Assembly: GCA_025782395.1 (NCBI GenBank)
Contig: JALGZD010000111.1
Location: 1-64,000, forward strand
Source of the DNA: a bacterium
Lineage (GTDB): Bacteria; Joyebacterota; Joyebacteria; Joyebacterales; Joyebacteraceae
Length of the DNA stretch: 64,000 nt
Reading direction: 5' to 3'
A program made the position numbers and the translations under genes. Of the stretch, positions 1 to 64,000 are shown in pieces; the first letter of the stretch is position 1; the number at the start of each line of letters is the position of its first letter. Below the pieces are notes generated by a model. It saw only the letters and a program-made list of their open reading frames with translations, ran no database searches and was not told the DNA's origin.

Positions 1-1
1 T

Positions 2-511
2 GCGAAGCTTGCCGTGAAAGATGAATACACCTTCGACTTTCTTGAAATGGGCGAAGAGCATTCCGAACGCGAGCTGGAACGCGCCCTCATCGCACGGATT
101 GAGGACTTTCTTCGTGCTATGGGTGGGTTGTTTGCGTTTGTCGGCAGCCAGTTCCGTCTTGCCGTGGACGATAAGGAGTACTTCATCGATCTACTGCTCT
201 ACCATCGCCACCTCAAATGCCTTGTCGCCATCGAACTCAAGATTGGCGAGTTTCAACCGGAGTTCATGGGCAAGATGCAGTTCTATCTGACCGCATTGGA
301 CAGACAGGTGCGCGAGGAGGGTGAAAACCCCTCTATCGGTATCATCCTTTGTAAGGAGAAGAACCGCACGGTTGTTGAATATGCCCTGCACGATACCCGC
401 AAGCCCATCGGCGTGGCGACTTATCGGATCGTGAAACACCTGCCCGAAGAACTCAAGGGGCAGCTGCCGTCACCGGATGAGATCGCCAAATTGCTGGAGG
501 GCGTGGAATGA
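2..511 (+). CDS. YhcG/DUF1016-type PDDEXK nuclease, C-terminal part
   Basis: The frame is open to the left edge, so only the C-terminal 169 codons are seen; the GTG at 14 is internal, since the codons before it (AKLAV) fit the family. The visible part matches the nuclease half of DUF1016/YhcG proteins: a VKDEYTFDFLE entry, FIDLLLYHR supplying the acidic residue, then VAIELK supplying the E-x-K of a PD-(D/E)xK fold. YhcG-like proteins are frequent passengers in restriction and defence loci. The stop overlaps the next start as ATGA, so it is cotranscribed with the type I restriction genes. Whether it cuts DNA and what it recognises cannot be told from this piece. Confidence 0.85.
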   Translation, partial: AKLAVKDEYTFDFLEMGEEHSERELERALIARIEDFLRAMGGLFAFVGSQFRLAVDDKEYFIDLLLYHRHLKCLVAIELKIGEFQPEFMGKMQFYLTALDRQVREEGENPSIGIILCKEKNRTVVEYALHDTRKPIGVATYRIVKHLPEELKGQLPSPDEIAKLLEGVE

Positions 512-621
512 ACGATCTCCGATCACGGGGGGATATCCGTGTGGAACTGGAAGACCTCAACGCCGAGGTGGCAACGCTGGCGGCGACCATCAAGAAAAAC
601 TTGGAGGAGTTGGGGGTATGA
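508..621 (+). CDS. 37-codon ORF resembling the C-terminal tail of HsdM
   Basis: A very short frame linked by ATGA overlaps to the DUF1016 gene before it and hsdS after it. The peptide is a charged amphipathic helix ending in TIKKNLEELGV. Type I modification subunits (HsdM) commonly finish with such a coiled-coil tail (alternating E/L/A then a NLEELG-like end), and their stop usually overlaps the hsdS start, exactly the position seen here. I infer that this is either a detached hsdM 3' end left after the DUF1016 gene entered the operon, or a separate small protein doing the same job. No functional assignment is possible from 37 residues. Confidence 0.5.
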   Translation: MNDLRSRGDIRVELEDLNAEVATLAATIKKNLEELGV

Positions 622-1775
622 GCCACGGTCAAGAAACGATGCCAGGCTGGCGGTCAGCAATTCTGCAAGATCTCGTCTTCTTCCAGCGTGGATACGATAT
701 CACAAAGGCTGAACAGAAGCCGGGCGACATTCCGGTGGTGTCCTCCTCAGGTATCAATAGCTATCACTCAGAATTCAAGGTTGATGGCCCTGGCGTCGTG
801 ATAGGTCGCAAAGGTTCGCTTGGGACAGTGCACTATGTAGATGGGGCATATTGGCCGCACGACACGACGCTGTGGAGTAAGGACCTCAAGGGCAATCACG
901 CGCGATTTGTCTACTACTTCCTGCATACACTGGGACTCGATCGTTACGACGTTGGGAATGCAAATCCCACTCTGAACCGAAACCATATTCACGGGCTCGA
1001 CATTACGATACCTGATTACTGGATTCAGGTGAGAATCGCCTCTATCCTCTCCGCCTATGATGATCTGATCGAGAACAACCGGCGGCGGATTCAGTTGCTG
1101 GAGCAGGCGGCGCGGCTGCTCTACAGGGAGTGGTTCGTCCACCTCCGCTTCCCCGGTCACGAACACGTAACCATCACCGACGGCGTACCCGAGGGGTGGG
1201 AGAAGAAAGTGGTCGCTGATGTTTGCGAGACTGTCGGCGGTGGCACACCTTCGACGAAAGTGTCGGAGTATTGGGCAGGCGATATCACATGGGTTACCCC
1301 CTCAGATATCACCAAGAACGACTGTCTGGTCCTCATTGATTCAGGGCGGAAGATCACCGAGAAAGGACTTCGCAAATCGTCGGCGAAGATGGTCCCTGCC
1401 GAGACCATTCTAATGACGAGCCGCGCATCCGTTGGCTTCTTCGCGCTAGTGGATCGTGAGGTATGCACGAACCAGGGGTTCATCAACATCATTCCTCACG
1501 AAGACGAGCTGCGGATGTATCTCCTCTTCAATCTCATGAGTCGGGTGAACGAGATTCGGAGTAATGCGAAGGGAACAACGTATCCCGAGATAAGCAAGGG
1601 ACGATTTCGCGGAATGGGCGTTGTTGTTCCTTCGAAGGTCCTCGTCCGTGAGTTTGCGGGGCTTGCGAGCGATGTCATTCAGCAGGTGCGCTGTCTGAAA
1701 CGATCAGCGTTGCAGCTGGGAACAGCCCGCGACCTCCTCCTGCCGCGTCTGATGACCGGGGAGGTGGTGGTATGA
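618..1775 (+). CDS. hsdS: Type I restriction-modification specificity subunit S
   Basis: 385 residues, starting at the ATG that overlaps the previous stop (ATGA); an in-frame upstream GTG would add an arginine/glycine-rich tail with no homology to the family. The layout is the standard HsdS one: target recognition domain 1 at about 10-135, a central conserved helix (IQVRIASILSAYDDLIENN, 136-155), target recognition domain 2 at about 190-335 with the usual GGTPS and ITWVTPSDI motifs, and a C-terminal helix ending LLLPRLMTGEV. It binds the two halves of a bipartite DNA site and dictates specificity for HsdM and HsdR. The operon partner hsdR is two genes downstream. Confidence 0.95.
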   Translation: MSHGQETMPGWRSAILQDLVFFQRGYDITKAEQKPGDIPVVSSSGINSYHSEFKVDGPGVVIGRKGSLGTVHYVDGAYWPHDTTLWSKDLKGNHARFVYYFLHTLGLDRYDVGNANPTLNRNHIHGLDITIPDYWIQVRIASILSAYDDLIENNRRRIQLLEQAARLLYREWFVHLRFPGHEHVTITDGVPEGWEKKVVADVCETVGGGTPSTKVSEYWAGDITWVTPSDITKNDCLVLIDSGRKITEKGLRKSSAKMVPAETILMTSRASVGFFALVDREVCTNQGFINIIPHEDELRMYLLFNLMSRVNEIRSNAKGTTYPEISKGRFRGMGVVVPSKVLVREFAGLASDVIQQVRCLKRSALQLGTARDLLLPRLMTGEVVV

Positions 1776-4351
1776 CGGAATTGTCTGCGTGGTTCAAGGA
1801 TCGACCGCTCTGGGTGCAGGATGCGGCCCGACGCCTAGTTCAGCAAGGCGATATTGCAGCGACTGATCTTGATGAGCTGGTGTCACTCTGCAAACAGGAA
1901 GTCGCAGGCAATCTGGGATCGGGCGACGGCGCAAGTCCTGAGCCGATTCCCGACGATGCATTTGAGTCGGTTCATGGTCAAGGACCGTTGCGCTTGAGAG
2001 CGATCAGGAACGTTGTCGGTATCAACGCACTGGCTCCGCGCAAAGCACTGGAATTCGGATCTCAATCGCTCGCCATCATCTATGGAGCAACAGGTGCAGG
2101 CAAATCCGGCTATATGCGGCTCTTGAAGCATATCTGTGGAGCAAGAGCGCCGGGCAGGCTCCTTGGAGATGTGTTTGCAGCGCTGGCACAACACCAAGGA
2201 TGCAGAATTGACTATACACGCGATGGCCAAGACCATGAATTGGAGTGGACTCCAGCCAAGGGCGTCGCAGGCGACCTCGAAGATGTGGCCATATACGACA
2301 CGGACTGTGGCCATGTCTATGTGGACAAGGAACATGCGGTGAGTTATGAGCCGCCGTTGCTCGGGCTGTTTCGACAGCTCGTGGATGTCTGCGGCCAAGT
2401 TGACGAGGCGCTGAGGAAGGAAATCGAGTTGAATGTCTCCACGCTCCCGAAGATACCTGACGACTATGTCGGCACCGATGCTGCGGTCTGGTTCGGGAAG
2501 GTCGACGATAGCACTTCAGCCAAGGATGTCGCCTCCCACTGTGCGTGGACGAATGATGATACCGAGGCGTTGAACACACTGACTCAGCGCCTCTCCGAAG
2601 CCGATCCGCAAGCGAGAGCAAGTAGCCTGCGTGCGGCCAAGGGGCATCTTGTGCAACTCAGCATGCGGCTAGCAGAGGCCAAGACACAGCTGACCGATGC
2701 GGCATTCGAGGAATTCCTGAAGGCTAGGGAAGAAGCCGTAGCCAAGAGACGCGCGGCTACCGAGGACGCCGGCCAAGTATTTGCCAATGCGCCATTGGAT
2801 GGAATTGCGTCGGAGAGCTGGCGCCTGCTTTGGGAGCAGGCGCGGCGCTTTTCGGAAGATGAGGCCTACACGGCGACCCCGTTTCCAAATATCGACACAG
2901 AGGCTCATTGCGTACTATGCCAGCAACTCCTCGCAGACAGCGCCAGAGAACGGCTGCGGTCGTTTGAGGACTTTGTCAAGGGAAGCCTGGAGCGGGAGGC
3001 CTCGGAGGCAGAGCAGGCGGTTAGAACAACCTCCGAAGAACTGAAGGACTTGCCTAGTGATGAACAGCTCGAATCGATACTTGATCTGGCGGGTGTGACA
3101 GCAAAGGCACTCCGCAAAGGCGTTGGTGACTACTATCTGATGTTGAGAGTCCGTCGAGACCAATTCGGGTCCGAAGACGATTTGGCAAAACTGCCGGCAG
3201 TGCCAAGTAATGGAGTACTTGACGATTTGGTTCTGCTGGAGAACACCCTAGAGAAACAGGCGTCGGTCTATGAGCGAGACGCGCGGACCACCGATCGAGC
3301 AACACCCCTGAAACAGATGCACGAATTGAAAGCAAGGAAGTGGCTGTCCGAGCAACGTGTGTCTATACAGAGTGAGACTAGGCGGCTAGAGAGTGTTGCT
3401 CTCCTCTCGAAGGCAAGACAGCTCACGCACACGAGAGCGCTTACGGACAAGGCTTCGAGCCTGTCCGTGGAACTCGTGACGGAGGCGTTCAAGAAGCGCT
3501 TTGAGGATGAACTCGGCTTGCTCGGCGCAATGGCACTTAGAGTCGGAATCGAGAAGGTGAAGGCCTCCAAGGGACAGGTGTGGCACAAACTGACGCTGCG
3601 TGGCGCGAGCACCGTAGCACACACCCGGGATGTCCTGAGTGAAGGGGAGTTCCGAATCGTATCGATCGCAGCGTTCTTGGCGGATGTGGCGACGGAAGAC
3701 TCCGGTGCACCTTTCGTACTTGACGATCCCATTTCTTCTCTTGATCAATACTACGAGGAACGGGTTGCTGAACGGCTTGTGAAACTGGCGCAATCCCGTC
3801 AAATAATCGTGTTCACCCACAGGCTTTCTCTCTTGTCGTCGCTTGAAAACGCAGGTAGGAAACATGGAGTTGACAGTCAGGTTGTTTCTCTACAGCGGCA
3901 ATCATGGGGTACTGGTGATCCAAGTGGTCCACCGCTTCCGACCCAGAAGCCGAAGAAAGCATTGAACACGCTGTTGAATGAGCGGGTTGCAGCGGCAAAG
4001 AAGGTCTACGAAGAAACCGGTGGGCCTGAATACACGGTGCTTGCAACAGCTTTGTGCTGCGACATCAGAATCACTATCGAGCGGCTGATCGAGAACGATC
4101 TGCTAGCCGATGTAGTGCGGCGGTTCCGCAGGCCGATCAATACCGTGGGCAAACTTCACAACGTCGCGAAGGTCACCTTCAAGGACTGTGAGTTCATTGA
4201 CACAATGATGACGAAGTATTCGGCGTACGAGCATGCGCAGCCGGAAGAGGCGCCCATAGAACTCCCGAGACCAGATGAGTTGGAGCAAGACCTGAAGGAA
4301 CTCAGAGCGTGGTTGGACGAGTTCTCGAACCGTGAGGTGCCAGCAAGATGA
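1772..4351 (+). CDS. RloC/PrrC-like AAA ATPase, candidate anticodon nuclease
   Basis: 859 residues. N-terminal ABC-type ATPase half with Walker A GATGAGKS (105-112), a long helical middle containing a CVLC zinc-hook-like motif (C380, C383), then ABC signature LSEGE (622-626), Walker B VLDDP (649-653) and the switch His683. This is the SMC/Rad50-like plan of AAA_13 proteins including RloC. The C-terminal domain has R766-x3-E770 and H821, the spacing class of the Arg-Glu-His triad of PrrC/RloC tRNA anticodon nucleases. The gene sits between hsdS and hsdR with 4-base overlaps, the classic place for PrrC-type nucleases that are silenced by the restriction complex and freed when it is disabled. 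tRNA cleavage is inferred from motif and context; another Abi-type ATPase is possible. Confidence 0.75.
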   Translation: MTELSAWFKDRPLWVQDAARRLVQQGDIAATDLDELVSLCKQEVAGNLGSGDGASPEPIPDDAFESVHGQGPLRLRAIRNVVGINALAPRKALEFGSQSLAIIYGATGAGKSGYMRLLKHICGARAPGRLLGDVFAALAQHQGCRIDYTRDGQDHELEWTPAKGVAGDLEDVAIYDTDCGHVYVDKEHAVSYEPPLLGLFRQLVDVCGQVDEALRKEIELNVSTLPKIPDDYVGTDAAVWFGKVDDSTSAKDVASHCAWTNDDTEALNTLTQRLSEADPQARASSLRAAKGHLVQLSMRLAEAKTQLTDAAFEEFLKAREEAVAKRRAATEDAGQVFANAPLDGIASESWRLLWEQARRFSEDEAYTATPFPNIDTEAHCVLCQQLLADSARERLRSFEDFVKGSLEREASEAEQAVRTTSEELKDLPSDEQLESILDLAGVTAKALRKGVGDYYLMLRVRRDQFGSEDDLAKLPAVPSNGVLDDLVLLENTLEKQASVYERDARTTDRATPLKQMHELKARKWLSEQRVSIQSETRRLESVALLSKARQLTHTRALTDKASSLSVELVTEAFKKRFEDELGLLGAMALRVGIEKVKASKGQVWHKLTLRGASTVAHTRDVLSEGEFRIVSIAAFLADVATEDSGAPFVLDDPISSLDQYYEERVAERLVKLAQSRQIIVFTHRLSLLSSLENAGRKHGVDSQVVSLQRQSWGTGDPSGPPLPTQKPKKALNTLLNERVAAAKKVYEETGGPEYTVLATALCCDIRITIERLIENDLLADVVRRFRRPINTVGKLHNVAKVTFKDCEFIDTMMTKYSAYEHAQPEEAPIELPRPDELEQDLKELRAWLDEFSNREVPAR

Positions 4352-7300
4352 GCAGAGAGTACACCGAAGACACCCTGGTTCAGCAGACCACAGCCGAGTA
4401 TCTAGAGCAGCAGCTCGGCTGGGAATCGGTCTATGCCTACAACAACGAGGATTTCGGACCGGACAGCCTGCTGGGCCGTGCCTCCGACCACGAAGTAGTG
4501 CTAACGCGCATCTTGCGGGAGAAGCTGGTCGAGCTCAACCCGGATTTGCCAGACGAGGCCTATGACAACGCTGTGCGGCAGATCACCGCCACCGTTGCCT
4601 CGCAGACCATCGTAGCCACGAACCGCGAGAAGCATGACTTGGTGCGTGACGGTGTGCAGGTTACTTCCCGCAATGATCAAGGCGAGCGCGTGCGGCAGCG
4701 GCTGCGGGTGTTCGACTTTGCCGAGCCTGCCAACAATCACTTCCTCTGCGTGCGAGAGCTGTGGGTGCACGGCGATCTCTACCGCAAGCGGCCGGACATT
4801 GTGGGTTTCGTCAATGGGCTGCCGCTCCTGTTCATCGAGTGCAAGAACATCCACAAGAACCTCAAGACTGCTTTCGAGAAAAACTTCTCCGACTACAAGG
4901 ACACCGTCCCACACCTCTTCCATCACAACGCCATCGTGATGTTCGGAAACGGGGCGAAGGCGAAGATCGGCTCGATCACCAGCAAGTGGGAGCACTTCCA
5001 CGAGTGGAAGCGCTTGGCCGAAGGGGAGTCGGGTGTGGTGGACATGGAGACGTTGCTCAGGGGCGTGTGCGACAAACGGAACTTCATGGATCTAGTCGAG
5101 AACTTCATCCTCTTCGACGAGTCCTCCGGGGAACCGAAGAAGGTCCTCGCCCGCAACCACCAGTTTCTCGGGACTAACCGGGCCATCGAAGCGGTGCGCG
5201 AGCGTAAGGAGCGACACGGCAAGCTGGGTGTCTTCTGGCACACTCAGGGGGCGGGTAAGAGCTACTCCATGGTGTTCTTCACCCGCAAGGTGCACCGGAA
5301 GCTTGGTGGCAACTTCACCTTCCTTGTGCTGACCGACCGCGCGGATTTGGACACGCAGATCTACAAGACCTTTGCCGGCTGTGGCATGGTGGATAACGAT
5401 CGCGACCCATGCCGCGCCTTCAGCGGTGAGCACCTGAGCCGGCTTCTGGCGCAACACAAATCATATATCTTCTCGCTCATCCAGAAGTTCAATCAGGACG
5501 TGGACCCCGACGAGGGCTACACGCAGCGCGACGACATCATTGTCATCACCGACGAGGCCCACCGCACGCAGTACGGCACCTTGGCGCTCAACATGCGCAA
5601 CGCCCTGCCGAATGCCAGCTACATCGGTTTCACTGGCACGCCGCTGTTCAAGGATGACGAGATCACGCGACGGGTTTTTGGCCAGTATGTTTCGACTTAC
5701 GACTTCCAGCGGGCGGTAGAGGACAAGGCCACGGTGCCGCTCTACTACGATGCCCGCGGCGACAAGCTTGGCGTTGCCATCGGCGACCTTAACGAGCGCA
5801 TCGCTGCGAAACTGGAGGAGTTGGAGAGCGACGACATCGATGTCCAGCAGCGACTGGAGCGGGAGCTCAAGCGCGACTACCACATCATCACCGCTGGAAA
5901 GCGCCTTGACCAGGTGGCGCGGGACTTTGTGCAGCACTACTCAACGGCGTGGGAAAGCGGCAAGGTGATGCTGGTCTGCGTCGACAAGGTCACCTGCGTG
6001 CGGATGTACAACCGGATTGTGAAGTACTGGGATGAGCGCGTCCGAGAGATCGAGGCCGAGTTGGCAGGGACACCGGGCGAGCAAGAGGAGATCTGCCTTC
6101 AGCGCCAGATCGATTGGATGCGGGAGACCCGGGTGGCGGTGGTGGTAAGTGAGGAACAAGGCGAAGTGGAGAAGTTCCGTAAATGGGATTTAGATATCAT
6201 TCCACACCGTCGGCTCATCAAGGAAGGCATCGACCTGCCCAAATCGATGCGCTGCAAGCCCCAGTTCCGCAACATGCAGCGCATGGAGCTGGACGAGGCG
6301 TTCAAGGAAGAGGGGCACCCCTTCCGCATTGCTATCGTCTGTGCCATGTGGTTGACAGGCTTCGACGTTCCGAGCCTATCCACGATCTATCTCGACAAGC
6401 CACTCAAGGCGCACACCCTCATGCAGGCCATCGCCCGCGCCAACCGGGTGCACGAGGGCAAGAACAACGGCCTGATTGTTGATTACTGCGGCATTCTCAA
6501 GCATCTGCGCAAGGCGCTGGCGACCTTCGCCGGCACGCTAGCCGGTGGAGAGGGTGGCGAGATCGATCCGGCCAAGCCTGAAGAAGAGCTGCTGGCCGAT
6601 CTGGCCGGGACCATCGCCTTCGTGCAGGCGTTTCTCGACGAACGGAATGTGTCACTGCATCACGTGATCCACAAGACCAGCTTCGAGCGCAACGCCGCCA
6701 TCATGGCGTGCAAGGAAGCGGCCAACGAGAATGATGAGACCCGCAAGCGTTTCGAGGTGATGTGCCGCGAGGTGTTCAAGAAGTTCAAGGCGTGCATCAA
6801 CGTCAAGGGTGTGAACGCACACCGGGCTGACCGCGATGCGATCAACATTGTCTACAAGAGCCTCCAGCAGGACCGCGAGCAGGCGGATGTCACAGATATC
6901 ATCCAACAGCTGCACCGCATCGTCGACGAAGCGGTCTATACGATAGGTGACGGAGGGGCTGTAGGGCCGGAGCTATACGATATCAGCCGCATTGACTTCG
7001 ACCGGCTGAAGCGGGAATTCGAGCGTAGCCCGAGAAAGAATACCACGGTCCAGAATCTCAGGGAGGCCGTCGAGCAGCGGTTGCAGCGGTTGCTCCAACA
7101 GAACCCCCTGCGCACCGATTTCCAACAGCACTATGAGGAGATCGTGGCTGAATACAACCGAGAGAAGGACCGCGTGACCATTGAGCAGACCTTCGAAGCG
7201 CTGCTCAAGCTTGTTCAGGAACTGGATGAGGAAGAAAGCCGGGCGGTCCGGGAGGGCCTGGATGAAGAATCTCTGGCCATCTTCGACTTGCTGAAAAAGG

Positions 7301-7587
7301 GTGAGCTGGGTCGATCGGATGTCAAACGAGTCAAGAAAGTGGCAGCGGACCTCCTCCAGGCCCTTAAGAACGAGAAGCTCAGAGTTTACGGCTGGCGGGA
7401 CAAGGAGGCGACGCGGGATGCCGTGCGCGCGGCAATCCTCAACTTCCTCTACAGCGATGAGACGGGTCTGCCGGTGGCTTTCTACACAGAGCAAGAAGTG
7501 AAGCAGCGAACCGACGATGTCTACCGCCATGTCTATCGCGCGTATCCGGAAATACCGTCGCCGTACTATCCTCCATCAGCGGAGTAA
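4348..7587 (+). CDS. hsdR: Type I restriction endonuclease, motor/nuclease subunit R
   Basis: 1079 residues, full length for HsdR. The N-terminal nuclease domain shows D150 and FIECKN (E164, K166), the PD-(D/E)xK site. The SF2 translocase follows with Walker A GAGKS (301-305), DEAH (402-405), GFTGTP and the conserved QAIARANRVH box. The C-terminal helical region (about 800-1079) is the part that docks on the methyltransferase core. Its start overlaps the stop of the RloC-like gene by 4 bases, making it the last gene of the operon. With HsdM and HsdS it cleaves unmethylated DNA far from the recognition site after ATP-driven translocation. All catalytic motifs look intact. Confidence 0.96.
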   Translation: MSREYTEDTLVQQTTAEYLEQQLGWESVYAYNNEDFGPDSLLGRASDHEVVLTRILREKLVELNPDLPDEAYDNAVRQITATVASQTIVATNREKHDLVRDGVQVTSRNDQGERVRQRLRVFDFAEPANNHFLCVRELWVHGDLYRKRPDIVGFVNGLPLLFIECKNIHKNLKTAFEKNFSDYKDTVPHLFHHNAIVMFGNGAKAKIGSITSKWEHFHEWKRLAEGESGVVDMETLLRGVCDKRNFMDLVENFILFDESSGEPKKVLARNHQFLGTNRAIEAVRERKERHGKLGVFWHTQGAGKSYSMVFFTRKVHRKLGGNFTFLVLTDRADLDTQIYKTFAGCGMVDNDRDPCRAFSGEHLSRLLAQHKSYIFSLIQKFNQDVDPDEGYTQRDDIIVITDEAHRTQYGTLALNMRNALPNASYIGFTGTPLFKDDEITRRVFGQYVSTYDFQRAVEDKATVPLYYDARGDKLGVAIGDLNERIAAKLEELESDDIDVQQRLERELKRDYHIITAGKRLDQVARDFVQHYSTAWESGKVMLVCVDKVTCVRMYNRIVKYWDERVREIEAELAGTPGEQEEICLQRQIDWMRETRVAVVVSEEQGEVEKFRKWDLDIIPHRRLIKEGIDLPKSMRCKPQFRNMQRMELDEAFKEEGHPFRIAIVCAMWLTGFDVPSLSTIYLDKPLKAHTLMQAIARANRVHEGKNNGLIVDYCGILKHLRKALATFAGTLAGGEGGEIDPAKPEEELLADLAGTIAFVQAFLDERNVSLHHVIHKTSFERNAAIMACKEAANENDETRKRFEVMCREVFKKFKACINVKGVNAHRADRDAINIVYKSLQQDREQADVTDIIQQLHRIVDEAVYTIGDGGAVGPELYDISRIDFDRLKREFERSPRKNTTVQNLREAVEQRLQRLLQQNPLRTDFQQHYEEIVAEYNREKDRVTIEQTFEALLKLVQELDEEESRAVREGLDEESLAIFDLLKKGELGRSDVKRVKKVAADLLQALKNEKLRVYGWRDKEATRDAVRAAILNFLYSDETGLPVAFYTEQEVKQRTDDVYRHVYRAYPEIPSPYYPPSAE

Positions 7588-7639
7588 GCTACGGCACCAC
7601 TCCGTGAGGCTTGCCGTGAGTGAGAGAACCCCGCTGACA

Positions 7640-7981
7640 ATGACCGCTATCATTCTGGGCATCATCTCCCTTATCGCCATACTCTTCGGCTTCGCCACGC
7701 TCTCTGACATCGGGCACGGTGAGGACGATCTGGCACTCGAATGGAACGTCGTCCGAGTCATGTGGTTAGCTGGCGTGCCCGTGCACACCCATGCGGCTCA
7801 GTGGGGCGTCGCCCTCGCAGGGCGAGTGGACCTGACGATCGACGGTGTCGAGCACACATACACGACAGGCGACCACTACTTCATTCCAGCCGGTGTCGAA
7901 CACTCTGCCCGCATCCACGCGGGCTACGCCGCGATGGAGTTCTACGACGAACCCGCGCGGTGGAGTGTGAGGAAGACCTGA
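7640..7981 (+). CDS. Cupin-domain protein with an N-terminal membrane helix
   Basis: 113 residues from the ATG at 7640. An earlier in-frame start at 7517 exists but would overlap hsdR by 70 bases and adds a basic tail. Residues 2-20 form one hydrophobic segment; residues about 45-105 are a cupin barrel: HTHAAQWG, then GDHYFIPAGVEHSARI, giving the His-rich metal-binding pattern of small RmlC-like cupins. Cupins of this sort usually begin directly with the barrel, so the membrane helix joined to it is odd and might be a fusion of two unrelated pieces. No strong ribosome-binding site is visible. Substrate unknown. Confidence 0.6.
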   Translation: MTAIILGIISLIAILFGFATLSDIGHGEDDLALEWNVVRVMWLAGVPVHTHAAQWGVALAGRVDLTIDGVEHTYTTGDHYFIPAGVEHSARIHAGYAAMEFYDEPARWSVRKT

Positions 7982-8091
7982 ATCAGAAGCCCCCAGCCAC
8001 AGCCACCACCATGCGTCGATGTGACTGCCCGATCTTGAGACCACCCGCCCCTCACGCACGCCGCTCGAGGCCGCTTATACAGAACTTCTCG

Positions 8092-8118
8092 GGACTTCGG
8101 TCCCCAGGGCCAAAGTCC
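8092..8118. terminator. Possible hairpin after the cupin gene
   Basis: GGACTT-C-GG and CC-A-AAGTCC form an imperfect stem around a short C/G-rich loop, 110 bases after the cupin stop. No T tract follows, so termination is uncertain. The remaining noncoding sequence between 7982 and 8157 shows nothing else recognisable. Confidence 0.3.
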
Positions 8119-8157
8119 GGCACAGAGAGCGTTCCCTGATCCGTCGCGCAATCATTG

Positions 8158-8186
8158 TTGCACCCAGTGCGGGAACATGTTATACT
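8158..8186 (+). promoter_or_regulatory. Sigma-70-type promoter of the toxin-antitoxin pair
   Basis: TTGCAC and TATACT are separated by exactly 17 bases, 66 bases before the toxin start. This is one of the best consensus promoters in the window and fits an autoregulated higBA operon. A palindromic operator is not obvious. Confidence 0.7.
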
Positions 8187-8251
8187 ATCCCATAGTGGTA
8201 ACAACGAGAGAACAGCCCCCCACGCTCCTGCCCCCGCTTTGAAAGGTGTGC

Positions 8252-8536
8252 ATGGAAGTACTCGGCGTAGGGAAACTGGCTGCGTTCACAAGAAAGCATG
8301 TGCAAGCAGAGACACGAGTATTGGCATGGCTGAGAGAGGCTGAAGCATCAGAGTGGCGTTCCCCCACGGAGATCATCGAGCGCTACAAACGCGCGAGTGT
8401 GATTCGCAATGGGAGGATCATCTTCCGTCTTGGAGGGAACAGGTACCGGCTGGTCGTGGATGTATCATTCAGACAGCAGGAAGTACATGTCGTGTGGATC
8501 GGGACGCACTCTGAATACGATCATCGCCAGTTCTAG
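8252..8536 (+). CDS. higB: HigB-like type II toxin (mRNA interferase family)
   Basis: 94 residues. ATG at 8252 is preferred over the GTG two codons upstream because GAAAGG lies 5 bases before it. The sequence follows the HigB/RelE-like toxin pattern of pfam HigB_toxin: LREAEASEWRSPTEI, then NGRIIFRLGGNRYRLVVDVSF, then VWIGTHSEYD near the end. Family members cleave mRNA in the ribosome, or free mRNA, with conserved basic residues in the beta-sheet. The toxin gene precedes the antitoxin gene, the order typical of higBA. The next gene starts 10 bases later, with GGGGGAG before its ATG. Confidence 0.85.
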   Translation: MEVLGVGKLAAFTRKHVQAETRVLAWLREAEASEWRSPTEIIERYKRASVIRNGRIIFRLGGNRYRLVVDVSFRQQEVHVVWIGTHSEYDHRQF

Positions 8537-8545
8537 GGGGAGAGT

Positions 8546-9760
8546 ATGCTCAAGGTGTTGAAGACCGAGGAAGAGTACGAGGTGGCCCTTGAGAGGGCCG
8601 GGCTGCTTGTCGCGCTCGATCCCGAAGATGAGACCGTCGAGGCAGACGAGCTTGAGCTGCTCACACTCGTCATCAAGACATACGAGGATGAGCACTTCCC
8701 AATGAGGAGGCCGACGGCGATCGAAGCGATCCAGTTCCGCATGGAGCAGCAGGAGTTGACGCAGCGGGATCTCGTGCCGTTCCTGGGGAGTCGCAGTAGG
8801 GTTTCCGAGGTACTCCGCGGCAAGAGAGCGCTGACACTCAAGATGATCCGGGCGCTTCATCGAGGTCTCGGAATCCCTGCAGACATCCTGCTGCAGGAGG
8901 CGGGAGCGAGGCTGCCTGAGGATGTCGAGGGTGTCGAGTGGGCGAAGTTCCCGGTCAAGGAGATGGTCAAGAGGACATGGCTCAAGTTCGGCGGATCGTC
9001 GCGTGACGTGAAGGACCATGCGGAGGAGCTCATGCGCGGGTTCTTCTCTGGTCCCGGAGCGTGTGGACTTGATCACGTTCTCTTCAGGAGTCATGTTCGT
9101 CAGGCCTCCGCCATGGACAACCAAGCGCTGGCCGCTTGGTGCTCACAGGTCATGCGGTTGGCGGCGATGCGGGAACTCGACATGCCCTACGCGAGTGGGG
9201 TGATCACCAGCGGGTTCCTGCGTGATCTGGTCAAGCTCAGCTACCTCAGCGATGGTCCGGTGCTCGCGAAGGAGTTCCTTGAGAAGAGCGGGATTCACCT
9301 GGTACTTCTGCATCACCTTCCCAAGACGCACCTCGACGGTGCGGCGATGCTCCAGGAAGACGGGACACCCGTCGTGGCGCTCACATTGCGGCACGACCGG
9401 CTCGATAGTTTCTGGTTCTCGCTTCTTCACGAACTCGCGCACGTGGCCCTGCACCTCAGTGACGGGGAGTCGCCGTGGTTCTTCGATGATCTCGATGTTG
9501 ATGGAGACGCTCTGGAGTCACAGGCGGACGAGATGGCTGCGAAGGCACTGATTCCGGAGGATGAATGGAAGCGGGCGGCGGTGCACAGGAAGAGCTCGCC
9601 TGCGGCGGTGAAGGTGTTCGCGGAGCGGCTGCGGATCAGCCCTGCCATCGTCGCCGGGCGCATCCGTCACGAGCGCAGGAACTACCGCATCCTTTCGAGA
9701 CTCGTCGGCCACGGGAAGGTGCGAGAGCTCTTCCCGGGCCTTGATGCTGGCGTGGCGTAG
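8546..9760 (+). CDS. higA: HigA-like antitoxin fused to an ImmA/IrrE metallopeptidase
   Basis: 404 residues, four times the length of a minimal HigA. Residues about 55-110 are an HTH_XRE DNA-binding domain (ELTQRDLVPFLGSRSRVSEVL, as in HigA). Residues about 240-360 are an ImmA/IrrE (DUF955) zinc peptidase: HELAH gives H295, E296 and H299, and E324 in LESQADEMA is the expected third ligand. Such long HigA-peptidase fusions are a known antitoxin form. The N-terminal part should repress the promoter and neutralise the toxin; the peptidase may act in antitoxin or toxin turnover, which is inference. It directly follows higB in one operon. Confidence 0.85.
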   Translation: MLKVLKTEEEYEVALERAGLLVALDPEDETVEADELELLTLVIKTYEDEHFPMRRPTAIEAIQFRMEQQELTQRDLVPFLGSRSRVSEVLRGKRALTLKMIRALHRGLGIPADILLQEAGARLPEDVEGVEWAKFPVKEMVKRTWLKFGGSSRDVKDHAEELMRGFFSGPGACGLDHVLFRSHVRQASAMDNQALAAWCSQVMRLAAMRELDMPYASGVITSGFLRDLVKLSYLSDGPVLAKEFLEKSGIHLVLLHHLPKTHLDGAAMLQEDGTPVVALTLRHDRLDSFWFSLLHELAHVALHLSDGESPWFFDDLDVDGDALESQADEMAAKALIPEDEWKRAAVHRKSSPAAVKVFAERLRISPAIVAGRIRHERRNYRILSRLVGHGKVRELFPGLDAGVA

Positions 9761-9936
9761 GCGTCAAGGCGCTCGACGGATGCTATGATGACTCCTGCCG
9801 AAGGTGGACCAGCTTGGCGAACCCGAACACAGGAGCCCGACGACACATGACTGTCTGGTTCACACGTGCCGGCAGCTCTCCGCAATTCTGGGTTGGGCTG
9901 CACCGGGCTCGTCTTGCCGGGCGCACTACCATCCCC

Positions 9937-10341
9937 TCAGTCCGACTCGATGAAGGCTGACTTGAACTCTGCCGAAGGCTCGATGTCATGGTAGCAGTAA
10001 ACGATGACTCCCGAAGGGTCAACGACGCCGAATCCGCGATCGCCCCACGGGTGGTCTTCAAGAGGGATGAGTGGCTTCAGGCCCTCTCCGATCAAGCGTG
10101 TGTGCACGGCATCGGCGTCCGCGACGTGCAGGTTGAGCGTGACTCCACCCTTGAACTCGGGCGCATCGTCGCGCGGCTCCATGAGACTCACCTCTGGCTC
10201 CGCGTCCGCTCCCGAGAGACGGAGGACGACGTACCAGCCGCAGTCGAATATCGCCTTGGCATCGAAGTGCTTCTCGTAGAATCGGCGCGTTTCCAGGAGA
10301 TGGGATGTCGTGAACGTAGCGCTGACAGTGCGGATATCCAT
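9937..10341 (-). CDS. VOC (glyoxalase/bleomycin-resistance) family protein
   Basis: 134 residues from the ATG at 10341, which is preceded on the minus strand by GGAGGG at 6 bases; an upstream in-frame ATG would add 16 residues without such a site. The protein has the paired beta-alpha-beta-beta-beta modules of the VOC fold: a FYEKHF first helix, VVLRLSGADAE, then VHTRLIGEGLKPLIPLEDHPWGDR and a closing FGVVDPSGVIVYCYHDI. These proteins bind a metal and act on small molecules or bind antibiotics; the substrate cannot be read from the sequence. It is a single-gene unit on the opposite strand to its neighbours. Confidence 0.85.
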   Translation of the reverse strand: MDIRTVSATFTTSHLLETRRFYEKHFDAKAIFDCGWYVVLRLSGADAEPEVSLMEPRDDAPEFKGGVTLNLHVADADAVHTRLIGEGLKPLIPLEDHPWGDRGFGVVDPSGVIVYCYHDIEPSAEFKSAFIESD

Positions 10342-10379
10342 GCCAATCCCTCCGTTTTGGGGTTGAACTCTGACACCAT

Positions 10380-10408
10380 AACCTGTCATACATCAAGACT
10401 ATCAGGTT
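10380..10408. promoter_or_regulatory. Inverted repeat upstream of the VOC gene
   Basis: AACCTG and CAGGTT flank a 17-base spacer about 40 bases upstream of the VOC start. The size and position suit a dimeric repressor site over the promoter, but no promoter boxes could be confirmed. Confidence 0.35.
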
Positions 10409-10414
10409 AGCTGA

Positions 10415-10642
10415 CAGAGTGTCTTGAAGATTCCGGCCAGTCTGGTGGCACAGCGATCCTACGGTAGAGGAGACACGGAGTACCTGGATGACAATCGCAC
10501 CTGCGTGCTCCACGTGGCACTTGAGCCGGAGAAGACCTACGCCATCTGGATCAACGTGGATCAGTTCCAGTCGTTCCAGGACCCTGAGGGACATCCGGCC
10601 GTCCCGTACCTGCTGGTCTTCAGAACGGGGCCGGGGGAGTAG
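10415..10642 (+). pseudogene. Gene remnant: C-terminal piece of a secreted/Ig-like protein family
   Basis: The frame opens after a stop at 10412 and encodes about 75 residues with no initiation signal better than a TTG. The peptide contains LEPEKTYAIWINVDQFQSF and PEGHPAVPYLLVFRT, which resembles the very C-terminus of larger bacterial proteins that end in an Ig-like beta-sandwich (pattern: LEPGKTY..W.N...FQ.F.D..G.PAVPYLL.F.T). Because everything upstream of that module is absent, I read it as a fragment left by deletion or insertion. The homology is from memory and should be treated as tentative. Confidence 0.45.
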
Positions 10643-10809
10643 TTGCCGAGTACGACTGCGTTTCCAAGAGACGCCTTGCACAGACCCCCACTGCGCCCCA
10701 TCCCCAAGACAGGGAACTTACAAATCTTATTGCAACTTACAGAGTGGGGGAGTACGTTTCATAACATGCTACTACTAGTGTACTTATAGTAACGTACGGC
10801 TGCTTACTG

Positions 10810-10840
10810 GTGCGGAAGCACAGCCCTGTGGCTTCCGCAC
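10810..10840. repeat. Perfect 10-bp stem hairpin between two gene remnants
   Basis: GTGCGGAAGC and GCTTCCGCAC are exact reverse complements around an 11-base loop. ACAG and CTGT next to the stem extend it with one bulge. It follows an AT-rich stretch (10690-10800) that holds no ORF. It may be a terminator or the end of a lost element. Confidence 0.45.
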
Positions 10841-10856
10841 GCGGGCAGGACGACAT

Positions 10857-11048
10857 GCGATCAGCAGACAACCCATACAGTCCAAGGCCGTGGCCAAGGA
10901 ACCCGGCATCTCCGTGGAGCAGGCAGCGCCGGTGCGGAATGGGATCATCAAGAAAGGCCTCGCATACAGCCCGAGCCGTGGGCTGGTTGCCTTCACGGTT
11001 CCGAAGTTCGATGAGTACTTGAGGCGGGTGGAGTTGCCACAGGAGTAG
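10857..11048 (+). pseudogene. Gene remnant: C-terminal winged-helix end of an AAA ATPase
   Basis: One frame encodes a peptide with GISVEQAAPVRNGIIKKG, then LAYSPSRGLVAFTVPKFDEY and a short tail before TAG. This closely follows the winged-helix C-terminus of common archaeal/bacterial AAA ATPases (GVS..t.s..l..L..kGlIY.p.rG.iaFTVP.Fd.ym.R). The ATPase domain is missing, and no start codon with a ribosome site precedes it. It is read as a decayed fragment. Confidence 0.5.
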
Positions 11049-11118
11049 GAGATGTGGACATGCGGCCGACGAGCCTGTCTGTCACGCCGGCTGCAAGCGC
11101 GGATGTTAGGCGGACCCA

Positions 11119-11613
11119 ATGAGTGGTTCGGTTTACTACGGACTAGCTGCCGACCTGGTACTCGCAGCTCACACGTCGTTCGTCGTCTTCGTGATCCTCG
11201 GGCTTGTACTCATACTGGTCGGAGGCGTTCGAGGTTGGTCTTGGGTCAAGCACCCATGGTTTCGCCTTGTTCATTTGCTGGTAATCGGTGTCGTTGCTGC
11301 TCAAGCGTGGCGAGCGGCGATCTGTCCCCTGACAGCCCTTGAGATGGCGCTCAGGTCCCAAGCCGGAGATGCGGTCTACACTGGCAGCTTCATCGCTCAC
11401 TGGCTGGCGACCCTTCTTTACTATGATGTCCCGCTATGGGTCTTTGCGATCTGCTACACGGCATTCGGTTTGCTGGTAGTGGCGAGTTGGGTCATCGTTC
11501 GCCCGAGGCCCTTTGCCCGATGCAGCCTGGAGGTGGTCGTGGATACAGAGAAGCCGCAAGGCGGTGAGGCGGTGAGAAGCGAGTCCTCAAGAGCTGTTCG
11601 ACCGGCTGTCTGA
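11119..11613 (+). CDS. DUF2784 family membrane protein
   Basis: 164 residues with four hydrophobic segments (about 8-35, 46-62, 86-103 and 108-125). It carries the DUF2784 signature: an N-terminal YYGLAADLVLAAHTSFVVFV, then RGWSWVKHPWFRLVHLL, and CPLTALEMALR followed by FIAHWLATLLYYDVP. The function of DUF2784 is unknown. The roughly 35-residue tail after the last helix is polar and unlike the family. It begins 10 bases after a GTTAGGC sequence, discussed among the rejected items. It stands alone between gene remnants and the methyltransferase. Confidence 0.8.
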   Translation: MSGSVYYGLAADLVLAAHTSFVVFVILGLVLILVGGVRGWSWVKHPWFRLVHLLVIGVVAAQAWRAAICPLTALEMALRSQAGDAVYTGSFIAHWLATLLYYDVPLWVFAICYTAFGLLVVASWVIVRPRPFARCSLEVVVDTEKPQGGEAVRSESSRAVRPAV

Positions 11614-11691
11614 CTGGCGCATGCCGCCGGGTCTATCTGTCAGAGAGTGGGGCAGTACACAAGGCAGAGACAGATCGAAGGAGCAGCCCAA

Positions 11692-12429
11692 ATGAGAACA
11701 GAACAGGACATTGATCTTTACTTGGATGCGGTGATCACGGAGGGATTGTATCCAAGCAGAGGCAAGCTCCGATTTGAAATGGACAGGCTTCTTGGGGGAA
11801 TCGACTTCAAGAACAGGAGGGTTCTTGATATCGGAGGAGGCTTCGGTCTGTATAGCTTCTATGCAGCCTGTAGGGGTGCTGGAAAAGTAGTATGCCTTGA
11901 GCCTGAAGCTGACGGAAGTTCCTCCGGGGCAACTGATAAGTTCCACAGACTGGAGAGGCTTCTCGGATACGACAATGTCGAACTCAGGCCGGTAGCACTT
12001 CAAGCACTGGAACTCGAAGGTGAGACATTTGATGTCATACTACTTCACCACTCCATAAACCATCTGGATGAAACAGCATGTATCAACTTGTTGGAGGAAT
12101 CCAAATCCAGAGCTGTTTACGAAGAGATATGCTCGACGATCTATTCCCTATCAAACAGAGCTGCGAAGCTGATTGTCTGTGATTGCTCAAGATACAACTT
12201 CTTTGCCCTGCTCGGAATCCGCAATCCCTTTGCACCTACAATTGAATGGCACAAGCATCAAGCGCCGGAAGTATGGGCGAGCTTGTTGGGTGAGGCGGGC
12301 TTCGTGAATCCTGGAATAAGATGGTCATCGTTCGGCGAGCTGCGCAATTGGGGAAGAGTCCTCATTGGTAATAGGATGATGGCATATCTCCTCACAAGTC
12401 ATTTCTGTCTCACTATGGATGCACCCTAG
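11692..12429 (+). CDS. Class I SAM-dependent methyltransferase
   Basis: 245 residues from the ATG at 11692, with GAAGGAG 8 bases upstream; a longer frame starting at 11647 lacks a site. Motif I is VLDIGGGFGLYSF (44-56), followed by VVCLEPE, the acidic residue expected to bind the SAM ribose. LHHSINHLDE fits the substrate-side motif of Rossmann methyltransferases. The codon use and AT content are visibly higher than in flanking genes, which suggests recent transfer. Similar proteins methylate small molecules or sugars in surface-polysaccharide and natural-product clusters, but the substrate cannot be told here. Confidence 0.75.
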   Translation: MRTEQDIDLYLDAVITEGLYPSRGKLRFEMDRLLGGIDFKNRRVLDIGGGFGLYSFYAACRGAGKVVCLEPEADGSSSGATDKFHRLERLLGYDNVELRPVALQALELEGETFDVILLHHSINHLDETACINLLEESKSRAVYEEICSTIYSLSNRAAKLIVCDCSRYNFFALLGIRNPFAPTIEWHKHQAPEVWASLLGEAGFVNPGIRWSSFGELRNWGRVLIGNRMMAYLLTSHFCLTMDAP

Positions 12430-12475
12430 AAGTCGAGGTTTGTGTCTGACAGGGGCTGCACCGGCCGTTACTTCG

Positions 12476-12504
12476 TGCTATCCTGCAACCGTGCGCTCGG
12501 TTGC
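12476..12504 (+). promoter_or_regulatory. Extended -10 promoter followed by a leader hairpin
   Basis: TGCTATCCT is a TGn-TATnnT extended -10 box. It is followed at once by GCAACCG and CGGTTGC, a perfect 7-bp hairpin with a 6-base loop. The combination (TTACT..GTG..TA..ATCC then a GC hairpin) resembles the elements at 14635-14701 and 16339-16405. It lies about 90 bases before the MuiA-like start. Confidence 0.45.
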
Positions 12505-12591
12505 CCACCCAGGAGCGCGGGAGCCCGCGCATCGGCCCCCTTGAACAGCGGACGCAATCACACCACCGGGAGCCCTCTGAAGGAGGAACCC

Positions 12592-14640
12592 ATGTTCCGG
12601 AATGCCCACACCTCGCTTTGCACAGTCGCCGTATTGGCTGTGCTTTTTGTCGCGGCGCTCGTAGCTGGAGCTGTCGCCGACGACCCCGGCAACAGCAACC
12701 ACACCGGCAACGATGTATCGCTCGAGACGAAGATCGCTTCAGCCACCGTATACAGTCACCAGGCGCAGATCGTGAGGCGCGGCACCGTCAGCCTGGCCGC
12801 CGGGTCGAGCCGCATACTCTGCAGCGATCTCCCGGAGGGCTTCGTCGAGACCTCCCTCATCGTTGAGGGAAGAGGAAGCGCGGAGGCCCAGATCGTCGGG
12901 ATCGACTTCGAGCGGAGAGAAGACGACTACAGGGGTACGCCCAGATACAAGGAGCTGAGTGAGGAGCTTGAGACCCTTCACGCGGAGCGGGCGGATCTGA
13001 TCATCCAGCGGGACGCCATCAAGCGTCGCGAGGCCATGACGCGCTCGGTCAGCGACCTGTCAGTCTCGAAGGGGAGGGAACAGCTCGCAGCGGGAACGTT
13101 CTCCATGCAGGAATGGCGAGAGCTCCTGGCATTCATCGAGGAAGAGACGCTCGCGGGTGAACTCCGCCTTCAGGAGATCAGGGAGAAGTCCGACGAGATC
13201 GAGAAGCGCATGCGGTGGATCGACGGCGAGATGCGGAAGATGCGCGGCAACGCGACCGGAGGCAAGGACCTTATCGTCGACTGCGAAGTAGCATCCGCCG
13301 GAGATCTCACGTTCGAGATCACATACATCGTGGGGGGCGCGTCGTGGCATCCCGAGTACACGGTGCGGTACATCGAGGAGTTCGACGAGGTCGAGCTCAC
13401 CTACGCGGCCCGCATCTCACAGAGCACGGGCGAGGACTGGAACGGGGTCGACGTGCTGCTGTCGACAGCGAGTCCGCACGTAGGTGCTGCTCCCCCGACG
13501 CTCTTCCCGCACTTCCTCGGCGCAGTGCGCGGCGCCATCACCGGAAGAGTGACCGATGCCACGACCGGCGCGCCGCTCGGGTTCGCGAACATCATGGTTG
13601 TGGGAACGCCGTACGGGGGCACGACGAACAGAGACGGCCACTACGAGATCAGAGGTGTTGAAAGCGGCAAGTACACCATCCAGGCCGGCTACATGGGCTA
13701 CGAGCCGACGCGGCGTGTCAATATCCGGGTCATCGCCGGCGCCACGAAGCGTGTCGACATGGCGCTCCAACCCGCCCGGATCAGCGCCGGGGAGACAGCG
13801 ACGCGGCGAGGTATGGACAGCGAGGATATGAGAATTCGGCCGATCAACACCGTCGCGGAGGCTATCGCTACGCAGCCGGGCGTTGTCCTTCACGAAGGGG
13901 AGATCCACGTCCGCGGCGGAAGGTCGTCGGAGGTCAAGATGTACGTCGATGCACCTGCCATATCGTACGCCGAGATGACGGTCGCAGGCTCCGAGTTCGC
14001 CGCAAACCTCGTCATCGCGAAGCCGGTCGAACTCGAGACCGGGGCGGAGCCGAAACGGGTACTCGTCGTGCAGAGGCGGATCCCGGGGACGTTCGTGCGG
14101 GAGGCGATCCCGCGGTACTCCGACCACGTCTTTGTGAGAGGGACACTCGTCAATCCACTGGACGTCCCGATCCTTGCCGGGCCCGCTGAGGTCTACGTCG
14201 AGTCGGCGCCTGCCCAGGAAGGACCACCGGTCACGAACTTCGTCGGGAAGGACTCAATCCAAGACGTTGCCCCGGGCGAGGAGTTCACGATGTATCTCGG
14301 GGTCGACCAGAGCCTCAAGGTCGAGCAGGAGATCGCGAGAGAGGTGCTGACGCGCGCCGGCAGCAGAAAGACCAAGATCAGGTACACGGTGAGCATCATG
14401 TCCGAGAGCTTCCGCAAGCTTCCGGCTGAGCTCTGGGTGCTCGACCGCGTGCCGGTCTCTATGATCAAGGACGTAGCAGTCAGAGATATCGAGATCCTGC
14501 CCGAGCCGGATGAACACGACGAGGAAGGGCTTCTGACGTGGAAGCTCACGCTTGATGCGGGCGAGCGGGCCGAGATCGTGACCGAGTACACGGTCGAGTT
14601 CCCCTCGGCGTTCACGCCGCGCGGCATCAATCTGGAGTAG
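12592..14640 (+). CDS. MuiA-like DUF4139 protein with carboxypeptidase-regulatory and TonB-plug-like insert
   Basis: 682 residues from the ATG at 12592 (AAGGAGG 7 bases upstream), with a signal peptide at 1-29. Residues about 46-110 are the DUF4140 N-domain, 118-217 a coiled coil, and 225-295 the start of DUF4139 (SWHPEYTVRY, GEDWNGVDVLLSTASP). DUF4139 is then interrupted by a CarboxypepD_reg-like domain (315-395: GRVTDATTGAPLGFANIMV, YEIRGVESGKYTI). After it comes a segment that looks like the start of a TonB receptor plug (418-453: NTVAEAIATQPGVVLHEG, VRGGRSSEVKMYVD). DUF4139 resumes at about 480-682. The family is named for mucoidy inhibition, but its biochemistry is unknown. The protein is exported to the periplasm. 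Confidence 0.8.
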   Translation: MFRNAHTSLCTVAVLAVLFVAALVAGAVADDPGNSNHTGNDVSLETKIASATVYSHQAQIVRRGTVSLAAGSSRILCSDLPEGFVETSLIVEGRGSAEAQIVGIDFERREDDYRGTPRYKELSEELETLHAERADLIIQRDAIKRREAMTRSVSDLSVSKGREQLAAGTFSMQEWRELLAFIEEETLAGELRLQEIREKSDEIEKRMRWIDGEMRKMRGNATGGKDLIVDCEVASAGDLTFEITYIVGGASWHPEYTVRYIEEFDEVELTYAARISQSTGEDWNGVDVLLSTASPHVGAAPPTLFPHFLGAVRGAITGRVTDATTGAPLGFANIMVVGTPYGGTTNRDGHYEIRGVESGKYTIQAGYMGYEPTRRVNIRVIAGATKRVDMALQPARISAGETATRRGMDSEDMRIRPINTVAEAIATQPGVVLHEGEIHVRGGRSSEVKMYVDAPAISYAEMTVAGSEFAANLVIAKPVELETGAEPKRVLVVQRRIPGTFVREAIPRYSDHVFVRGTLVNPLDVPILAGPAEVYVESAPAQEGPPVTNFVGKDSIQDVAPGEEFTMYLGVDQSLKVEQEIAREVLTRAGSRKTKIRYTVSIMSESFRKLPAELWVLDRVPVSMIKDVAVRDIEILPEPDEHDEEGLLTWKLTLDAGERAEIVTEYTVEFPSAFTPRGINLE

Positions 14641-14701
14641 GCAAAGAGAGCACATCGCACATACTGTGACAGTATCCGGGTCAGCCCGGCGGGCCGGCCC
14701 G
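14635..14701. repeat. 67-bp stop-anchored intergenic element, copy A
   Basis: It begins with the last codons of the MuiA-like gene (GAGTAG) and contains the perfect palindrome ATACTGT-G-ACAGTAT (14661-14675). A GC-rich imperfect stem follows (CGGGTCAGCCC with GGGCCGGCCCG). About 51 of its 67 bases match copy B at 16339-16405, without gaps in most of the alignment. The two copies bracket the gene at 14767-16344. It may be promoter plus leader hairpin, or a mobile/duplicated end sequence. Confidence 0.6.
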
Positions 14702-14766
14702 CGACCAGCTCGAGCGCGCCGTTGCGGCCGGTAATCGCTCAGCAGCCTCTTCGAAGGAGCTGCCCC

Positions 14767-16344
14767 ATGAGCAAGCCAACGACCTTTATCGCCGCCGCGC
14801 TCATCGCGGGAGCGCTTCTTGCCGGCCCCGCAGCAAACGCCCAGGATGTCCTCACCCCCGACGAGCATGACCTGCTCAGGGTCTGTGAGGGAGTTGTGCA
14901 GCTCTTCGATCGCGAGGCTGACGCCATCTGGCCCGGGTACTCGCTCGCGGAGCAGCCGTTCCTCGTCTACGTGCCCGACCGGTGGGCGCTTCTGTTCAAT
15001 CCCGCAGGCCCCGTCGACGGCTTCGGATCGCCGCCGGACGAGTGGCCGACTCTCTCTGCGGAGTACGTGTATCACGAGGGGCGCTTCGAGGATCTCGTCG
15101 GCCAGCTCGTGTTCAACCTGGCCGTCGGTGATACGCTGGTGAACGCGGTCGGTTTCCCGGCTGAGTTCCCCGAGAAGATTGCGGACCCGGATGTGGAGGC
15201 GTTCTCGTTCATCGTGCACGAGGCCTTCCACCAGTATCAGCACGCATCGTTCGGGGAGATACCGTGGGCCCGCGAGGAGAAGTACCCGATATCCGATCTC
15301 GAGAATGCCGCCTTGGCCTGGCTCGAGATGCGCGTCCTCGAAGATGCACTCGAGGCCGCCGTTGCCGACGAGTCCGAACGGTGTCTGGAGAGCGCGCGGG
15401 AGTTCGTGGCGGTTCGGCTTCACCGGTGGGAGCGAGGCACTCCGTTCATCCGTGAGTTCGAGCAGGGGAAAGAGCTCCTGGAGGGAACGGCTAAGTACGT
15501 GGAGCTCAGGTCAGTCGAGCGCGTGTCGGGTCTGGACTACATCTCATCCATCGATGGGGCAATGAGTCCGTTGGCCGGCCTGTTCCCTGGCCTCCCGATG
15601 TCCGAACTTCTCCTCAGAGAGCTCCGGGAGCGCAGAGGCGAGAACTGCCTGCAGCCGGCCGACATCCCGCGGAACAGGATCTATGCCGTGGGGGGCGCCG
15701 AGGGCTATCTTCTGGACCACTTCGGGGTCGAATGGAAGGGGCTCGCGCAGGAGGCCGGCCCGGAGTTCTTGTATGTAGGGCTCCTTCAAACCCGCCTCGG
15801 AGTGGACGAGCGCGCCCTCGGGGAACTCGTCGAGCGGGCCGAGAACACGTACGACTATGACGCAGTCCTCGCCGCCACGAGGCGGGCGGCGGAGGAGTAT
15901 GAGCTGGGGTTCGCGCGCGAGCTTGCGGCGTTTGAGTCCCAGGGCGGAGTGCGTCTCGAACTCGTCATGCCCAGTTGGAATCTCTCCCGTTCCCGCATGA
16001 GCAGAGCGAAGAAGTGGCTTGTCGACGGCGGTCGTTCGGATCTGCGCAGCAACTTCGATGTCTATACTCTGAGGGGAGACGGGTGGACATTCGAACTGCA
16101 CCACGCTGCGCTGCTCGAGCTCAACGACTGGGTCGCGCGCAGGAAAGAAGTCGTCGTTTACGATGCGGCCATCGACTCGGCGGTCATCGATGGGGAACGG
16201 GTGTCGCCACTCGTCCCAGGCGCTACGGAGTTCCGGTCTCTCGAGATGACCGGCGAGCGCTTCGTGCTTGAGGCGGCGAAGCCGGGAGAGCTGGTCGTCA
16301 TGGAGGGGACTGTCCGGGTGTTTCTTGACAGGGATTCAGAGTAG
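14767..16344 (+). CDS. Secreted HExxH metalloprotease-like protein of unknown family
   Basis: 525 residues from the ATG at 14767, with GAAGGAG 7 bases upstream. A signal peptide (1-25, ending ANAQ) predicts export. FIVHEAFHQYQH gives H151, E152 and H155 of a zinc peptidase site, and E239 in LLEGTAKYVE is a plausible third ligand, so a gluzincin-type peptidase is likely. The C-terminal 120 residues are beta-rich with no motif I know. A divergent paralogue lies at 30162-31625, in which the catalytic Glu is Gln. The gene is flanked by two related 67-bp elements. Substrate unknown; I do not recognise a named family. Confidence 0.65.
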   Translation: MSKPTTFIAAALIAGALLAGPAANAQDVLTPDEHDLLRVCEGVVQLFDREADAIWPGYSLAEQPFLVYVPDRWALLFNPAGPVDGFGSPPDEWPTLSAEYVYHEGRFEDLVGQLVFNLAVGDTLVNAVGFPAEFPEKIADPDVEAFSFIVHEAFHQYQHASFGEIPWAREEKYPISDLENAALAWLEMRVLEDALEAAVADESERCLESAREFVAVRLHRWERGTPFIREFEQGKELLEGTAKYVELRSVERVSGLDYISSIDGAMSPLAGLFPGLPMSELLLRELRERRGENCLQPADIPRNRIYAVGGAEGYLLDHFGVEWKGLAQEAGPEFLYVGLLQTRLGVDERALGELVERAENTYDYDAVLAATRRAAEEYELGFARELAAFESQGGVRLELVMPSWNLSRSRMSRAKKWLVDGGRSDLRSNFDVYTLRGDGWTFELHHAALLELNDWVARRKEVVVYDAAIDSAVIDGERVSPLVPGATEFRSLEMTGERFVLEAAKPGELVVMEGTVRVFLDRDSE

Positions 16345-16405
16345 GCAAAGAGGACACATCGGTTACTCTGTGGTACCATCCGGGTCGGCCCATTTGGCCG
16401 GCCCG
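16339..16405. repeat. 67-bp stop-anchored intergenic element, copy B
   Basis: It starts with the final codons of the HExxH gene (GAGTAG) and is collinear with copy A. Its 3' stem CCGGGTCGGCC and GGCCGGCCCGG around CATTT is an 11-bp hairpin with a single G-T wobble. The loop bases differ completely from copy A while the stem is kept. TG-G-TACCAT within it could serve as an extended -10 box for the GlmL-like gene. Confidence 0.6.
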
Positions 16406-16450
16406 GTACGGTTTTCACCCGCGAACGCACGCAGCGTGAGGGACGGAGCA

Positions 16451-19033
16451 TTGAACAACAAGCGGCTCAACACATCGAAGCTCTGCATCACCGACGTCGG
16501 CAGCACGACGACGAAGGCCATCCTGTTCCGCCGTGGTGATGACGGCAAGTGGGATTACGTCCGGCGCGAGGCGGCGACGACGGTCGAACGGCCCCACGAG
16601 GATGTGTCGATCGGCGTCCTGCAGGCGCTCCGGGCGCTTGAGGAGGCGACGGGCGAGACGCTGCTCGAAAACGGGTCTCCGGCTGTGCCGTATCTCTCGA
16701 CGTCGAGCGCGGGCGGCGGTCTCGCGATGGTCGTGACCGGTCTCATCAAGGAACTCACCGCGGAGACCGCGGAGCGGGTCGCACTCGGCGCGGGCGCCAT
16801 CGTCCTCGACATCATCTGTATGAACGACGGGCGCACAGCGTATCGTCAGATCGAAGACCTCAAGCGTCTCCGCCCGGACATGGTGCTCCTCGCGGGCGGC
16901 TACGACGGTGAAGCGATCACAGCACCCGTCTTCCTCGCCGAGCTCCTCGTCGAGTCCGATCTCCACCCGAAGCTCAATCCGGACGCGAAGCTCCCCGTGG
17001 TCTTCGGCGGCAACGTCAACGCGCGCCCTTACGTTGAACGCACGCTCGGCGACGCTTTTCTCTTCCGACCTGTTCCGAATGTGCGACCCGCAGAAAACCG
17101 GGAGGAAACAGGCCCTGCGCGGGCGGCCATCAACGAGATCTTCATGGACCATGTGATGTCGATGGCCCCCGGCTATGAGAAGCTCAAGCCGTGGGTGGCA
17201 GCACCCATCCAGCCAACGCCGGCGGCGTTCGGCGACATCATGGCACTTGCGTCGGTGGAGCTCGACGGGACTGTCCTCGCCATTGACGTCGGAGGTGCGA
17301 CGACCGACGTGTTCACGGCGTGCCGCGGTGAGGTCGTCCGCACGGTGAGCGCGAACATCGGGATGAGCTACAGCGTGCTCAACGTCGCACGCCTTGCGGG
17401 TCCGCGCGCCATCATGGAGCTCCTCTCCATGGACATGACCGAGCGTGAGCTCTGGAACCGCATCGGGAACAAGTACGCGCAGCCGACCAGCCTGCCGACG
17501 ACGCGCGAAGCGGCGATGGTCGAGTGGGCAACAGCGACCGTCGCGATCAGGGAGGCGGTTAACGAGCACCTCAGCGTGCTGCGCAGGATGCCTGAGCGCG
17601 AGCGCCCGGGCGGGCTGGATTACGACCTCATCATCGGGAGCGGCGGCATTCTGTCGCACTCACCGCGTGAGGCGGCCGCAAGGATGTTGATCGATGCGCT
17701 CCATCCCGACGATGGAGTCAGGCTCGCCGTCGACCGCGCGTTCATGTTTCCGCACCTGGGAGTCCTCGCAGAGGTGGATGAGGCACTGGCGAAGGAGCTT
17801 TTCTTCGATCTCGCGCTCGTTGAGCTTGGGACGGTGGGGGAGCACAAGGCGGCGGCGACAGGAGATGGTCGACCGGCTTCGGACACGGGTGGTAGGACGG
17901 GTACGGTGGAGGCAGCGGTCGCGGCTATCGGTTCTGCAGCAGAGCAGGGAGGCGCGCCACCGACCAGAACCAAACTCGGGGCCGCGACACGCGTTCGCCA
18001 TGGGCGGATCAACGCCGTGCGGGAGCTTGCGACAAACGGAGACGTACTCGTGAACACCGGCGACACGGTCACATCGGACACCGTCGTCGCACACGCCAGC
18101 CGCGAGTTTCTGCGGCCATTCTTCTTGACTGTGGCCCGTGCGATGCAGGTCGACGCGGAGGCGATTGACAGCGTGCTCGTCAAGAGCATCGGCGATGAGG
18201 TCGCGAGGGGCGAGGTCATCGCGAAGCAGCGCTTCCGCCTTGGTTGCCCTTCGACCTTCCGCTCGCCAGTCGACGGCATGATCGAGCGCATCCTCCCCGA
18301 CGGAACGCTCGTCGTGCGCGAGCGCGCCGAGGACGCGAAGATCCTGACAACCGTGGAGGTGGCGAAGAATCTTGGCTTGCATCCGAGCCGGCTAAAGCCG
18401 TATCTTAAGGTCTCGGTCGGCGACGAGGTCGAGCGCGGTCAGTGGCTCGCCGCGATGATGACCGGCGGGACCCACAGCGGCTCTGAGTCACCGGTCCGCG
18501 GGAAGGTGGTGAGGATAGACCTGCACTTCGGGATGGTCATGATCGAACCGCTCCTCGAGGAACTCCAGGTGCTGGCGTGGCTGCCGGGCGTCGTGGAGTC
18601 GGTGACCGCGCGCGGATGTACGGTTGTGAGCGAGGGAACGGAGATCGACGGGGTCTGGGGAAGTGGAGAAGCGGTGCTGGGCCCGCTCGTCTTCCCGTCA
18701 AGGGAGACCGGAGGCGCCGGCCAAATGCTGTGGGACCCCGCGGCGCTCGCGCCTGACTCTGTCGCGGTCATTGACCATGCGGACGCCGCCGTGCTCGAGG
18801 CATGCCGGGAAGCAAGAGTCGCCGGGCTCATCGCCGGTGGCGTCGACCTCGAAGATGTGCTCGAACCGAGACTCGGGTTCACGCTCGTCGTGACCGGCGA
18901 GTTCGGGTCAAGCGCGCTCGCGGAGGACGTCCGAGCCGCGCTCACGACGCACGACGGTCGCGTGGCACTCCTCGACGGAACGACCCAGCTCCGCGTGGGC
19001 GTCCAGCGACCGAGGATCATACTGTCATCATGA
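16451..19033 (+). CDS. GlmL/MutL-like glutamate mutase accessory protein with long C-terminal extension
   Basis: 860 residues from the TTG at 16451, with GGAG 2 bases and GAGGGACGGAG upstream; the preceding in-frame codons form a low-quality tail. Residues 10-470 follow the GlmL/MutL (pfam13941) ASKHA fold: ITDVGSTTTKAILF as phosphate loop, LAGGYDGE, and VLAIDVGGATTDVF as the second ATP motif. GlmL is found with adenosylcobalamin-dependent glutamate mutase and is thought to act as its chaperone or reactivase. After a Gly/Ala/Thr-rich linker (460-500) the extension contains several barrel-sandwich motifs (VNTGDTVTSDTVVAH, VGDEVERGQWLAA, SPVRGKVVRI), as in biotinyl/lipoyl-like folds. No mutase subunit is in the window. 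Confidence 0.75.
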   Translation: MNNKRLNTSKLCITDVGSTTTKAILFRRGDDGKWDYVRREAATTVERPHEDVSIGVLQALRALEEATGETLLENGSPAVPYLSTSSAGGGLAMVVTGLIKELTAETAERVALGAGAIVLDIICMNDGRTAYRQIEDLKRLRPDMVLLAGGYDGEAITAPVFLAELLVESDLHPKLNPDAKLPVVFGGNVNARPYVERTLGDAFLFRPVPNVRPAENREETGPARAAINEIFMDHVMSMAPGYEKLKPWVAAPIQPTPAAFGDIMALASVELDGTVLAIDVGGATTDVFTACRGEVVRTVSANIGMSYSVLNVARLAGPRAIMELLSMDMTERELWNRIGNKYAQPTSLPTTREAAMVEWATATVAIREAVNEHLSVLRRMPERERPGGLDYDLIIGSGGILSHSPREAAARMLIDALHPDDGVRLAVDRAFMFPHLGVLAEVDEALAKELFFDLALVELGTVGEHKAAATGDGRPASDTGGRTGTVEAAVAAIGSAAEQGGAPPTRTKLGAATRVRHGRINAVRELATNGDVLVNTGDTVTSDTVVAHASREFLRPFFLTVARAMQVDAEAIDSVLVKSIGDEVARGEVIAKQRFRLGCPSTFRSPVDGMIERILPDGTLVVRERAEDAKILTTVEVAKNLGLHPSRLKPYLKVSVGDEVERGQWLAAMMTGGTHSGSESPVRGKVVRIDLHFGMVMIEPLLEELQVLAWLPGVVESVTARGCTVVSEGTEIDGVWGSGEAVLGPLVFPSRETGGAGQMLWDPAALAPDSVAVIDHADAAVLEACREARVAGLIAGGVDLEDVLEPRLGFTLVVTGEFGSSALAEDVRAALTTHDGRVALLDGTTQLRVGVQRPRIILSS

Positions 19034-19102
19034 AAAGCTCTTGCGCTGGCCCGGTTTTCTCTGTGTCCGCGCCGTGAAGAACGGTGCCAAATAAGGAGAG
19101 GA

Positions 19103-19684
19103 ATGATGAGAATGCGCCATGTGTTCGCAATATCCGCCCTGCTGCTGCTCACCGCCATCATCGCCGGCTGCTCCGGTGGAGAGAACGGAGCGGAGACGCA
19201 GACCGCCGCTGGCACGGAGATGCCGTCCGGCACGGGTCACGGTGATGTTCTCGCCGCCTACCCGGCAGACACACTGGACGATCTCGTGAGTGCCGAGCTT
19301 CTTTCCGTGGATGCGGCGAGCGCCGACGGACACGGCTCGCTTATGGTCATCCTCGATGACGCCGCCACGATCCCGCTGTATGAAACGGGGGACCTCGACG
19401 TCGAGAACGCGTTTCTCGGCTATCACGCGAAGCTGAGAACCAAAGGGCTCGAAGGCGAAGCCACCCTTGAGATGTGGTGCGTCTTCGACGAGGTGGGCGA
19501 GTTCTTCGCGCGCGGGTTGGACAACCCGGTCTCTGGAACGACCGACTGGGTTGACGCCGTGACGCTCTTCCGTCTCGAAGTGGGCCAGAACCCGGACAAT
19601 GTGAAGCTGAATCTGGTCGTCACCGGCCCCGGCACGGTCTGGATCGACGACATCAGACTGACGAAAGCACCGCTCGCTGATTGA
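19103..19684 (+). CDS. Predicted lipoprotein with a carbohydrate-binding-like domain
   Basis: 193 residues, with AGGAGAGG before the ATG. A type II signal peptide ends in LTAIIAGC, so Cys22 should be lipidated. Residues about 70-190 form a beta-sandwich-like domain ending GTVWIDDIRLTKA. This end (G.G.VW.DD..L) recurs in carbohydrate-binding-like modules attached to regulators and enzymes, including the C-terminal domain of some AraC-type proteins. It follows the GlmL-like gene by 69 bases. A role in binding an envelope ligand is inference. Confidence 0.6.
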   Translation: MMRMRHVFAISALLLLTAIIAGCSGGENGAETQTAAGTEMPSGTGHGDVLAAYPADTLDDLVSAELLSVDAASADGHGSLMVILDDAATIPLYETGDLDVENAFLGYHAKLRTKGLEGEATLEMWCVFDEVGEFFARGLDNPVSGTTDWVDAVTLFRLEVGQNPDNVKLNLVVTGPGTVWIDDIRLTKAPLAD

Positions 19685-19736
19685 CGCACCCCGCTGTGAG
19701 TCACCCTCAGTGAGGGGTTCGTCTGCCCCTTATCCA

Positions 19737-19765
19737 TTGTGATTCCCGTCCCGTGACGCTATCCT
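19737..19765 (+). promoter_or_regulatory. Sigma-70-type promoter of the MATE gene
   Basis: TTGTGA and TATCCT are spaced by 17 bases, and TATCCT lies 9 bases before the start codon at 19775. The transcript would therefore be nearly leaderless. Just upstream, CCCTCA-G-TGAGGG could be a weak terminator of the lipoprotein gene. Confidence 0.55.
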
Positions 19766-19774
19766 AGGAATCCT

Positions 19775-21139
19775 ATGGAAGAACGGGAGACACTCGAGCG
19801 CGAGCTCAAGATGGACATCACAAAGGGCAACGTGCTCAAGAACGTGCTCTACATGGGCATCCCCTCGATGATCGGTTTCGGGGCGATGACCATCTACAGC
19901 CTCACCGACATCTACTGGGTCGGGAAACTCGGGACGGCGCCCGTTGCCGCCATCACGCTCTTCGCTGCAATGGCATGGATCCTCGGCTCGACGAACCAGA
20001 TCATCGGCACGGGGTCGGTCGCTCTCATCTCGCGCCGCTTCGGTGAGAAACGCTTCGAGGCCACGCGCGACGTCGTCCGGCAGACGTTGCTTCTCAAGTT
20101 CACGATCGCCGCCCTGATGGGCGCGCTTGGATTTGCAATCGCGCCCGCCGTTCTCCGCTTCATGACCGACGACGCCGGCACGCGAGAGCTGGCAGTGCGC
20201 TACGGAAATATCTACTTCGTCGGCCTCCCGTTCATGTTCTCGTCCTACACCATCTACACCGCCCTGCGCGGCGTCGGCGATGCCCCGAAGGCGATGTACA
20301 TCATGCTGATGTCGACCGTTCTCAACATCGGCCTCGACCCACTCTTCATATTCGGTCTCGACATGGGGATGGCAGGAGCAGCACTCGCCACTGCGATCTC
20401 TGCAACGTGCGCCGTCTTCGTTGGCATCTGGGTCCTCTCCTCCGGCCGATCGAATCTGAGAGTTCCGATCTGGCGGCGCTTCCAACCGCGGATCAGCGTG
20501 ATGCTCGAGATCCTGAGAATCGGACTGCCGGCCGGTCTGAACGGGCTCCTCAGAAGCCTTGCCCACTGGTACGTGGCGACACTGGTTGCGACCTTCGGCA
20601 CAGTAGTGATAGCCGCCTACGGTCTGAGTCTCCGGATAATGGAACTCGGCATCCTCTTCGCCGTGGGGCTCGAACTCGGTATGGGTGCGGTCGTCGGCCA
20701 GAATCTCGGCGCGAACCAGAAGGACCGGGCACACGAGGCAGTCGTCAAGGCGACGCTTCTCGTCCTTGTGCTGACGGGCGTTCTCGGTCTCATGGAGATC
20801 GGTTTCTCGAAAGAGATCCTTGGCCTCTTCAGTAGTGATCAGGCTGTCGTGGCGACCGGTATCCCGCTCATCAGGCTCATGGCCATCGCGCAGGTGATGA
20901 TCGCGATGCACATAGTCATGTCGTCGGCCTTCTTCGGCTCGGGCAACACGTGGCCCCCGACCGTCATTGCGGCCATCATCGAGTGGGGCGTCCAGATCCC
21001 TCTCGTTCTCGGCGCGATACACCTTCTGCACACGGACCAGACCGGAGTCTGGTGGTCGATGTTCATCGCCGCATGCGTGGAGGTTCTGTTGACGTTCATC
21101 TGGTTCCGGCGAGGATATTGGAAACACCAGAAAGTGTAG
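19775..21139 (+). CDS. MATE family efflux transporter
   Basis: 454 residues with twelve predicted membrane helices in two homologous halves, the normal MATE size. The N-terminus has the signature MDITKGNVLKNVLYMGIPSM, followed by YSLTDIYWVGKLG and GTGSVALISRRFGE. LGANQKDRAHEAV marks the second half. MATE pumps export cationic drugs or metabolites using a sodium or proton gradient. If translation starts at the ATG at 19775, the protein has a short charged tail before the family start; the ATG at 19814 is an alternative. The next gene follows after 46 bases. Confidence 0.93.
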   Translation: MEERETLERELKMDITKGNVLKNVLYMGIPSMIGFGAMTIYSLTDIYWVGKLGTAPVAAITLFAAMAWILGSTNQIIGTGSVALISRRFGEKRFEATRDVVRQTLLLKFTIAALMGALGFAIAPAVLRFMTDDAGTRELAVRYGNIYFVGLPFMFSSYTIYTALRGVGDAPKAMYIMLMSTVLNIGLDPLFIFGLDMGMAGAALATAISATCAVFVGIWVLSSGRSNLRVPIWRRFQPRISVMLEILRIGLPAGLNGLLRSLAHWYVATLVATFGTVVIAAYGLSLRIMELGILFAVGLELGMGAVVGQNLGANQKDRAHEAVVKATLLVLVLTGVLGLMEIGFSKEILGLFSSDQAVVATGIPLIRLMAIAQVMIAMHIVMSSAFFGSGNTWPPTVIAAIIEWGVQIPLVLGAIHLLHTDQTGVWWSMFIAACVEVLLTFIWFRRGYWKHQKV

Positions 21140-21185
21140 TTCCTGAACAGGCAGCGGCTGGAGGGACCCAAGGAGATGGAATCAG

Positions 21186-22127
21186 ATGGAGTTCGGATTC
21201 CCGATACGTGGTGATGCGGAGTTCGACGTTGTCGGCTTCGGTCTCAACGCTGTCGACCACCTCTGCGTCATGCCGGAGCAGCCGGAGTACGGAGCCAAGC
21301 TCCCGATAGACACTTTCAAGCTCGCGCCCGGAGGACAGGCGGCGAGCGCAATGGTCCAGTGCTCAAGATTGGGTCTCCGAGCGAAGTACGTGGGGAAGGT
21401 CGGAGGAGATGAGATCGGCAGGTTTTCGCTCTTGAGCATCGAGTCGGCGGGCGTGGACATCTCGGATGCGACCGTCGTCGACGGAGTGACGAACCAGCTC
21501 GCGATGATAGTCATAGACGGGCGAACGGGCGAGCGGACCATCCTGTGGCACAGGCCGGATGAGATTGCCACAGTCCCATCGGAGATAACTCCTGAGAAGG
21601 TGTGCGTCGGCAGTGTGCTCCTCTTGGATGGGCACGACGCGCCGGCGGCCGCCAGGGCCGCAGAGCTCGCCCGCGAGCGCGGTGTCCTCGTCGTACTCGA
21701 CGCCGAGACGATAAAGGAAGGAACCGCCGAGCTTGTCGCCAACACAGACCTCCTCGTCGCATCGTCGAGATTCCCCGGCCTCTTCACGGGGCAGGAGAAC
21801 CCGGCGCCGGCTCTGTCGCTCATCGCTGAAGCGGGTCCCTCATTCGTTGCGATGACGCTGGGGGAGAAGGGTGCCGTGGCGCTCGCTCCGGATGGCAACC
21901 TTGTCGTATCACCGGGATTCGAGGTAGATGTCATAGATACGACGGGCGCGGGGGACATCTTCCACGGCGCATTCATCTACGGTCTTCTTCAGAACTGGTC
22001 GGTCGAACGGACTCTCACCTTCTCGAACGCGGCCGCGGCTTTGAACTGCACGGAACTGGGAGCACGCGGCGGGATAGCGGGTCGGGACGGGATTGAGGCT
22101 CTGATCAAGCGCGACGGGCGGCTCTGA
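21186..22127 (+). CDS. PfkB family carbohydrate kinase
   Basis: 313 residues, with AAGGAG 10 bases before the ATG. The ribokinase fold is clear: VVGFGLNAVDHL at the N-terminus, GGQAASAMVQCSRLGL (the sugar-binding GG-x-A/N box), KVGGDEIGRF, and the PfkB signature 2 DTTGAGDIFHGAFIYG (about 249-264), where the Asp of GAGD is the catalytic base. The substrate could be ribose, fructose, a nucleoside or a modified sugar; none can be chosen from sequence. It stands before a HAD phosphatase gene with an 82-base gap. Confidence 0.88.
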   Translation: MEFGFPIRGDAEFDVVGFGLNAVDHLCVMPEQPEYGAKLPIDTFKLAPGGQAASAMVQCSRLGLRAKYVGKVGGDEIGRFSLLSIESAGVDISDATVVDGVTNQLAMIVIDGRTGERTILWHRPDEIATVPSEITPEKVCVGSVLLLDGHDAPAAARAAELARERGVLVVLDAETIKEGTAELVANTDLLVASSRFPGLFTGQENPAPALSLIAEAGPSFVAMTLGEKGAVALAPDGNLVVSPGFEVDVIDTTGAGDIFHGAFIYGLLQNWSVERTLTFSNAAAALNCTELGARGGIAGRDGIEALIKRDGRL

Positions 22128-22209
22128 TCGACATACCGCGAGCAGCCCAGCTTGGAACGAGCGAGTCCAACCGCTGCACGCAGAACTTCGACACTGAAGG
22201 GGCAGGGAA

Positions 22210-22932
22210 TTGCGCACTGTTGACCTCATCATCTTTGATCTCGACGGCACCCTCTACTCTTCAAGAGCGACGACCGTGGGCGCGCTCGAATGCGCGGTCC
22301 GCGATATCAACGAGCGACACGGTCTGAGCATCCCGCAACCGACAGAGGCGAAGATCATGGGCGGCGTCGGCAATACGCGCGAGGACTACGTCCACGGCGT
22401 GCTGCCGACTGTTCCCGACGAGCACGTGGACGAGACGGCCGACCTCATCTGGCATTGGGAGCACGAGCTCATCGCGGGAGGCAAGGGTTCTCTCTTTCCC
22501 GGGATCCTGGGTGGTCTCGATGCTATAAAGGCGAGCGGCTATGAACTTGCGGTCGCGACGAACGCCGGGACCTCCTACATGAACTTCGTGCTGGACTACT
22601 TCGACATCAGGAAGTATTTCTCTGAGACAAGGTGCGCGGGCGAGCACGGCGCCGGCGACAAGGGAGATCTCATTGCCGGCATCATCCAGAGGCTTGGCAT
22701 CCTGCCGTGGCGGGCTGTCATGGTCGGTGACCGGAGCTCCGACATCCACGCTGCTCAGAAGGCAGGAGTCTGGTCCGTCGGATGCACGTGGGGGTTCGCA
22801 TCGAGCACGGAGCTGGATGGAGCCGACCAGATCGCCGGGAGCTTCCCGGAGCTTCTGGAACTACTTAAGGAATGGCCGGGCAGAGATGCGATGGCTGCAC
22901 GACATATCGATGGTTCTTCCCAGGACCGGTGA
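22210..22932 (+). CDS. HAD family phosphatase (phosphoglycolate phosphatase-like)
   Basis: 240 residues from a TTG with GGCAGGG upstream. HAD motif I IIFDLDGTLYS gives the nucleophile D10 and acid D12; motif II is VATNAGTS; motif III/IV is GDKGDLI plus AVMVGDRSSDIHAA. The cap domain inserted after motif I is alpha-helical, class C1, like Gph. Substrates of this subgroup are small phosphorylated metabolites. Its 3' end overlaps the amidase gene by 47 bases, which suggests translational coupling. Confidence 0.85.
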   Translation: MRTVDLIIFDLDGTLYSSRATTVGALECAVRDINERHGLSIPQPTEAKIMGGVGNTREDYVHGVLPTVPDEHVDETADLIWHWEHELIAGGKGSLFPGILGGLDAIKASGYELAVATNAGTSYMNFVLDYFDIRKYFSETRCAGEHGAGDKGDLIAGIIQRLGILPWRAVMVGDRSSDIHAAQKAGVWSVGCTWGFASSTELDGADQIAGSFPELLELLKEWPGRDAMAARHIDGSSQDR

Positions 22933-23446
22933 GCCCGAGAGACGCGATGTCGCCGGGATCGACACCATAGTCCTGCACTGCACAGCCATGCCCGGCTGGA
23001 ATGTCTGGGAGACGGCGCGCTATCACACAGGGCCCAATCACATTTCCCCGGACGGGTGCCCTTCAATCGCCTACGCGTACTTTGTGGAGCCCGACGGCCT
23101 GCTCTACCGCTGTCTACCACATGAGATACGCTCGTGGCACGTCGGGCCGTGGAACGACCGCTCGATAGGTGTCTGCATGGCGTACGAGGCGCGCGATGAA
23201 CCGCCGCCGCGCGAACAGTTGGAAGCGGCCGTCGACATCTGTGCCGATCTCGCGCAGAAGCTGGGTCTCTCCGCCGAGCGCGTCATGGGGCACAGGGAAC
23301 TCGAGGGAACCGGCTTCGTCATCGAGAACGGTGAGCGCGTTCAGCGCAAGGAGTGTCCGGGGTCTGCGGTCGACATGGATGAGATCCGACGCTCCGTCGC
23401 GGCTGTGATTGAGCGACCCGGCGGGCCGGGAGTGATGGAGGCATGA
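22886..23446 (+). CDS. N-acetylmuramoyl-L-alanine amidase (Amidase_2/AmpD-like)
   Basis: 186 residues if translation starts at 22886; an ATG at 22910 is a shorter choice, and both lie inside the preceding gene. Zinc-site pattern of the PGRP/AmpD fold: TIVLHCTAMPG gives the first His, VMGHRELEG the second, and KECPGSAVDM the third-ligand region. YHTGPNHISPDGCPSIAYAYFV matches the usual substrate-cleft segment. It cleaves the bond between MurNAc and the stem peptide. There is no signal peptide, so it probably acts on cytoplasmic turnover products. The stop overlaps the start of the PBP4 gene, linking two peptidoglycan genes. Confidence 0.85.
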   Translation: MRWLHDISMVLPRTGEPERRDVAGIDTIVLHCTAMPGWNVWETARYHTGPNHISPDGCPSIAYAYFVEPDGLLYRCLPHEIRSWHVGPWNDRSIGVCMAYEARDEPPPREQLEAAVDICADLAQKLGLSAERVMGHRELEGTGFVIENGERVQRKECPGSAVDMDEIRRSVAAVIERPGGPGVMEA

Positions 23447-24980
23447 TGCGACGCTTGAGATCCGTTCTGGTCCCGGTACTGATGCTGGTGGTGGCGCTTG
23501 TCCTATGTCCGTCCGCGGTCCGCGCTGCGGATTCCCTTCAGAGCCTCTCCTGGATCATAGACTCGTTCCTCGCCAGGCCGCATATGCGTGGGGCGGAACT
23601 CTCCATTATTGTCGAGTCACTGGAACCCGGTGCGGTGGACGGCGCTACGCTCCCGCAGCAGGGGGCAACGGGGCCTGCTGCGCAGGAGGCGGCAGAAGGC
23701 CTGGTACTCTACGAGCGCCGAGCCGACCGACCGATGATTCCCGCGTCGAACATGAAGGTAGTGACGGCCGCCGCCACGCTCTCGCTTCTGGGCCCTGACT
23801 ACAGGTTCGAGACCAGCTTCTCTACGGACAGCGGCGCGATCTCCCCGGTTCTCGACGGCAACCTCTATGTCAGAGGCAACGGCGATCCGACGCTGGTCTC
23901 GGAGGAGTTCTGGAAGATAGCGGATGAGTTCCGCACAAGGGGCATCGAGCGGATCGCAGGCGACATCGTCCTCGATGTGTCGTACTTCGACGGTCTGACG
24001 ACGGTGCCCGAAGCTGCCGGAGATGGTGATCGTGCTTACCACGCGAGAACGAGCGCGCTCTCCGCGAACTTCAACACGGTTCGCGTGCACGTCCACCCCG
24101 GCGCAAAGAGGGGAGAGGCTGCCCGGGTTGAGTTCTCGCCCGAGACCGGATTCGTTGACGTGGTCAACGAGGCCACGACCTGTTCCGCGAGCCGCAGCCA
24201 GACAATTCAGGTGAGGCGCCGCTTCGAGGACGGTCGGAACGTAGTTCACGTCTCCGGGCGGATACCCGTGGGTCACTGCGGGAAGGTCTTCTACAGGAAC
24301 ATCGACGACCCCGCGGGATCGTTCGGTGCGACGCTTGCCGGCTTTCTGAAAGGGGCCGGGACAGCGCTTGACGGAAGCATCGTCGAGGGTGTCCAACCGG
24401 ATGGCGCGCGTGAGCTGTTCGTTCATCGCTCGAAGCCGCTTTCGCTCATCGTCCGGGATCTCAACAAGTTCAGCAACAACTTCACCGCCGAGCAGCTCTT
24501 GAAGACACTCGGTGCTATGAACGGTGATGGCGGTTGGAACCCTGGCGGCGGGAGCCTTGGCGACGGAAGCCTCGGGAAGTCGCGCGAGACTCCGGATCAA
24601 GGGCCTGGGGCCCCCGGTACGACGGCTTCCGGAACAGCCGTTCTCATGACTTACCTCAGGAGCCTCGGTGTCGACACAACTGATCTCAGGATTGCTGACG
24701 GTTCGGGCCTGTCGCGCGAGAGCAGGCTGACCGTACGTTCCCTTGCCCGCGTCATCCGGGAGATGTACGCTGACTTCGGGGTGTGGGCTTCGGAGGGTTG
24801 AGCGGGGCGATCAGGGCGAAGACCGGACTGCTGGATGGCGTGACCACAATCTCCGGTGTCATGGAGACTGCCGCAGGGGAGAGGGTCCTCTTCTCCATCA
24901 TCGTGAACGGCTGGTCGTGCGAGGCGTGGCAGATCCACGACATGGAGCACGCGATCCTACTTCACATCTACCAGAGCTGA
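23443..24980 (+). pseudogene. dacB: PBP4-type D-alanyl-D-alanine carboxypeptidase, frameshifted
   Basis: The first frame (23443-24801) has a signal peptide, the active-site SNMK (S102, K105) and the second motif SNN (S344, N346). It stops right after LARVIREMYADFGVWASEG. The third motif appears in another frame as SGAIRAKTGLLDGV (24801-24845), and this frame runs to 24980 with a normal PBP4 ending. Compared with other PBP4s, roughly 30 residues between MYAD and RAKTG (the usual LPVAG..GTL..R segment) are missing, so a deletion that broke the frame is the simplest reading. The gene is either inactive or affected by an assembly error. It overlaps the amidase gene by 4 bases. Confidence 0.75.
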
Positions 24981-25054
24981 GGCTGCGGCCGGGTGAGAAC
25001 ATGACGATCGCGAACAGGCGCGGCCGCGCGGGCTGATCACAGATCACAGGTGAG

Positions 25055-26200
25055 GTGCCGGACGTGACAGAGGAGCGAACCTCCAGATTCACAGCCAAGG
25101 ACTTCCGCGCCACAGCGCGGACCCTCATCCTGTGGGTCGTGGCGAACTCGCTCGCCGGCGCGCTCATCGGTGTGGCGATCGCTCTCTTTGCCGACCGCCC
25201 TGGTACCCTCGAGAGCTTCGTTCCTCTCAGCATCCTCTTTGCCAACGCCGTCGGCTTCGCGGCCGGACTCACCGCTCGCTTCATCCTCCCTCGCTACAGT
25301 GTGCTGCCGGTCTATGTAAGGATCCCGCTGGCCATCATCACGCTTTTTGCCGGCGGCGCGTTCGGATCGGTTCTCGTCATCTTCCGGAACCCCGTATTTG
25401 TTCTCTATGAAGGTCGCCTGACGCTCCTGCTCGTGTTGGTCGACAGCGTCATCGCGGTCATCGTCGGTTTCATCATCTACAACTACGAGCGGATGAGACA
25501 GGAGATAGAACGAAGCTACAGGGAGCTTGCCGGGAATCGCGTCCGGGAGGAGAGACTGCGGGAACTGGCCACGCGTTCCGAGCTCAAGGCCCTCAAGGCG
25601 CAGATCAACCCGCACTTTCTCTTCAATGCGCTGAACTCCATCTCCGCACTGGTGACCGTAGATCCGGAGGCCGCCCGGCGCACGCTGGAGCGCCTCGCGA
25701 GCGTTTTCAGGAAGACGCTCCTGGCGTCGGAAGAGAGCAGTGTGCCGCTCAAACGGGAACTGGAACTCATTGACGCTTACCTCGACATCGAGCGGGCCCG
25801 CTTCGGAGACCGGATGCGTGTGGAGCGCTCGATAGCACCGGATGTCGGGGAAGTGGAGATCCCACCGCTCATTCTGCAACCGATAGTGGAGAACGCCGTG
25901 CGCCACGGGATATCACCGAGCGTCGGGGGAGGAACGGTGAGCATTGACGCGAGTCTCACTGGCGGCTTCCTGATCGTCACAGTGCGAGACGACGGCGTGG
26001 GCGTTGCGGCCGACGACTTGCACGACACGATGTCGGCCGGCTATGGTCTCCGTAGTGTGCGCGACCGGCTGAACACGCGTTATGGCTCCGGCGACTGGAT
26101 CACGATCAAGAGCGAGCCCGACCGCGGGATGACCGTTCGACTCACCATTCCCATCGACGCGGCCGAGGGGGAGCCCGGATCGGGAGAGGGAGACCGATGA
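25055..26200 (+). CDS. LytS/YehU-type sensor histidine kinase with four-helix membrane module
   Basis: 381 residues, GTG start with AGGTGAGG nearby. Residues 20-155 hold four membrane helices and end in FIIYNYERMRQEIE, leading into a short coiled coil. The His_kinase domain has LKAQINPHFLFNALNSISAL with phospho-acceptor H187. The ATPase part follows with QPIVENAVRHG (N box), DDGVGV and GYGLRSVRDRL. The membrane module is clearly homologous to the N-terminus of the phosphatase at 28611. The response regulator gene overlaps the stop by 4 bases, so the pair is a LytS/LytT-like two-component system. The signal is unknown; its neighbours suggest an envelope cue. Confidence 0.92.
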   Translation: MPDVTEERTSRFTAKDFRATARTLILWVVANSLAGALIGVAIALFADRPGTLESFVPLSILFANAVGFAAGLTARFILPRYSVLPVYVRIPLAIITLFAGGAFGSVLVIFRNPVFVLYEGRLTLLLVLVDSVIAVIVGFIIYNYERMRQEIERSYRELAGNRVREERLRELATRSELKALKAQINPHFLFNALNSISALVTVDPEAARRTLERLASVFRKTLLASEESSVPLKRELELIDAYLDIERARFGDRMRVERSIAPDVGEVEIPPLILQPIVENAVRHGISPSVGGGTVSIDASLTGGFLIVTVRDDGVGVAADDLHDTMSAGYGLRSVRDRLNTRYGSGDWITIKSEPDRGMTVRLTIPIDAAEGEPGSGEGDR

Positions 26201-26952
26201 CCGACACGATCAGGGTCCTTGTGGTCGACGATGAGGAACTGGCGCGTGAGCGCGTGAAGGTTCTCCTCGCGGAGTGCGACGGGTGCGAGTGTGTGGGCGA
26301 GGCGAAGAACGGCCTCGTGGCCGTGGAGAAAATCAAGGAACTTGCCCCGGATCTTGTCATCCTCGACATACAGATGCCCGGCATGAGCGGTTTTGAGGTG
26401 ATCGAGGCCCTTGACGAAACTCCGCTCATCATCTTCGCAACCGCGTATGATGAGTACGCCATCAAGGCCTTTGAGGTGAACTCGATCGACTACCTTCTCA
26501 AGCCGATCGAGAAGGAGAGATTCGCGGAGGCGCTGGAGCGCGCGCGTGAGCTTCTCGATGGGGGAGCGGGCTTCAGCGAACAGATCGAGCGTCTTGCCGG
26601 ACTCGTTCGCCAGGGTGGCGTCAGCCGGCTGCCTGTTACGAAGGGCAAGAGAATCGTGCTCCTGGATCTGGATCGAATCGTGTGGATCGAGGCGTCCGAC
26701 GAACTGGTCTTCGTGCACACAAAGAACGAGCGTTATCTCATCAACATGACGATGGCTGAGCTCGAACGAAAGCTGGACGCGAGCGTGTTCTTCCGGACTC
26801 ACCGATCGAGCATCGTCAGCCTGAACCACGTGGTCGAGATCGTCCCGTGGTTCGGCGGGAAGTACCAGGTCGTCATGGATGACGCCGACCGTACGGAGGT
26901 CGTGCTCTCCCGTGCGCGGGCAAAGAGCTTGCGCGAGATCCTGCCCTGGTAG
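26197..26952 (+). CDS. LytTR family response regulator
   Basis: 251 residues. The receiver domain (1-120) has the acidic pair D11-D12, phospho-acceptor D57 in LDIQMPGMSG, the conserved T/A in FATAYDEYA and Lys in YLLKPI. The LytTR DNA-binding domain occupies about 145-248 (RIVLLDLDRIVWIEASDELV, then FFRTHRSSIVSLNHVVEI). Such regulators bind direct repeats upstream of envelope genes. The stop is followed by a GC hairpin, then a 300-base gap carrying the promoter of the bactofilin-like gene, a natural target. Confidence 0.93.
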   Translation: MTDTIRVLVVDDEELARERVKVLLAECDGCECVGEAKNGLVAVEKIKELAPDLVILDIQMPGMSGFEVIEALDETPLIIFATAYDEYAIKAFEVNSIDYLLKPIEKERFAEALERARELLDGGAGFSEQIERLAGLVRQGGVSRLPVTKGKRIVLLDLDRIVWIEASDELVFVHTKNERYLINMTMAELERKLDASVFFRTHRSSIVSLNHVVEIVPWFGGKYQVVMDDADRTEVVLSRARAKSLREILPW

Positions 26953-26976
26953 GCAGGATGGCGCGGCGCGTCCTGC
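26953..26976 (+). terminator. Hairpin after the response regulator gene
   Basis: GCAGGA and TCCTGC flank a GC-rich internal region just after the stop codon. No T run follows, so this is at best a weak terminator. The rest of the gap to 27105 shows no ORF or clear motif. Confidence 0.35.
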
Positions 26977-27105
26977 TCCCGCCGGCTCCGGTCGCCCCAT
27001 GCACTGTGGCGCGCAGCAGGGCCGCATCTCCACCCCTCCGACACTCCAGCTCATCTGCCAGAACCGTCGTTTCACGGGCGCATCCGTCACTTGACGGACA
27101 TTGTC

Positions 27106-27134
27106 TTCATACAAAGCCGTTTGACTCGTAATAT
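27106..27134 (+). promoter_or_regulatory. Sigma-70-type promoter of the bactofilin-like gene
   Basis: TTCATA and TAATAT are separated by 17 bases, about 117 bases before the ATG at 27252. The long untranslated leader leaves room for regulation. LytTR-type direct repeats could not be confirmed by eye. Confidence 0.55.
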
Positions 27135-27251
27135 TGCACCGTGGGAGACACACGGGAGCAAAGCAGCCGACCCGGCTGGGGGTTCTGCTGAAGACTCCCA
27201 AGAGATCGCAGAAGACACGGTTCAAATCGAGCCGACAACGGGGGGAAGAAA

Positions 27252-28607
27252 ATGAACACGGAACGGAACATCATAGCGAGCGTCGTGATTCTGGTGATTA
27301 CGCTCGTGATGGGGCTCGCAGCTCCTGCCGCGGCCGACGGTGTGGCTCTGGGGAAAGCCGCGGGGGCAGCCGCCAGCGGAGCGGCATCGGACGCGGCATC
27401 GGCGATCCAGACAATCGATCATTCGGTCACTGCCTCGTCAGGAACAAGCATCTCGATCGCCAACACGATGCGGATCGAGCAGACGGGTAGCTTCACCATT
27501 CCCGAGGATGAGACGTACGCCTACGACGTCTACATGTGGACCCAGAGCTTCAATGTCAAGGGGACACTCGATGGCGACGCCTGCGTCTGGGCGCAGTGGC
27601 TGACAATTGACGGTACGCTGACCCAGGATCTGAACGCGTTCGCTCAGGATGTCACCATCAACGGCATCGTCGGTGATGACGTCCGTATCTTCGCCCAGAA
27701 CGTCTACATCCACGGCACGATAGAGGGCGATGCTATGATCGCAGCCGCCAATCTCATCGTCTATGAAGATGCTGTTATCGAGGGCAGCCTTCTCGTCGGA
27801 GCCGGTCAAGTGACGTACCGCGGGACCGTCAAGGGCGACGCGAGAATTGCCACAGGCTCGCTCACAATGGCCGGCCGGATCGACGGCAACGCCGAGCTTT
27901 TCACGGACGGAGGCATCACGCTTCTGGATGGAGCGCATGTCGGTGGGGATCTCATCTACCAGGCACCGACGCAGATCGAGTTCGGGAGCGGGGTCGCCAC
28001 CGGAACGATCACCTTCAAGAAGCAGGACAGTAAGGATGAGGTCTCTGCGGCTGTTGATTTCGCCGGGCGCTTCAAGTCTATCCTCCATGTTTTCGGGCTG
28101 ATCGCTGCGATTGCCGCTGGTAGCATCATCGTTGCCTTGACGAGTGATCACGCCAGGAAGACGGCAAACATTGTCAGGAAGAAGCCGCTCAAGAGCGTGG
28201 GAATCGGGTTCATCGCCTTCATCTGCATGCCGATCATCATCATTCTCTCGATCGTCTTCATCATCACGATTCCGTTCGGTTTCGTACTGACGCTGGCCTA
28301 TCTCATCGCTCTCTACATCGCCAAGTTCTACGTGGCCATCTGGCTCGGCAATGCGATCCTCAGGCGGGGTGATGCGATCATGACGAAGTCACCTATTCCT
28401 CCAATGCTGCTGGGTCTCCTCGGTCTCTACATCATCACCGCGATACCCGTCATCGGCACGCTGTCCGGTGTTATCATCATCTTCTTCGGTCTCGGGGCGC
28501 TCCTGCAGCGCAAGGAGACCGGTCTGGCAACCGCGTTTGAGCCGACACCAGTAGCTAACGACATAGGACTTCCGAGTGCCTTCCCCGGAACGGGGACGGA
28601 GGGATAA
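27252..28607 (+). CDS. Membrane-anchored bactofilin-like (polymer-forming) protein
   Basis: 451 residues, with CGGGGGGAAGAA before the ATG. A signal peptide or N-terminal anchor (8-29) is followed by an Ala/Ser-rich stretch. Residues about 75-250 are a run of short repeats of the bactofilin/beta-helix type (NVKGTLDGDACVWAQWL, TINGIVGDDVRIFAQNV, YIHGTIEGDAMIAAANL). The C-terminal 175 residues hold four or five membrane helices. Bactofilins polymerise into filaments that scaffold the envelope; this form would place the helix outside the cytoplasmic membrane, which is inference. It lies between the two-component system and the phosphatase, with 3 bases to the latter. Confidence 0.75.
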   Translation: MNTERNIIASVVILVITLVMGLAAPAAADGVALGKAAGAAASGAASDAASAIQTIDHSVTASSGTSISIANTMRIEQTGSFTIPEDETYAYDVYMWTQSFNVKGTLDGDACVWAQWLTIDGTLTQDLNAFAQDVTINGIVGDDVRIFAQNVYIHGTIEGDAMIAAANLIVYEDAVIEGSLLVGAGQVTYRGTVKGDARIATGSLTMAGRIDGNAELFTDGGITLLDGAHVGGDLIYQAPTQIEFGSGVATGTITFKKQDSKDEVSAAVDFAGRFKSILHVFGLIAAIAAGSIIVALTSDHARKTANIVRKKPLKSVGIGFIAFICMPIIIILSIVFIITIPFGFVLTLAYLIALYIAKFYVAIWLGNAILRRGDAIMTKSPIPPMLLGLLGLYIITAIPVIGTLSGVIIIFFGLGALLQRKETGLATAFEPTPVANDIGLPSAFPGTGTEG

Positions 28608-28610
28608 CCG

Positions 28611-30047
28611 ATGAGTCGAGGTACACGCGGGAGCTCACCTCAAGCGCTTTCCCGGAGGCTTACTCTCAAGACGATCCTTCTCTGGGTGCTTGCAGCGAGC
28701 GCTGCGGGGCTGGCGGTCGGAGTGACGATTCAAACGTTCTCCGGGAGTGAAGGTGGCGTTGCACGATCGTTCATTCCAATGAGCATGATCTTTGCCAACG
28801 TTGCGGTCTTCGCAGCGGTGCTTACAGTGCGTTACGTGCTTCCGAAGATGAGTGGATTCCCGGTCTACGTTCGCTTCCCGCTCGCAGTTATCACGCTGAT
28901 TGCGGCCGGGGTGTTCGGGAGCGGTATGGCCATCCTTATCAACCCGCTGGTCGTTCTCTACCAGATGCGGAACGCTCTCATGATCGTGACCGTCAACGGA
29001 GTGGTCGCGCTCGTGATCGGAGTCATCACGTACAACTATGAGCTCCTGAGGGAGCAGATTGAGACGGTCGTCGCTGAGCGAAGCAAGCTGGAGCAGGAGA
29101 TGAACATCGCACGGACGATCCAGACGCAGCTCTTGCCCAAGTGCTTCCCCGAACTGTCCGGCTGGGACATATACGGATTCAGTGTTCCCGCAAAGCATGT
29201 GGGTGGCGACTGCTTCGATGTCATCGACATAGGTGACGGGAAGCTCGCCGTCACGATCGGCGACGTGGCAGGGAAGGGAACTCCCGCCGCGATCCTCATG
29301 GCGAACATTCAGGCGGCGGTCCGGGCTCTGGCGGAAAGCGGAGTAGAGCCGCAGCAGCTCATGGGACACGTTAATCGGATCGCCCACAGCTACACGAGGG
29401 ACAGTGAGTTCATCACTTTCTTCTACTGTGTGCTGGATACGAGAACGGGAGAGATCCGTTACGTCAACGCAGGGCACAATCTGCCTTGCGTTCTCCGCTC
29501 AAATGGAGAGAAAGAGTTCCTCGATAAGGGCGGACTGATTGTCGGGGTCATGCCGAACGTTGAGTATGAGGATGCCGTTGTTGCGCTGGATCCCGGCGAC
29601 AGCATCGTTCTTTTCACCGATGGTGTGACGGAGGCGCTGAATCCACTCGAGGAGATGTTCGGGGACGAACGGCTAGAGGATCTTCTGGTCGAGCATCGTG
29701 ATCTCGGCGCTCGTGGCATCGAGGAACGCGTCTACACAGAACTCAAGGATTTCGTAGCTGGGGCTGCGCAGGCAGACGACATCACGATGGTCGTGGTGAA
29801 GTGCTGCGCGGAGGCGACAGTCCCGGCGTTCTACGAAGAGAACTCGGACTCCCCCCGAGAAGCCGATGGTGGGCTCTCTGCCGCGCGAGGTGTTTCCTCA
29901 GGGAACCACCTTAGAGAGCCCACCGAGGCTGCCGTCCCTGTGAGAAAGAGAGACGTTCTTGTGGCGGCCACCGGAATCGCGCCAGCAGGTAGTCCTCGAG
30001 AAGGGCCGGCGCTTTCGGCCACGTTTCCCGGCAGTGGAGATTCCTGA
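28611..30047 (+). CDS. SpoIIE/RsbU-type PP2C serine phosphatase with four-helix membrane module
   Basis: 478 residues. Residues 18-150 are four membrane helices matching those of the kinase at 25055 along their length (compare IFANVAVFAAVLTVRYVLPK and ITYNYELLREQIE). A coiled coil with EQEMNIARTIQTQLLP precedes the PP2C domain (about 180-400), whose metal ligands appear as GGDCFD (D200) and GDVAGKG (D218), then LFTDGVTEA and ADDIT. Such phosphatases dephosphorylate anti-sigma antagonists in partner-switching systems. The last 80 residues are low-complexity and coincide with a strong inverted repeat. No anti-sigma or antagonist gene is in the window. Confidence 0.9.
   Translation: MSRGTRGSSPQALSRRLTLKTILLWVLAASAAGLAVGVTIQTFSGSEGGVARSFIPMSMIFANVAVFAAVLTVRYVLPKMSGFPVYVRFPLAVITLIAAGVFGSGMAILINPLVVLYQMRNALMIVTVNGVVALVIGVITYNYELLREQIETVVAERSKLEQEMNIARTIQTQLLPKCFPELSGWDIYGFSVPAKHVGGDCFDVIDIGDGKLAVTIGDVAGKGTPAAILMANIQAAVRALAESGVEPQQLMGHVNRIAHSYTRDSEFITFFYCVLDTRTGEIRYVNAGHNLPCVLRSNGEKEFLDKGGLIVGVMPNVEYEDAVVALDPGDSIVLFTDGVTEALNPLEEMFGDERLEDLLVEHRDLGARGIEERVYTELKDFVAGAAQADDITMVVVKCCAEATVPAFYEENSDSPREADGGLSAARGVSSGNHLREPTEAAVPVRKRDVLVAATGIAPAGSPREGPALSATFPGSGDS
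29868..29924. repeat. 12-bp perfect inverted repeat within the phosphatase 3' end
   Basis: GGTGGGCTCTCT and AGAGAGCCCACC are exact reverse complements 33 bases apart. Within the loop, GGTGTTTCC and GGAACCACC pair with one mismatch, so the whole 57 bases can fold as one long hairpin. It lies in the part of the gene beyond the PP2C domain. Confidence 0.6.
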
Positions 30048-30097
30048 ACGTATTTCACCAGCGTGGCAGACGGCTCCAGAAAACCGAGGTCTGCCCC

Positions 30098-30126
30098 TTG
30101 AGCTCTTTGCCATCCTGTCCTAGTAT
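30098..30126 (+). promoter_or_regulatory. Sigma-70-type promoter of the HQxxH protein gene
   Basis: TTGAGC and TAGTAT are spaced by 17 bases, with the start codon 36 bases downstream of the -10 box. Confidence 0.55.
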
Positions 30127-30161
30127 GAGAACAGGTGTCGGTATGCGCTGGGAGCAGCGAG

Positions 30162-31625
30162 ATGAGCAGGGAGAAGATGTACCTTCTCGTAGTCGTGGCC
30201 ATCGTGATCTTGCTCGCCGGAGGATCGCAGTACGCACCGGCGCAGACGCCGACAGCGATCGAAGCGACAGCGCTGCAGCAGCTCGATACCATCCTTACCC
30301 TGGACGCCCTGAGCGCCACGCTCTGGCCGGACTGGGAGATCTCCTCCTCAACGTTCGCGCTCCTGTCCGGCAGCAGTGCCTGCTACGTCCTGAATCACCC
30401 GGCGCCACCCTCCGGCCTCACGCGCGTGCGGACGGGGCCTGCCGTGGGCGCACCCATCTATCATGCCTCTACAGAAGCGAAACCTGTCTCTCCGGCGAGC
30501 GGCTATGTCGGTGAGACGCGAACAGCGTTTGTCCATGCGTCTCCGCAGCCGGAAGGTCTCCTTCCTGCCGCATTCCGCACGGCTTTCGCTGCTCACCAGA
30601 CGGTACACTGCCCCGAGATGAACGAGCCGCTCGACTTCGGCGCCGGATTTGCCGTCTCTCCTCGAAACCTGGCGCTCGTCGATATCGAATGCGAGCTTCT
30701 CGCCGCGGCGATGGCTGCACCTGCCGATTCCCTCGATGCCATCGTTCGGGACTTCGTCAGTGTGAGAGGATTCAGGCGCGTCGGCATGACGGGGCGCTTC
30801 GTAGACTACGAACGACACCGTGAGCACATCGACGGCACAGCGGCTTACATAGGCATCATGTGCAGAGACGCGGCGCCACGGTTCCTCAACGACAGGACGC
30901 GGCCTCTGCTCGCTGGAGCACTTGGAGTGCCCGGGTGCGAGCAAGACCTGTTCAAGTCGGCATGTGACATGGATTGGTATAAGGGAAAACAGCTCCTGTG
31001 CACAGGTGCTGCCATCTGTCTCCTGCTGGATCGGATCGAGCCTGACTGGAAGACAGATGTTTCCGAGCGCTGTATCGATCCCTATGCGGTCCTCTGGAGT
31101 CACTTCTCGGGTGGCTCGGCTGACGTCACACGGATTCTCGAACGACACGGATTTGCACGTCGAGAAGAGGCGGCGGCGGCGTTCATCGATCGAACCAAGT
31201 CAGAACCCGAGAAGCTCTTTGAGCGGATCACTCTGTGCGGAGAGTCGCTCTTCATTATCAATACCGAACAGCTCGTAAGCACGACCGTCTCGTACGATCG
31301 CAGGAACATCGCAGAGGTTGACAGGCATCGGACTGTCCACAAGCGGGTTCTCAAGATTGAGTACTCCGGGGGGTCCCACGTCTATGTCTCGGGTCGCCCC
31401 GTTGCCGTGGTTCTCGGACAGGACGAATTCGATTTTCGACAGCTCATATTCGAAGCTCCGGACGAGTACGAGATCACGGTGAGAGGGGAACCGTTCACCC
31501 CGCTGTACGGCATCAACCACTTGAACGGAGCGCTCTCCGTCAAGGCTCTGGGCCTGGACATTGAGGTTCAGGATGCGGTCATAGTAGTCGGAGATAACCG
31601 GATCTCGTTCCTGCTGCACCGCTAG
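30162..31625 (+). CDS. Secreted protein, probable pseudoenzyme paralogue of the HExxH protein
   Basis: 487 residues from the ATG at 30162; a GTG at 30135 would only add a tail before the signal peptide (MSREKMYLLVVVAIVILLAG..). The order of conserved blocks follows the protein at 14767-16344: an N-terminal helix with ATLWPDW matching AIWPGY, a His-containing block, then HIDGTAAY matching LLEGTAKY. The peptidase motif reads HQTVH (H145, Q146, H149) instead of HEAFH, and D224 replaces the presumed third-ligand Glu. Without the catalytic Glu it should not hydrolyse peptides, but it may still bind zinc. It could be an inhibitor, receptor or regulator of the active paralogue. No named family recognised. 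Confidence 0.6.
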   Translation: MSREKMYLLVVVAIVILLAGGSQYAPAQTPTAIEATALQQLDTILTLDALSATLWPDWEISSSTFALLSGSSACYVLNHPAPPSGLTRVRTGPAVGAPIYHASTEAKPVSPASGYVGETRTAFVHASPQPEGLLPAAFRTAFAAHQTVHCPEMNEPLDFGAGFAVSPRNLALVDIECELLAAAMAAPADSLDAIVRDFVSVRGFRRVGMTGRFVDYERHREHIDGTAAYIGIMCRDAAPRFLNDRTRPLLAGALGVPGCEQDLFKSACDMDWYKGKQLLCTGAAICLLLDRIEPDWKTDVSERCIDPYAVLWSHFSGGSADVTRILERHGFARREEAAAAFIDRTKSEPEKLFERITLCGESLFIINTEQLVSTTVSYDRRNIAEVDRHRTVHKRVLKIEYSGGSHVYVSGRPVAVVLGQDEFDFRQLIFEAPDEYEITVRGEPFTPLYGINHLNGALSVKALGLDIEVQDAVIVVGDNRISFLLHR

Positions 31626-31669
31626 ATGGACGAGGGCGCCTGCCTGATCCTGTCCCGGCTGGACTGAAC

Positions 31670-31704
31670 GAGAAAGGCAGGCCGCTTCTGCGACCTGCCT
31701 TCTC
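31670..31704. terminator. Bidirectional terminator between convergent genes
   Basis: GAGAAAGGCAG-G and CCTGCCTTCTC form an 11-bp stem with one bulged A around a 12-base loop, followed by TTT on the plus strand and flanked by A-rich bases on the other side. It sits between the stops of two convergent genes. Confidence 0.75.
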
Positions 31705-31757
31705 TTTGGGACTCATTTCCCCGGGGGATTGAGTCTGTCCTCTGAACTTGCCGGAGA

Positions 31758-32483
31758 CTATTCCTCCGTCCTGTAGGAGTTCTTTATGGTCGTCCATGTC
31801 GCGCGCTGGACCGGCGACGGACCCTGGCACTCGAGCGTCGTGTAGATGCTCAGATTGCCGGGGAAACTGAAGTCGCAGAGATCCTGCCAACCGGAACCCC
31901 AGTCGTTCCACGTAACACACGGAACGCATGGGCCCTCGTCAGTGACGAGAGCAGGCATCTCGTCACAGGCATCGAGGAAACTGATGTCGGCGAAGAACGG
32001 CTCATCAAGCACGGGGCAGTCCACAGGAAGCGGGATAGTGATCGCCCACAGTCCGGCCGGACTGAACGGTCCCACCACAATCGGGTCGGACGCAGCGATC
32101 AGGGCGCCCGGCATCGGGCAGTCCGGTACAGTCCAGTCGACCTCTTCGACATCGACCGAGAGTGTCAGCTCGCACGCGTTCTCTTCGGCCCAGTACAGGT
32201 AGATGGTCACGCCGATCGGCTTCCATCCGCCGGTGCACTCCGGGCACTCGGACGGGTCGCAGTAGGTCTTGTACGATTCATTTCCCAGCAGCCACCCGTC
32301 GATGGTCCAGTAGTAGCTGTTATTGCACGCCTCACACAAATCCCCCGGGGTGCGGTCGACGAGGGAGAAGATGTTGAGCCTGTTTGTGGTGATGTAGTCG
32401 GCGTCCAGCGACGCCTCGCGGGCGGCGAGGGGCGACGCAAGAATGAAGAGCGCGAAGAGCACAATGATCGCTCGCGTGTACAT
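31758..32483 (-). CDS. Secreted Cys-rich protein of unknown function
   Basis: 241 residues from the ATG at 32483, with AAGGAGG 6 bases upstream on the minus strand; a longer upstream frame has no such site. A signal peptide (1-21, ending PLAA) is followed by a mature part with at least ten Cys, several paired closely (CEAC, CPEC, CVPC), so disulfide bonds or metal binding are likely. The body is beta-rich with repeated aromatic and Pro residues (PFSPAGLWAITIPLPVDCP). It would be extracytoplasmic. I do not recognise the family. It is a single-gene unit with two palindromes upstream. Confidence 0.65.
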   Translation of the reverse strand: MYTRAIIVLFALFILASPLAAREASLDADYITTNRLNIFSLVDRTPGDLCEACNNSYYWTIDGWLLGNESYKTYCDPSECPECTGGWKPIGVTIYLYWAEENACELTLSVDVEEVDWTVPDCPMPGALIAASDPIVVGPFSPAGLWAITIPLPVDCPVLDEPFFADISFLDACDEMPALVTDEGPCVPCVTWNDWGSGWQDLCDFSFPGNLSIYTTLECQGPSPVQRATWTTIKNSYRTEE

Positions 32484-32525
32484 GAATTCCTCCTTGTGAC
32501 GTCGGGCGCATCGCCCGGCAGGTTC

Positions 32526-32557
32526 GTGAACAATATTCACATGACGCATTTCGCGTC
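32526..32557. promoter_or_regulatory. Two adjacent palindromes in a divergent intergenic region
   Basis: GTGAA-CAATA-TTCAC (32526-32540) and GACGC-ATTTC-GCGTC (32543-32557) each have perfect 5-bp arms and 5-base centres, 2 bases apart. They lie about 45-75 bases upstream of the Cys-rich gene and next to the -35 box of the divergent rlmI-like gene. They look like regulator-binding sites. Confidence 0.4.
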
Positions 32558-32565
32558 GTTCGTGG

Positions 32566-32594
32566 TTGATTTTGGTTCATTCCGGTGCTATCTG
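32566..32594 (+). promoter_or_regulatory. Sigma-70-type promoter of the rlmI-like gene
   Basis: TTGATT and TATCTG are spaced by 17 bases, 95 bases before the GTG start at 32689. Confidence 0.5.
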
Positions 32595-32688
32595 TGTCAT
32601 CTCACCGGCAATTGATGCATAGAGCGTTCCTCACAGGCAGGGTCGAACCAGCAGTGGCGAGCTTGTCAAGGATTTGGAGGCGGTGTAC

Positions 32689-33873
32689 GTGGCAGAGAGC
32701 GTGAAATCAGCAGTGCTCAGGAAGGGAGGAGACAAGCGGCTCCGCTCCGGGCATCTATGGGTTTTCAGTAACGAAATAGAGAGCATCGAAGGGACTGTCA
32801 CCCCTGGTGACACCGTCCATGTCCTTGATAGTGCCGGGCATGTGCTCGGCACAGGCTACATGAATCCCAACTCTCTCATTGCTGTGCGGCTGCTCGCGAG
32901 GTCGAGGGTCGAGATCACCCCCTCGTTCCTGAAGCGCCGTCTCAAACATGCACTCGCATTCCGCGAGAAGATCCGGCCCGGTGAGACGACGTACAGGGCC
33001 GTCTACAGCGAGTCGGATCTCCTGTCCGGACTGATCGTTGATCGCTACGATTCAACCCTCGCGGTCCAGTCGCTGACCGCGGGAATCGAGAGCCGCCTCG
33101 ACGTTATCATAGAGCTTCTCGATGAGCTGCTGAAACCCGAGACGATCGTCATCAGAAACGATGCGCGCATCCGGGCACTCGAAGGGCTGCCACTCGAGAA
33201 GAGAGTGGTGAAGGGCAACGCGGACGATCCGGTCGAGGTAGATCAGGACGGAACCAGGCTCCTGGTCGATGTCCTCAACGGCCAGAAGACCGGCCTCTTT
33301 CTCGACCAGAGGGAGAACGTGCGAGTCGCGGCCCGGCTTGCCGTCGGGCGTGACGTGCTCGATTGCTGCTGCTACACGGGCGCGTGGTCGCTGGCCGCAG
33401 CGGCACGAGGCGCTGCCGGCGTCACCGGATTCGACTCCTCTGCTCCAGCCCTGGATCTTGCCGGCAGGAACGCAACTCTGAACGGGCTCGCGGACAAGGT
33501 GGAGTTCGTCCGGGGAGACATGTTCAAGAGCCTCGCAAAGCTGAGCCGCTCCAAGCGCAGGTTCGGGCTTGTCTTCCTCGATCCTCCGGCGCTCGCGAAG
33601 AACAGGAAGCGTATCAGAGAGGCTCTTCACGCCTACCGCTCGCTCAACCGGCTCGCGATGTCCACACTGTCTCCGGGCGGCTTTCTTGTGACATCCACAT
33701 GCTCCCATCTTGTGGCGCGGGAGGCCTTTCTCAATACGCTCGTAGCCGCCGCCCGGGAAGCCGGCAGACATGCCCGGGTCGTGGAGGTCCGGGGTCAGAG
33801 TCGTGACCACCCGGTCGTCCTTGGTCATCCTGAGACCGAGTATCTCACCTGTGTGGTTCTGGAAATGCTCTGA
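32689..33873 (+). CDS. rlmI: RlmI-like 23S rRNA (cytosine-C5) methyltransferase
   Basis: 394 residues from GTG 32689, with GGAGG 8 bases upstream; a TTG at 32674 lies within that site and is less likely. The N-terminal PUA-like domain is seen in RLRSGHLWVFSNEIESIEG. The Rossmann methyltransferase part has QKTGLFLDQRENV, motif I VLDCCCYTGAWSLAAA, and the catalytic-loop FLDPPALAKNR, then STCSHLV, whose Cys fits the family. RlmI methylates one cytosine of 23S rRNA (C1962 in E. coli). The next gene overlaps the stop by one base (TGATG), indicating coupling. Confidence 0.85.
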   Translation: MAESVKSAVLRKGGDKRLRSGHLWVFSNEIESIEGTVTPGDTVHVLDSAGHVLGTGYMNPNSLIAVRLLARSRVEITPSFLKRRLKHALAFREKIRPGETTYRAVYSESDLLSGLIVDRYDSTLAVQSLTAGIESRLDVIIELLDELLKPETIVIRNDARIRALEGLPLEKRVVKGNADDPVEVDQDGTRLLVDVLNGQKTGLFLDQRENVRVAARLAVGRDVLDCCCYTGAWSLAAAARGAAGVTGFDSSAPALDLAGRNATLNGLADKVEFVRGDMFKSLAKLSRSKRRFGLVFLDPPALAKNRKRIREALHAYRSLNRLAMSTLSPGGFLVTSTCSHLVAREAFLNTLVAAAREAGRHARVVEVRGQSRDHPVVLGHPETEYLTCVVLEML

Positions 33874-34883
33874 TGAACACACCTGGTTACGTGCTCGCGG
33901 CGAGGAGCGGTGAACTTGAGCGGAAGCTCGATCGCGCCCGCGAGATGCTGGCGGCGTGCCGTCTCTGTCCCCGTCGCTGTGGCGTCGACCGCACGGCCGG
34001 CGAGCTGGGGTACTGCCAAGCCGCCGGGACGGTGGCCGCCGCTGGTGCCGGGACTGCCGAGCCCGGAGCGCTGGCCGCCACCGTATACAGCCACGTAGCC
34101 CATCCGGGAGAAGAACCGCCCCTGTCTGGAACGCGGGGATCCGGCACCATCTTCTTCAGTCACTGCACGATGTCGTGCATCTACTGCCAGAACCATCGGT
34201 TCAGCCAGGAGGGCGCCGGCACGGATACGACTGTGGAGGAGCTGGCTGGGATGATGATCTCGCTCGCCGGATCCGGATGCCACAACATCAATCTCGTCTC
34301 GCCGACTCACTACACAGCCGTGATACTGGAAGCTCTTGGGATCGCAGCGGGGGAGGGAGTCGGCATCCCGCTTGTCTGGAACACATCGAGCTACGAGTCG
34401 ATCGAGGTGCTGGCGCTTCTCGATGGCGTAGTAGATGTCTATCTGGCCGATATCCGCTACTCCGATCCCGAAGCAGCCGCTGAGTACTCTGATGCTCCCG
34501 ACTATGTCGAAGTCAGTCGGGCAGCGCTCAAGGAGATGCACAGACAGGTTGGAGTGCTTGAACTCGATTCCAGGGGGATTGCCGAACGCGGTCTCATTGT
34601 ACGGCATCTCGTGATGCCGAATGATATATCCGGTACCGGTGAAGCACTCCGGTTTATTGCGGAGGAGTTGGGCACCGATACGCACCTGAGCCTCATGGCT
34701 CAGTACTACCCGGCCTATCGGGCAGGCGCCTGCCCTCTCCTGGCGCGCCGCATCACGTCGAGCGAGTGGGCCAGAGCGCTTGAGTCGCACGATGAGGCAG
34801 GCCTCACAAACGGGTGGATACAGGACCACTTCGAGGACATCCCTCCGATAGCCGGGAGCAGGCTGAGACCGGACGGATCGTGA
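33873..34883 (+). CDS. PflX-like radical SAM protein
   Basis: 336 residues. An N-terminal Cys cluster (CRLCPRRCGVDR and GYC) precedes the radical SAM motif HCTMSCIYCQN, a C-x3-C-x2-C set at about 99-106 that binds a 4Fe-4S cluster. This two-cluster arrangement is typical of COG1313/PflX, relatives of pyruvate formate-lyase activases whose substrate is not established. HNINLVSPTHY and RHLVMPNDISGTGE are further family boxes. No glycyl-radical enzyme is nearby. Start ATG overlaps the previous stop, so it is expressed with rlmI. About 55 mostly Gly/Ala residues between the clusters are longer than usual. Confidence 0.85.
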   Translation: MNTPGYVLAARSGELERKLDRAREMLAACRLCPRRCGVDRTAGELGYCQAAGTVAAAGAGTAEPGALAATVYSHVAHPGEEPPLSGTRGSGTIFFSHCTMSCIYCQNHRFSQEGAGTDTTVEELAGMMISLAGSGCHNINLVSPTHYTAVILEALGIAAGEGVGIPLVWNTSSYESIEVLALLDGVVDVYLADIRYSDPEAAAEYSDAPDYVEVSRAALKEMHRQVGVLELDSRGIAERGLIVRHLVMPNDISGTGEALRFIAEELGTDTHLSLMAQYYPAYRAGACPLLARRITSSEWARALESHDEAGLTNGWIQDHFEDIPPIAGSRLRPDGS

Positions 34884-34899
34884 GGAGCTCATGAGCGGG

Positions 34900-34935
34900 T
34901 TGACATCATTGGTACTTCCGGTACATACTACCGGA
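34900..34935 (+). promoter_or_regulatory. Promoter with overlapping inverted repeat, glucan operon
   Basis: TTGACA (34900-34905) and TACATA (34922-34927) are spaced by 16 bases. The inverted repeat TCCGGTA-CATAC-TACCGGA (34917-34935) covers the -10 box, as expected for a repressor operator; as RNA it would also fold into a hairpin. The DUF4912 gene starts 65 bases downstream of the -10 box. Confidence 0.6.
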
Positions 34936-34991
34936 GAAGGAGTCCGAGCACGCAGACCCGGCGGATGGGCGGCGCGCATCGGAGACAAGGC

Positions 34992-35909
34992 ATGAAGCGA
35001 AGTGAACTGAAGACGAAGACGGTGGCGGAGCTCAAAGCGGAGGCCCGTTCCCTCGGGCTTGTGGGCTACTCGAAGTTGCGGAGAGACGCTCTGGTCGACC
35101 TCCTTGTAGGTTCCACCGTGCCTCCGAGAAAGCGGAAGCCGGCCCGTGGGGGCAAGGCGCCCGATCGGACCCGCGCGGCGGCCGGGAAGTCCCGCAAGGC
35201 TGAAACTAAGGCGACCTCGAAACGCGCGAAGCCGCTCGCACGGGGAAAGCGTGCGACAGCGCGAGGCAAAGTGCGGGTTCGGAAGGCCGGCGCGACTGCT
35301 GCGGAGAAGGTTCTCTCCCCGCGGACCCGGCGGGCTTTCTCGCTCAGACGGACAAACGGGGCGCAGCAGAGAATCACCGCCGCCAAGTACTATATCGGTG
35401 TGGAAGAGACGCCCGAGCTTGATGAGTCGTTTGTCTTTCCACAGGGTTACGGTGAGGATTTCATCTCGCTGATGATCCGCGATCCATACTGGCTCTATGC
35501 GTACTGGGAACTTACTGAGGAGCGTGGGCGAGAGCTGAGGGACATTCTCACCGAAGACGAGTTCGCAACGAGCAGGCTCGTGCTGAGGGTCTACGACCTC
35601 ACAGGAACAGACATGAGCGCGCCCAACGAGCACTACGACATAGACGTCTCTCCGGAGTCACGGAACTGGTACGTCAACGTGCTGCGGGTGGAGCGCGATT
35701 ACTCAGTGGATATCGGCGTTATTGCTCCGGACGGTTCGTTCATTCTCGTCGCTCGGTCAAGTAGAGTGTCGCTTCCGCCGATCGGGCCGTCGCCCGTGAT
35801 CGATGAAGAGTGGGTCACGGTGGACGCGCTGGGACACATCTATCGGCAGGCCGAGGCGCCTCCGGATTCCGAGTCGAGCTGGTGGGGGCACGGCGGCGGG
35901 AAGAAGTGA
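34992..35909 (+). CDS. DUF4912 protein with SAP/Rho-N-like N-terminus
   Basis: 305 residues from the ATG at 34992, preceded by GGAGACAAGG. Residues 1-40 (MKRSELKTKTVAELKAEARS, then GLVGYSKLRRDALVDLL) resemble the Rho N-terminal or SAP helix-extended-helix that often binds nucleic acid. Residues 45-115 are a Lys/Arg/Ala-rich linker. Residues about 135-280 form DUF4912 (RDPYWLYAYWELTEE, VLRVYDLTG, DVSPESRNWYVNV), a beta-sandwich with an aromatic surface. DUF4912 genes are often found beside glycogen and GH57 genes, as here. Carbohydrate sensing or glucan binding is inferred from context. It is the first gene of the operon. Confidence 0.8.
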   Translation: MKRSELKTKTVAELKAEARSLGLVGYSKLRRDALVDLLVGSTVPPRKRKPARGGKAPDRTRAAAGKSRKAETKATSKRAKPLARGKRATARGKVRVRKAGATAAEKVLSPRTRRAFSLRRTNGAQQRITAAKYYIGVEETPELDESFVFPQGYGEDFISLMIRDPYWLYAYWELTEERGRELRDILTEDEFATSRLVLRVYDLTGTDMSAPNEHYDIDVSPESRNWYVNVLRVERDYSVDIGVIAPDGSFILVARSSRVSLPPIGPSPVIDEEWVTVDALGHIYRQAEAPPDSESSWWGHGGGKK

Positions 35910-35991
35910 CTATGTTCCGCTTTCGGCCGGGTCTCCCGCACAGTGAGTCGGTACGGAACTTCGGATCCCCAGACAACCTGAAGGGAAAAGC

Positions 35992-37611
35992 ATGGAGAAG
36001 GGCTACCTCAGCCTCGTCCTGCACGCGCATCTGCCGTATGTGAGGCACCCCGAGTACAAGAGCTTCCTCGAGGAGTACTGGCTTTTCGAGGCGATCACCG
36101 AGACGTACATCCCGATCATCCGGGCATTCCAGCGTCTCACGGATGACGGCGTCAATTTCCGGATGACGATCTCCATGAGTCCGCCCCTTGTGGCGATGCT
36201 GCAGGATCCGCTGCTGCAGGAGCGCTACCTCAAGCACATCACCGGTCTCGTCAAACTGACCGAGAAAGAAATGGATCGAACGAAGGGCGATCCGGTGCTT
36301 CTCCGTCTCGCGGAGATGTACCACGAGCTTTTCTCGGACTGCAAGCGCATCTACGCAGACGAGTACGGTCTTGATGTTGTCCGCGCGTTCCGGACGTTCA
36401 GGGACGCCGGCAAGATCGACATCACGACGAGCGGCGCCACTCACGGATTCCTGCCGCTCATGTCGGAGTATCCAGCCTCGGTCCGGGCGCAGATCCGGAT
36501 CGCCGCCGAGAGCCACGAACGTGCCCTGGGACGCCGCCCGGATGGGATATGGCTTCCCGAGTGCGGCTACTTTCCCGGCGTGGACGAGTACCTCGTCGAG
36601 GAGGGCATTCGCTATACGTTTGTGGACTCCCACGGTGTGCTTCACGCAGATCCCAGGCCCAAGTACGGGACCTACGCGCCCGTTGTCACGTCGGCGGGCG
36701 TGGCCGTCTTCGGCCGCGACATCGAATCGTCGAAGCAGGTCTGGAGTGCTGAGGAAGGCTATCCGGGCGACGTCGTCTACAGGGATTTTTACCGCGACTA
36801 CACGTACGAGCTGGACTACGATTACGTGAAGCCGTATCTCGGCCCCGATGGGTTCCGCAAAATGCTCGGTCTCAAGTACCATCGCATTACCGGAAAGGAG
36901 ACCGCGCTGGGTGACAAGGAATTCTATGACCCGGACGTCGCACACGCCCGCGCGATCGAGCACGCCGGGAATTTCATGTTCAACAGGGAACGGCAGTTCG
37001 AGCATCTGAATTCCATCCTCGCAAGGAAGCCGTTCGTCGTGGCTCCGTACGACGCCGAACTGTTCGGACACTGGTGGTTCGAGGGGCCGATCTGGCTTGA
37101 GGCTCTTCTGAGAAAGCTGGACGAGGTCGAGGGCCCGGTGCGAACCGCGACTCCGATGGATTTCCTCAGTTCGGGTGCGCCGATGCAGACCGCGGATCCT
37201 CATCTTTCAAGCTGGGGCTACCGTGGCTACTGTGAGGTCTGGCTGAACTCGAGCAACGACTACATCTATCCTCATCTTCACAACGCGTCGGAGAGAATGA
37301 CGGAACTGGCCAAGACCTACCCGCACGCTGAGGGGCTGAGGCTCCGGGCTCTCAATCAGGCGGCGCGGGAGTTGCTGCTCGCGCAGTCGAGCGACTGGGC
37401 ATTCATCATGAAGACCGGCACCATGGCCGAGTACGCACACAAGAGGACGCGGGACCATATCTCGCGGTTCACGAGGCTCCACAAGGACCTGAAGACCAGC
37501 ACGATAGATGAGAAGTGGTTATCGGAAATCGAGTGGCGGGACAGGATATTCCCGCAGATCGACTACATGGTCTACGCTGAGGATCAGCCTCCCGAACGCT
37601 CCGCAGGATAG
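35992..37611 (+). CDS. GH57 1,4-alpha-glucan branching enzyme (DUF1957 type)
   Basis: 539 residues, the usual size for GH57 branching enzymes. It begins with the family motif LSLVLHAHLPYVRHPE. The catalytic nucleophile lies in GIWLPECGY (Glu189) and the acid/base in APYDAELFGHWWFEG (Asp355). GATHGFLPL is the conserved substrate-site motif. The enzyme cuts an alpha-1,4-glucan and re-attaches the piece as an alpha-1,6 branch in the cytoplasm, in glycogen synthesis. AGGGAAAAGC precedes the ATG. It lies between DUF4912 and another GH57 gene in the same direction. Confidence 0.92.
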   Translation: MEKGYLSLVLHAHLPYVRHPEYKSFLEEYWLFEAITETYIPIIRAFQRLTDDGVNFRMTISMSPPLVAMLQDPLLQERYLKHITGLVKLTEKEMDRTKGDPVLLRLAEMYHELFSDCKRIYADEYGLDVVRAFRTFRDAGKIDITTSGATHGFLPLMSEYPASVRAQIRIAAESHERALGRRPDGIWLPECGYFPGVDEYLVEEGIRYTFVDSHGVLHADPRPKYGTYAPVVTSAGVAVFGRDIESSKQVWSAEEGYPGDVVYRDFYRDYTYELDYDYVKPYLGPDGFRKMLGLKYHRITGKETALGDKEFYDPDVAHARAIEHAGNFMFNRERQFEHLNSILARKPFVVAPYDAELFGHWWFEGPIWLEALLRKLDEVEGPVRTATPMDFLSSGAPMQTADPHLSSWGYRGYCEVWLNSSNDYIYPHLHNASERMTELAKTYPHAEGLRLRALNQAARELLLAQSSDWAFIMKTGTMAEYAHKRTRDHISRFTRLHKDLKTSTIDEKWLSEIEWRDRIFPQIDYMVYAEDQPPERSAG

Positions 37612-37697
37612 CATCTTCCGGAGTCAATCCCAGCGTCATGGGCGACGTTCACCTGCGGTCTATCGAGAAGGCCAACAGACGTCGCTACGGAGCAAAG

Positions 37698-39668
37698 ATG
37701 GCCGGCGACAGGCTCCCCATCGCAATACTATGGCACCAGCACCAGCCTTTCTACCGCGCAAGGTGGGACGGGGATCCACGCGGATCGTACGTTCTCCCCT
37801 GGGTTCGCCTGCACGCCGTCAGGGACTACTACTCGATGGCGGCTCTCGTCGGTGAGTTCCCCAATGTTCACGTCACGATCAATCTGGTTCCCTCGCTGAT
37901 CCTCCAGCTTGAGGACTACGTCGAAAACGGTGCTACTGATCTCTTTCAGGAGCTCTCGCTCAGACCGGTAGACAAGCTCTCCGGAGCGGAGCGCGACTTC
38001 ATCGTCTCCCGCTTCTTCGACGCGAGCTGGGAGAACGAGATAACCGTCCACCCCGGCTACGCCCGACTTCTCAATATGCGGCGGGCGGGCAGGCATTTCA
38101 CAGATCAGGACATCACCGATCTCAGAATGTGGTTCAACCTTGCGTGGTTCACTGCGGACACGCAGCGCGGTCCCATCGATCTTCCGGACGGCTCGACGGT
38201 AGACGTGAGTGATTTTGTGAAGAAAGAAAGCGCCTTCACACTCGACGATATCGTCGCTGTATTCGGCGAGCAACAGAAGCTGATGCGAAACGTCGTTCCG
38301 ATTCACAGAAACCTGATGGAGGCCGGACAGATAGAGGTCTCGATGACTCCGTTCTACCATCCAATCCTTCCTCTTGTAGCCGATACTGATCTGGCCACGA
38401 TAGACGCCGGGGGTGCAGTGTTGCCCCGGCGCTTCTCGCGGCCCGAGGACGCTCGTGCCCAGATAGAGAAAGCGATCGCCTTCTATGAGGAACGCTTCGG
38501 GCGACCGCCGAGGGGCATGTGGCCGTCTGAGGGTTCCGTGGGACAGCACGTGGCGCACCTCTTCGCTGATGCGGGGCTCACGTGGATAGCGACCGATCAG
38601 GGCGTGCTCGCGCGCTCCGGCAAGTGGGGTTACGACACGGTCGACCCCGAGGTTCTCACCCGCGCGTATCGCATCGGTGAGAAAAGGAAGAGTGTCACCG
38701 CCTTCTTCCGCCACACGCAGTTCTCCGATGACATCGGATTCTCGCTCCAGGGGTATGCGGACTACGATCGCGCGGCCGACGATTATCTGACGTGGATCAA
38801 GGACGGATACGCGCGCAGCATCGCCGATCCGGGTGGACACATCCTCTCGATCATCCTGGACGGCGAGAACGCCTGGGGGTCGTACCGCAATCGCGGAACG
38901 GCGTTCCTGCGGGGGCTCTACAGGAGGCTCGCGGACGATCCGGAACTGGTCTCGGTAACGTTCTCCGAATTCATCGACGGGAACGAGTCGCGCGGCATAC
39001 GTCCACATCCGCCGGAGTCACAGGAGCTCATCTCTCCGCTCTTCTGTGCGAGCTGGATCGATGAGATGGGCTCCGCTCCAGGCAACGATCTCAATATCTG
39101 GATAGGCTCTCCACAGGAGAACCGTGCCTGGGAGCTTCTCGGAAGAGTGCGCGATCACCTTGAGGAATCGGGCGCTACACCGGAGAGTAACCCTGACGCC
39201 TACGAATCCATTTACCGCGCGGAGGGCAGCGACTGGTTCTGGTGGTTCGGCGATGACTTCGTCCAGCCGTCGGGCGGTGAGCTGGTCTTCGACTACCTGT
39301 TCCGCGAACACCTGAAGGATGTCTACCGTCAACTGGGTGAGGAACCTCCTTCTGAGCTTGATTCACCGATCGCTCGCGACATCGTGGTCTGGACTCCGAC
39401 CGACCCCCCGGCCTCCGTGGGGTCGGAGCAGGTCTTGAGGATAATGGTCGATCGCCCCGGGAAGATCCGTTGGACCGGGGATGGCTGGGCAACCTCCGCC
39501 GGGGCTCTGCTCATCCCGGCCGGGGACGTAATGTCGAACCGGATCGGGTACGTCGCGACCATCGGGCCGTTTGGTGGTGACTGCTCGACGATCGAGTTCC
39601 GCTTCGACGAAGAGGGAGCCGGAGGACAGGACGGCGGGACTGTCCACCGCGTCTCGGTTGAGGACTAA
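37698..39668 (+). CDS. GH57 family glycoside hydrolase (amylopullulanase/alpha-amylase-like)
   Basis: 656 residues from the ATG at 37698, with GGAG 6 bases upstream; an ATG at 37638 lacks a site. PIAILWHQHQPFYR is the GH57 opening. GMWPSEGSVGQHV carries the nucleophile Glu and ILDGENAWGSY the acid/base Asp. SMTPFYHPILPL is another family motif. This subgroup hydrolyses alpha-1,4 or alpha-1,6 bonds of glucans. No signal peptide is seen, so it acts inside the cell, presumably on glycogen. The final 90 residues look like a small beta-domain. TamB starts at the next base after its stop. Confidence 0.9.
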   Translation: MAGDRLPIAILWHQHQPFYRARWDGDPRGSYVLPWVRLHAVRDYYSMAALVGEFPNVHVTINLVPSLILQLEDYVENGATDLFQELSLRPVDKLSGAERDFIVSRFFDASWENEITVHPGYARLLNMRRAGRHFTDQDITDLRMWFNLAWFTADTQRGPIDLPDGSTVDVSDFVKKESAFTLDDIVAVFGEQQKLMRNVVPIHRNLMEAGQIEVSMTPFYHPILPLVADTDLATIDAGGAVLPRRFSRPEDARAQIEKAIAFYEERFGRPPRGMWPSEGSVGQHVAHLFADAGLTWIATDQGVLARSGKWGYDTVDPEVLTRAYRIGEKRKSVTAFFRHTQFSDDIGFSLQGYADYDRAADDYLTWIKDGYARSIADPGGHILSIILDGENAWGSYRNRGTAFLRGLYRRLADDPELVSVTFSEFIDGNESRGIRPHPPESQELISPLFCASWIDEMGSAPGNDLNIWIGSPQENRAWELLGRVRDHLEESGATPESNPDAYESIYRAEGSDWFWWFGDDFVQPSGGELVFDYLFREHLKDVYRQLGEEPPSELDSPIARDIVVWTPTDPPASVGSEQVLRIMVDRPGKIRWTGDGWATSAGALLIPAGDVMSNRIGYVATIGPFGGDCSTIEFRFDEEGAGGQDGGTVHRVSVED

Positions 39669-42600
39669 GTGCGAACCGCTCTCAAGGCGCTTCTCATCAT
39701 CATTGCGATCCTCGTCGTTTTCACTGTCGTCGCTACGATGACGCCGGTGGGCTGGTCAGTGGCTCGCTCGTTCATCGAACAGGCCGTTGTGAGTGGCAAT
39801 GGTCTCGATCTGACCATCGGATCTCTCCGCGGGAACCTCTTCAATCACGCCACCCTGAAAGATGTCACGCTGACCGATCCCGAGATCGGTGTCATCCTCT
39901 CACTCGACGAGCTTGCTCTTGAGTACAGCCTTCCCGCTCTTCTGGGGAGTCGAATCCTGGCGCCCGACATCAGAATAGCGGATGCCCGCGTTCTCGTGGA
40001 GATGGGGGAGGACGGTCGCCCGGGCGGGTGGTCGAGGTTTGTCGGGGGCGAAGTGCGCGAGGGCGAGACCGGCTTGGGCTGGGGGATCTGTGCGCACGTC
40101 GCAGCCTCCAACCTGTCGGGCAGGGTTATTTCCGAGGCAGAAGGGTACGACGTCGATCTCCGCGGTATCGATATCGACGCCAGGGTTGATATCGACGCCC
40201 GCGCCACGGCCGATGCACAAGTGTACGAATGCTTCGATGTGGCACTCGCCGGCAGCGCGAACGTGGTGTTCCCCACAATGCTTTCCCCGGTTGAGGCGTT
40301 CCTCTCGTGCGTGGTATCGGGCGACAGGTCGAGCGCGACGGCGGAGATTGCGCTTGAGTCTTCCGCAATCGCGATCGAGGCGCGCGGCGGTGTGCGTGCC
40401 TGCGATGGATCGTTCGACGCGGTTGACGTGGAGTCATCCGCCGACCTTGAGGCGCTCGCTGCCGTCTTTGGATGGGGGGACATGAGTGGGGAAGCTCGTG
40501 TCACCGGCAGCATAGAGGGCCCGTTCAAATCTCCCGTGTGGGAAGGCAAACTGGTCTCCGGTGGAGCCGTTGCTGGAGGAGTGGAGATAGGGCGACTGGA
40601 TTCGTCGTTTAGGGGCGAAGGTCGTTCTATCGAGCTGGAGAAGGTTCTGGCTTCAGCTCTCGGGGGAGAGATCGAAGCAACGGCGGTCCTGACGATGCGG
40701 GATCAGTCCTCCGGCGGACTCTGGATGGATGCGCGCGTCGAGGCGACCGGAATAGACCTGAGCAGTGTCGGTAAACTCCTCGCCTCTCAGACAATGGAGG
40801 GGACCGCCTGCGTAGACGCACGTCTGTCCATGAACCCCGGGGATCTTGCGTCCATCTCCGGCAGTTTCGACGGGACGGTCATCGGATTGGGGATGGCTGA
40901 CAACGATTTCGGAGATGTCGATCTGTCCGGTGCGGCCTGCGATGGTGAATTCACTCTGTGGGGTAGCTGCTGCGATGCTCAGCTCACGGCCGCCGGGGAT
41001 CTCTCTGCCGGTGGTGTCTCCTCTGCGGACCTGACCATCGAGGTCCCGGATCTCGCTTCGATGGCTACCGGATTCGGGATCAGCGATGTCATGGGGGCGG
41101 CGAGTGCGGTAGTTCGCCTGGACGGACTGAACGATACGCTTCGCTACACCGGCAGCATCGATCTGCGTGGGATTGAGACGCCGAGCTTCGTTGTCGGAGA
41201 CGGGCTGACCGTGTTCTCGGGCGGTCGTACTCGCGCTGAGGCCGGGTTCAGTGCACTCGACGGCACGCTCGTGGGTGACGCATCTGTCGAGTTCGGGGAG
41301 GGGTATCGTGTCACGTGCAGATTCGACTCGACGTCGCTCGCGGCGGACATCATCGCCGGCTCCGTGGGACTGCTCGATGTGTCGGCTCAGGTAACCGGAG
41401 GCGTTGTCATTACTGGGAATCTCGCTGTGACCGGCGATGACGGTGCCGGCGATGACGGTGCCGGGGCCGGCGGTGCCGGAGATGACGGTGTCGGATATGA
41501 CGCCCGCGCCGATGGCGGCACTGCTCGGCGGGCTGCATACGTCGTCGACGGCAACGTTGAGGCGCTCAGGCTCTCTGTGTCCGGGGAGAGCATCGAACTT
41601 GCGCACCCCATGAGATTCGTGGCTCGCCCCGACTCCCTCTTCATCACGGAGACGCAATTCGCCGGTGATTTCGGCCGCGTCTCATTGGGAGGCGTGTTCG
41701 ATACCAAAGGAGAAAGCTCGCTCAGTGCCGGGCTCGACAGCCTGAACATCGCAGCTGCTCTGCGGCTTGCTCCGGAAGGAGCTCTGTTGCCCGACGCTCG
41801 TGGTCTTGCCACCGGCCGGGTTGTGATCGAAGGCCGCGCTGACGACCTCCACGCGGCCGCGGATCTCCGGATGGAAGATCTGATAGTAGAGGGACTTGCG
41901 CTTGGCTCTGTTGAGCTGGATGCGGAAACCGATTCTCACGATCTACTGTTTGACGTGGAAGCGAGAAGCCCGTTCGGGGGCAAGATAACGGCAAACGGAA
42001 GCTTCCCGTGCGTCACCGGCCCGGGCGGTCCTGTCGAACTCGATCCATCGCGTGAGTTTGCAGCTACGGCTGTCTGTTCGAGCTACGCACTGGAGGGCGG
42101 TGTCGCGTTTATCCCAGCGCTTCGGGGACGGAAGAAATTGCGAGTCGACGGATCCATGCTTCTCGTTGGGCGAGCCGATTCCGTGTCGAGTTTCAACGGC
42201 GCGGGCAGGTTCGATGAGCTGTCCGCGACACTCGATGTGATCACGTTCTCTCTCGTCGATACGTTCGAATTCACCGTCGCGGACGGAGATCTCGATCTTC
42301 ACGACCTCGACGTGGAGATCACGAGAATGAGGGCTCTTGGGGAAGAGGCAGGAGGAAGGATCGATGTGTCCGGAGGCATCGGGAGCAATGGTCAGATCAG
42401 ACTCGCGGCGCGTACCTTTGGGCTCAAGATCGGGCACGTTGCGAGAGCCTTCCTGCCGGGCATGCACTCACCCGTGCTCGGCGATCTTGATCTCATCACT
42501 TTGATCACGGGCAGTATCGGCGACCCCAATGTGGAGTTTGCGTGGGAGCTCTCCGACCCCCTGATCTTCGGTTTCGGATTCGACGGATTCGGAGGGAATG

Positions 42601-44126
42601 CCTCGCTCACTCGTGACTGTGCCCATGTCGGACGAGCCGAGCTCACGGCAGGCGATGAGACGATCGCCCTCGGCGGAAACGTCCCGCTTGGGCGTAGAGA
42701 TGCGCGGTTGAGGGATGGGGGTGTGCGACTGAAGAATGGGGGTGTGCAACTCAGGAATGGGGACGTGCAACTCAGGAATGGGGATGTGCAGCCTGGGGGT
42801 GAGGGCGTGCCGTCCGGATTGGACGTGTGGATCGCTGCCGACGGCTTTGATCTGAATGCAATCGACCCGCTGCCCGGTGAGATGAGGAGACTTAGGGGAG
42901 ACCTGGGTGTGGACGTGCGGTTGACAGGCACGGTCGAGTCACCGCTTCTTGCCGGTTCGCTGGTGGTGTCGGAGTGCGAGGTCAACGGCTACGGTCTCAA
43001 GCGTCCGCTGCACGACATCGAGCTCAGGCTGGCCGCAGCCGATGGAATGACTGTTCTCGAACGCGCCTTCATCGGGCTCGGAGATGGGTCGGTCACAGGT
43101 ACGGGTTTCATCGCAACCGGTGTCTCAGATGTCCCGCATTTCATGATCGACCTCGGCATATCCGGCGCTGAGATCGACATCGATAAGACCATGAAGGGCA
43201 GGTTCGGCGGCAACCTGAGATGGGTTGGGACAACACAGGTCTCTACACTATCGGGGAATGTCGAGGTGGAGAAGATGGAAGTGACGCGGCAAGTGGAGTT
43301 TTCCCGACTCGTCGCGAGAAAGCCCCGGCGCGTGAGCATGGCATCGGCGGACGATCCGCGCAGATCAGTGCATCTCGACGTAGACCTTGCAATCTCGGAC
43401 CCCATGCGGGTTCGGAGCGATCAGGTTCACACGGAACTCACCGGAGGCCTCCATGTGGGAGGAAGCGTGCTTGCTCCCATGCTGTCGGGAGGCGTCTCGG
43501 CTCCCGGAGGGACGTTCCGCTACCTGAGAAACACGTTCTCCATTGAGAGGCTGGATCTGGTCTACTCGGACCCACGTCGGCGCGACCCCTACCTGGGTCT
43601 GACCGGTAGCACGACAGTGAAGAGCCGCTCGGGTGTCTCATACGAGGTCACGGTGTCGTTCGATGGCTTTCTCTCGGGGACGATGCCGGCGCTTACAAGC
43701 TCACCGTCGCTCAGCGAGCCGGACATCATGGCCCTCCTGACGATGGGCGACACCATCGGTGTCATGGCGGGCGGCGGATCCACGGGCGATTCGGCGTCGG
43801 ACAGCTTCAGCTCGCTCGCAAGGTCGGCTTTCGTCGGCAGTCTCTTCGGCATAGCGGAGAGCACCGTGGAGAGATGGCTTCATCTCGATACTGTGGCCGT
43901 TGACAGGGAGGCGCTCGATGAGGGCGATCTGGCTGGGGCGGGGCTCACGCTCGGGAAGCGCTTCGGAGGCGATTTTCGCATCGACTATACCACCGAACTG
44001 GGTCAATTTGCCGGACAGTCGGTCTCAGCCACGTTCAGACTCAGCGACTCGATGTCGCTGGTGACCAGAGCAAGCCAGGAAGGGAATCATGCGGTCGGTC
44101 TCAAGTTCCATCTCAGGTTCCAGTAG
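39669..44126 (+). CDS. tamB: TamB-like (DUF490) inner-membrane-anchored translocation protein
   Basis: 1485 residues, GTG start directly after the previous stop. One N-terminal membrane helix (6-27) is followed by long beta-rich sequence of the AsmA/TamB type (LTIGSLRGNLFNHATLKDV) and the conserved C-terminal DUF490 domain from about 1180 (FRYLRNTFSIERLDLVYSDP, LSEPDIMALLTMGD), ending in the beta-signal-like FHLRF-Q. TamB-like proteins bridge the periplasm and are thought to move phospholipid or help barrel assembly with TamA. The next gene encodes a BamA/TamA-family barrel, so the pair is complete. Two tandem-repeat expansions interrupt the body (residues about 588-609 and 1013-1047). Confidence 0.9.
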   Translation: MRTALKALLIIIAILVVFTVVATMTPVGWSVARSFIEQAVVSGNGLDLTIGSLRGNLFNHATLKDVTLTDPEIGVILSLDELALEYSLPALLGSRILAPDIRIADARVLVEMGEDGRPGGWSRFVGGEVREGETGLGWGICAHVAASNLSGRVISEAEGYDVDLRGIDIDARVDIDARATADAQVYECFDVALAGSANVVFPTMLSPVEAFLSCVVSGDRSSATAEIALESSAIAIEARGGVRACDGSFDAVDVESSADLEALAAVFGWGDMSGEARVTGSIEGPFKSPVWEGKLVSGGAVAGGVEIGRLDSSFRGEGRSIELEKVLASALGGEIEATAVLTMRDQSSGGLWMDARVEATGIDLSSVGKLLASQTMEGTACVDARLSMNPGDLASISGSFDGTVIGLGMADNDFGDVDLSGAACDGEFTLWGSCCDAQLTAAGDLSAGGVSSADLTIEVPDLASMATGFGISDVMGAASAVVRLDGLNDTLRYTGSIDLRGIETPSFVVGDGLTVFSGGRTRAEAGFSALDGTLVGDASVEFGEGYRVTCRFDSTSLAADIIAGSVGLLDVSAQVTGGVVITGNLAVTGDDGAGDDGAGAGGAGDDGVGYDARADGGTARRAAYVVDGNVEALRLSVSGESIELAHPMRFVARPDSLFITETQFAGDFGRVSLGGVFDTKGESSLSAGLDSLNIAAALRLAPEGALLPDARGLATGRVVIEGRADDLHAAADLRMEDLIVEGLALGSVELDAETDSHDLLFDVEARSPFGGKITANGSFPCVTGPGGPVELDPSREFAATAVCSSYALEGGVAFIPALRGRKKLRVDGSMLLVGRADSVSSFNGAGRFDELSATLDVITFSLVDTFEFTVADGDLDLHDLDVEITRMRALGEEAGGRIDVSGGIGSNGQIRLAARTFGLKIGHVARAFLPGMHSPVLGDLDLITLITGSIGDPNVEFAWELSDPLIFGFGFDGFGGNASLTRDCAHVGRAELTAGDETIALGGNVPLGRRDARLRDGGVRLKNGGVQLRNGDVQLRNGDVQPGGEGVPSGLDVWIAADGFDLNAIDPLPGEMRRLRGDLGVDVRLTGTVESPLLAGSLVVSECEVNGYGLKRPLHDIELRLAAADGMTVLERAFIGLGDGSVTGTGFIATGVSDVPHFMIDLGISGAEIDIDKTMKGRFGGNLRWVGTTQVSTLSGNVEVEKMEVTRQVEFSRLVARKPRRVSMASADDPRRSVHLDVDLAISDPMRVRSDQVHTELTGGLHVGGSVLAPMLSGGVSAPGGTFRYLRNTFSIERLDLVYSDPRRRDPYLGLTGSTTVKSRSGVSYEVTVSFDGFLSGTMPALTSSPSLSEPDIMALLTMGDTIGVMAGGGSTGDSASDSFSSLARSAFVGSLFGIAESTVERWLHLDTVAVDREALDEGDLAGAGLTLGKRFGGDFRIDYTTELGQFAGQSVSATFRLSDSMSLVTRASQEGNHAVGLKFHLRFQ
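41432..41494 (+). repeat. In-frame GATGACGGTGCCGG-type minisatellite in tamB
   Basis: Imperfect tandem copies of a 15-base unit (GGCGATGACGGTGCC) encode a Gly/Asp/Ala run (GDDGA units). It lengthens the protein without breaking the frame and has low complexity unlike the rest of the gene. Confidence 0.65.
42705..42809 (+). repeat. In-frame 21-bp tandem repeat, five units, in tamB
   Basis: Five 21-base units encode RLRDGGV, RLKNGGV, QLRNGDV, QLRNGDV and QPGGEGV. The third and fourth units differ by one base (GAC/GAT), showing recent duplication. The repeat extends a beta-strand region between two ordinary TamB-like stretches. Confidence 0.8.
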
Positions 44127-45957
44127 AGGCTTGCATTTGCGGAGGAGCCGCGACTGTGTCCAGGTCTTCCTGGCCGCGGTCGTGATCGTCGCACTCGTAT
44201 CCGATGCGACGTCGCTCTGCAGAGGAAGCAGCCTGAGGAAGTTCGAAAGGGAGCGCGCGCTGCGAGATGGGCCGATCGTTGAAGATGTGCGCTTCATCGG
44301 CGTGGAAGCGTTCGATGAGAGCACCCTGCTTGAATACATGGCGATCCATCCGAGTGGTTTTATGGAGCAAGTGAGATTCGACCCCGGCGTCCTCGAACAG
44401 GATCTCGTGAACCTGGCTCTTTTCTACAACACCAGGGGGTATCTGGAGGCGGATCTCTGGGTAGAGGACACTGCTCTATCGGCCGAATCGACGAGGATAA
44501 CCATTCTGATCAGCGTGCACGAAGGCGATGGCTGGATCATCAGTGATGTTACTCTGCACGGGAACGTCGACATAGCAGAGGACTACCTTCGCTCGCTTCT
44601 TGCCGTGACAGAAGCGACTCCGCTTCTCTCGAACGGTCTTGCGCGCGACCGGCGCGCGATCCTGAATCATTACGCGCGGCTGTCATATCTCGATGCGCAC
44701 GTCGAGCAGACCGTGACACGGGACGACGTCGCGCGAACAGCGAGCGTCAGCTATGACATCGTGGAGGGAGAGCGCGTACGCATCTCCGGCATCAGGATTC
44801 ACGGCGACGACAAGACCCGGAAGTTCGTGATCGAACGGGAGCTTACGTTCGAGGAGGGCGAGTACTTCGACGTGGACAAGATCGGCGAGAGCCAGGCGAA
44901 GCTCTACAGGACAGGGCTCTTCAACTCGGTCTGGATGGAGCCGGCGAGAGAAGAGACCGGGACGAGCGAGAGGGGACTCGATATCCGGGTCAATGAACGC
45001 CGGAGCGTGTCTCTCGACCTATCAGTCGGGTACGCAACGATAGACGGCCCGGAAGCAACGGCATTACTTGTCAACCGGAACGTGCAGGGACAGGCAACGC
45101 GCCTCGAGTTCCACGGATACTTGAGCCGCCTCCAGCGCGCCGCCGGAGCCTCGGCCGGGGATCCGTGGTTCCTGGGTCTTCCCGTTGCCGGTGAGCTCTC
45201 GATCGACTACCTCTGGAGTGACGAAGAGGCATACATTGCCGAGATGGAGAGAGCCGCTTTCTTCCTGACCAGGAAGATCGGATCGGCGCTTACTCTCAGG
45301 AGCGGATACGAATTCCAACGGAACATGGTGTTTGAGGCCACCGATGAGGACAGCGATCTGGGAACCAACTACACGACCGACCTGCTCGTCGCCGCCACGC
45401 ACGATACTCGGGACGATGTCCTTGACCCCGAGCGTGGCATGCTCACCGGCGTCGAGTTCGGACTTGCCAGCTCGCTCCTGGGCGGCACGAACGATTTCAC
45501 TAGAACCGAGTTTATCTGGCGAGGCTACAAGAAGGTCTGGAGACACAGAATAGTCGCTTTGGCCGGCCACGTCGGGTGGATCCGCCCGCAGGAAAATGAC
45601 GATGTGCCCGTCAACGAGCGCTTCTTCGCCGGCGGCGACGGTTCAGTCCGCGGATTCGACCGGAACTCCCTGGGACCTGCGGGCGAGGACGGCGAGGCGA
45701 CAGGTGGGCTCGGGCTGCTCGAACTCCGCGCCGAGGCTCGTTTCCCGCTGTTCAGGCGGCTCAGAATGGTGGCCATTCTCGATGCCGGCCAGGTGTTCGA
45801 CGATTTCCGGGCGATCAGGCCATCGGATCTCGCCATCGGAGCAGGTGGCGGTCTCAGGTATCACGCGGGACTCTGGATAGTACGTCTGGATGTCGTGGCG
45901 CCGGTGACCGAGCCGGGACCGACCAGGTTCTACTTCGGAATAGGGCAGGCCTTCTAG
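44089..45957 (+). CDS. TamA/BamA-family outer membrane protein
   Basis: 622 residues if translation starts at 44089, which overlaps tamB by 38 bases; a TTG at 44131 just after the tamB stop would give a cleaner signal peptide (LRRSRDCVQVFLAAVVIVAL). Residues about 60-300 contain three POTRA domains (GPIVEDVRFIGVEAF, GWIISDVTLHGNVDI, RVRISGIRIHGDDKT). The rest is the Omp85 barrel with the conserved RFFAGGDGSVRGF motif (RGF box) and LGLLELRAEARFPLF, ending in aromatic GIGQAF. It should sit in the outer membrane and work with the TamB protein encoded upstream in transport or assembly across the envelope. Confidence 0.9.
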   Translation: MRSVSSSISGSSRGLHLRRSRDCVQVFLAAVVIVALVSDATSLCRGSSLRKFERERALRDGPIVEDVRFIGVEAFDESTLLEYMAIHPSGFMEQVRFDPGVLEQDLVNLALFYNTRGYLEADLWVEDTALSAESTRITILISVHEGDGWIISDVTLHGNVDIAEDYLRSLLAVTEATPLLSNGLARDRRAILNHYARLSYLDAHVEQTVTRDDVARTASVSYDIVEGERVRISGIRIHGDDKTRKFVIERELTFEEGEYFDVDKIGESQAKLYRTGLFNSVWMEPAREETGTSERGLDIRVNERRSVSLDLSVGYATIDGPEATALLVNRNVQGQATRLEFHGYLSRLQRAAGASAGDPWFLGLPVAGELSIDYLWSDEEAYIAEMERAAFFLTRKIGSALTLRSGYEFQRNMVFEATDEDSDLGTNYTTDLLVAATHDTRDDVLDPERGMLTGVEFGLASSLLGGTNDFTRTEFIWRGYKKVWRHRIVALAGHVGWIRPQENDDVPVNERFFAGGDGSVRGFDRNSLGPAGEDGEATGGLGLLELRAEARFPLFRRLRMVAILDAGQVFDDFRAIRPSDLAIGAGGGLRYHAGLWIVRLDVVAPVTEPGPTRFYFGIGQAF

Positions 45958-46036
45958 CATCGTAGCCACAAAGGATGCTCTCGCTCCAGAGCTGCGGGGG
46001 ACATGGTCTGAGCTTGGACGCAGTCCCAGTTTTCGG

Positions 46037-46065
46037 TTGCCAACCAGGCCTCTGAAACCTACTAT
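46037..46065 (+). promoter_or_regulatory. Sigma-70-type promoter of groEL
   Basis: TTGCCA and TACTAT are spaced by 17 bases, 77 bases before the groEL start. No CIRCE inverted repeat (TTAGCACTC/GAGTGCTAA) is visible, so HrcA control is not supported. Confidence 0.6.
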
Positions 46066-46127
46066 ATAGGTTCGTATTGGACGCCGGTGATGTGGCAACG
46101 TGCTTTCATACAGGTTCTATGGTCTGA

Positions 46128-47783
<1,656 letters not shown>

Positions 47784-47825
47784 CACCCGGGGGCTCTTGC
47801 TCCGGATGACAACCGAATAGCGGAC

Positions 47826-48210
47826 CAAAGGCTGCGAAGGAGAGGAGTAGACCGGAGGGCGCCCGAGAGAGAGGGACTCCATGGCTGGGAGAGTCCCGGG
47901 TAGCGCCGGTCGAAAGTCGCTCTGGAGCCGCCGGGTTGAACGGACCCCGGCGCGACCGTGCGTCGCGCATCGCGAGTCACTTCGAGGTGACGGAAAGTCC
48001 TGGTAGACCCGGACGGGTGGGCCCGTCACAGCCTCAATTGAGAGCCGGACCGTCCCGAAGCAAATGGACGGCGTGGGCCTCGCACGATGAGGGGCCCAAC
48101 GGTGCAGGACGATTTCTGTCGACCGGCACGCCGGAACCTCGGGATGGTACCGCGGGAGGATTGCATGAGGTCCTCTCGTTCCTGGGATGGAACGAGAGGA
48201 CCTTTGTTAT
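47826..48210 (+). promoter_or_regulatory. T-box riboswitch upstream of valS, valine specifier GTC
   Basis: The T-box core GGGATGGTACCGCGGG (48141-48156) contains the UGGU bulge that pairs with a tRNA ACCA end. ACCTC before it and GAGGT after it form the antiterminator. The competing terminator is a perfect 15-bp stem (arms 48168-48182 and 48189-48203) followed by TTGTTAT. Stem I is visible upstream: GACCGG (47850-47855) pairs with CCGGTC (47906-47911), AGAGAG and a GGGACTC/GAGTCCC hairpin form the distal part, and GTC at 47916-47918 in GAAAGTCGC is the specifier, a valine codon. Uncharged tRNA-Val should switch on the synthetase gene. Confidence 0.9.
48168..48203 (+). terminator. T-box intrinsic terminator hairpin
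   Basis: Perfect 15-bp arms flank TGGGAT, followed by TTGTTAT. The 5' arm shares GAGGT with the antiterminator, so the two structures exclude each other. Confidence 0.85.
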
Positions 48211-48260
48211 GCGCCGGTCATGCGGCATGGCATCTACACAGAAGAGCGAGAGGACGGACA

Positions 48261-50765
48261 ATGAAGCTTCCCAAGCGATACGATCCCAAGACCGCTGAAC
48301 CGAAGTGGCAGCAATTCTGGGACGAGAAGGGGCTCTTTCGTTTCGACCGGTTCCCCGATCGACCGATCTACAGTATAGATACACCGCCCCCGACAGTCTC
48401 CGGGAGGATCCACATCGGCCATGTCTTCAGCTACGTTCAGACTGAGGTGATCGCGCGCTTCTGGAGGATGAGGGGCTTCAACGTCTACTACCCGTTCGGG
48501 TACGACGACAACGGTCTACCGAGCGAACGACTGGTCGAGAAGGAGAAGGGCGTCAAGGCAACCGACGTCGGACGGGAGAAGTTCGTTCAGATGTGCCTCG
48601 AACTCACGAAGGAGTACGAGAAGGAGTTCAGCACGTTCTGGAAGAGCGTGGGGCTGTCGGTCGATTGGAGCCAGGACTACTCGACCATCGATCCGAAATC
48701 GCAGCGCATTTCGCAGCGGTCGTTCATCGATCTCTATCGAAAGGGCCGTGCCTACACGCGTGAGGCGCCGACCCTCTGGTGCCCCGAGTGCCACACAGCC
48801 ATCGCACAGGCGGAGATCGAGGACGCTGAACGCGACACCGTCTTCTATGACGTGGTCTTCAAGCTCGGTGATCGCGATCTCACCATCTCAACGACGAGGC
48901 CTGAACTGCTTCCCGCGTGCGTAGCCATGTTTGCGCACCCTCGTGATGAGCGCTATGCCGAGCTCGTCGGGAAGAAGGCCACCGTTCCCATTTTCGGTCA
49001 CGAGGTGCCGATCCTGACGGACGAGAGGGCGGATCCTGAGAAGGGGACCGGTCTCGTGATGTGCTGTACGTTCGGCGATACGACCGACATCGCGTGGTGG
49101 CAGGAGCACGGACTCGAGACGCGGATCGTCATCGACGACGGCGGCCACATGAATGAGCTGGCACCGGGCTATGAGGGTCTCTACATCAAGAAGGCTCGCA
49201 AGAGGATCGTCGAAGATCTTGAGCAAGCTGGCCTCCTGAAAGACCAGCAGTCGATAAGCCATGCCGTCAACACCCACGAACGCTGCGGAACCGAGATAGA
49301 GTTCTCCGTGGCGCACCAGTGGTTCATACGCGTGCTTGATATCAAGGATGAGATCATCGCGGCCGGGGCGAAGGTTGCATGGCGCCCCGACTACATGGAA
49401 GTGCGTTTCCGGAACTGGGTCGAGAACCTCAAGTGGGACTGGTGCATATCGCGACAGCGCTACTACGGGGTTCCGTTTCCCGTCTGGACGTGCTCGAACT
49501 GTGGTGAGGTCATCTTGGCCGATGAGTCGCAGCTTCCGGTCGACCCGACAGTCACCGACCCGCCCGTCGACGTGTGTCCGAAGTGTGGAGAAAGCGAGTT
49601 TGAGCCTGAGCGCGACATCATGGATACATGGATGACGTCGTCGTGCACGCCGTTCCTGAATGTCCGGTGGCGCGAGGAGGATTCGAGACTCGAGCGCTTT
49701 GTGAAGAGCGAGAACGGGACGGAGTACCTCATGGACATGCGGCCTCAGGCGCACGACATCATCCGCACGTGGGCGTTCTATACGGTCGTAAAGAGCGTGC
49801 TCAACGAGGAGAAGATCCCGTGGCGCACGGCCATGATCTCGGGTCACGTGCTGCATCCCGACAGGGCGAAGATATCGAAATCGAAGAACAGGGGCAGCCA
49901 CTCGCCGACAGCCGTCATAGAAGAACGCTCAGCCGATGCGACTCGCTACTGGGCCTGTTCGAGCCGGCTCGGCACCGATACCGTCTTCTCGTATGACCTC
50001 TTCGACGCTGGAAAGCGCTTCGTCGTGAAGCTATGGAATGCCTCCAAGTTCGCCATCATGCGACTCGAGGATTTCGACGCGGATGCGCCGCGAGAGCTGG
50101 GCGTTCCCGACAGATGGCTTCTCGCTCGATTCGCCGCGGCCGCCGATCGCGCGACGCGTAGCTTTGAAATCGGTGATTACAACGGAGCACTCGATGCGGT
50201 AGAGCGTTTCTTCTGGCACGATCTTTGTGACAATTTCATCGAGATCGCGAAGAAACGGCTCTACGGAGATGAGGGCTACGACGATGCGGCCAGGCGCGGG
50301 GCGCAGTATGCTCTGTATCATGCGCTTCTCGGCGTTCTCAAGATGGTGGCGCCCGTCATGCCGCACATCACCGAAGAGATCTACTCGCTTTTCTTTGTGG
50401 AAGAAGAGGGTGTGGAGTCGATCCACATTGCGGCGTGGCCGGAACCTCCTCAGGAATGGCGTGATCAGGCTGCGCTCGAGTCGGGTGAGCTTGCTCTGGC
50501 CATCATCGAGGGAATGAGGAAGATCAAGTCGACGAGCAAGGTGTCTGTGGCGACGCCCGTCGGTATTCTCAGAATCGCCGCGAGTCAGGAGCTGTGGGAG
50601 AAGATCAAGCAGTTGACCGGCGAGCTTAGGGACGTCTCGAACGCGGACGCAGTCGAGCACGTGCTCTGGAACGGCGCCGCCGAATCGCCGCCGGGAGACG
50701 GTTTCGTAGGCACGGACGAGGCCGGTATCATGATCTCCGCAGAGCTCAAGGAGGTGCAGTCCTAG
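48261..50765 (+). CDS. valS: Valyl-tRNA synthetase, archaeal-type
   Basis: 834 residues from the ATG at 48261 (GAGAGGAC upstream). Class I motifs are HIGH (51-54) and KISKS (537-541). The editing domain occupies about 170-340 (STTRPELLPACVAMFAHP). Zinc-finger pairs CSNCGE and CPKCGE follow. MRPQAHDIIRTWAFYTVV before KISKS is the form seen in archaeal and rickettsial ValRS, whereas ordinary bacterial enzymes have another sequence there and a C-terminal coiled coil, missing here. It charges tRNA-Val and edits threonine. Its T-box leader provides control by valine supply. The next gene starts at the base after its stop. Confidence 0.95.
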   Translation: MKLPKRYDPKTAEPKWQQFWDEKGLFRFDRFPDRPIYSIDTPPPTVSGRIHIGHVFSYVQTEVIARFWRMRGFNVYYPFGYDDNGLPSERLVEKEKGVKATDVGREKFVQMCLELTKEYEKEFSTFWKSVGLSVDWSQDYSTIDPKSQRISQRSFIDLYRKGRAYTREAPTLWCPECHTAIAQAEIEDAERDTVFYDVVFKLGDRDLTISTTRPELLPACVAMFAHPRDERYAELVGKKATVPIFGHEVPILTDERADPEKGTGLVMCCTFGDTTDIAWWQEHGLETRIVIDDGGHMNELAPGYEGLYIKKARKRIVEDLEQAGLLKDQQSISHAVNTHERCGTEIEFSVAHQWFIRVLDIKDEIIAAGAKVAWRPDYMEVRFRNWVENLKWDWCISRQRYYGVPFPVWTCSNCGEVILADESQLPVDPTVTDPPVDVCPKCGESEFEPERDIMDTWMTSSCTPFLNVRWREEDSRLERFVKSENGTEYLMDMRPQAHDIIRTWAFYTVVKSVLNEEKIPWRTAMISGHVLHPDRAKISKSKNRGSHSPTAVIEERSADATRYWACSSRLGTDTVFSYDLFDAGKRFVVKLWNASKFAIMRLEDFDADAPRELGVPDRWLLARFAAAADRATRSFEIGDYNGALDAVERFFWHDLCDNFIEIAKKRLYGDEGYDDAARRGAQYALYHALLGVLKMVAPVMPHITEEIYSLFFVEEEGVESIHIAAWPEPPQEWRDQAALESGELALAIIEGMRKIKSTSKVSVATPVGILRIAASQELWEKIKQLTGELRDVSNADAVEHVLWNGAAESPPGDGFVGTDEAGIMISAELKEVQS

Positions 50766-51797
50766 ATGCTGCCCGTGCGGCCGAACATTCTGGTGATCGA
50801 AACGGGTCTTCTCGGCGAGCTCTTTGTCGTGACTCCGGCACTGAGAGCGATTCGGCGGGCGTACCCGGAGGGGCGCGTAACAGCACTGGTAAGCCCAGGA
50901 TCGGCGGCTATCCTCAAGGGTAATCCGGGCGTGCAACGCATGTTACCCTTGAGCAGGGAAGAGCGGCGGGGGATGGGGGCCTTGCGTGTGGCGTCGTGGA
51001 TTCGCGCTCAGCACTTCGACGCTGCATTCGTATTCCACACGTCATTCCGAAGCGCCCTCACGGTGGCCATGAGCCGCGTACGGATCCGCGCCGGCCTTTC
51101 GTGCGAGGGGCGCAGGCCTCTTTTGACGCACGCAGTTCCGAGGGATAGAGACGCCTACGAGGTGGATGAACATCTTCGGGTTGTTGGACTGCTCGGCATT
51201 GAGCCGGACGGGAGAGAACTGGATCTGTTCCTGACGGAAGAGGAGCGGTGCGAGGCGGAAGAGCTTCTCTCTCGCGCGGGCGTGGAAGGAGTGCTTGTCG
51301 GTCTCCACCCGGGCGCAAGCCGCGATATCCGTCGCTGGCCCGCCGAGCGGTTCGCAGAACTGGGGCTCCGAGTGGTGAGTGAGCTCAAGGCAACGCCCGT
51401 TTTCTTCTTCGGGCCGGGAGAGCAGGATCTCGCTGAACTGATTGTGAAGGCCCACAAGGCCAACGGGTCCGCAGATCCGCTTGTCATCTTCCCCAGGAGC
51501 GTCCGCGCATTGGGTGCTCTGTTTCAGCGAATGGGTGCCGTCGTTACGAACAACACCGGCCCGATGCATGTCGCAGCGGCCGTCCGCATACCGGGAGTAT
51601 TCATCCACGGTCCGACTCCCGTGACGCGGTGGCATCCGCCGGGAGACATGTACGTGAGTGTACACTCTCAAAATATCGCCTGCCGTCCGTGCGACGCGTC
51701 TCATTGTAAAATGAAGAGCCTCCTCTGCATGGAGGCTGTAACGACTGATGAAGTGTTCAAGGGATTGACGAGCGTACTGGGCGGGCAGACACGATGA
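50766..51797 (+). CDS. Glycosyltransferase family 9 (heptosyltransferase-like)
   Basis: 343 residues, starting directly after valS. GT9 pattern: NILVIETGLLGELFVVTPAL at the N-terminus (the usual R.DR.GD.. is degenerate, reading ETGLLGE), VGLHPGASRDIRRWPAERFAELG in the donor-binding half, and VVTNNTGPMHVAAAVRIPGVFIHGP near the end. GT9 enzymes add heptose or similar sugars from nucleotide donors to lipopolysaccharide core at the inner membrane. CRPCDASHCK near the C-terminus is a Cys cluster found in many GT9 members. The 4-base overlap with the next glycosyltransferase suggests joint action on a surface glycan. Confidence 0.88.
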   Translation: MLPVRPNILVIETGLLGELFVVTPALRAIRRAYPEGRVTALVSPGSAAILKGNPGVQRMLPLSREERRGMGALRVASWIRAQHFDAAFVFHTSFRSALTVAMSRVRIRAGLSCEGRRPLLTHAVPRDRDAYEVDEHLRVVGLLGIEPDGRELDLFLTEEERCEAEELLSRAGVEGVLVGLHPGASRDIRRWPAERFAELGLRVVSELKATPVFFFGPGEQDLAELIVKAHKANGSADPLVIFPRSVRALGALFQRMGAVVTNNTGPMHVAAAVRIPGVFIHGPTPVTRWHPPGDMYVSVHSQNIACRPCDASHCKMKSLLCMEAVTTDEVFKGLTSVLGGQTR

Positions 51798-52927
51798 CGG
51801 ATCGCTCCGATCGCCGGATGTCTATTCTGCACCTGATAGAGGCTCCTCAATGGACGGGCGCCATGTCGCAGACGCTGGAACTCGTTCTGGGGCTCAGGAA
51901 GCGGGGTCACCGGGTGGCTCTCGCGTGCACGCCCGGCAGCATTCTCGAGCAGCGCGCGCGAGATGCCGGAGTGGATGTCGTTGGCATGGAGATGCGCTCC
52001 GAACTCAACCCGGCTACCATAGCCAGACTCGTCTGGATGGTATGGACGCGCCGCGTCGACATCATTCACGCTCACCGAGCCCATGCTCACTCCCTCGGGT
52101 TGCTCGCGTCCGCGCTTACGGGGCGACCGTTCCTGGTCTCACGTCGAGTCTCCTTTAAGCCGAAGCAAAACTGGGGAAGTCGCGTCAAGTATACGAACCG
52201 GCGCGTCACGCGGATCACGGCGGTCTCGCAGGCCGTGAAGAAGACTCTCGTGGATTTCGGGGTTCGCCCTGAGACTGTTGAGGTTATCTACAGCGGATCG
52301 GATCCGACACGCTATGGCCCCGATTCCGACGGCACGCGCATCCGCCGGGAGTTCGGGATAGCTCCGGATGTCCCTCTTGTCGGCAAGGTCGCCAACTTCT
52401 ACCACGGCTGGAAGGGGCACGACACGTTCCTTGATGCGGCACGGAAGGTGATGGTTGATGTTCCTGACACCCGCTTTCTCCTGGTCGGGCACAGGACCGA
52501 TGGAGAGAAAATGCGCGAGCTGATCTCACGCTTCGGTCTGTCTGACAGAGTGATAGCAGCCGGTTATCGAACCGACGTGCCTGATATTCTCGCGGCGCTC
52601 GATGTGTCGGTGAACTGTCCGAGAGCAGGAGAGGGGTTGTCCGGCGCCGTGCGCGAGTCGCTCGCCGTTGGAAGGCCCGTCGTGGCAACGGACGTAGGCG
52701 GCAATCGCGAACTCGTCAGGGACGGGGAGACTGGTCTTCTCGTACCGCCGGAGGACGCGACTGCGCTTGCCGAGGCCGTCGTGCGCCTTCTTTGGGACGG
52801 AGATCTTGCCGCGGGACTTGCGGCGAACGGCGCCCGCTTCGTCAGGGAGAATCTGACGATCGATCGCATGGTTGAGACGACGGAACGACTCTACAGAGAC
52901 GTGCTTGCAGAGGCGATGAGCCGATGA
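51794..52927 (+). CDS. Glycosyltransferase family 4
   Basis: 377 residues with two Rossmann domains (GT-B). The N-terminal half has the GT4 acceptor region (MSILHLIEAPQWTGAMSQTLE, where the usual GG loop is absent). The C-terminal donor half has VGKVANFYHGWKGHDTFL, LVGHRTDGEKM, and the EX7E-like site in CPRAGEGLSGAVRESLAVGRPV followed by ATDVGGNRELV and GLLVPPED. It transfers a sugar from a nucleotide-sugar, most likely to lipopolysaccharide core or another surface glycan together with the GT9 gene. It overlaps its neighbours on both sides by 4 bases. Confidence 0.9.
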   Translation: MTDRSDRRMSILHLIEAPQWTGAMSQTLELVLGLRKRGHRVALACTPGSILEQRARDAGVDVVGMEMRSELNPATIARLVWMVWTRRVDIIHAHRAHAHSLGLLASALTGRPFLVSRRVSFKPKQNWGSRVKYTNRRVTRITAVSQAVKKTLVDFGVRPETVEVIYSGSDPTRYGPDSDGTRIRREFGIAPDVPLVGKVANFYHGWKGHDTFLDAARKVMVDVPDTRFLLVGHRTDGEKMRELISRFGLSDRVIAAGYRTDVPDILAALDVSVNCPRAGEGLSGAVRESLAVGRPVVATDVGGNRELVRDGETGLLVPPEDATALAEAVVRLLWDGDLAAGLAANGARFVRENLTIDRMVETTERLYRDVLAEAMSR

Positions 52928-53472
52928 GTGCGCGCGTCATGAAGAAGAACCTGTTTCTGACGGGCGCGCCGGGGATCGGGAAAACGACTATCATCCAAGC
53001 CGCTGTGGGAGAGCTCGAGATCGATGTGGGCGGGTTCTACACGTCGGAAGTCAGACGTGACGGCAAGCGCATCGGGTTCGACATCGTCGACATGCGTGGG
53101 GGAAGCGGAATCCTGGCGCGGGTAGATCTCAAGAGTCCGTACAGAGTCGGGAAATACGGTGTGAACCGGGCGGACCTTGAGAGAGTGGGCGTCCGCGCCC
53201 TTGAGCGCGGCCTCGCCGGGTCGCGCCTGATCGTCATGGACGAGATAGGGCGAATGGAACTCTGTTCCGAGAGCTTTCAGGAGGCCGCCGTTCATGCTCT
53301 CGACTCCGGGATTCCCGTTCTTGGCACGATTCAGGACCGAAGCAATGCGTTCCTCGATGCTGTGCGCGCGAGAGATGACGTAGAGGTTGTTCGCCTCACC
53401 CGAGGAAACCGGAACACGGTCCGCCTGGTGGTGGCCGACAGGCTCAAGGCAATCATTGGAGGTGGCAGCTGA
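52924..53472 (+). CDS. THEP1-type nucleoside-triphosphatase
   Basis: 182 residues. Walker A GAPGIGKTT (about 14-22), then VGGFYTSEVRRDGKRIGFDIVD and Walker B LIVMDEIGRMELCS, all diagnostic of the NTPase_1/THEP1 family, whose members hydrolyse ATP and GTP slowly and whose cellular role is unclear. It overlaps the GT4 gene by 4 bases and is the last gene of the valS transcription unit. The final 15 bases of the gene with the stop are part of a 31-bp tandem duplication. Confidence 0.9.
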   Translation: MSARVMKKNLFLTGAPGIGKTTIIQAAVGELEIDVGGFYTSEVRRDGKRIGFDIVDMRGGSGILARVDLKSPYRVGKYGVNRADLERVGVRALERGLAGSRLIVMDEIGRMELCSESFQEAAVHALDSGIPVLGTIQDRSNAFLDAVRARDDVEVVRLTRGNRNTVRLVVADRLKAIIGGGS

Positions 53473-53519
53473 TTGGGTTCGGGTCCTCGGAGGTGGCAGC
53501 TGATTGGGCTTCAGTCCTC
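53458..53519. repeat. 31-bp tandem duplication across the THEP1 stop codon
   Basis: Units 53458-53488 and 53489-53519 match at 27 of 31 bases; both begin GGAGGTGGCAGCTGATTGGG and end GTCCTC. Unit 1 holds the real stop TGA and unit 2 an untranslated copy of it. Confidence 0.85.
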
Positions 53520-53880
53520 AGGTAGTCTTGCTGAATCGTGTGGGCGGCCAGGTGCCCGCCCTGATGCCTCCAGCGAGTATGAGAAGCACGGATGCAGCGG
53601 CAAGCGGAACTATGAGAAGAAGGATCGTGCGAAGAACTGATTCCGGCCCATAGGCGCCGATCCTGAAGAGAACCCAGAAGAGTGCGGCGAGTGTCTGGAG
53701 TCCCAGAACCACCCCGGAGGCGGTGAGCCAGCGAGTCCCGAGGATTCCAGCGCCGACGGCGATCATCACGAAGATGATCTTCGCAATCGTGATGGGCAGC
53801 GGCGTACTCTGGAGGCTGAGCGTTATCCCCAGCCAGAGAACGGCGAAGAGCGGTGCGGCGACAGTTGCAATCACCGTCAT
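53518..53880 (-). CDS. Small multi-pass membrane protein of unknown function
   Basis: 120 residues from the ATG at 53880, with GGAAG 4 bases upstream; an in-frame ATG at 53940 would add 20 residues but lies inside an 18-bp tandem repeat and has only GGGGG one base away. Four hydrophobic segments (about 3-25, 31-50, 55-78 and 85-108) leave short loops. FAVLWLGITLSLQS and ILGTRWLTASGVVLGLQTL are its most distinctive pieces; I do not recognise the family. It is oriented against the genes on both sides and ends 45 bases from the THEP1 stop. Confidence 0.6.
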   Translation of the reverse strand: MTVIATVAAPLFAVLWLGITLSLQSTPLPITIAKIIFVMIAVGAGILGTRWLTASGVVLGLQTLAALFWVLFRIGAYGPESVLRTILLLIVPLAAASVLLILAGGIRAGTWPPTRFSKTT

Positions 53881-53915
53881 TGTCTTCCATTTCGTCGTCC
53901 CGTGGTACTCTTTGT

Positions 53916-53951
53916 TGGGCAAAGCGTTTTCGCTGGGCAAAGCATTCCCCC
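53916..53951. repeat. 18-bp imperfect tandem repeat
   Basis: TGGGCAAAGCGTTTTCGC and TGGGCAAAGCATTCCCCC lie head to tail (14 of 18 identical), in the divergent region between the membrane protein gene and the esterase gene. Confidence 0.6.
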
Positions 53952-54026
53952 TGTCGGCACCCTTCTCACGCAGAGACTACTTCCGCGGGGAGCGATGGCG
54001 CAAGAGGATTCAATGGGAAGGGAACG

Positions 54027-55244
54027 ATGAAACTGAGATCACTTTGGTACATCACGATTCTGGCTGTCATACTTGTTCTGGCCGCAGGTCTTCCGTCACT
54101 TGCGCACGGGAGATCCGCCATGGTCACCTTCAAGGTCCATACCCCGGAGTACACTCCAGAGGACGCGCGAGTCTACATCTCCGGCAATCTCATCTCTCTG
54201 GGGCCGTGGGACCCGGGCAAGGTGGAGCTCGGCAGGGTCGGCGACCAGATCTATGCCATAACCCTTCTGCTTCCCCTTGGGACCGAGTTCAAGTTCAAGT
54301 TCACACGAGGCAGCTGGGGAACGGTGGAAAAAGGGGTGAGTTTCGAGGAGATCGCGGATCGTGAGTACGAGGTCGTGGGCGACGAGTCTGTTCCGATAAC
54401 CGTGGAGAACTGGCGTGATTTCTCGCCGAGCCCGGAGACGCACAGCGTCACTGGAGATGTCGACCTCCTGCTCGATTTCGCGGCGACGAAACTCGGCAAC
54501 ACGAGACCGATTGTGATACTGCTTCCCCCGGGTTACCACGATGACGATGAGCAGAGGTATCCGGTTCTGTATATGCACGATGGCCAGAATCTCTTCGATG
54601 CCGGGTCGGCCTTCATCGGGGTGGAGTGGAACGTCGACGAGACGACGACTCGCATGATAGAAGAGGGCCAGGTTGCTCCCCTTATCATCGTCGGCATCTA
54701 CAACACCGGCGATCGCGTCTATGAGTACACGCCGACCGTGGATCCGGTCAGAGGCGGGGGTGGCGCCCGACTCTACGCCGATTTCATCATCAATGATCTC
54801 AAACCGTACATTGACTCCGAGTACAGAACGCTCACGGACGCGGCGCACACCGGCGTGATGGGGTCGTCGCTCGGAGGAATCGCATCACTCTACCTCGGCT
54901 GGACGCACCCGGAGATCTTCACGCGCATCGGAGCCATGTCGCCCTCATACTGGTGGGCGGACAGCCAGATCGTGCGGATGATCGAGGGGCTGCCGCCTCC
55001 CGAGGGGCTCAGGATCTGGATGGACATGGGGACGGCCGAGGATCGCACCGACAAGAACGACGATGGTATCAGTGACGTCATCGAGGTTCACCGGGCCGTG
55101 AGAGACACGCTTGTCGGATACGGCTTCAAACTTGGACGAGATCTCAAGTATGTTGAGGACGAAGACGCTCCCCACAATGAGCGCGCTTGGTCGGCCAGGT
55201 TCCCGAGAGCACTGAGATACCTCTTCCCTGCGGGACGACGCTAG
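54027..55244 (+). CDS. Secreted esterase with CBM20-like starch-binding domain
   Basis: 405 residues from the ATG at 54027 (GGAAGGGAACG upstream), with a signal peptide at 1-27. Residues about 32-130 look like a CBM20/CBM48 beta-sandwich (VTFKVHTPEYTPEDARVYIS, LGPWDPGKVEL, TEFKFKFTRGSWGTVEKG). Residues 150-400 are an alpha/beta-hydrolase of the putative-esterase (Fes/YbbA/esterase D) group: PVLYMHDGQNLFD and GVMGSSLGGIASLY, nucleophile S281 in GSSLG. Asp and His should follow, the latter in EDAPHNERAW. The combination suggests deacylation of a carbohydrate or siderophore in the periplasm. Its 3' end is part of a 43-bp tandem duplication. Confidence 0.85.
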   Translation: MKLRSLWYITILAVILVLAAGLPSLAHGRSAMVTFKVHTPEYTPEDARVYISGNLISLGPWDPGKVELGRVGDQIYAITLLLPLGTEFKFKFTRGSWGTVEKGVSFEEIADREYEVVGDESVPITVENWRDFSPSPETHSVTGDVDLLLDFAATKLGNTRPIVILLPPGYHDDDEQRYPVLYMHDGQNLFDAGSAFIGVEWNVDETTTRMIEEGQVAPLIIVGIYNTGDRVYEYTPTVDPVRGGGGARLYADFIINDLKPYIDSEYRTLTDAAHTGVMGSSLGGIASLYLGWTHPEIFTRIGAMSPSYWWADSQIVRMIEGLPPPEGLRIWMDMGTAEDRTDKNDDGISDVIEVHRAVRDTLVGYGFKLGRDLKYVEDEDAPHNERAWSARFPRALRYLFPAGRR

Positions 55245-55310
55245 GGCGGGACTGCGGGAGATCACATTCCCTGCGGGACGACGCTAAGCCGGGACTGCGG
55301 GAGATCACAC
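55225..55310. repeat. 43-bp tandem duplication across the esterase stop codon
   Basis: Units 55225-55267 and 55268-55310 are adjacent and match at 41 of 43 bases. The first holds the real stop TAG; in the second the same codon has become TAA. The second unit runs to 10 bases before the next gene. Confidence 0.92.
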
Positions 55311-55319
55311 GGAGAGAGC

Positions 55320-55946
55320 ATGACAGACATTGTCCTCGTGAGGCACGGTGAGACCGAGTTCAACAGGGAGGACATCTTCCGCGGCCGCTTCAATGTGGAG
55401 CTGAATGATCGGGGCCGCGAGCAGGCGGAGGCGCTGGCGAAAGCGCTCAAGTCGCCGCCGATCACGGCCGTGTATACGAGCCCGCTTGCGAGGGCGGTTG
55501 CCACGGCATGTGCGATCGCCCGGGAGCACGGGCTGGAACCGATCGTCGACGAGGCGTTCAACAACATAGACCTCGGTGAATGGCAGGGCGTGAAGAAGAC
55601 ACAGGTCCGCGATGAGCAGGCGGACGAGTGGAGACTCTGGACGACCGAGCCCGAGCATCTCAGGATACCAGGAGGTGAGACGCTCGCCGAGATCCGCGAG
55701 CGCGCCTACCCGCGCCTGCTGGACCTTGCGGCCGGGCACGACGGTGAGCGGATCGTCGTCGTTACTCACCGGTCGGTCTCGCGCGTCCTGGCGGGGGCCG
55801 TACTCGGTATGACGGAGGGGTATTTCTGGAAGTTCTACATGGACAACGCCGGCTATTCGCTTCTCCAATACAACGGAAGCGGTTTCGTGATAGTCCAATG
55901 GAACGAGATCTGCCATCTCAAGGAAAGGGTCATTGAGCGCTACTAG
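55320..55946 (+). CDS. Histidine phosphatase family protein (phosphoglycerate mutase-like)
   Basis: 208 residues. IVLVRHGETEFNRED carries the RHG motif with the nucleophile His9; the second His lies in VVVTHRSVSRVLAG. YTSPLARAVATA and GEWQGVKKTQV with a neighbouring Glu complete the pocket. The family includes cofactor-dependent phosphoglycerate mutases, alpha-ribazole phosphatase (CobC) and broad phosphatases; the short form here fits a CobC/GpmB-like phosphatase. GGAGAGAGC precedes the ATG. Its last codons and stop lie in a 29-bp tandem duplication. Confidence 0.88.
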   Translation: MTDIVLVRHGETEFNREDIFRGRFNVELNDRGREQAEALAKALKSPPITAVYTSPLARAVATACAIAREHGLEPIVDEAFNNIDLGEWQGVKKTQVRDEQADEWRLWTTEPEHLRIPGGETLAEIRERAYPRLLDLAAGHDGERIVVVTHRSVSRVLAGAVLGMTEGYFWKFYMDNAGYSLLQYNGSGFVIVQWNEICHLKERVIERY

Positions 55947-55990
55947 CGGAAGAGCATTCTATTGAGCGCTACTAGTGGAAGAACATTCGA
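55933..55990. repeat. 29-bp tandem duplication across the phosphatase stop codon
   Basis: Units 55933-55961 and 55962-55990 match at 26 of 29 bases (ATTGAGCGCTACTAG at the start of both). Both keep the TAG stop. The second unit ends right before the AGGAGGG ribosome site of the next gene. Confidence 0.9.
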
Positions 55991-56002
55991 GGAGGGTGTG
56001 CT

Positions 56003-59000
56003 GTGAAGACCGATCGCGGAGTGGAGGCCCACAACACGTGTTTCGTTGGGACACCGACGCTGTCGGTGCTGTTGGCCCTTTCGTTCACGGTCGTGACGGT
56101 GTGTGCGCAGGAGCCGATCATGAACGCCAGACAGCCCGTACCCTCGCCGGATGGGAGTGCGATAGCCTTTTCTTATGTGGGCGATCTATGGCGTGTTTCC
56201 TCAGATGGGGGAAGGGCACAGTGCCTGACCGTCCACGAAGCCTACGATGACGTTCCACGATGGTCACCGGACGGAACCGCACTCGCTTTCAGCTCGGACA
56301 GGATGGGGAATGGCGATGTCTACGTCATGGATGCTTGGGGAGGTGTTCCCAGGAAGCTCACCTGCCACGATGCGTGGGACAGGGTTCAGTGCTGGGTCCC
56401 GGGTGGTAGTTCCATCTTCTTCACGTCTGCGCGGGACACAACGGAGAGCGAGCTCTACGAGATCTCCATCGACGGCGGCATGCCGCGGAGAATCATCGCC
56501 GACGATGCTTACAACGCTTCGGTCTCACCGGATGGTTGCTGGATAGCATTCGTCCGCGGACATACTCCGTGGTGGCGCAAGCACTATAAGGGAAGCGCCT
56601 CGCGCGACATCTGGCTTCGCGCTTATGATGGCGGTCCCAGCTACCACATCGTGTCCTACGCCGGCGACGACGACAGACCGATGTGGGGGAGCGACGGCAA
56701 AACGCTCTTCTTCATGTCTGAGCGGGACGATGCGGTGATGAATATCTGGAAGCTGATCCTCGATCTGCCGGACGACGATGGAGAGCCACGAGTCGCCGGA
56801 CCTGCATCGCAGGTGACGTTCCACGATCACGACGGCGTGCAGGCAGCAGGCATCTCGGACGATGGGACCCTGATCGTCTACGAGTGGGACGCGGGGGTCT
56901 GGAAGCTTGCGACCAGTGGTGGGGAACCGGAGCTCGTGGAGATCTTCGCGCCGACCGATATCAGATGGAATGAGGATCTCAGGCTGACCCTGTCGAGCGG
57001 TGTCACGAAGTATGCGCTGAGTCCGGATGAATCCCAACTGGCTCTCGTTGTGCGGGGCGAGGTCTTCGTCTGTCCTTTCGATGATGGCGATACAGGGACC
57101 GCAATGCGGATCACCGAGACGGCGGCACGCGAGCGGGAACTGGCCTGGATGCCCGATGGTGAAACGCTTCTCTTTACATCTGATCGGAGTGGGAACTACG
57201 ACATCTTCGCTGTACGGTCGACGGACGAAGAAGAGGAGCTGCTTTCGAAGTCGCTCAGACGTGAGACCGTGCGATTGACCGATTCCCCGGAGGATGATGA
57301 GAGGCCGATGGTCTCGCCGGACGGAAGGACGATCGCGTACCTGCACGGCGATGATTACCTCTGGGCAATGGAGCCCGACGGGTCCGATCGAAGAGAACTT
57401 CTTCCGGACGCCGAGATTCTCCACGCCGACTGGTCGCCCGACAGCAAATGGATCGCGCTCTCGCGCACAACGCTGGCACACAGGGAGGACATCTTTGTTC
57501 TGCCGGTCGGCGGCGGAGATGTGCACAACATCACTGAGCACCCTAACGACGATTTCCAACCGCAGTGGACGGACGACGGGAAGCGTCTCTGCTTCGCCTC
57601 GCGGACGGACAACGGCCAGTACACGCTGAAGTACATCTGGCTCACGCGAGGTGACTACTGGATGACGGATGAGGAACGAGAGGACGCCGAAGCCGGAGAT
57701 GAATCCGATGGAGACGACGAAGCCGGAGATGAAGACGATGCTGTCGTCGTGGAGATAGATTTCGACGGCATCAACGAGCGCACCGTTACGATCATGAACA
57801 TGCGTGGGGGGTACGATTTCTATTCGGCGACGCCGGATGGGCACCACTTCGCATTCCGCTCGGGGACGTTGGGGAGTGACGACCTCTGGATAATCGATTG
57901 GGAGGGCAACAGGCTTCACCAGGTCTCTGAGGGAGGAGCAGGTCCGGATGAGATCACGTGGGATTCGGATGGAACTACCTGCTACTACATCAGCCACGGC
58001 AGGCTGAAAAGCGTGTCGATATCTTCCGATGATGGAAGCATCAGCGGGCGGGGGCAAGTCGGTTTCTCCGTCAGAACGACTGTGAACATCCCGGATGAGC
58101 GCCATCAGATGTTCAACGAGGCGTGGCGACTCCTGTGGAACGGTTTCTACGACCCGGAGTTCCACGGTGTGGACTGGGAGGCGATGAGGGAAAGGTACGA
58201 GCCGTGGGCAATCGCTGCGTACACCGAAGAGGAGTTCCGTGCGGTCGTGAGAGAGATGATCGGTGAGCTTTCGGCATCGCATCTGGGTATCTACAAGTGG
58301 GGTGGTGGGGGCATCGGCACCGGCAGGCTCGGGATCCGGCATATCGAGGACTGGGACGGACCGGGAGTGAAGGTGAGAGACGTCATTCCTGACAGCCCGG
58401 CCGACCGGGCCGGCGTTGAGCCCGGCGACTGCATTCTCTCCATCGATGACCGGACGATCGAGCCCGGCGACAACTGGGTACGCCTCCTTCAGGACACGGC
58501 CGGCACCAGGATCATGATAGAAGTCGCAGACAACCCTGAGGGCAGGAAGGCACGTGAGCTTAAGATCCGCCCGGTCAACGGCGGGACGATGCAAAACCTG
58601 ATCTACGAGGAGTGGGTGAGGGAGAACCGAAGGACGGTGGAGGAGAACTCAGGTGGCCGGGTCGGGTACCTGCACATAGCAGGGATGGGAGTCGGCAACC
58701 TCTTCGAGTTCGAGGAAGACCTGTTTGCCCAGGGTTCAGGCAAGGACGCGCTCGTCATAGACATCCGCGGGAACGGTGGCGGGTCGGTCCATGATCAGAT
58801 CCTGAGGTTCCTGGACAGACGCCCGTACGGATACACGACGAGCAGGACGAGACCCCCGACCAGGAGCCCGCTCGAGCTGTGGGGGAAACCGCTCGTTCTC
58901 GTGATAGACGAGACGTGCTACAGCGATGCGGAGATCTTCCCGATGGGATGGAAGGCTCTGGGTCTCGGTCCGGTAGTAGGCGTTCCCACGTTTGGAGCCG

Positions 59001-59212
59001 TCATCGGAACGAACGACGTGAGGCTTATCGATGGAACGATGTTCCGTGTTCCCGGCTCGGGCTGGTTCGATCTGGACGACCGCAATCTCGAGAACTGGGG
59101 CATCGAGCCCGATATCTTCGTAGAGTCACCCCCGGAGGAAGCCAGTCGTGGCCACGACGCGCAGCTCGAGAAGGCTGTCGAGGTTGTACTTGAGGCGATC
59201 TGGGGCAAGTAG
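56003..59212 (+). CDS. Tricorn-like protease (S41 family) with beta-propeller and PDZ
   Basis: 1069 residues, GTG start after AGGAGGG. Signal peptide at about 15-36 (ending VCAQ). A beta-propeller of WD40/TolB-like repeats fills 40-600 (VPSPDGSAIAFSYVGDLWRV, RWSPDGTALAFSSDR). The tricorn core domain lies around 690-760, PDZ at about 775-860 (GPGVKVRDVIPDSPADRAGV), and the S41 peptidase domain at 880-1050 with nucleophile S974 in DETCYSDAEIFP. Tricorn proteases degrade peptides from larger proteases; a secreted copy would process periplasmic peptides. An acidic low-complexity insert (EDAEAGDESDGDDEAGDEDD, near 560) is unusual. Full length for the family. Confidence 0.92.
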   Translation: MKTDRGVEAHNTCFVGTPTLSVLLALSFTVVTVCAQEPIMNARQPVPSPDGSAIAFSYVGDLWRVSSDGGRAQCLTVHEAYDDVPRWSPDGTALAFSSDRMGNGDVYVMDAWGGVPRKLTCHDAWDRVQCWVPGGSSIFFTSARDTTESELYEISIDGGMPRRIIADDAYNASVSPDGCWIAFVRGHTPWWRKHYKGSASRDIWLRAYDGGPSYHIVSYAGDDDRPMWGSDGKTLFFMSERDDAVMNIWKLILDLPDDDGEPRVAGPASQVTFHDHDGVQAAGISDDGTLIVYEWDAGVWKLATSGGEPELVEIFAPTDIRWNEDLRLTLSSGVTKYALSPDESQLALVVRGEVFVCPFDDGDTGTAMRITETAARERELAWMPDGETLLFTSDRSGNYDIFAVRSTDEEEELLSKSLRRETVRLTDSPEDDERPMVSPDGRTIAYLHGDDYLWAMEPDGSDRRELLPDAEILHADWSPDSKWIALSRTTLAHREDIFVLPVGGGDVHNITEHPNDDFQPQWTDDGKRLCFASRTDNGQYTLKYIWLTRGDYWMTDEEREDAEAGDESDGDDEAGDEDDAVVVEIDFDGINERTVTIMNMRGGYDFYSATPDGHHFAFRSGTLGSDDLWIIDWEGNRLHQVSEGGAGPDEITWDSDGTTCYYISHGRLKSVSISSDDGSISGRGQVGFSVRTTVNIPDERHQMFNEAWRLLWNGFYDPEFHGVDWEAMRERYEPWAIAAYTEEEFRAVVREMIGELSASHLGIYKWGGGGIGTGRLGIRHIEDWDGPGVKVRDVIPDSPADRAGVEPGDCILSIDDRTIEPGDNWVRLLQDTAGTRIMIEVADNPEGRKARELKIRPVNGGTMQNLIYEEWVRENRRTVEENSGGRVGYLHIAGMGVGNLFEFEEDLFAQGSGKDALVIDIRGNGGGSVHDQILRFLDRRPYGYTTSRTRPPTRSPLELWGKPLVLVIDETCYSDAEIFPMGWKALGLGPVVGVPTFGAVIGTNDVRLIDGTMFRVPGSGWFDLDDRNLENWGIEPDIFVESPPEEASRGHDAQLEKAVEVVLEAIWGK

Positions 59213-59309
59213 GCGAACGCTGCAGTCAGGGCTTATACAGAGCCCCCAGGCGCCACATACTGATTTGCGTTGATCGAGCTACTTGGATTCCCACGTGCGG
59301 GAGGCGAGA

Positions 59310-59861
59310 ATGAGAATCTCACTTGTCATACTGTCGCTTCTGCTGCTTCTTTGCGGGGCCACGGTGACCCATGCGGGTCTTCTGAGTATCGGCGTCGGCG
59401 TGTACGGAGGGATGAGTATGCCCGTCGAGATGGATGCGAAGATGGGCTCGATCGTCGGGGCGAGGGTAAAGGTGCTTCCTGCGATTCCCCTCGTTGGCGT
59501 AGAGGGGTACTACGCGTCCGTCAACCAGAAGTCGCCCCGCAATCTGTGGGACGAGCAGGATCTTGATGTCGTCTTCGAGGGTGACACATACACGACTTTC
59601 GGTGCGAACCTGCTGATTGGTGGACTGAGCGGGCCGGGTCTCAGGACGTTTGGTATCGCAGGGATCAACTTCGTGGAGTTTGATGATCACGGTACCAAGG
59701 AGCTCAAGTACGGTGGCGAGCTGGGCTTCGGTGTGGAGATCGTGCCGCCCTTCATCGATCTCGGAATCGAGGGGCGGGCCTCGGCGATGATCCTTGGTTG
59801 GGAGGAGGGCCCTGACAGGAAGCTCACCACAGTGACAGTAGGGGTCAACTACTACTTCTAG
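59310..59861 (+). CDS. Small outer-membrane beta-barrel protein
   Basis: 183 residues from the ATG at 59310, with GGGAGGCG 4 bases upstream; a start at 59283 would add 9 residues before the signal peptide. A signal peptide (1-23, ending THAG) is followed by alternating hydrophobic strands (LLSIGVGVYGGMSMPVEMD, GEGYY-like turns) and a terminal YYF, the usual last residues of outer membrane barrels. Ala/Gly and aromatic girdle pattern suits an 8-stranded porin-like or OmpW/OmpX-like protein. No ligand can be proposed. It converges on the S8 protease gene with a hairpin between. Confidence 0.65.
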   Translation: MRISLVILSLLLLLCGATVTHAGLLSIGVGVYGGMSMPVEMDAKMGSIVGARVKVLPAIPLVGVEGYYASVNQKSPRNLWDEQDLDVVFEGDTYTTFGANLLIGGLSGPGLRTFGIAGINFVEFDDHGTKELKYGGELGFGVEIVPPFIDLGIEGRASAMILGWEEGPDRKLTTVTVGVNYYF

Positions 59862-59896
59862 GCCGAGGCGGATGAGCGCCCGATTTGGATCATGGT

Positions 59897-59924
59897 GAAG
59901 CCCCCGCCGGGTGACGGGGGCTTC
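59897..59924. terminator. Hairpin between convergent genes
   Basis: GAAGCCCCCG and CGGGGGCTTC are perfect 10-bp arms around an 8-base loop, between two convergent stops. No long T tract follows, but position and stability favour a bidirectional terminator. Confidence 0.65.
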
Positions 59925-59954
59925 GCTACGTCAACGGTGTTCGATTCGACGGCG

Positions 59955-62351
59955 CTACTTCAGAAGCGTCATCTTCCGTGTCGCCTTCTCCCCGCCGTAG
60001 GAAAGCTCCAGGAAGTAAATGCCGCTTGCTGCCGGGAATCCATCCGTTTCACGCCCGTCCCAAGTCACCGCATGACTACCCGGATCCTGGACCAGGTCTA
60101 CGAGCGTGGTCACGAGTCGGCCGTCAATGGTGTAGATGTTGAGAGTGGTCCTCGCCTTCCCGGTTTCGACCGGATTCAACACATAGCTGATCGTAGTCAA
60201 GGGATTGAACGGGTTAGGCGCAATTCCGGTGATCAAGAACGCCCGTCCGCCGGGGATGATGTCGCTGTCACCAACACCAGTGCCTTCAGGCCAGTTGGCG
60301 AACGAGCCAGTGATTGCCAGCGCAAACGGCTGCGGGGCGTGCGGTACCGTGGCCCCCGACACAGTAATCGTGTATGTGCCCGTGGCCGGGCTGTTGAGCC
60401 GGACGACCTCCTCGACGTTGCGCGAGTCAGCCGCGCCGCCGGTTGTGGACTGCCCGCCGCTGAAGACGTTGCCGGAATACGTGCCGCTTGGTCCCGTGAC
60501 CGTCAGGTTAAGGTTGTTCTGGATGGCGACGCCGGCACCGCTTGACGCGGGGTAGTCGCTCCAGACGAGGACGATTTCAAGCGGAACCGAGGACGAATCG
60601 ACCTCGAACTGGAATTCATCAGTTCCACCCTGGCTCACACCCGGCGTGACGTCATGGACAATGAGCTCCCGGGCATCCCCGTCAAAAAAGAGCACGTCGT
60701 CCAGAAGGATCCGTCCCCAGCCTTCGTTGTAGTTCGGGATGTCGGCCGAGGCCATGTCCGCGGCGGAGTTCATGAGGCAAGTCTTGACGAGCGCTGCGCT
60801 CGGATTCAGGCCGTCGTCAGTCACCTCTTCGCCGCTTGGGTACCATCCCTCCTCGAAGTACTGGCGAGTGAGTGCGGCGCATCCTGCTACGGCCGGCGTC
60901 GCCATCGAGGTTCCCTGGAACGGAGATGCCACGATCGCGCAGGTCTGTGCCGGTGGGTTGCCCGGGTGGTTATTGGCCGAGTTCACATAAGTGTCGTTTG
61001 CCTCGCCGCCCGGTGCGCACAGGGTTGGCTTGTAGCGGTTGTCGAACGACGGTCCCCTGCTGGAGTATCCAGCCATCGTGTTCTGATTGAACGGTCTCCG
61101 CGTCGCTCCCACTGTGACGCAGTTCTTTGCCGTGCCCGGGAATCCAACGGTGCCGGAGCCGGGTCCGGCGTTGCCTGCAGCGAAAAGAAAGAGGAAGTCC
61201 TTGTTGTTCCAGGTGAAGCTGTCGACATTCTGCGCGTACGAGTCGTAGCTGTTCTCAGAGCCGCCCCAGGAGTTCGAGTGGATCCGGGCTCCGGCGTTGT
61301 ACGCGTTCTGATACGCCGAGGTGCAGTTGTCGGGAACGGCGATAGTACCCACGGTACAGGCCCACTCGTCATCGGCGCCGACGTCCTGCATCATAAGCTT
61401 CGCCTTGTAGGCGACTCCGTTGTAGTCGTAGTTACCTGGGTTGACGTACGACTGGTCACCGGCAAGTGTGCCGCATACGTGTGTTCCGTGGCCTGTGTCG
61501 CAACCGTCGTATGCCACACCGCCGCCATAGGTGGTGTAGTTGTAGACCTTGCGGTTCGTCGGCCCGGGCGGATTACCGCTGTCACGGAACCAGCACGAGT
61601 TGTAGTCTAGCCCGGAGTCCATGACGCAGACGAGCTGGTCCTCTCCGTGAATCCCCTTGTCCCAGATCGGAGTCTGAGCGGAGACGTTCGACTGGACGCA
61701 CCAGACCCCGCGATCGTTCATGAAGAGAAACTCGGGCTTCTCCTCGATCCACCAGACGTCAGCAAGCCTCGCAATGGAGTTCACCAGAGTGGGGGAGGCG
61801 TGAACGACGATGAGTTTCTCGATCCCGTTGTCCGATGAACTGAGGATCTCTCCGCCGAGCGCCGCGATAGCCGATGAAGTAGCCTCGATGTCGTCGAAGA
61901 CGCGAACCATCAGTGTCAGGAACGAATCAGCGGCTCGATCAGGGGACTGGAACTCGTGGGTTCCGATCGTCGGACTCATCTTGTATGCGGGGTGGAATGG
62001 ACCGGTCCAGGTGACCTCGTCCAGATCCGCGAAACGGGCGCGCGCATCTGTCGTTGCGCGCACGACATACGTATTGTCGGGGATGTAGGCGATCAACTCT
62101 CCGCCGGCTGCAATGACTGCGTCCTTACGGACGTCGGTCGGCGGCCCGGAGAGTTGGACAAGGTAGTATCCGGCCTCGCTCGCCTCAGGCTTCTCTGCGC
62201 GAAGCCACGAGACAATCTCAGGCTCGCCTTCCGCTGGGTCGAAGCTGTGTGTGACAAGGTGGATCGTGTCGCCCGCCACAGCGGGCAGTGCCGCGCAAGT
62301 TACCAGCAGAACAGACACCAAGAGCACGGTCGCAACGAGAGTTCTTGACAC
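59955..62351 (-). CDS. Subtilisin-like (S8) secreted protease with FlgD-like sorting tail
   Basis: 798 residues from a GTG at 62351, preceded by AGGAGG at 6 bases; a longer frame to 62510 lacks any site. Signal peptide at 1-27 (ALPAVAG). An I9-like propeptide covers about 30-200. The S8 domain has D245 (VCVMDSGLDYN), H288 (DTGHGTHVCG), the oxyanion region FLFAAGNAGPGS, and S482 (GTSMATPA). A jelly-roll P-domain-like part follows. The last 90 residues form the FlgD/PorSS-type tail (GIAPNPFNPLTTISY, TWDGRETDG, ASGIYFLEL), used for secretion or surface attachment in FCB-type bacteria. Extracellular nutrient or maturation protease. Confidence 0.92.
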   Translation of the reverse strand: MSRTLVATVLLVSVLLVTCAALPAVAGDTIHLVTHSFDPAEGEPEIVSWLRAEKPEASEAGYYLVQLSGPPTDVRKDAVIAAGGELIAYIPDNTYVVRATTDARARFADLDEVTWTGPFHPAYKMSPTIGTHEFQSPDRAADSFLTLMVRVFDDIEATSSAIAALGGEILSSSDNGIEKLIVVHASPTLVNSIARLADVWWIEEKPEFLFMNDRGVWCVQSNVSAQTPIWDKGIHGEDQLVCVMDSGLDYNSCWFRDSGNPPGPTNRKVYNYTTYGGGVAYDGCDTGHGTHVCGTLAGDQSYVNPGNYDYNGVAYKAKLMMQDVGADDEWACTVGTIAVPDNCTSAYQNAYNAGARIHSNSWGGSENSYDSYAQNVDSFTWNNKDFLFLFAAGNAGPGSGTVGFPGTAKNCVTVGATRRPFNQNTMAGYSSRGPSFDNRYKPTLCAPGGEANDTYVNSANNHPGNPPAQTCAIVASPFQGTSMATPAVAGCAALTRQYFEEGWYPSGEEVTDDGLNPSAALVKTCLMNSAADMASADIPNYNEGWGRILLDDVLFFDGDARELIVHDVTPGVSQGGTDEFQFEVDSSSVPLEIVLVWSDYPASSGAGVAIQNNLNLTVTGPSGTYSGNVFSGGQSTTGGAADSRNVEEVVRLNSPATGTYTITVSGATVPHAPQPFALAITGSFANWPEGTGVGDSDIIPGGRAFLITGIAPNPFNPLTTISYVLNPVETGKARTTLNIYTIDGRLVTTLVDLVQDPGSHAVTWDGRETDGFPAASGIYFLELSYGGEKATRKMTLLK

Positions 62352-62519
62352 TATGGACCTCCTCTTGCCGAACGGCGAAGTATCACCGTCGTGGTTGGCG
62401 GTCGTATCTTCCTCGAGGGGTAGGGTAACTTGAGTGAGCACCCGGTAACCGAGATCTCCTGCTGCTCGACATAGCGGCAAGGCGAGTCCCATACGGCACA
62501 CGGATAGCACACGTCGATG

Positions 62520-62549
62520 ATCTTAGCAGAGAAGTGGGGGTGTTGTCAA
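62520..62549 (-). promoter_or_regulatory. Sigma-70-type promoter of the S8 protease gene
   Basis: On the minus strand TTGACA (62549-62544) and TAAGAT (62525-62520) are spaced by 18 bases, about 170 bases upstream of the GTG start. The leader between them holds no ORF of note. Confidence 0.6.
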
Positions 62550-62564
62550 GAACCGGCGCCATCG

Positions 62565-63392
62565 CTAGAACTCGAGCGCCCTCAGCGCGCCTCTGCTGTA
62601 GGAGATGTCGAGCGCTATGACTACCCCACGCCGTTCCTCCCCGAGGTCGCCGACGATCTCCTCGAGTCCTTCAACGAACTGTTCGACAGCGCCTTTGTCG
62701 ATCGCCAGAAGGAAGACGTGGCCGAACTCCTGACCCTCGGAGAAGACGCGCGCGAAATCCGCGAAGAGCGGAACCTTCGTGAGGAAACCCTCCACATTGC
62801 GGGCGTCGAGTACGGTCGCACTCGTCGCGCCGACCTCCGTGAAGTATTCCACGACGGGATCGAAATAGTTGGAATCGATGAGTTCGAATATCAGAAGCTG
62901 GTTCTCTCCTGTCGATGTCGCCTTGGTTGCCGCGCCTTCCATCTTCTCGATTCGGTCGTAGATATCCCAAGCAACGTTCGCCGTGACGAGCGTCTCGATG
63001 AACGATGGATCGCTGAGGAGTCTGGCGACTTTGGCGAGGATCCTGAGATAGTCCTGCGACTGATCCGGTGGCGCAACCATGGCGACCACGAACTTCACAG
63101 GCAATCCATCAACCGAGTCGTACTGAATCCCTCGTTTCGCAACTCCGATGGCGCCACAGATCCGCCGAAGTCCCGCTATCTTCCCATGCGGAATGCCGAC
63201 CTCTTTCCCCACGCCCGTCGTCGCCGTCCTCTCCCGCTCGTTCAGAGCCTTCAGAACCGTCGATTCATCGATCTCCGCGAGAGCCGGGTTCTTCTTGAGG
63301 AGAGACACCATCTCTCCGAAGAGCTCCTCCTTGGTCCTGGCCTTGAGGGTGGAGTTGATGCTCTCGATAACCACTGCTTCCAGCAGTTTCAT
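62565..63392 (-). CDS. PTS EIIA-like (PtsN type) regulatory protein
   Basis: 275 residues. Residues 1-150 form an EIIA type-2 domain of the fructose/PtsN class: LLKKNPALAEIDESTVLKAL, then RERTATTGVGKEVGIPHGKI, where the His of IPHGK is the phosphorylation site. The C-terminal 115 residues (QLLIFELIDSNYFDPVVEYFTE) look like a small PII-like ferredoxin-fold module. The gene starts in the stop of the antiporter gene (ATGA), so it likely regulates that transporter rather than importing sugar. No EI or HPr gene is in view. Confidence 0.8.
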   Translation of the reverse strand: MKLLEAVVIESINSTLKARTKEELFGEMVSLLKKNPALAEIDESTVLKALNERERTATTGVGKEVGIPHGKIAGLRRICGAIGVAKRGIQYDSVDGLPVKFVVAMVAPPDQSQDYLRILAKVARLLSDPSFIETLVTANVAWDIYDRIEKMEGAATKATSTGENQLLIFELIDSNYFDPVVEYFTEVGATSATVLDARNVEGFLTKVPLFADFARVFSEGQEFGHVFLLAIDKGAVEQFVEGLEEIVGDLGEERRGVVIALDISYSRGALRALEF

Positions 63393-64000
63393 CTGATGAC
63401 CTCCCTGCTTGCCCTGTCCCGCGTACTTCTGGTCGATCCCGAAGCTTCAAGCGCGAACTTCGTCATCGGTGGTCCCAGGACTTCATTGACGAGGATCGAT
63501 GCGAGTACGATGTTGACCATGATCCCCATGTAGGGCAGATGCGCAAACGCCGCCGTATCCTGCAGCACGAGAATAAGTCCTATTGCGACTCCGGCCTGCG
63601 GCAGGAGGGCGAGGCCGAGGTACTTCCGTGTGGCGGGGGAATCCTGCGCCACGACGGCGCCGGCGAAGGCGCCTCCGTACTTTCCGATCGCTCTTGCAAT
63701 GAGGTAGACGATTCCCAGGACACCGGTCGTCATGAGTACCCTGATGTCGAGCTCGGTTCCCGCCAGAGCGAAGAACGCAGCATAGATAGGTGGAGCGAGC
63801 GGTTCGAGAATGCGCATGATCCTCGAGTTCTTGGGGGAGAGGTTTATGAGAAGGAACCCGACCATCATGTTCGCGATCAGGGGAGAGATGTGAAGCGAGA
63901 TCGCGATCCCACTCGTGAGGAGTACGAAGCCGAGCACGATGACAATAATCTCATTGCTTCTCTTTCTGGTGAAGACCAGACGATGGACCACGTACCCCAT
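63389..64000 (-). CDS. Cation:proton antiporter (CPA2/Kef-like), C-terminal part
   Basis: The frame is open to the right edge, so the N-terminal half is missing; the ATG at 64000 is internal. The 203 visible residues hold about six hydrophobic segments with the CPA pattern: PLIANMMVGFLLINLSP, AFFALAGTELD, RAIGKYGGAFAGAV and GLALLPQAGVAIGLILVL. These match the last six helices of Na+/H+ exchanger-domain transporters, where the KY/GG segment lies in the ion pathway. Coupling to an EIIA-like gene suggests allosteric control of ion flux. Ion specificity cannot be told. Confidence 0.85.
   Translation of the reverse strand: MGYVVHRLVFTRKRSNEIIVIVLGFVLLTSGIAISLHISPLIANMMVGFLLINLSPKNSRIMRILEPLAPPIYAAFFALAGTELDIRVLMTTGVLGIVYLIARAIGKYGGAFAGAVVAQDSPATRKYLGLALLPQAGVAIGLILVLQDTAAFAHLPYMGIMVNIVLASILVNEVLGPPMTKFALEASGSTRSTRDRASREVIR

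Follow-up and report, generated by a model that had tools for sequence, protein, structure and literature searches.

Among the closest described relatives of the locus are the LytS/LytTR systems, such as YpdA/YpdB-yhjX and AlgZ/AlgR. LytTR regulators bind 9-11 nt repeats separated by 11-13 nt spacers, for example GGCATTTCAT for YpdB (PMC4847170), and AlgR binds CCGTTCGTC (PMC4064291). In Lia/PSP systems, a beta-helix plus 4TM protein adjoining a kinase or a LytTR regulator is known, and LytTR next to Toastrack-4TM has been reported (PMC11237479). Exchange of sensor domains among PPM phosphatases, kinases and GGDEF proteins is a general principle (PMC12143880).

The locus described here lies within a 64,000-nucleotide stretch of bacterial DNA, referred to as the window (contig JALGZD010000111.1). 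Like YpdA/YpdB and AlgZ/AlgR, it has a PF06580 kinase, a LytTR regulator and direct repeats with a period of about 21 bp, and like YpdB the regulator apparently has one main target. It differs from both in that the probable target is a membrane bactofilin-like protein plus a phosphatase, the kinase carries a four-TM module, and there are three half-sites instead of two. The combination of a membrane kinase, a regulator and a beta-helical protein with several TM helices resembles LiaFSR/PSP (PMC11237479), whereas here the solenoid is of the bactofilin type and a PP2C phosphatase carries the kinase's own module. Toastrack and LiaI-LiaF-TM domains, a HAMP kinase, an HTH regulator and PspA were all absent from the Pfam matches of the four proteins. 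As in PMC12143880, one input module is found on a kinase and on a SpoIIE-type phosphatase, probably acting via a helical linker, but sharing there was between proteins of different organisms or loci. In the present case a single locus encodes both proteins with the module, and such a pairing apparently arose twice, with unrelated modules.

Each ingredient is already known: LytS/LytTR pairs, SpoIIE phosphatases, exchangeable sensors, and beta-helix plus TM proteins beside kinases. The first-pass annotation knew of no described system with this layout. This held for the combination, of which no description was found in the open-licence PMC literature, nor of the regulator site or of a second occurrence with another module; it did not hold for the ingredients, which have been published (PMC12143880, PMC11237479).

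Gene organization of the locus

All four genes lay on the plus strand at the positions given by the first-pass annotation (Table 1). The kinase and regulator genes overlapped by 4 bp, the bactofilin and phosphatase genes were separated by 3 bp, and a 299-bp spacer divided the two pairs. The kinase matched His_kinase (PF06580, 95 bits) and HATPase_c in Pfam with H, N and G boxes, and the regulator combined a receiver domain (Response_reg) with LytTR (101 bits), as expected of a LytS/LytTR pair. The NPHFLFN motif and the N and G boxes were present in 17/17 kinase orthologues, apart from one G-box variant. The phosphatase matched SpoIIE at 178 bits; its metal-binding motifs GGD, GDxxGKG and DGxxE were found in 21/21 sequences and the ADDxT motif in only 11/21, including the window. 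NCBIfam returned only generic kinase/regulator and SpoIIE-type matches, and an Rfam search of the locus gave no match.

The dacB-like gene upstream (window 23443-25036) stopped early, at 452 aa, whereas its counterpart in a relative (L009) has 487 aa. Past the stop, the sequence coding for the conserved C-terminus ran on in another frame, so that the gene is either frameshifted here or affected by an assembly error.

Table 1. Features of the locus, in window coordinates
Feature	Position	Strand	Remarks
LytS/His_kinase-type sensor kinase	25055..26200	+	GTG start, 381 aa; module ~17-152, His_kinase 176-254, HATPase_c 273-367
Shared membrane module, kinase copy	25103..25516	+	49-50% identity to 28656-29066
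LytTR response regulator	26197..26952	+	Pfam Response_reg + LytTR
Direct-repeat array: three half-sites with a CRYTTCAC core, period 21 bp	27026..27081	+	proposed LytTR-regulator sites
Palindrome TCCGTCACTTGACGGA	27083..27098	+	between array and -10-like element; genus only
-10-like TAATAT candidate, then conserved TGCACCGTG	27129..27134	+	read from alignments
Membrane bactofilin-like protein	27252..28607	+	signal/anchor, solenoid ~72-255, C-terminal membrane helices, LPxxFPG tail
SpoIIE/PP2C Ser/Thr phosphatase	28611..30047	+	shared module ~15-151, SpoIIE domain 209-397
Shared membrane module, phosphatase copy	28656..29066	+	49-50% identity to kinase copy

The kinase and the phosphatase carry homologous membrane modules

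The membrane regions of the kinase and the phosphatase shared 71 of 146 residues (49%) with one gap (E 5e-41). The Smith-Waterman score of the two modules was 350, compared to a maximum of 75 in 1000 plain shuffles and 143 in 1000 shuffles that preserved the pattern of hydrophobic, small and polar residues. Because the real score far exceeds that of the hydrophobicity-preserving shuffles, the two modules are truly homologous by sequence, beyond generic hydrophobicity, as the first-pass annotation had proposed. The opposite outputs that it assigned to them, a LytS-type kinase and a SpoIIE-type phosphatase, agreed with the Pfam matches. Hydropathy indicated about four membrane segments with short loops, and the AlphaFold model also had four helices at low confidence (mean pLDDT 51.5); the earlier label 'four-helix' therefore stands on hydropathy, with the low-confidence model in agreement.

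The window genome contained only two copies of the module, and two was also the number per genome in the phylum. In an alignment of 33 module sequences from the phylum, 16 positions were invariant, including W, N, prolines and glycines. In the module tree, the kinase copies formed one clade and the phosphatase copies the other (support 100/100), which places both modules, on sequence grounds, as products of one old duplication that predates the diversification of the sampled phylum, with both copies retained. Concerted evolution of the modules within genomes of Candidatus Eisenbacteria was considered and rejected: the two clades were clean, and own-genome identity was not systematically above cross-genome identity. 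The extra copies seen in G002 (C123) and G010 (C461) seem to be contaminating sequence from a relative.

Conservation within the phylum

The nearest named relatives were Candidatus Eisenbacteria MAGs, and 20 genomes of this phylum, including that of the window, were compared. The module was present in 19/20 and one genome had no match. The order kinase, regulator, bactofilin, phosphatase was intact on one contig in 13/20 genomes (window included) and the locus was interrupted by contig ends in 6/20; the four genes thus stay together in relatives. The retained order was longer than these four genes: MATE - PfkB - HAD - amidase - DacB - kinase - regulator - bactofilin - phosphatase. Since the flanking genes are kept as well, gene order alone is weak evidence of function.

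Candidate regulator sites upstream of the bactofilin gene

LytTR-type repeats, which the first-pass annotation suggested looking for in the spacer (26953-27251), were present there. The spacer has conserved blocks, with repeats across genera (e.g., CATTTCACCCCCGCTCAGACACACTTCACCCACCTGAATCCACACTTCACAGG), and the array of three half-sites with a 21-bp period was found in nearly all genera, although most of the spacer sequence could not be aligned. A CRYTTCAC-like core was seen in every repeat of the array profile. The array shows the geometry of LytTR sites: direct repeats with a period of about 21-22 bp, upstream of the proposed target. A second copy of the palindrome TCCGTCACTTGACGGA was noted in G003.

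The arrays were scored as three TTCAC-type half-sites at 21 bp (maximum 15) and compared to 200 shuffles. Six genomes scored 15/15 and the window 12/15. In most genomes, none or very few of the 200 shuffles equaled the array score; it was not significant in four loci (L044, L046, L054 and L055), which were GC-rich, degenerate or without the first half-site.

A sequence-only site model yielded 18 matches with E < 1e-4 in the 20 phylum genomes (E 9e-13 to 7e-5), every one of them in front of the bactofilin gene. The strongest remaining match had an E of 1e-3 and lay in G010. No match with E < 1e-4 was found upstream of the kinase gene in these genomes. The window site scored 40 bits, and a leave-genus-out model recovered it (E 0.0019) together with the sites of its relatives and nothing else in 193 kb. 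Degenerate further targets could be missed, as the model was trained on these very sites. Because there is essentially one strong site per genome, always upstream of the bactofilin gene, the bactofilin-phosphatase operon is probably the main target of the regulator, in line with the earlier suggestion that the bactofilin is a target.

The membrane bactofilin-like protein

The third protein matched Pfam Bactofilin (PF04519) at 31.8 bits (cut-off 27.9) and resembles bactofilins in this match and in a regular solenoid whose turns span about 17-18 residues. The predicted solenoid had about ten strands with a pLDDT mostly of 70-93. The C-terminal membrane helices were modeled at low confidence and are supported by hydropathy, and the N-terminus is a hydrophobic signal or anchor. 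The extracytoplasmic repeat domain and C-terminal membrane helices described in the first-pass annotation are thus borne out as predictions. Bactofilins are cytosolic polymer proteins without membrane helices, whereas this solenoid would be secreted and followed by membrane helices; the protein is therefore named bactofilin-like and not a bactofilin proper. A Foldseek search of the model against the PDB returned nothing at E <= 0.001, with bactofilin 6rib ranked 32nd. The C-terminal tail FE...LPxxFPG (window 28530-28607) was conserved throughout the phylum. The window phosphatase also ends in an FPG-like tail, probably by chance, given its absence from the orthologues.

Related loci in other phyla

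Outside the phylum, the module was found in only one genome among 386 (G077), where an orthologous kinase and LytTR regulator were followed by an ECF sigma gene (L091 8645-11305), with no bactofilin or phosphatase. The module therefore does not strictly require the bactofilin. Relatives of the bactofilin-like protein were detected by profile in 28 genomes of other phyla. Among 20 such loci, a LytS-type kinase stood beside 3 and an ECF sigma gene beside 2, and most of these membrane proteins had no signalling neighbour. In L191 (5071-7313) and L195 (5028-7270), a bactofilin-like protein of 558 aa was encoded directly behind the ECF sigma gene, and in L191 an N-terminal zf-HC2 anti-sigma finger was demonstrated on it. 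The zf-HC2-bactofilin protein is a candidate anti-sigma factor whose outer domain is of the bactofilin type, and the fusion indicates that proteins of this type can belong to the signal input.

Another phylum contained a similar arrangement with a different module. The order in G209 was bactofilin, phosphatase, kinase, with kinase and phosphatase modules 50% identical, and the same order was found in G390 of this phylum, with modules 68% identical over 135 residues. In G450 and G451, also of this phylum, the phosphatase was absent: the bactofilin gene was followed by the kinase gene up to the contig end in G450, and by kinase and LytTR genes in G451. The latter order, again without the phosphatase, was observed in G092 and G233; in G233 a CAAX-protease gene intervened. 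No homology was detectable between the modules of G209 and Eisenbacteria (hhalign probability 0.3%). In G209 and G390, the phosphatase modules were 50-68% identical to kinases of their own family and about 30% to those of G450 and G451, which suggests that the phosphatase copy was taken locally. The two copies in G390 were 68% identical to each other, compared to 60-61% to their G209 counterparts, in a comparison of two genomes only. The kinase catalytic domains formed two groups (support 98/96); in a weakly supported tree, the two lineages' phosphatase domains were not sisters. From these sequences, a phosphatase seems to have acquired a copy of the kinase's sensor on two occasions, independent capture being the simpler reading.

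In six loci of other phyla, AlgR-like ACCRTTCRTC repeats with 21-bp spacing preceded the bactofilin gene by about 93-120 bp. The best period was 21 bp (equaled by 22 bp in L185), with a shuffle P <= 0.002 for a consensus chosen after inspection. The Eisenbacteria site model gave these sites no score, so the likeness across phyla is one of geometry and core only.

Possible partners of the phosphatase

SpoIIE-domain enzymes characteristically act on STAS antagonists. An adjacent pair of STAS and HATPase_c_2 (RsbW-like) genes was present in 5/5 genomes of the genus, only one per genome, consistent with the partner-switching pathway put forward in the first-pass annotation. In the window genome, the pair was on a different contig, unlinked to the locus, and the STAS protein carried an NSTGLG phosphosite-like motif with a potentially phosphorylatable Ser. 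Given this pair, the phosphatase branch has plausible partners. The genome encoded three SpoIIE phosphatases, the other two with GAF or FHA-GAF-like inputs. The STAS/RsbW-like pair (L122 5748-6531) lay in what resembles an operon, together with recG and a gene for an HD-domain protein.

Proposed mechanism and alternative explanations

Module homology, the site array with one strong site per genome, the gene order and the STAS/RsbW pair can all be read from the DNA. We suggest, with a probability of roughly 0.55 for the explanation as a whole, that the locus works as a signalling operon for the state of the membrane, its two outputs drawing on one module family. The four-TM module, with almost no external loop, would read the state of the membrane and drive the LytS-type kinase, which would phosphorylate the LytTR regulator. 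The regulator would bind the three 21-bp-spaced half-sites and turn on, rather than repress, the bactofilin-phosphatase operon. Bearing a copy of the same module, the phosphatase may be tuned to the membrane condition sensed by the kinase. It would dephosphorylate a STAS antagonist, probably that of the sole RsbV/RsbW-like pair, and thereby free a downstream factor. The membrane bactofilin would be both the induced product and the likeliest partner to contact the module, as a feedback element or a sensing scaffold comparable to LiaF.

The bactofilin may instead have only an effector role, as an envelope or shape element that the two-component system induces and that neither the kinase nor the phosphatase reads. 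The LytTR array preceding its gene and the many bactofilin-like membrane proteins elsewhere that lack a signalling neighbour are consistent with such a role, but the zf-HC2-bactofilin fusion behind an ECF sigma gene and the repeated placement next to membrane kinases suit a signalling part, and we regard a pure effector as somewhat unlikely. It is unlikely that the phosphatase targets another phosphoprotein and not an RsbV/RsbW partner switch: there is a single adjacent STAS/RsbW-like pair in each genome of the genus, and STAS antagonists are the characteristic targets of SpoIIE-domain enzymes, although the unlinked position of the pair on another contig and the two further SpoIIE phosphatases would fit a different substrate.

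The module could also be merely a membrane anchor and dimerisation unit. The cues for kinase and phosphatase would then differ, and the nearest membrane domain would simply have been acquired by the phosphatase. Duplicating a neighbour is mechanistically easy, and the TM segments have short loops and no external sensing domain. Nevertheless, an identity of about 45-50% with invariant W, N, proline and glycine exceeds the expected needs of an anchor, and a like capture took place with another module in another phylum; we regard a mere anchor as unlikely. A frozen gene order of functionally unlinked neighbours, which the equally conserved order of the flanking MATE, PfkB, HAD, amidase and DacB genes would fit, is highly improbable given the shared module, the candidate sites exactly before the bactofilin gene and the same association in unrelated phyla.

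A signalling operon with two outputs from one module family remains our preferred reading. Extended beyond this phylum, and more tentatively, the loci may belong to a widespread, undescribed class of envelope-signalling operons in which a LytS-type kinase senses a membrane bactofilin; independent capture of the neighbouring kinase's sensor by a SpoIIE phosphatase, in at least two lineages, would have split one membrane signal into a transcriptional and a partner-switch branch.

PMC12143880 raises the question of how shared sensors come to be linked to different outputs. In the present locus, one operon contains both outputs with one sensor family, and the arrangement is repeated in another phylum with a different sensor, so that module-swap tests would be direct. 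The locus also links membrane-bound bactofilin-like proteins to a specific regulator, a candidate promoter site and a phosphatase.
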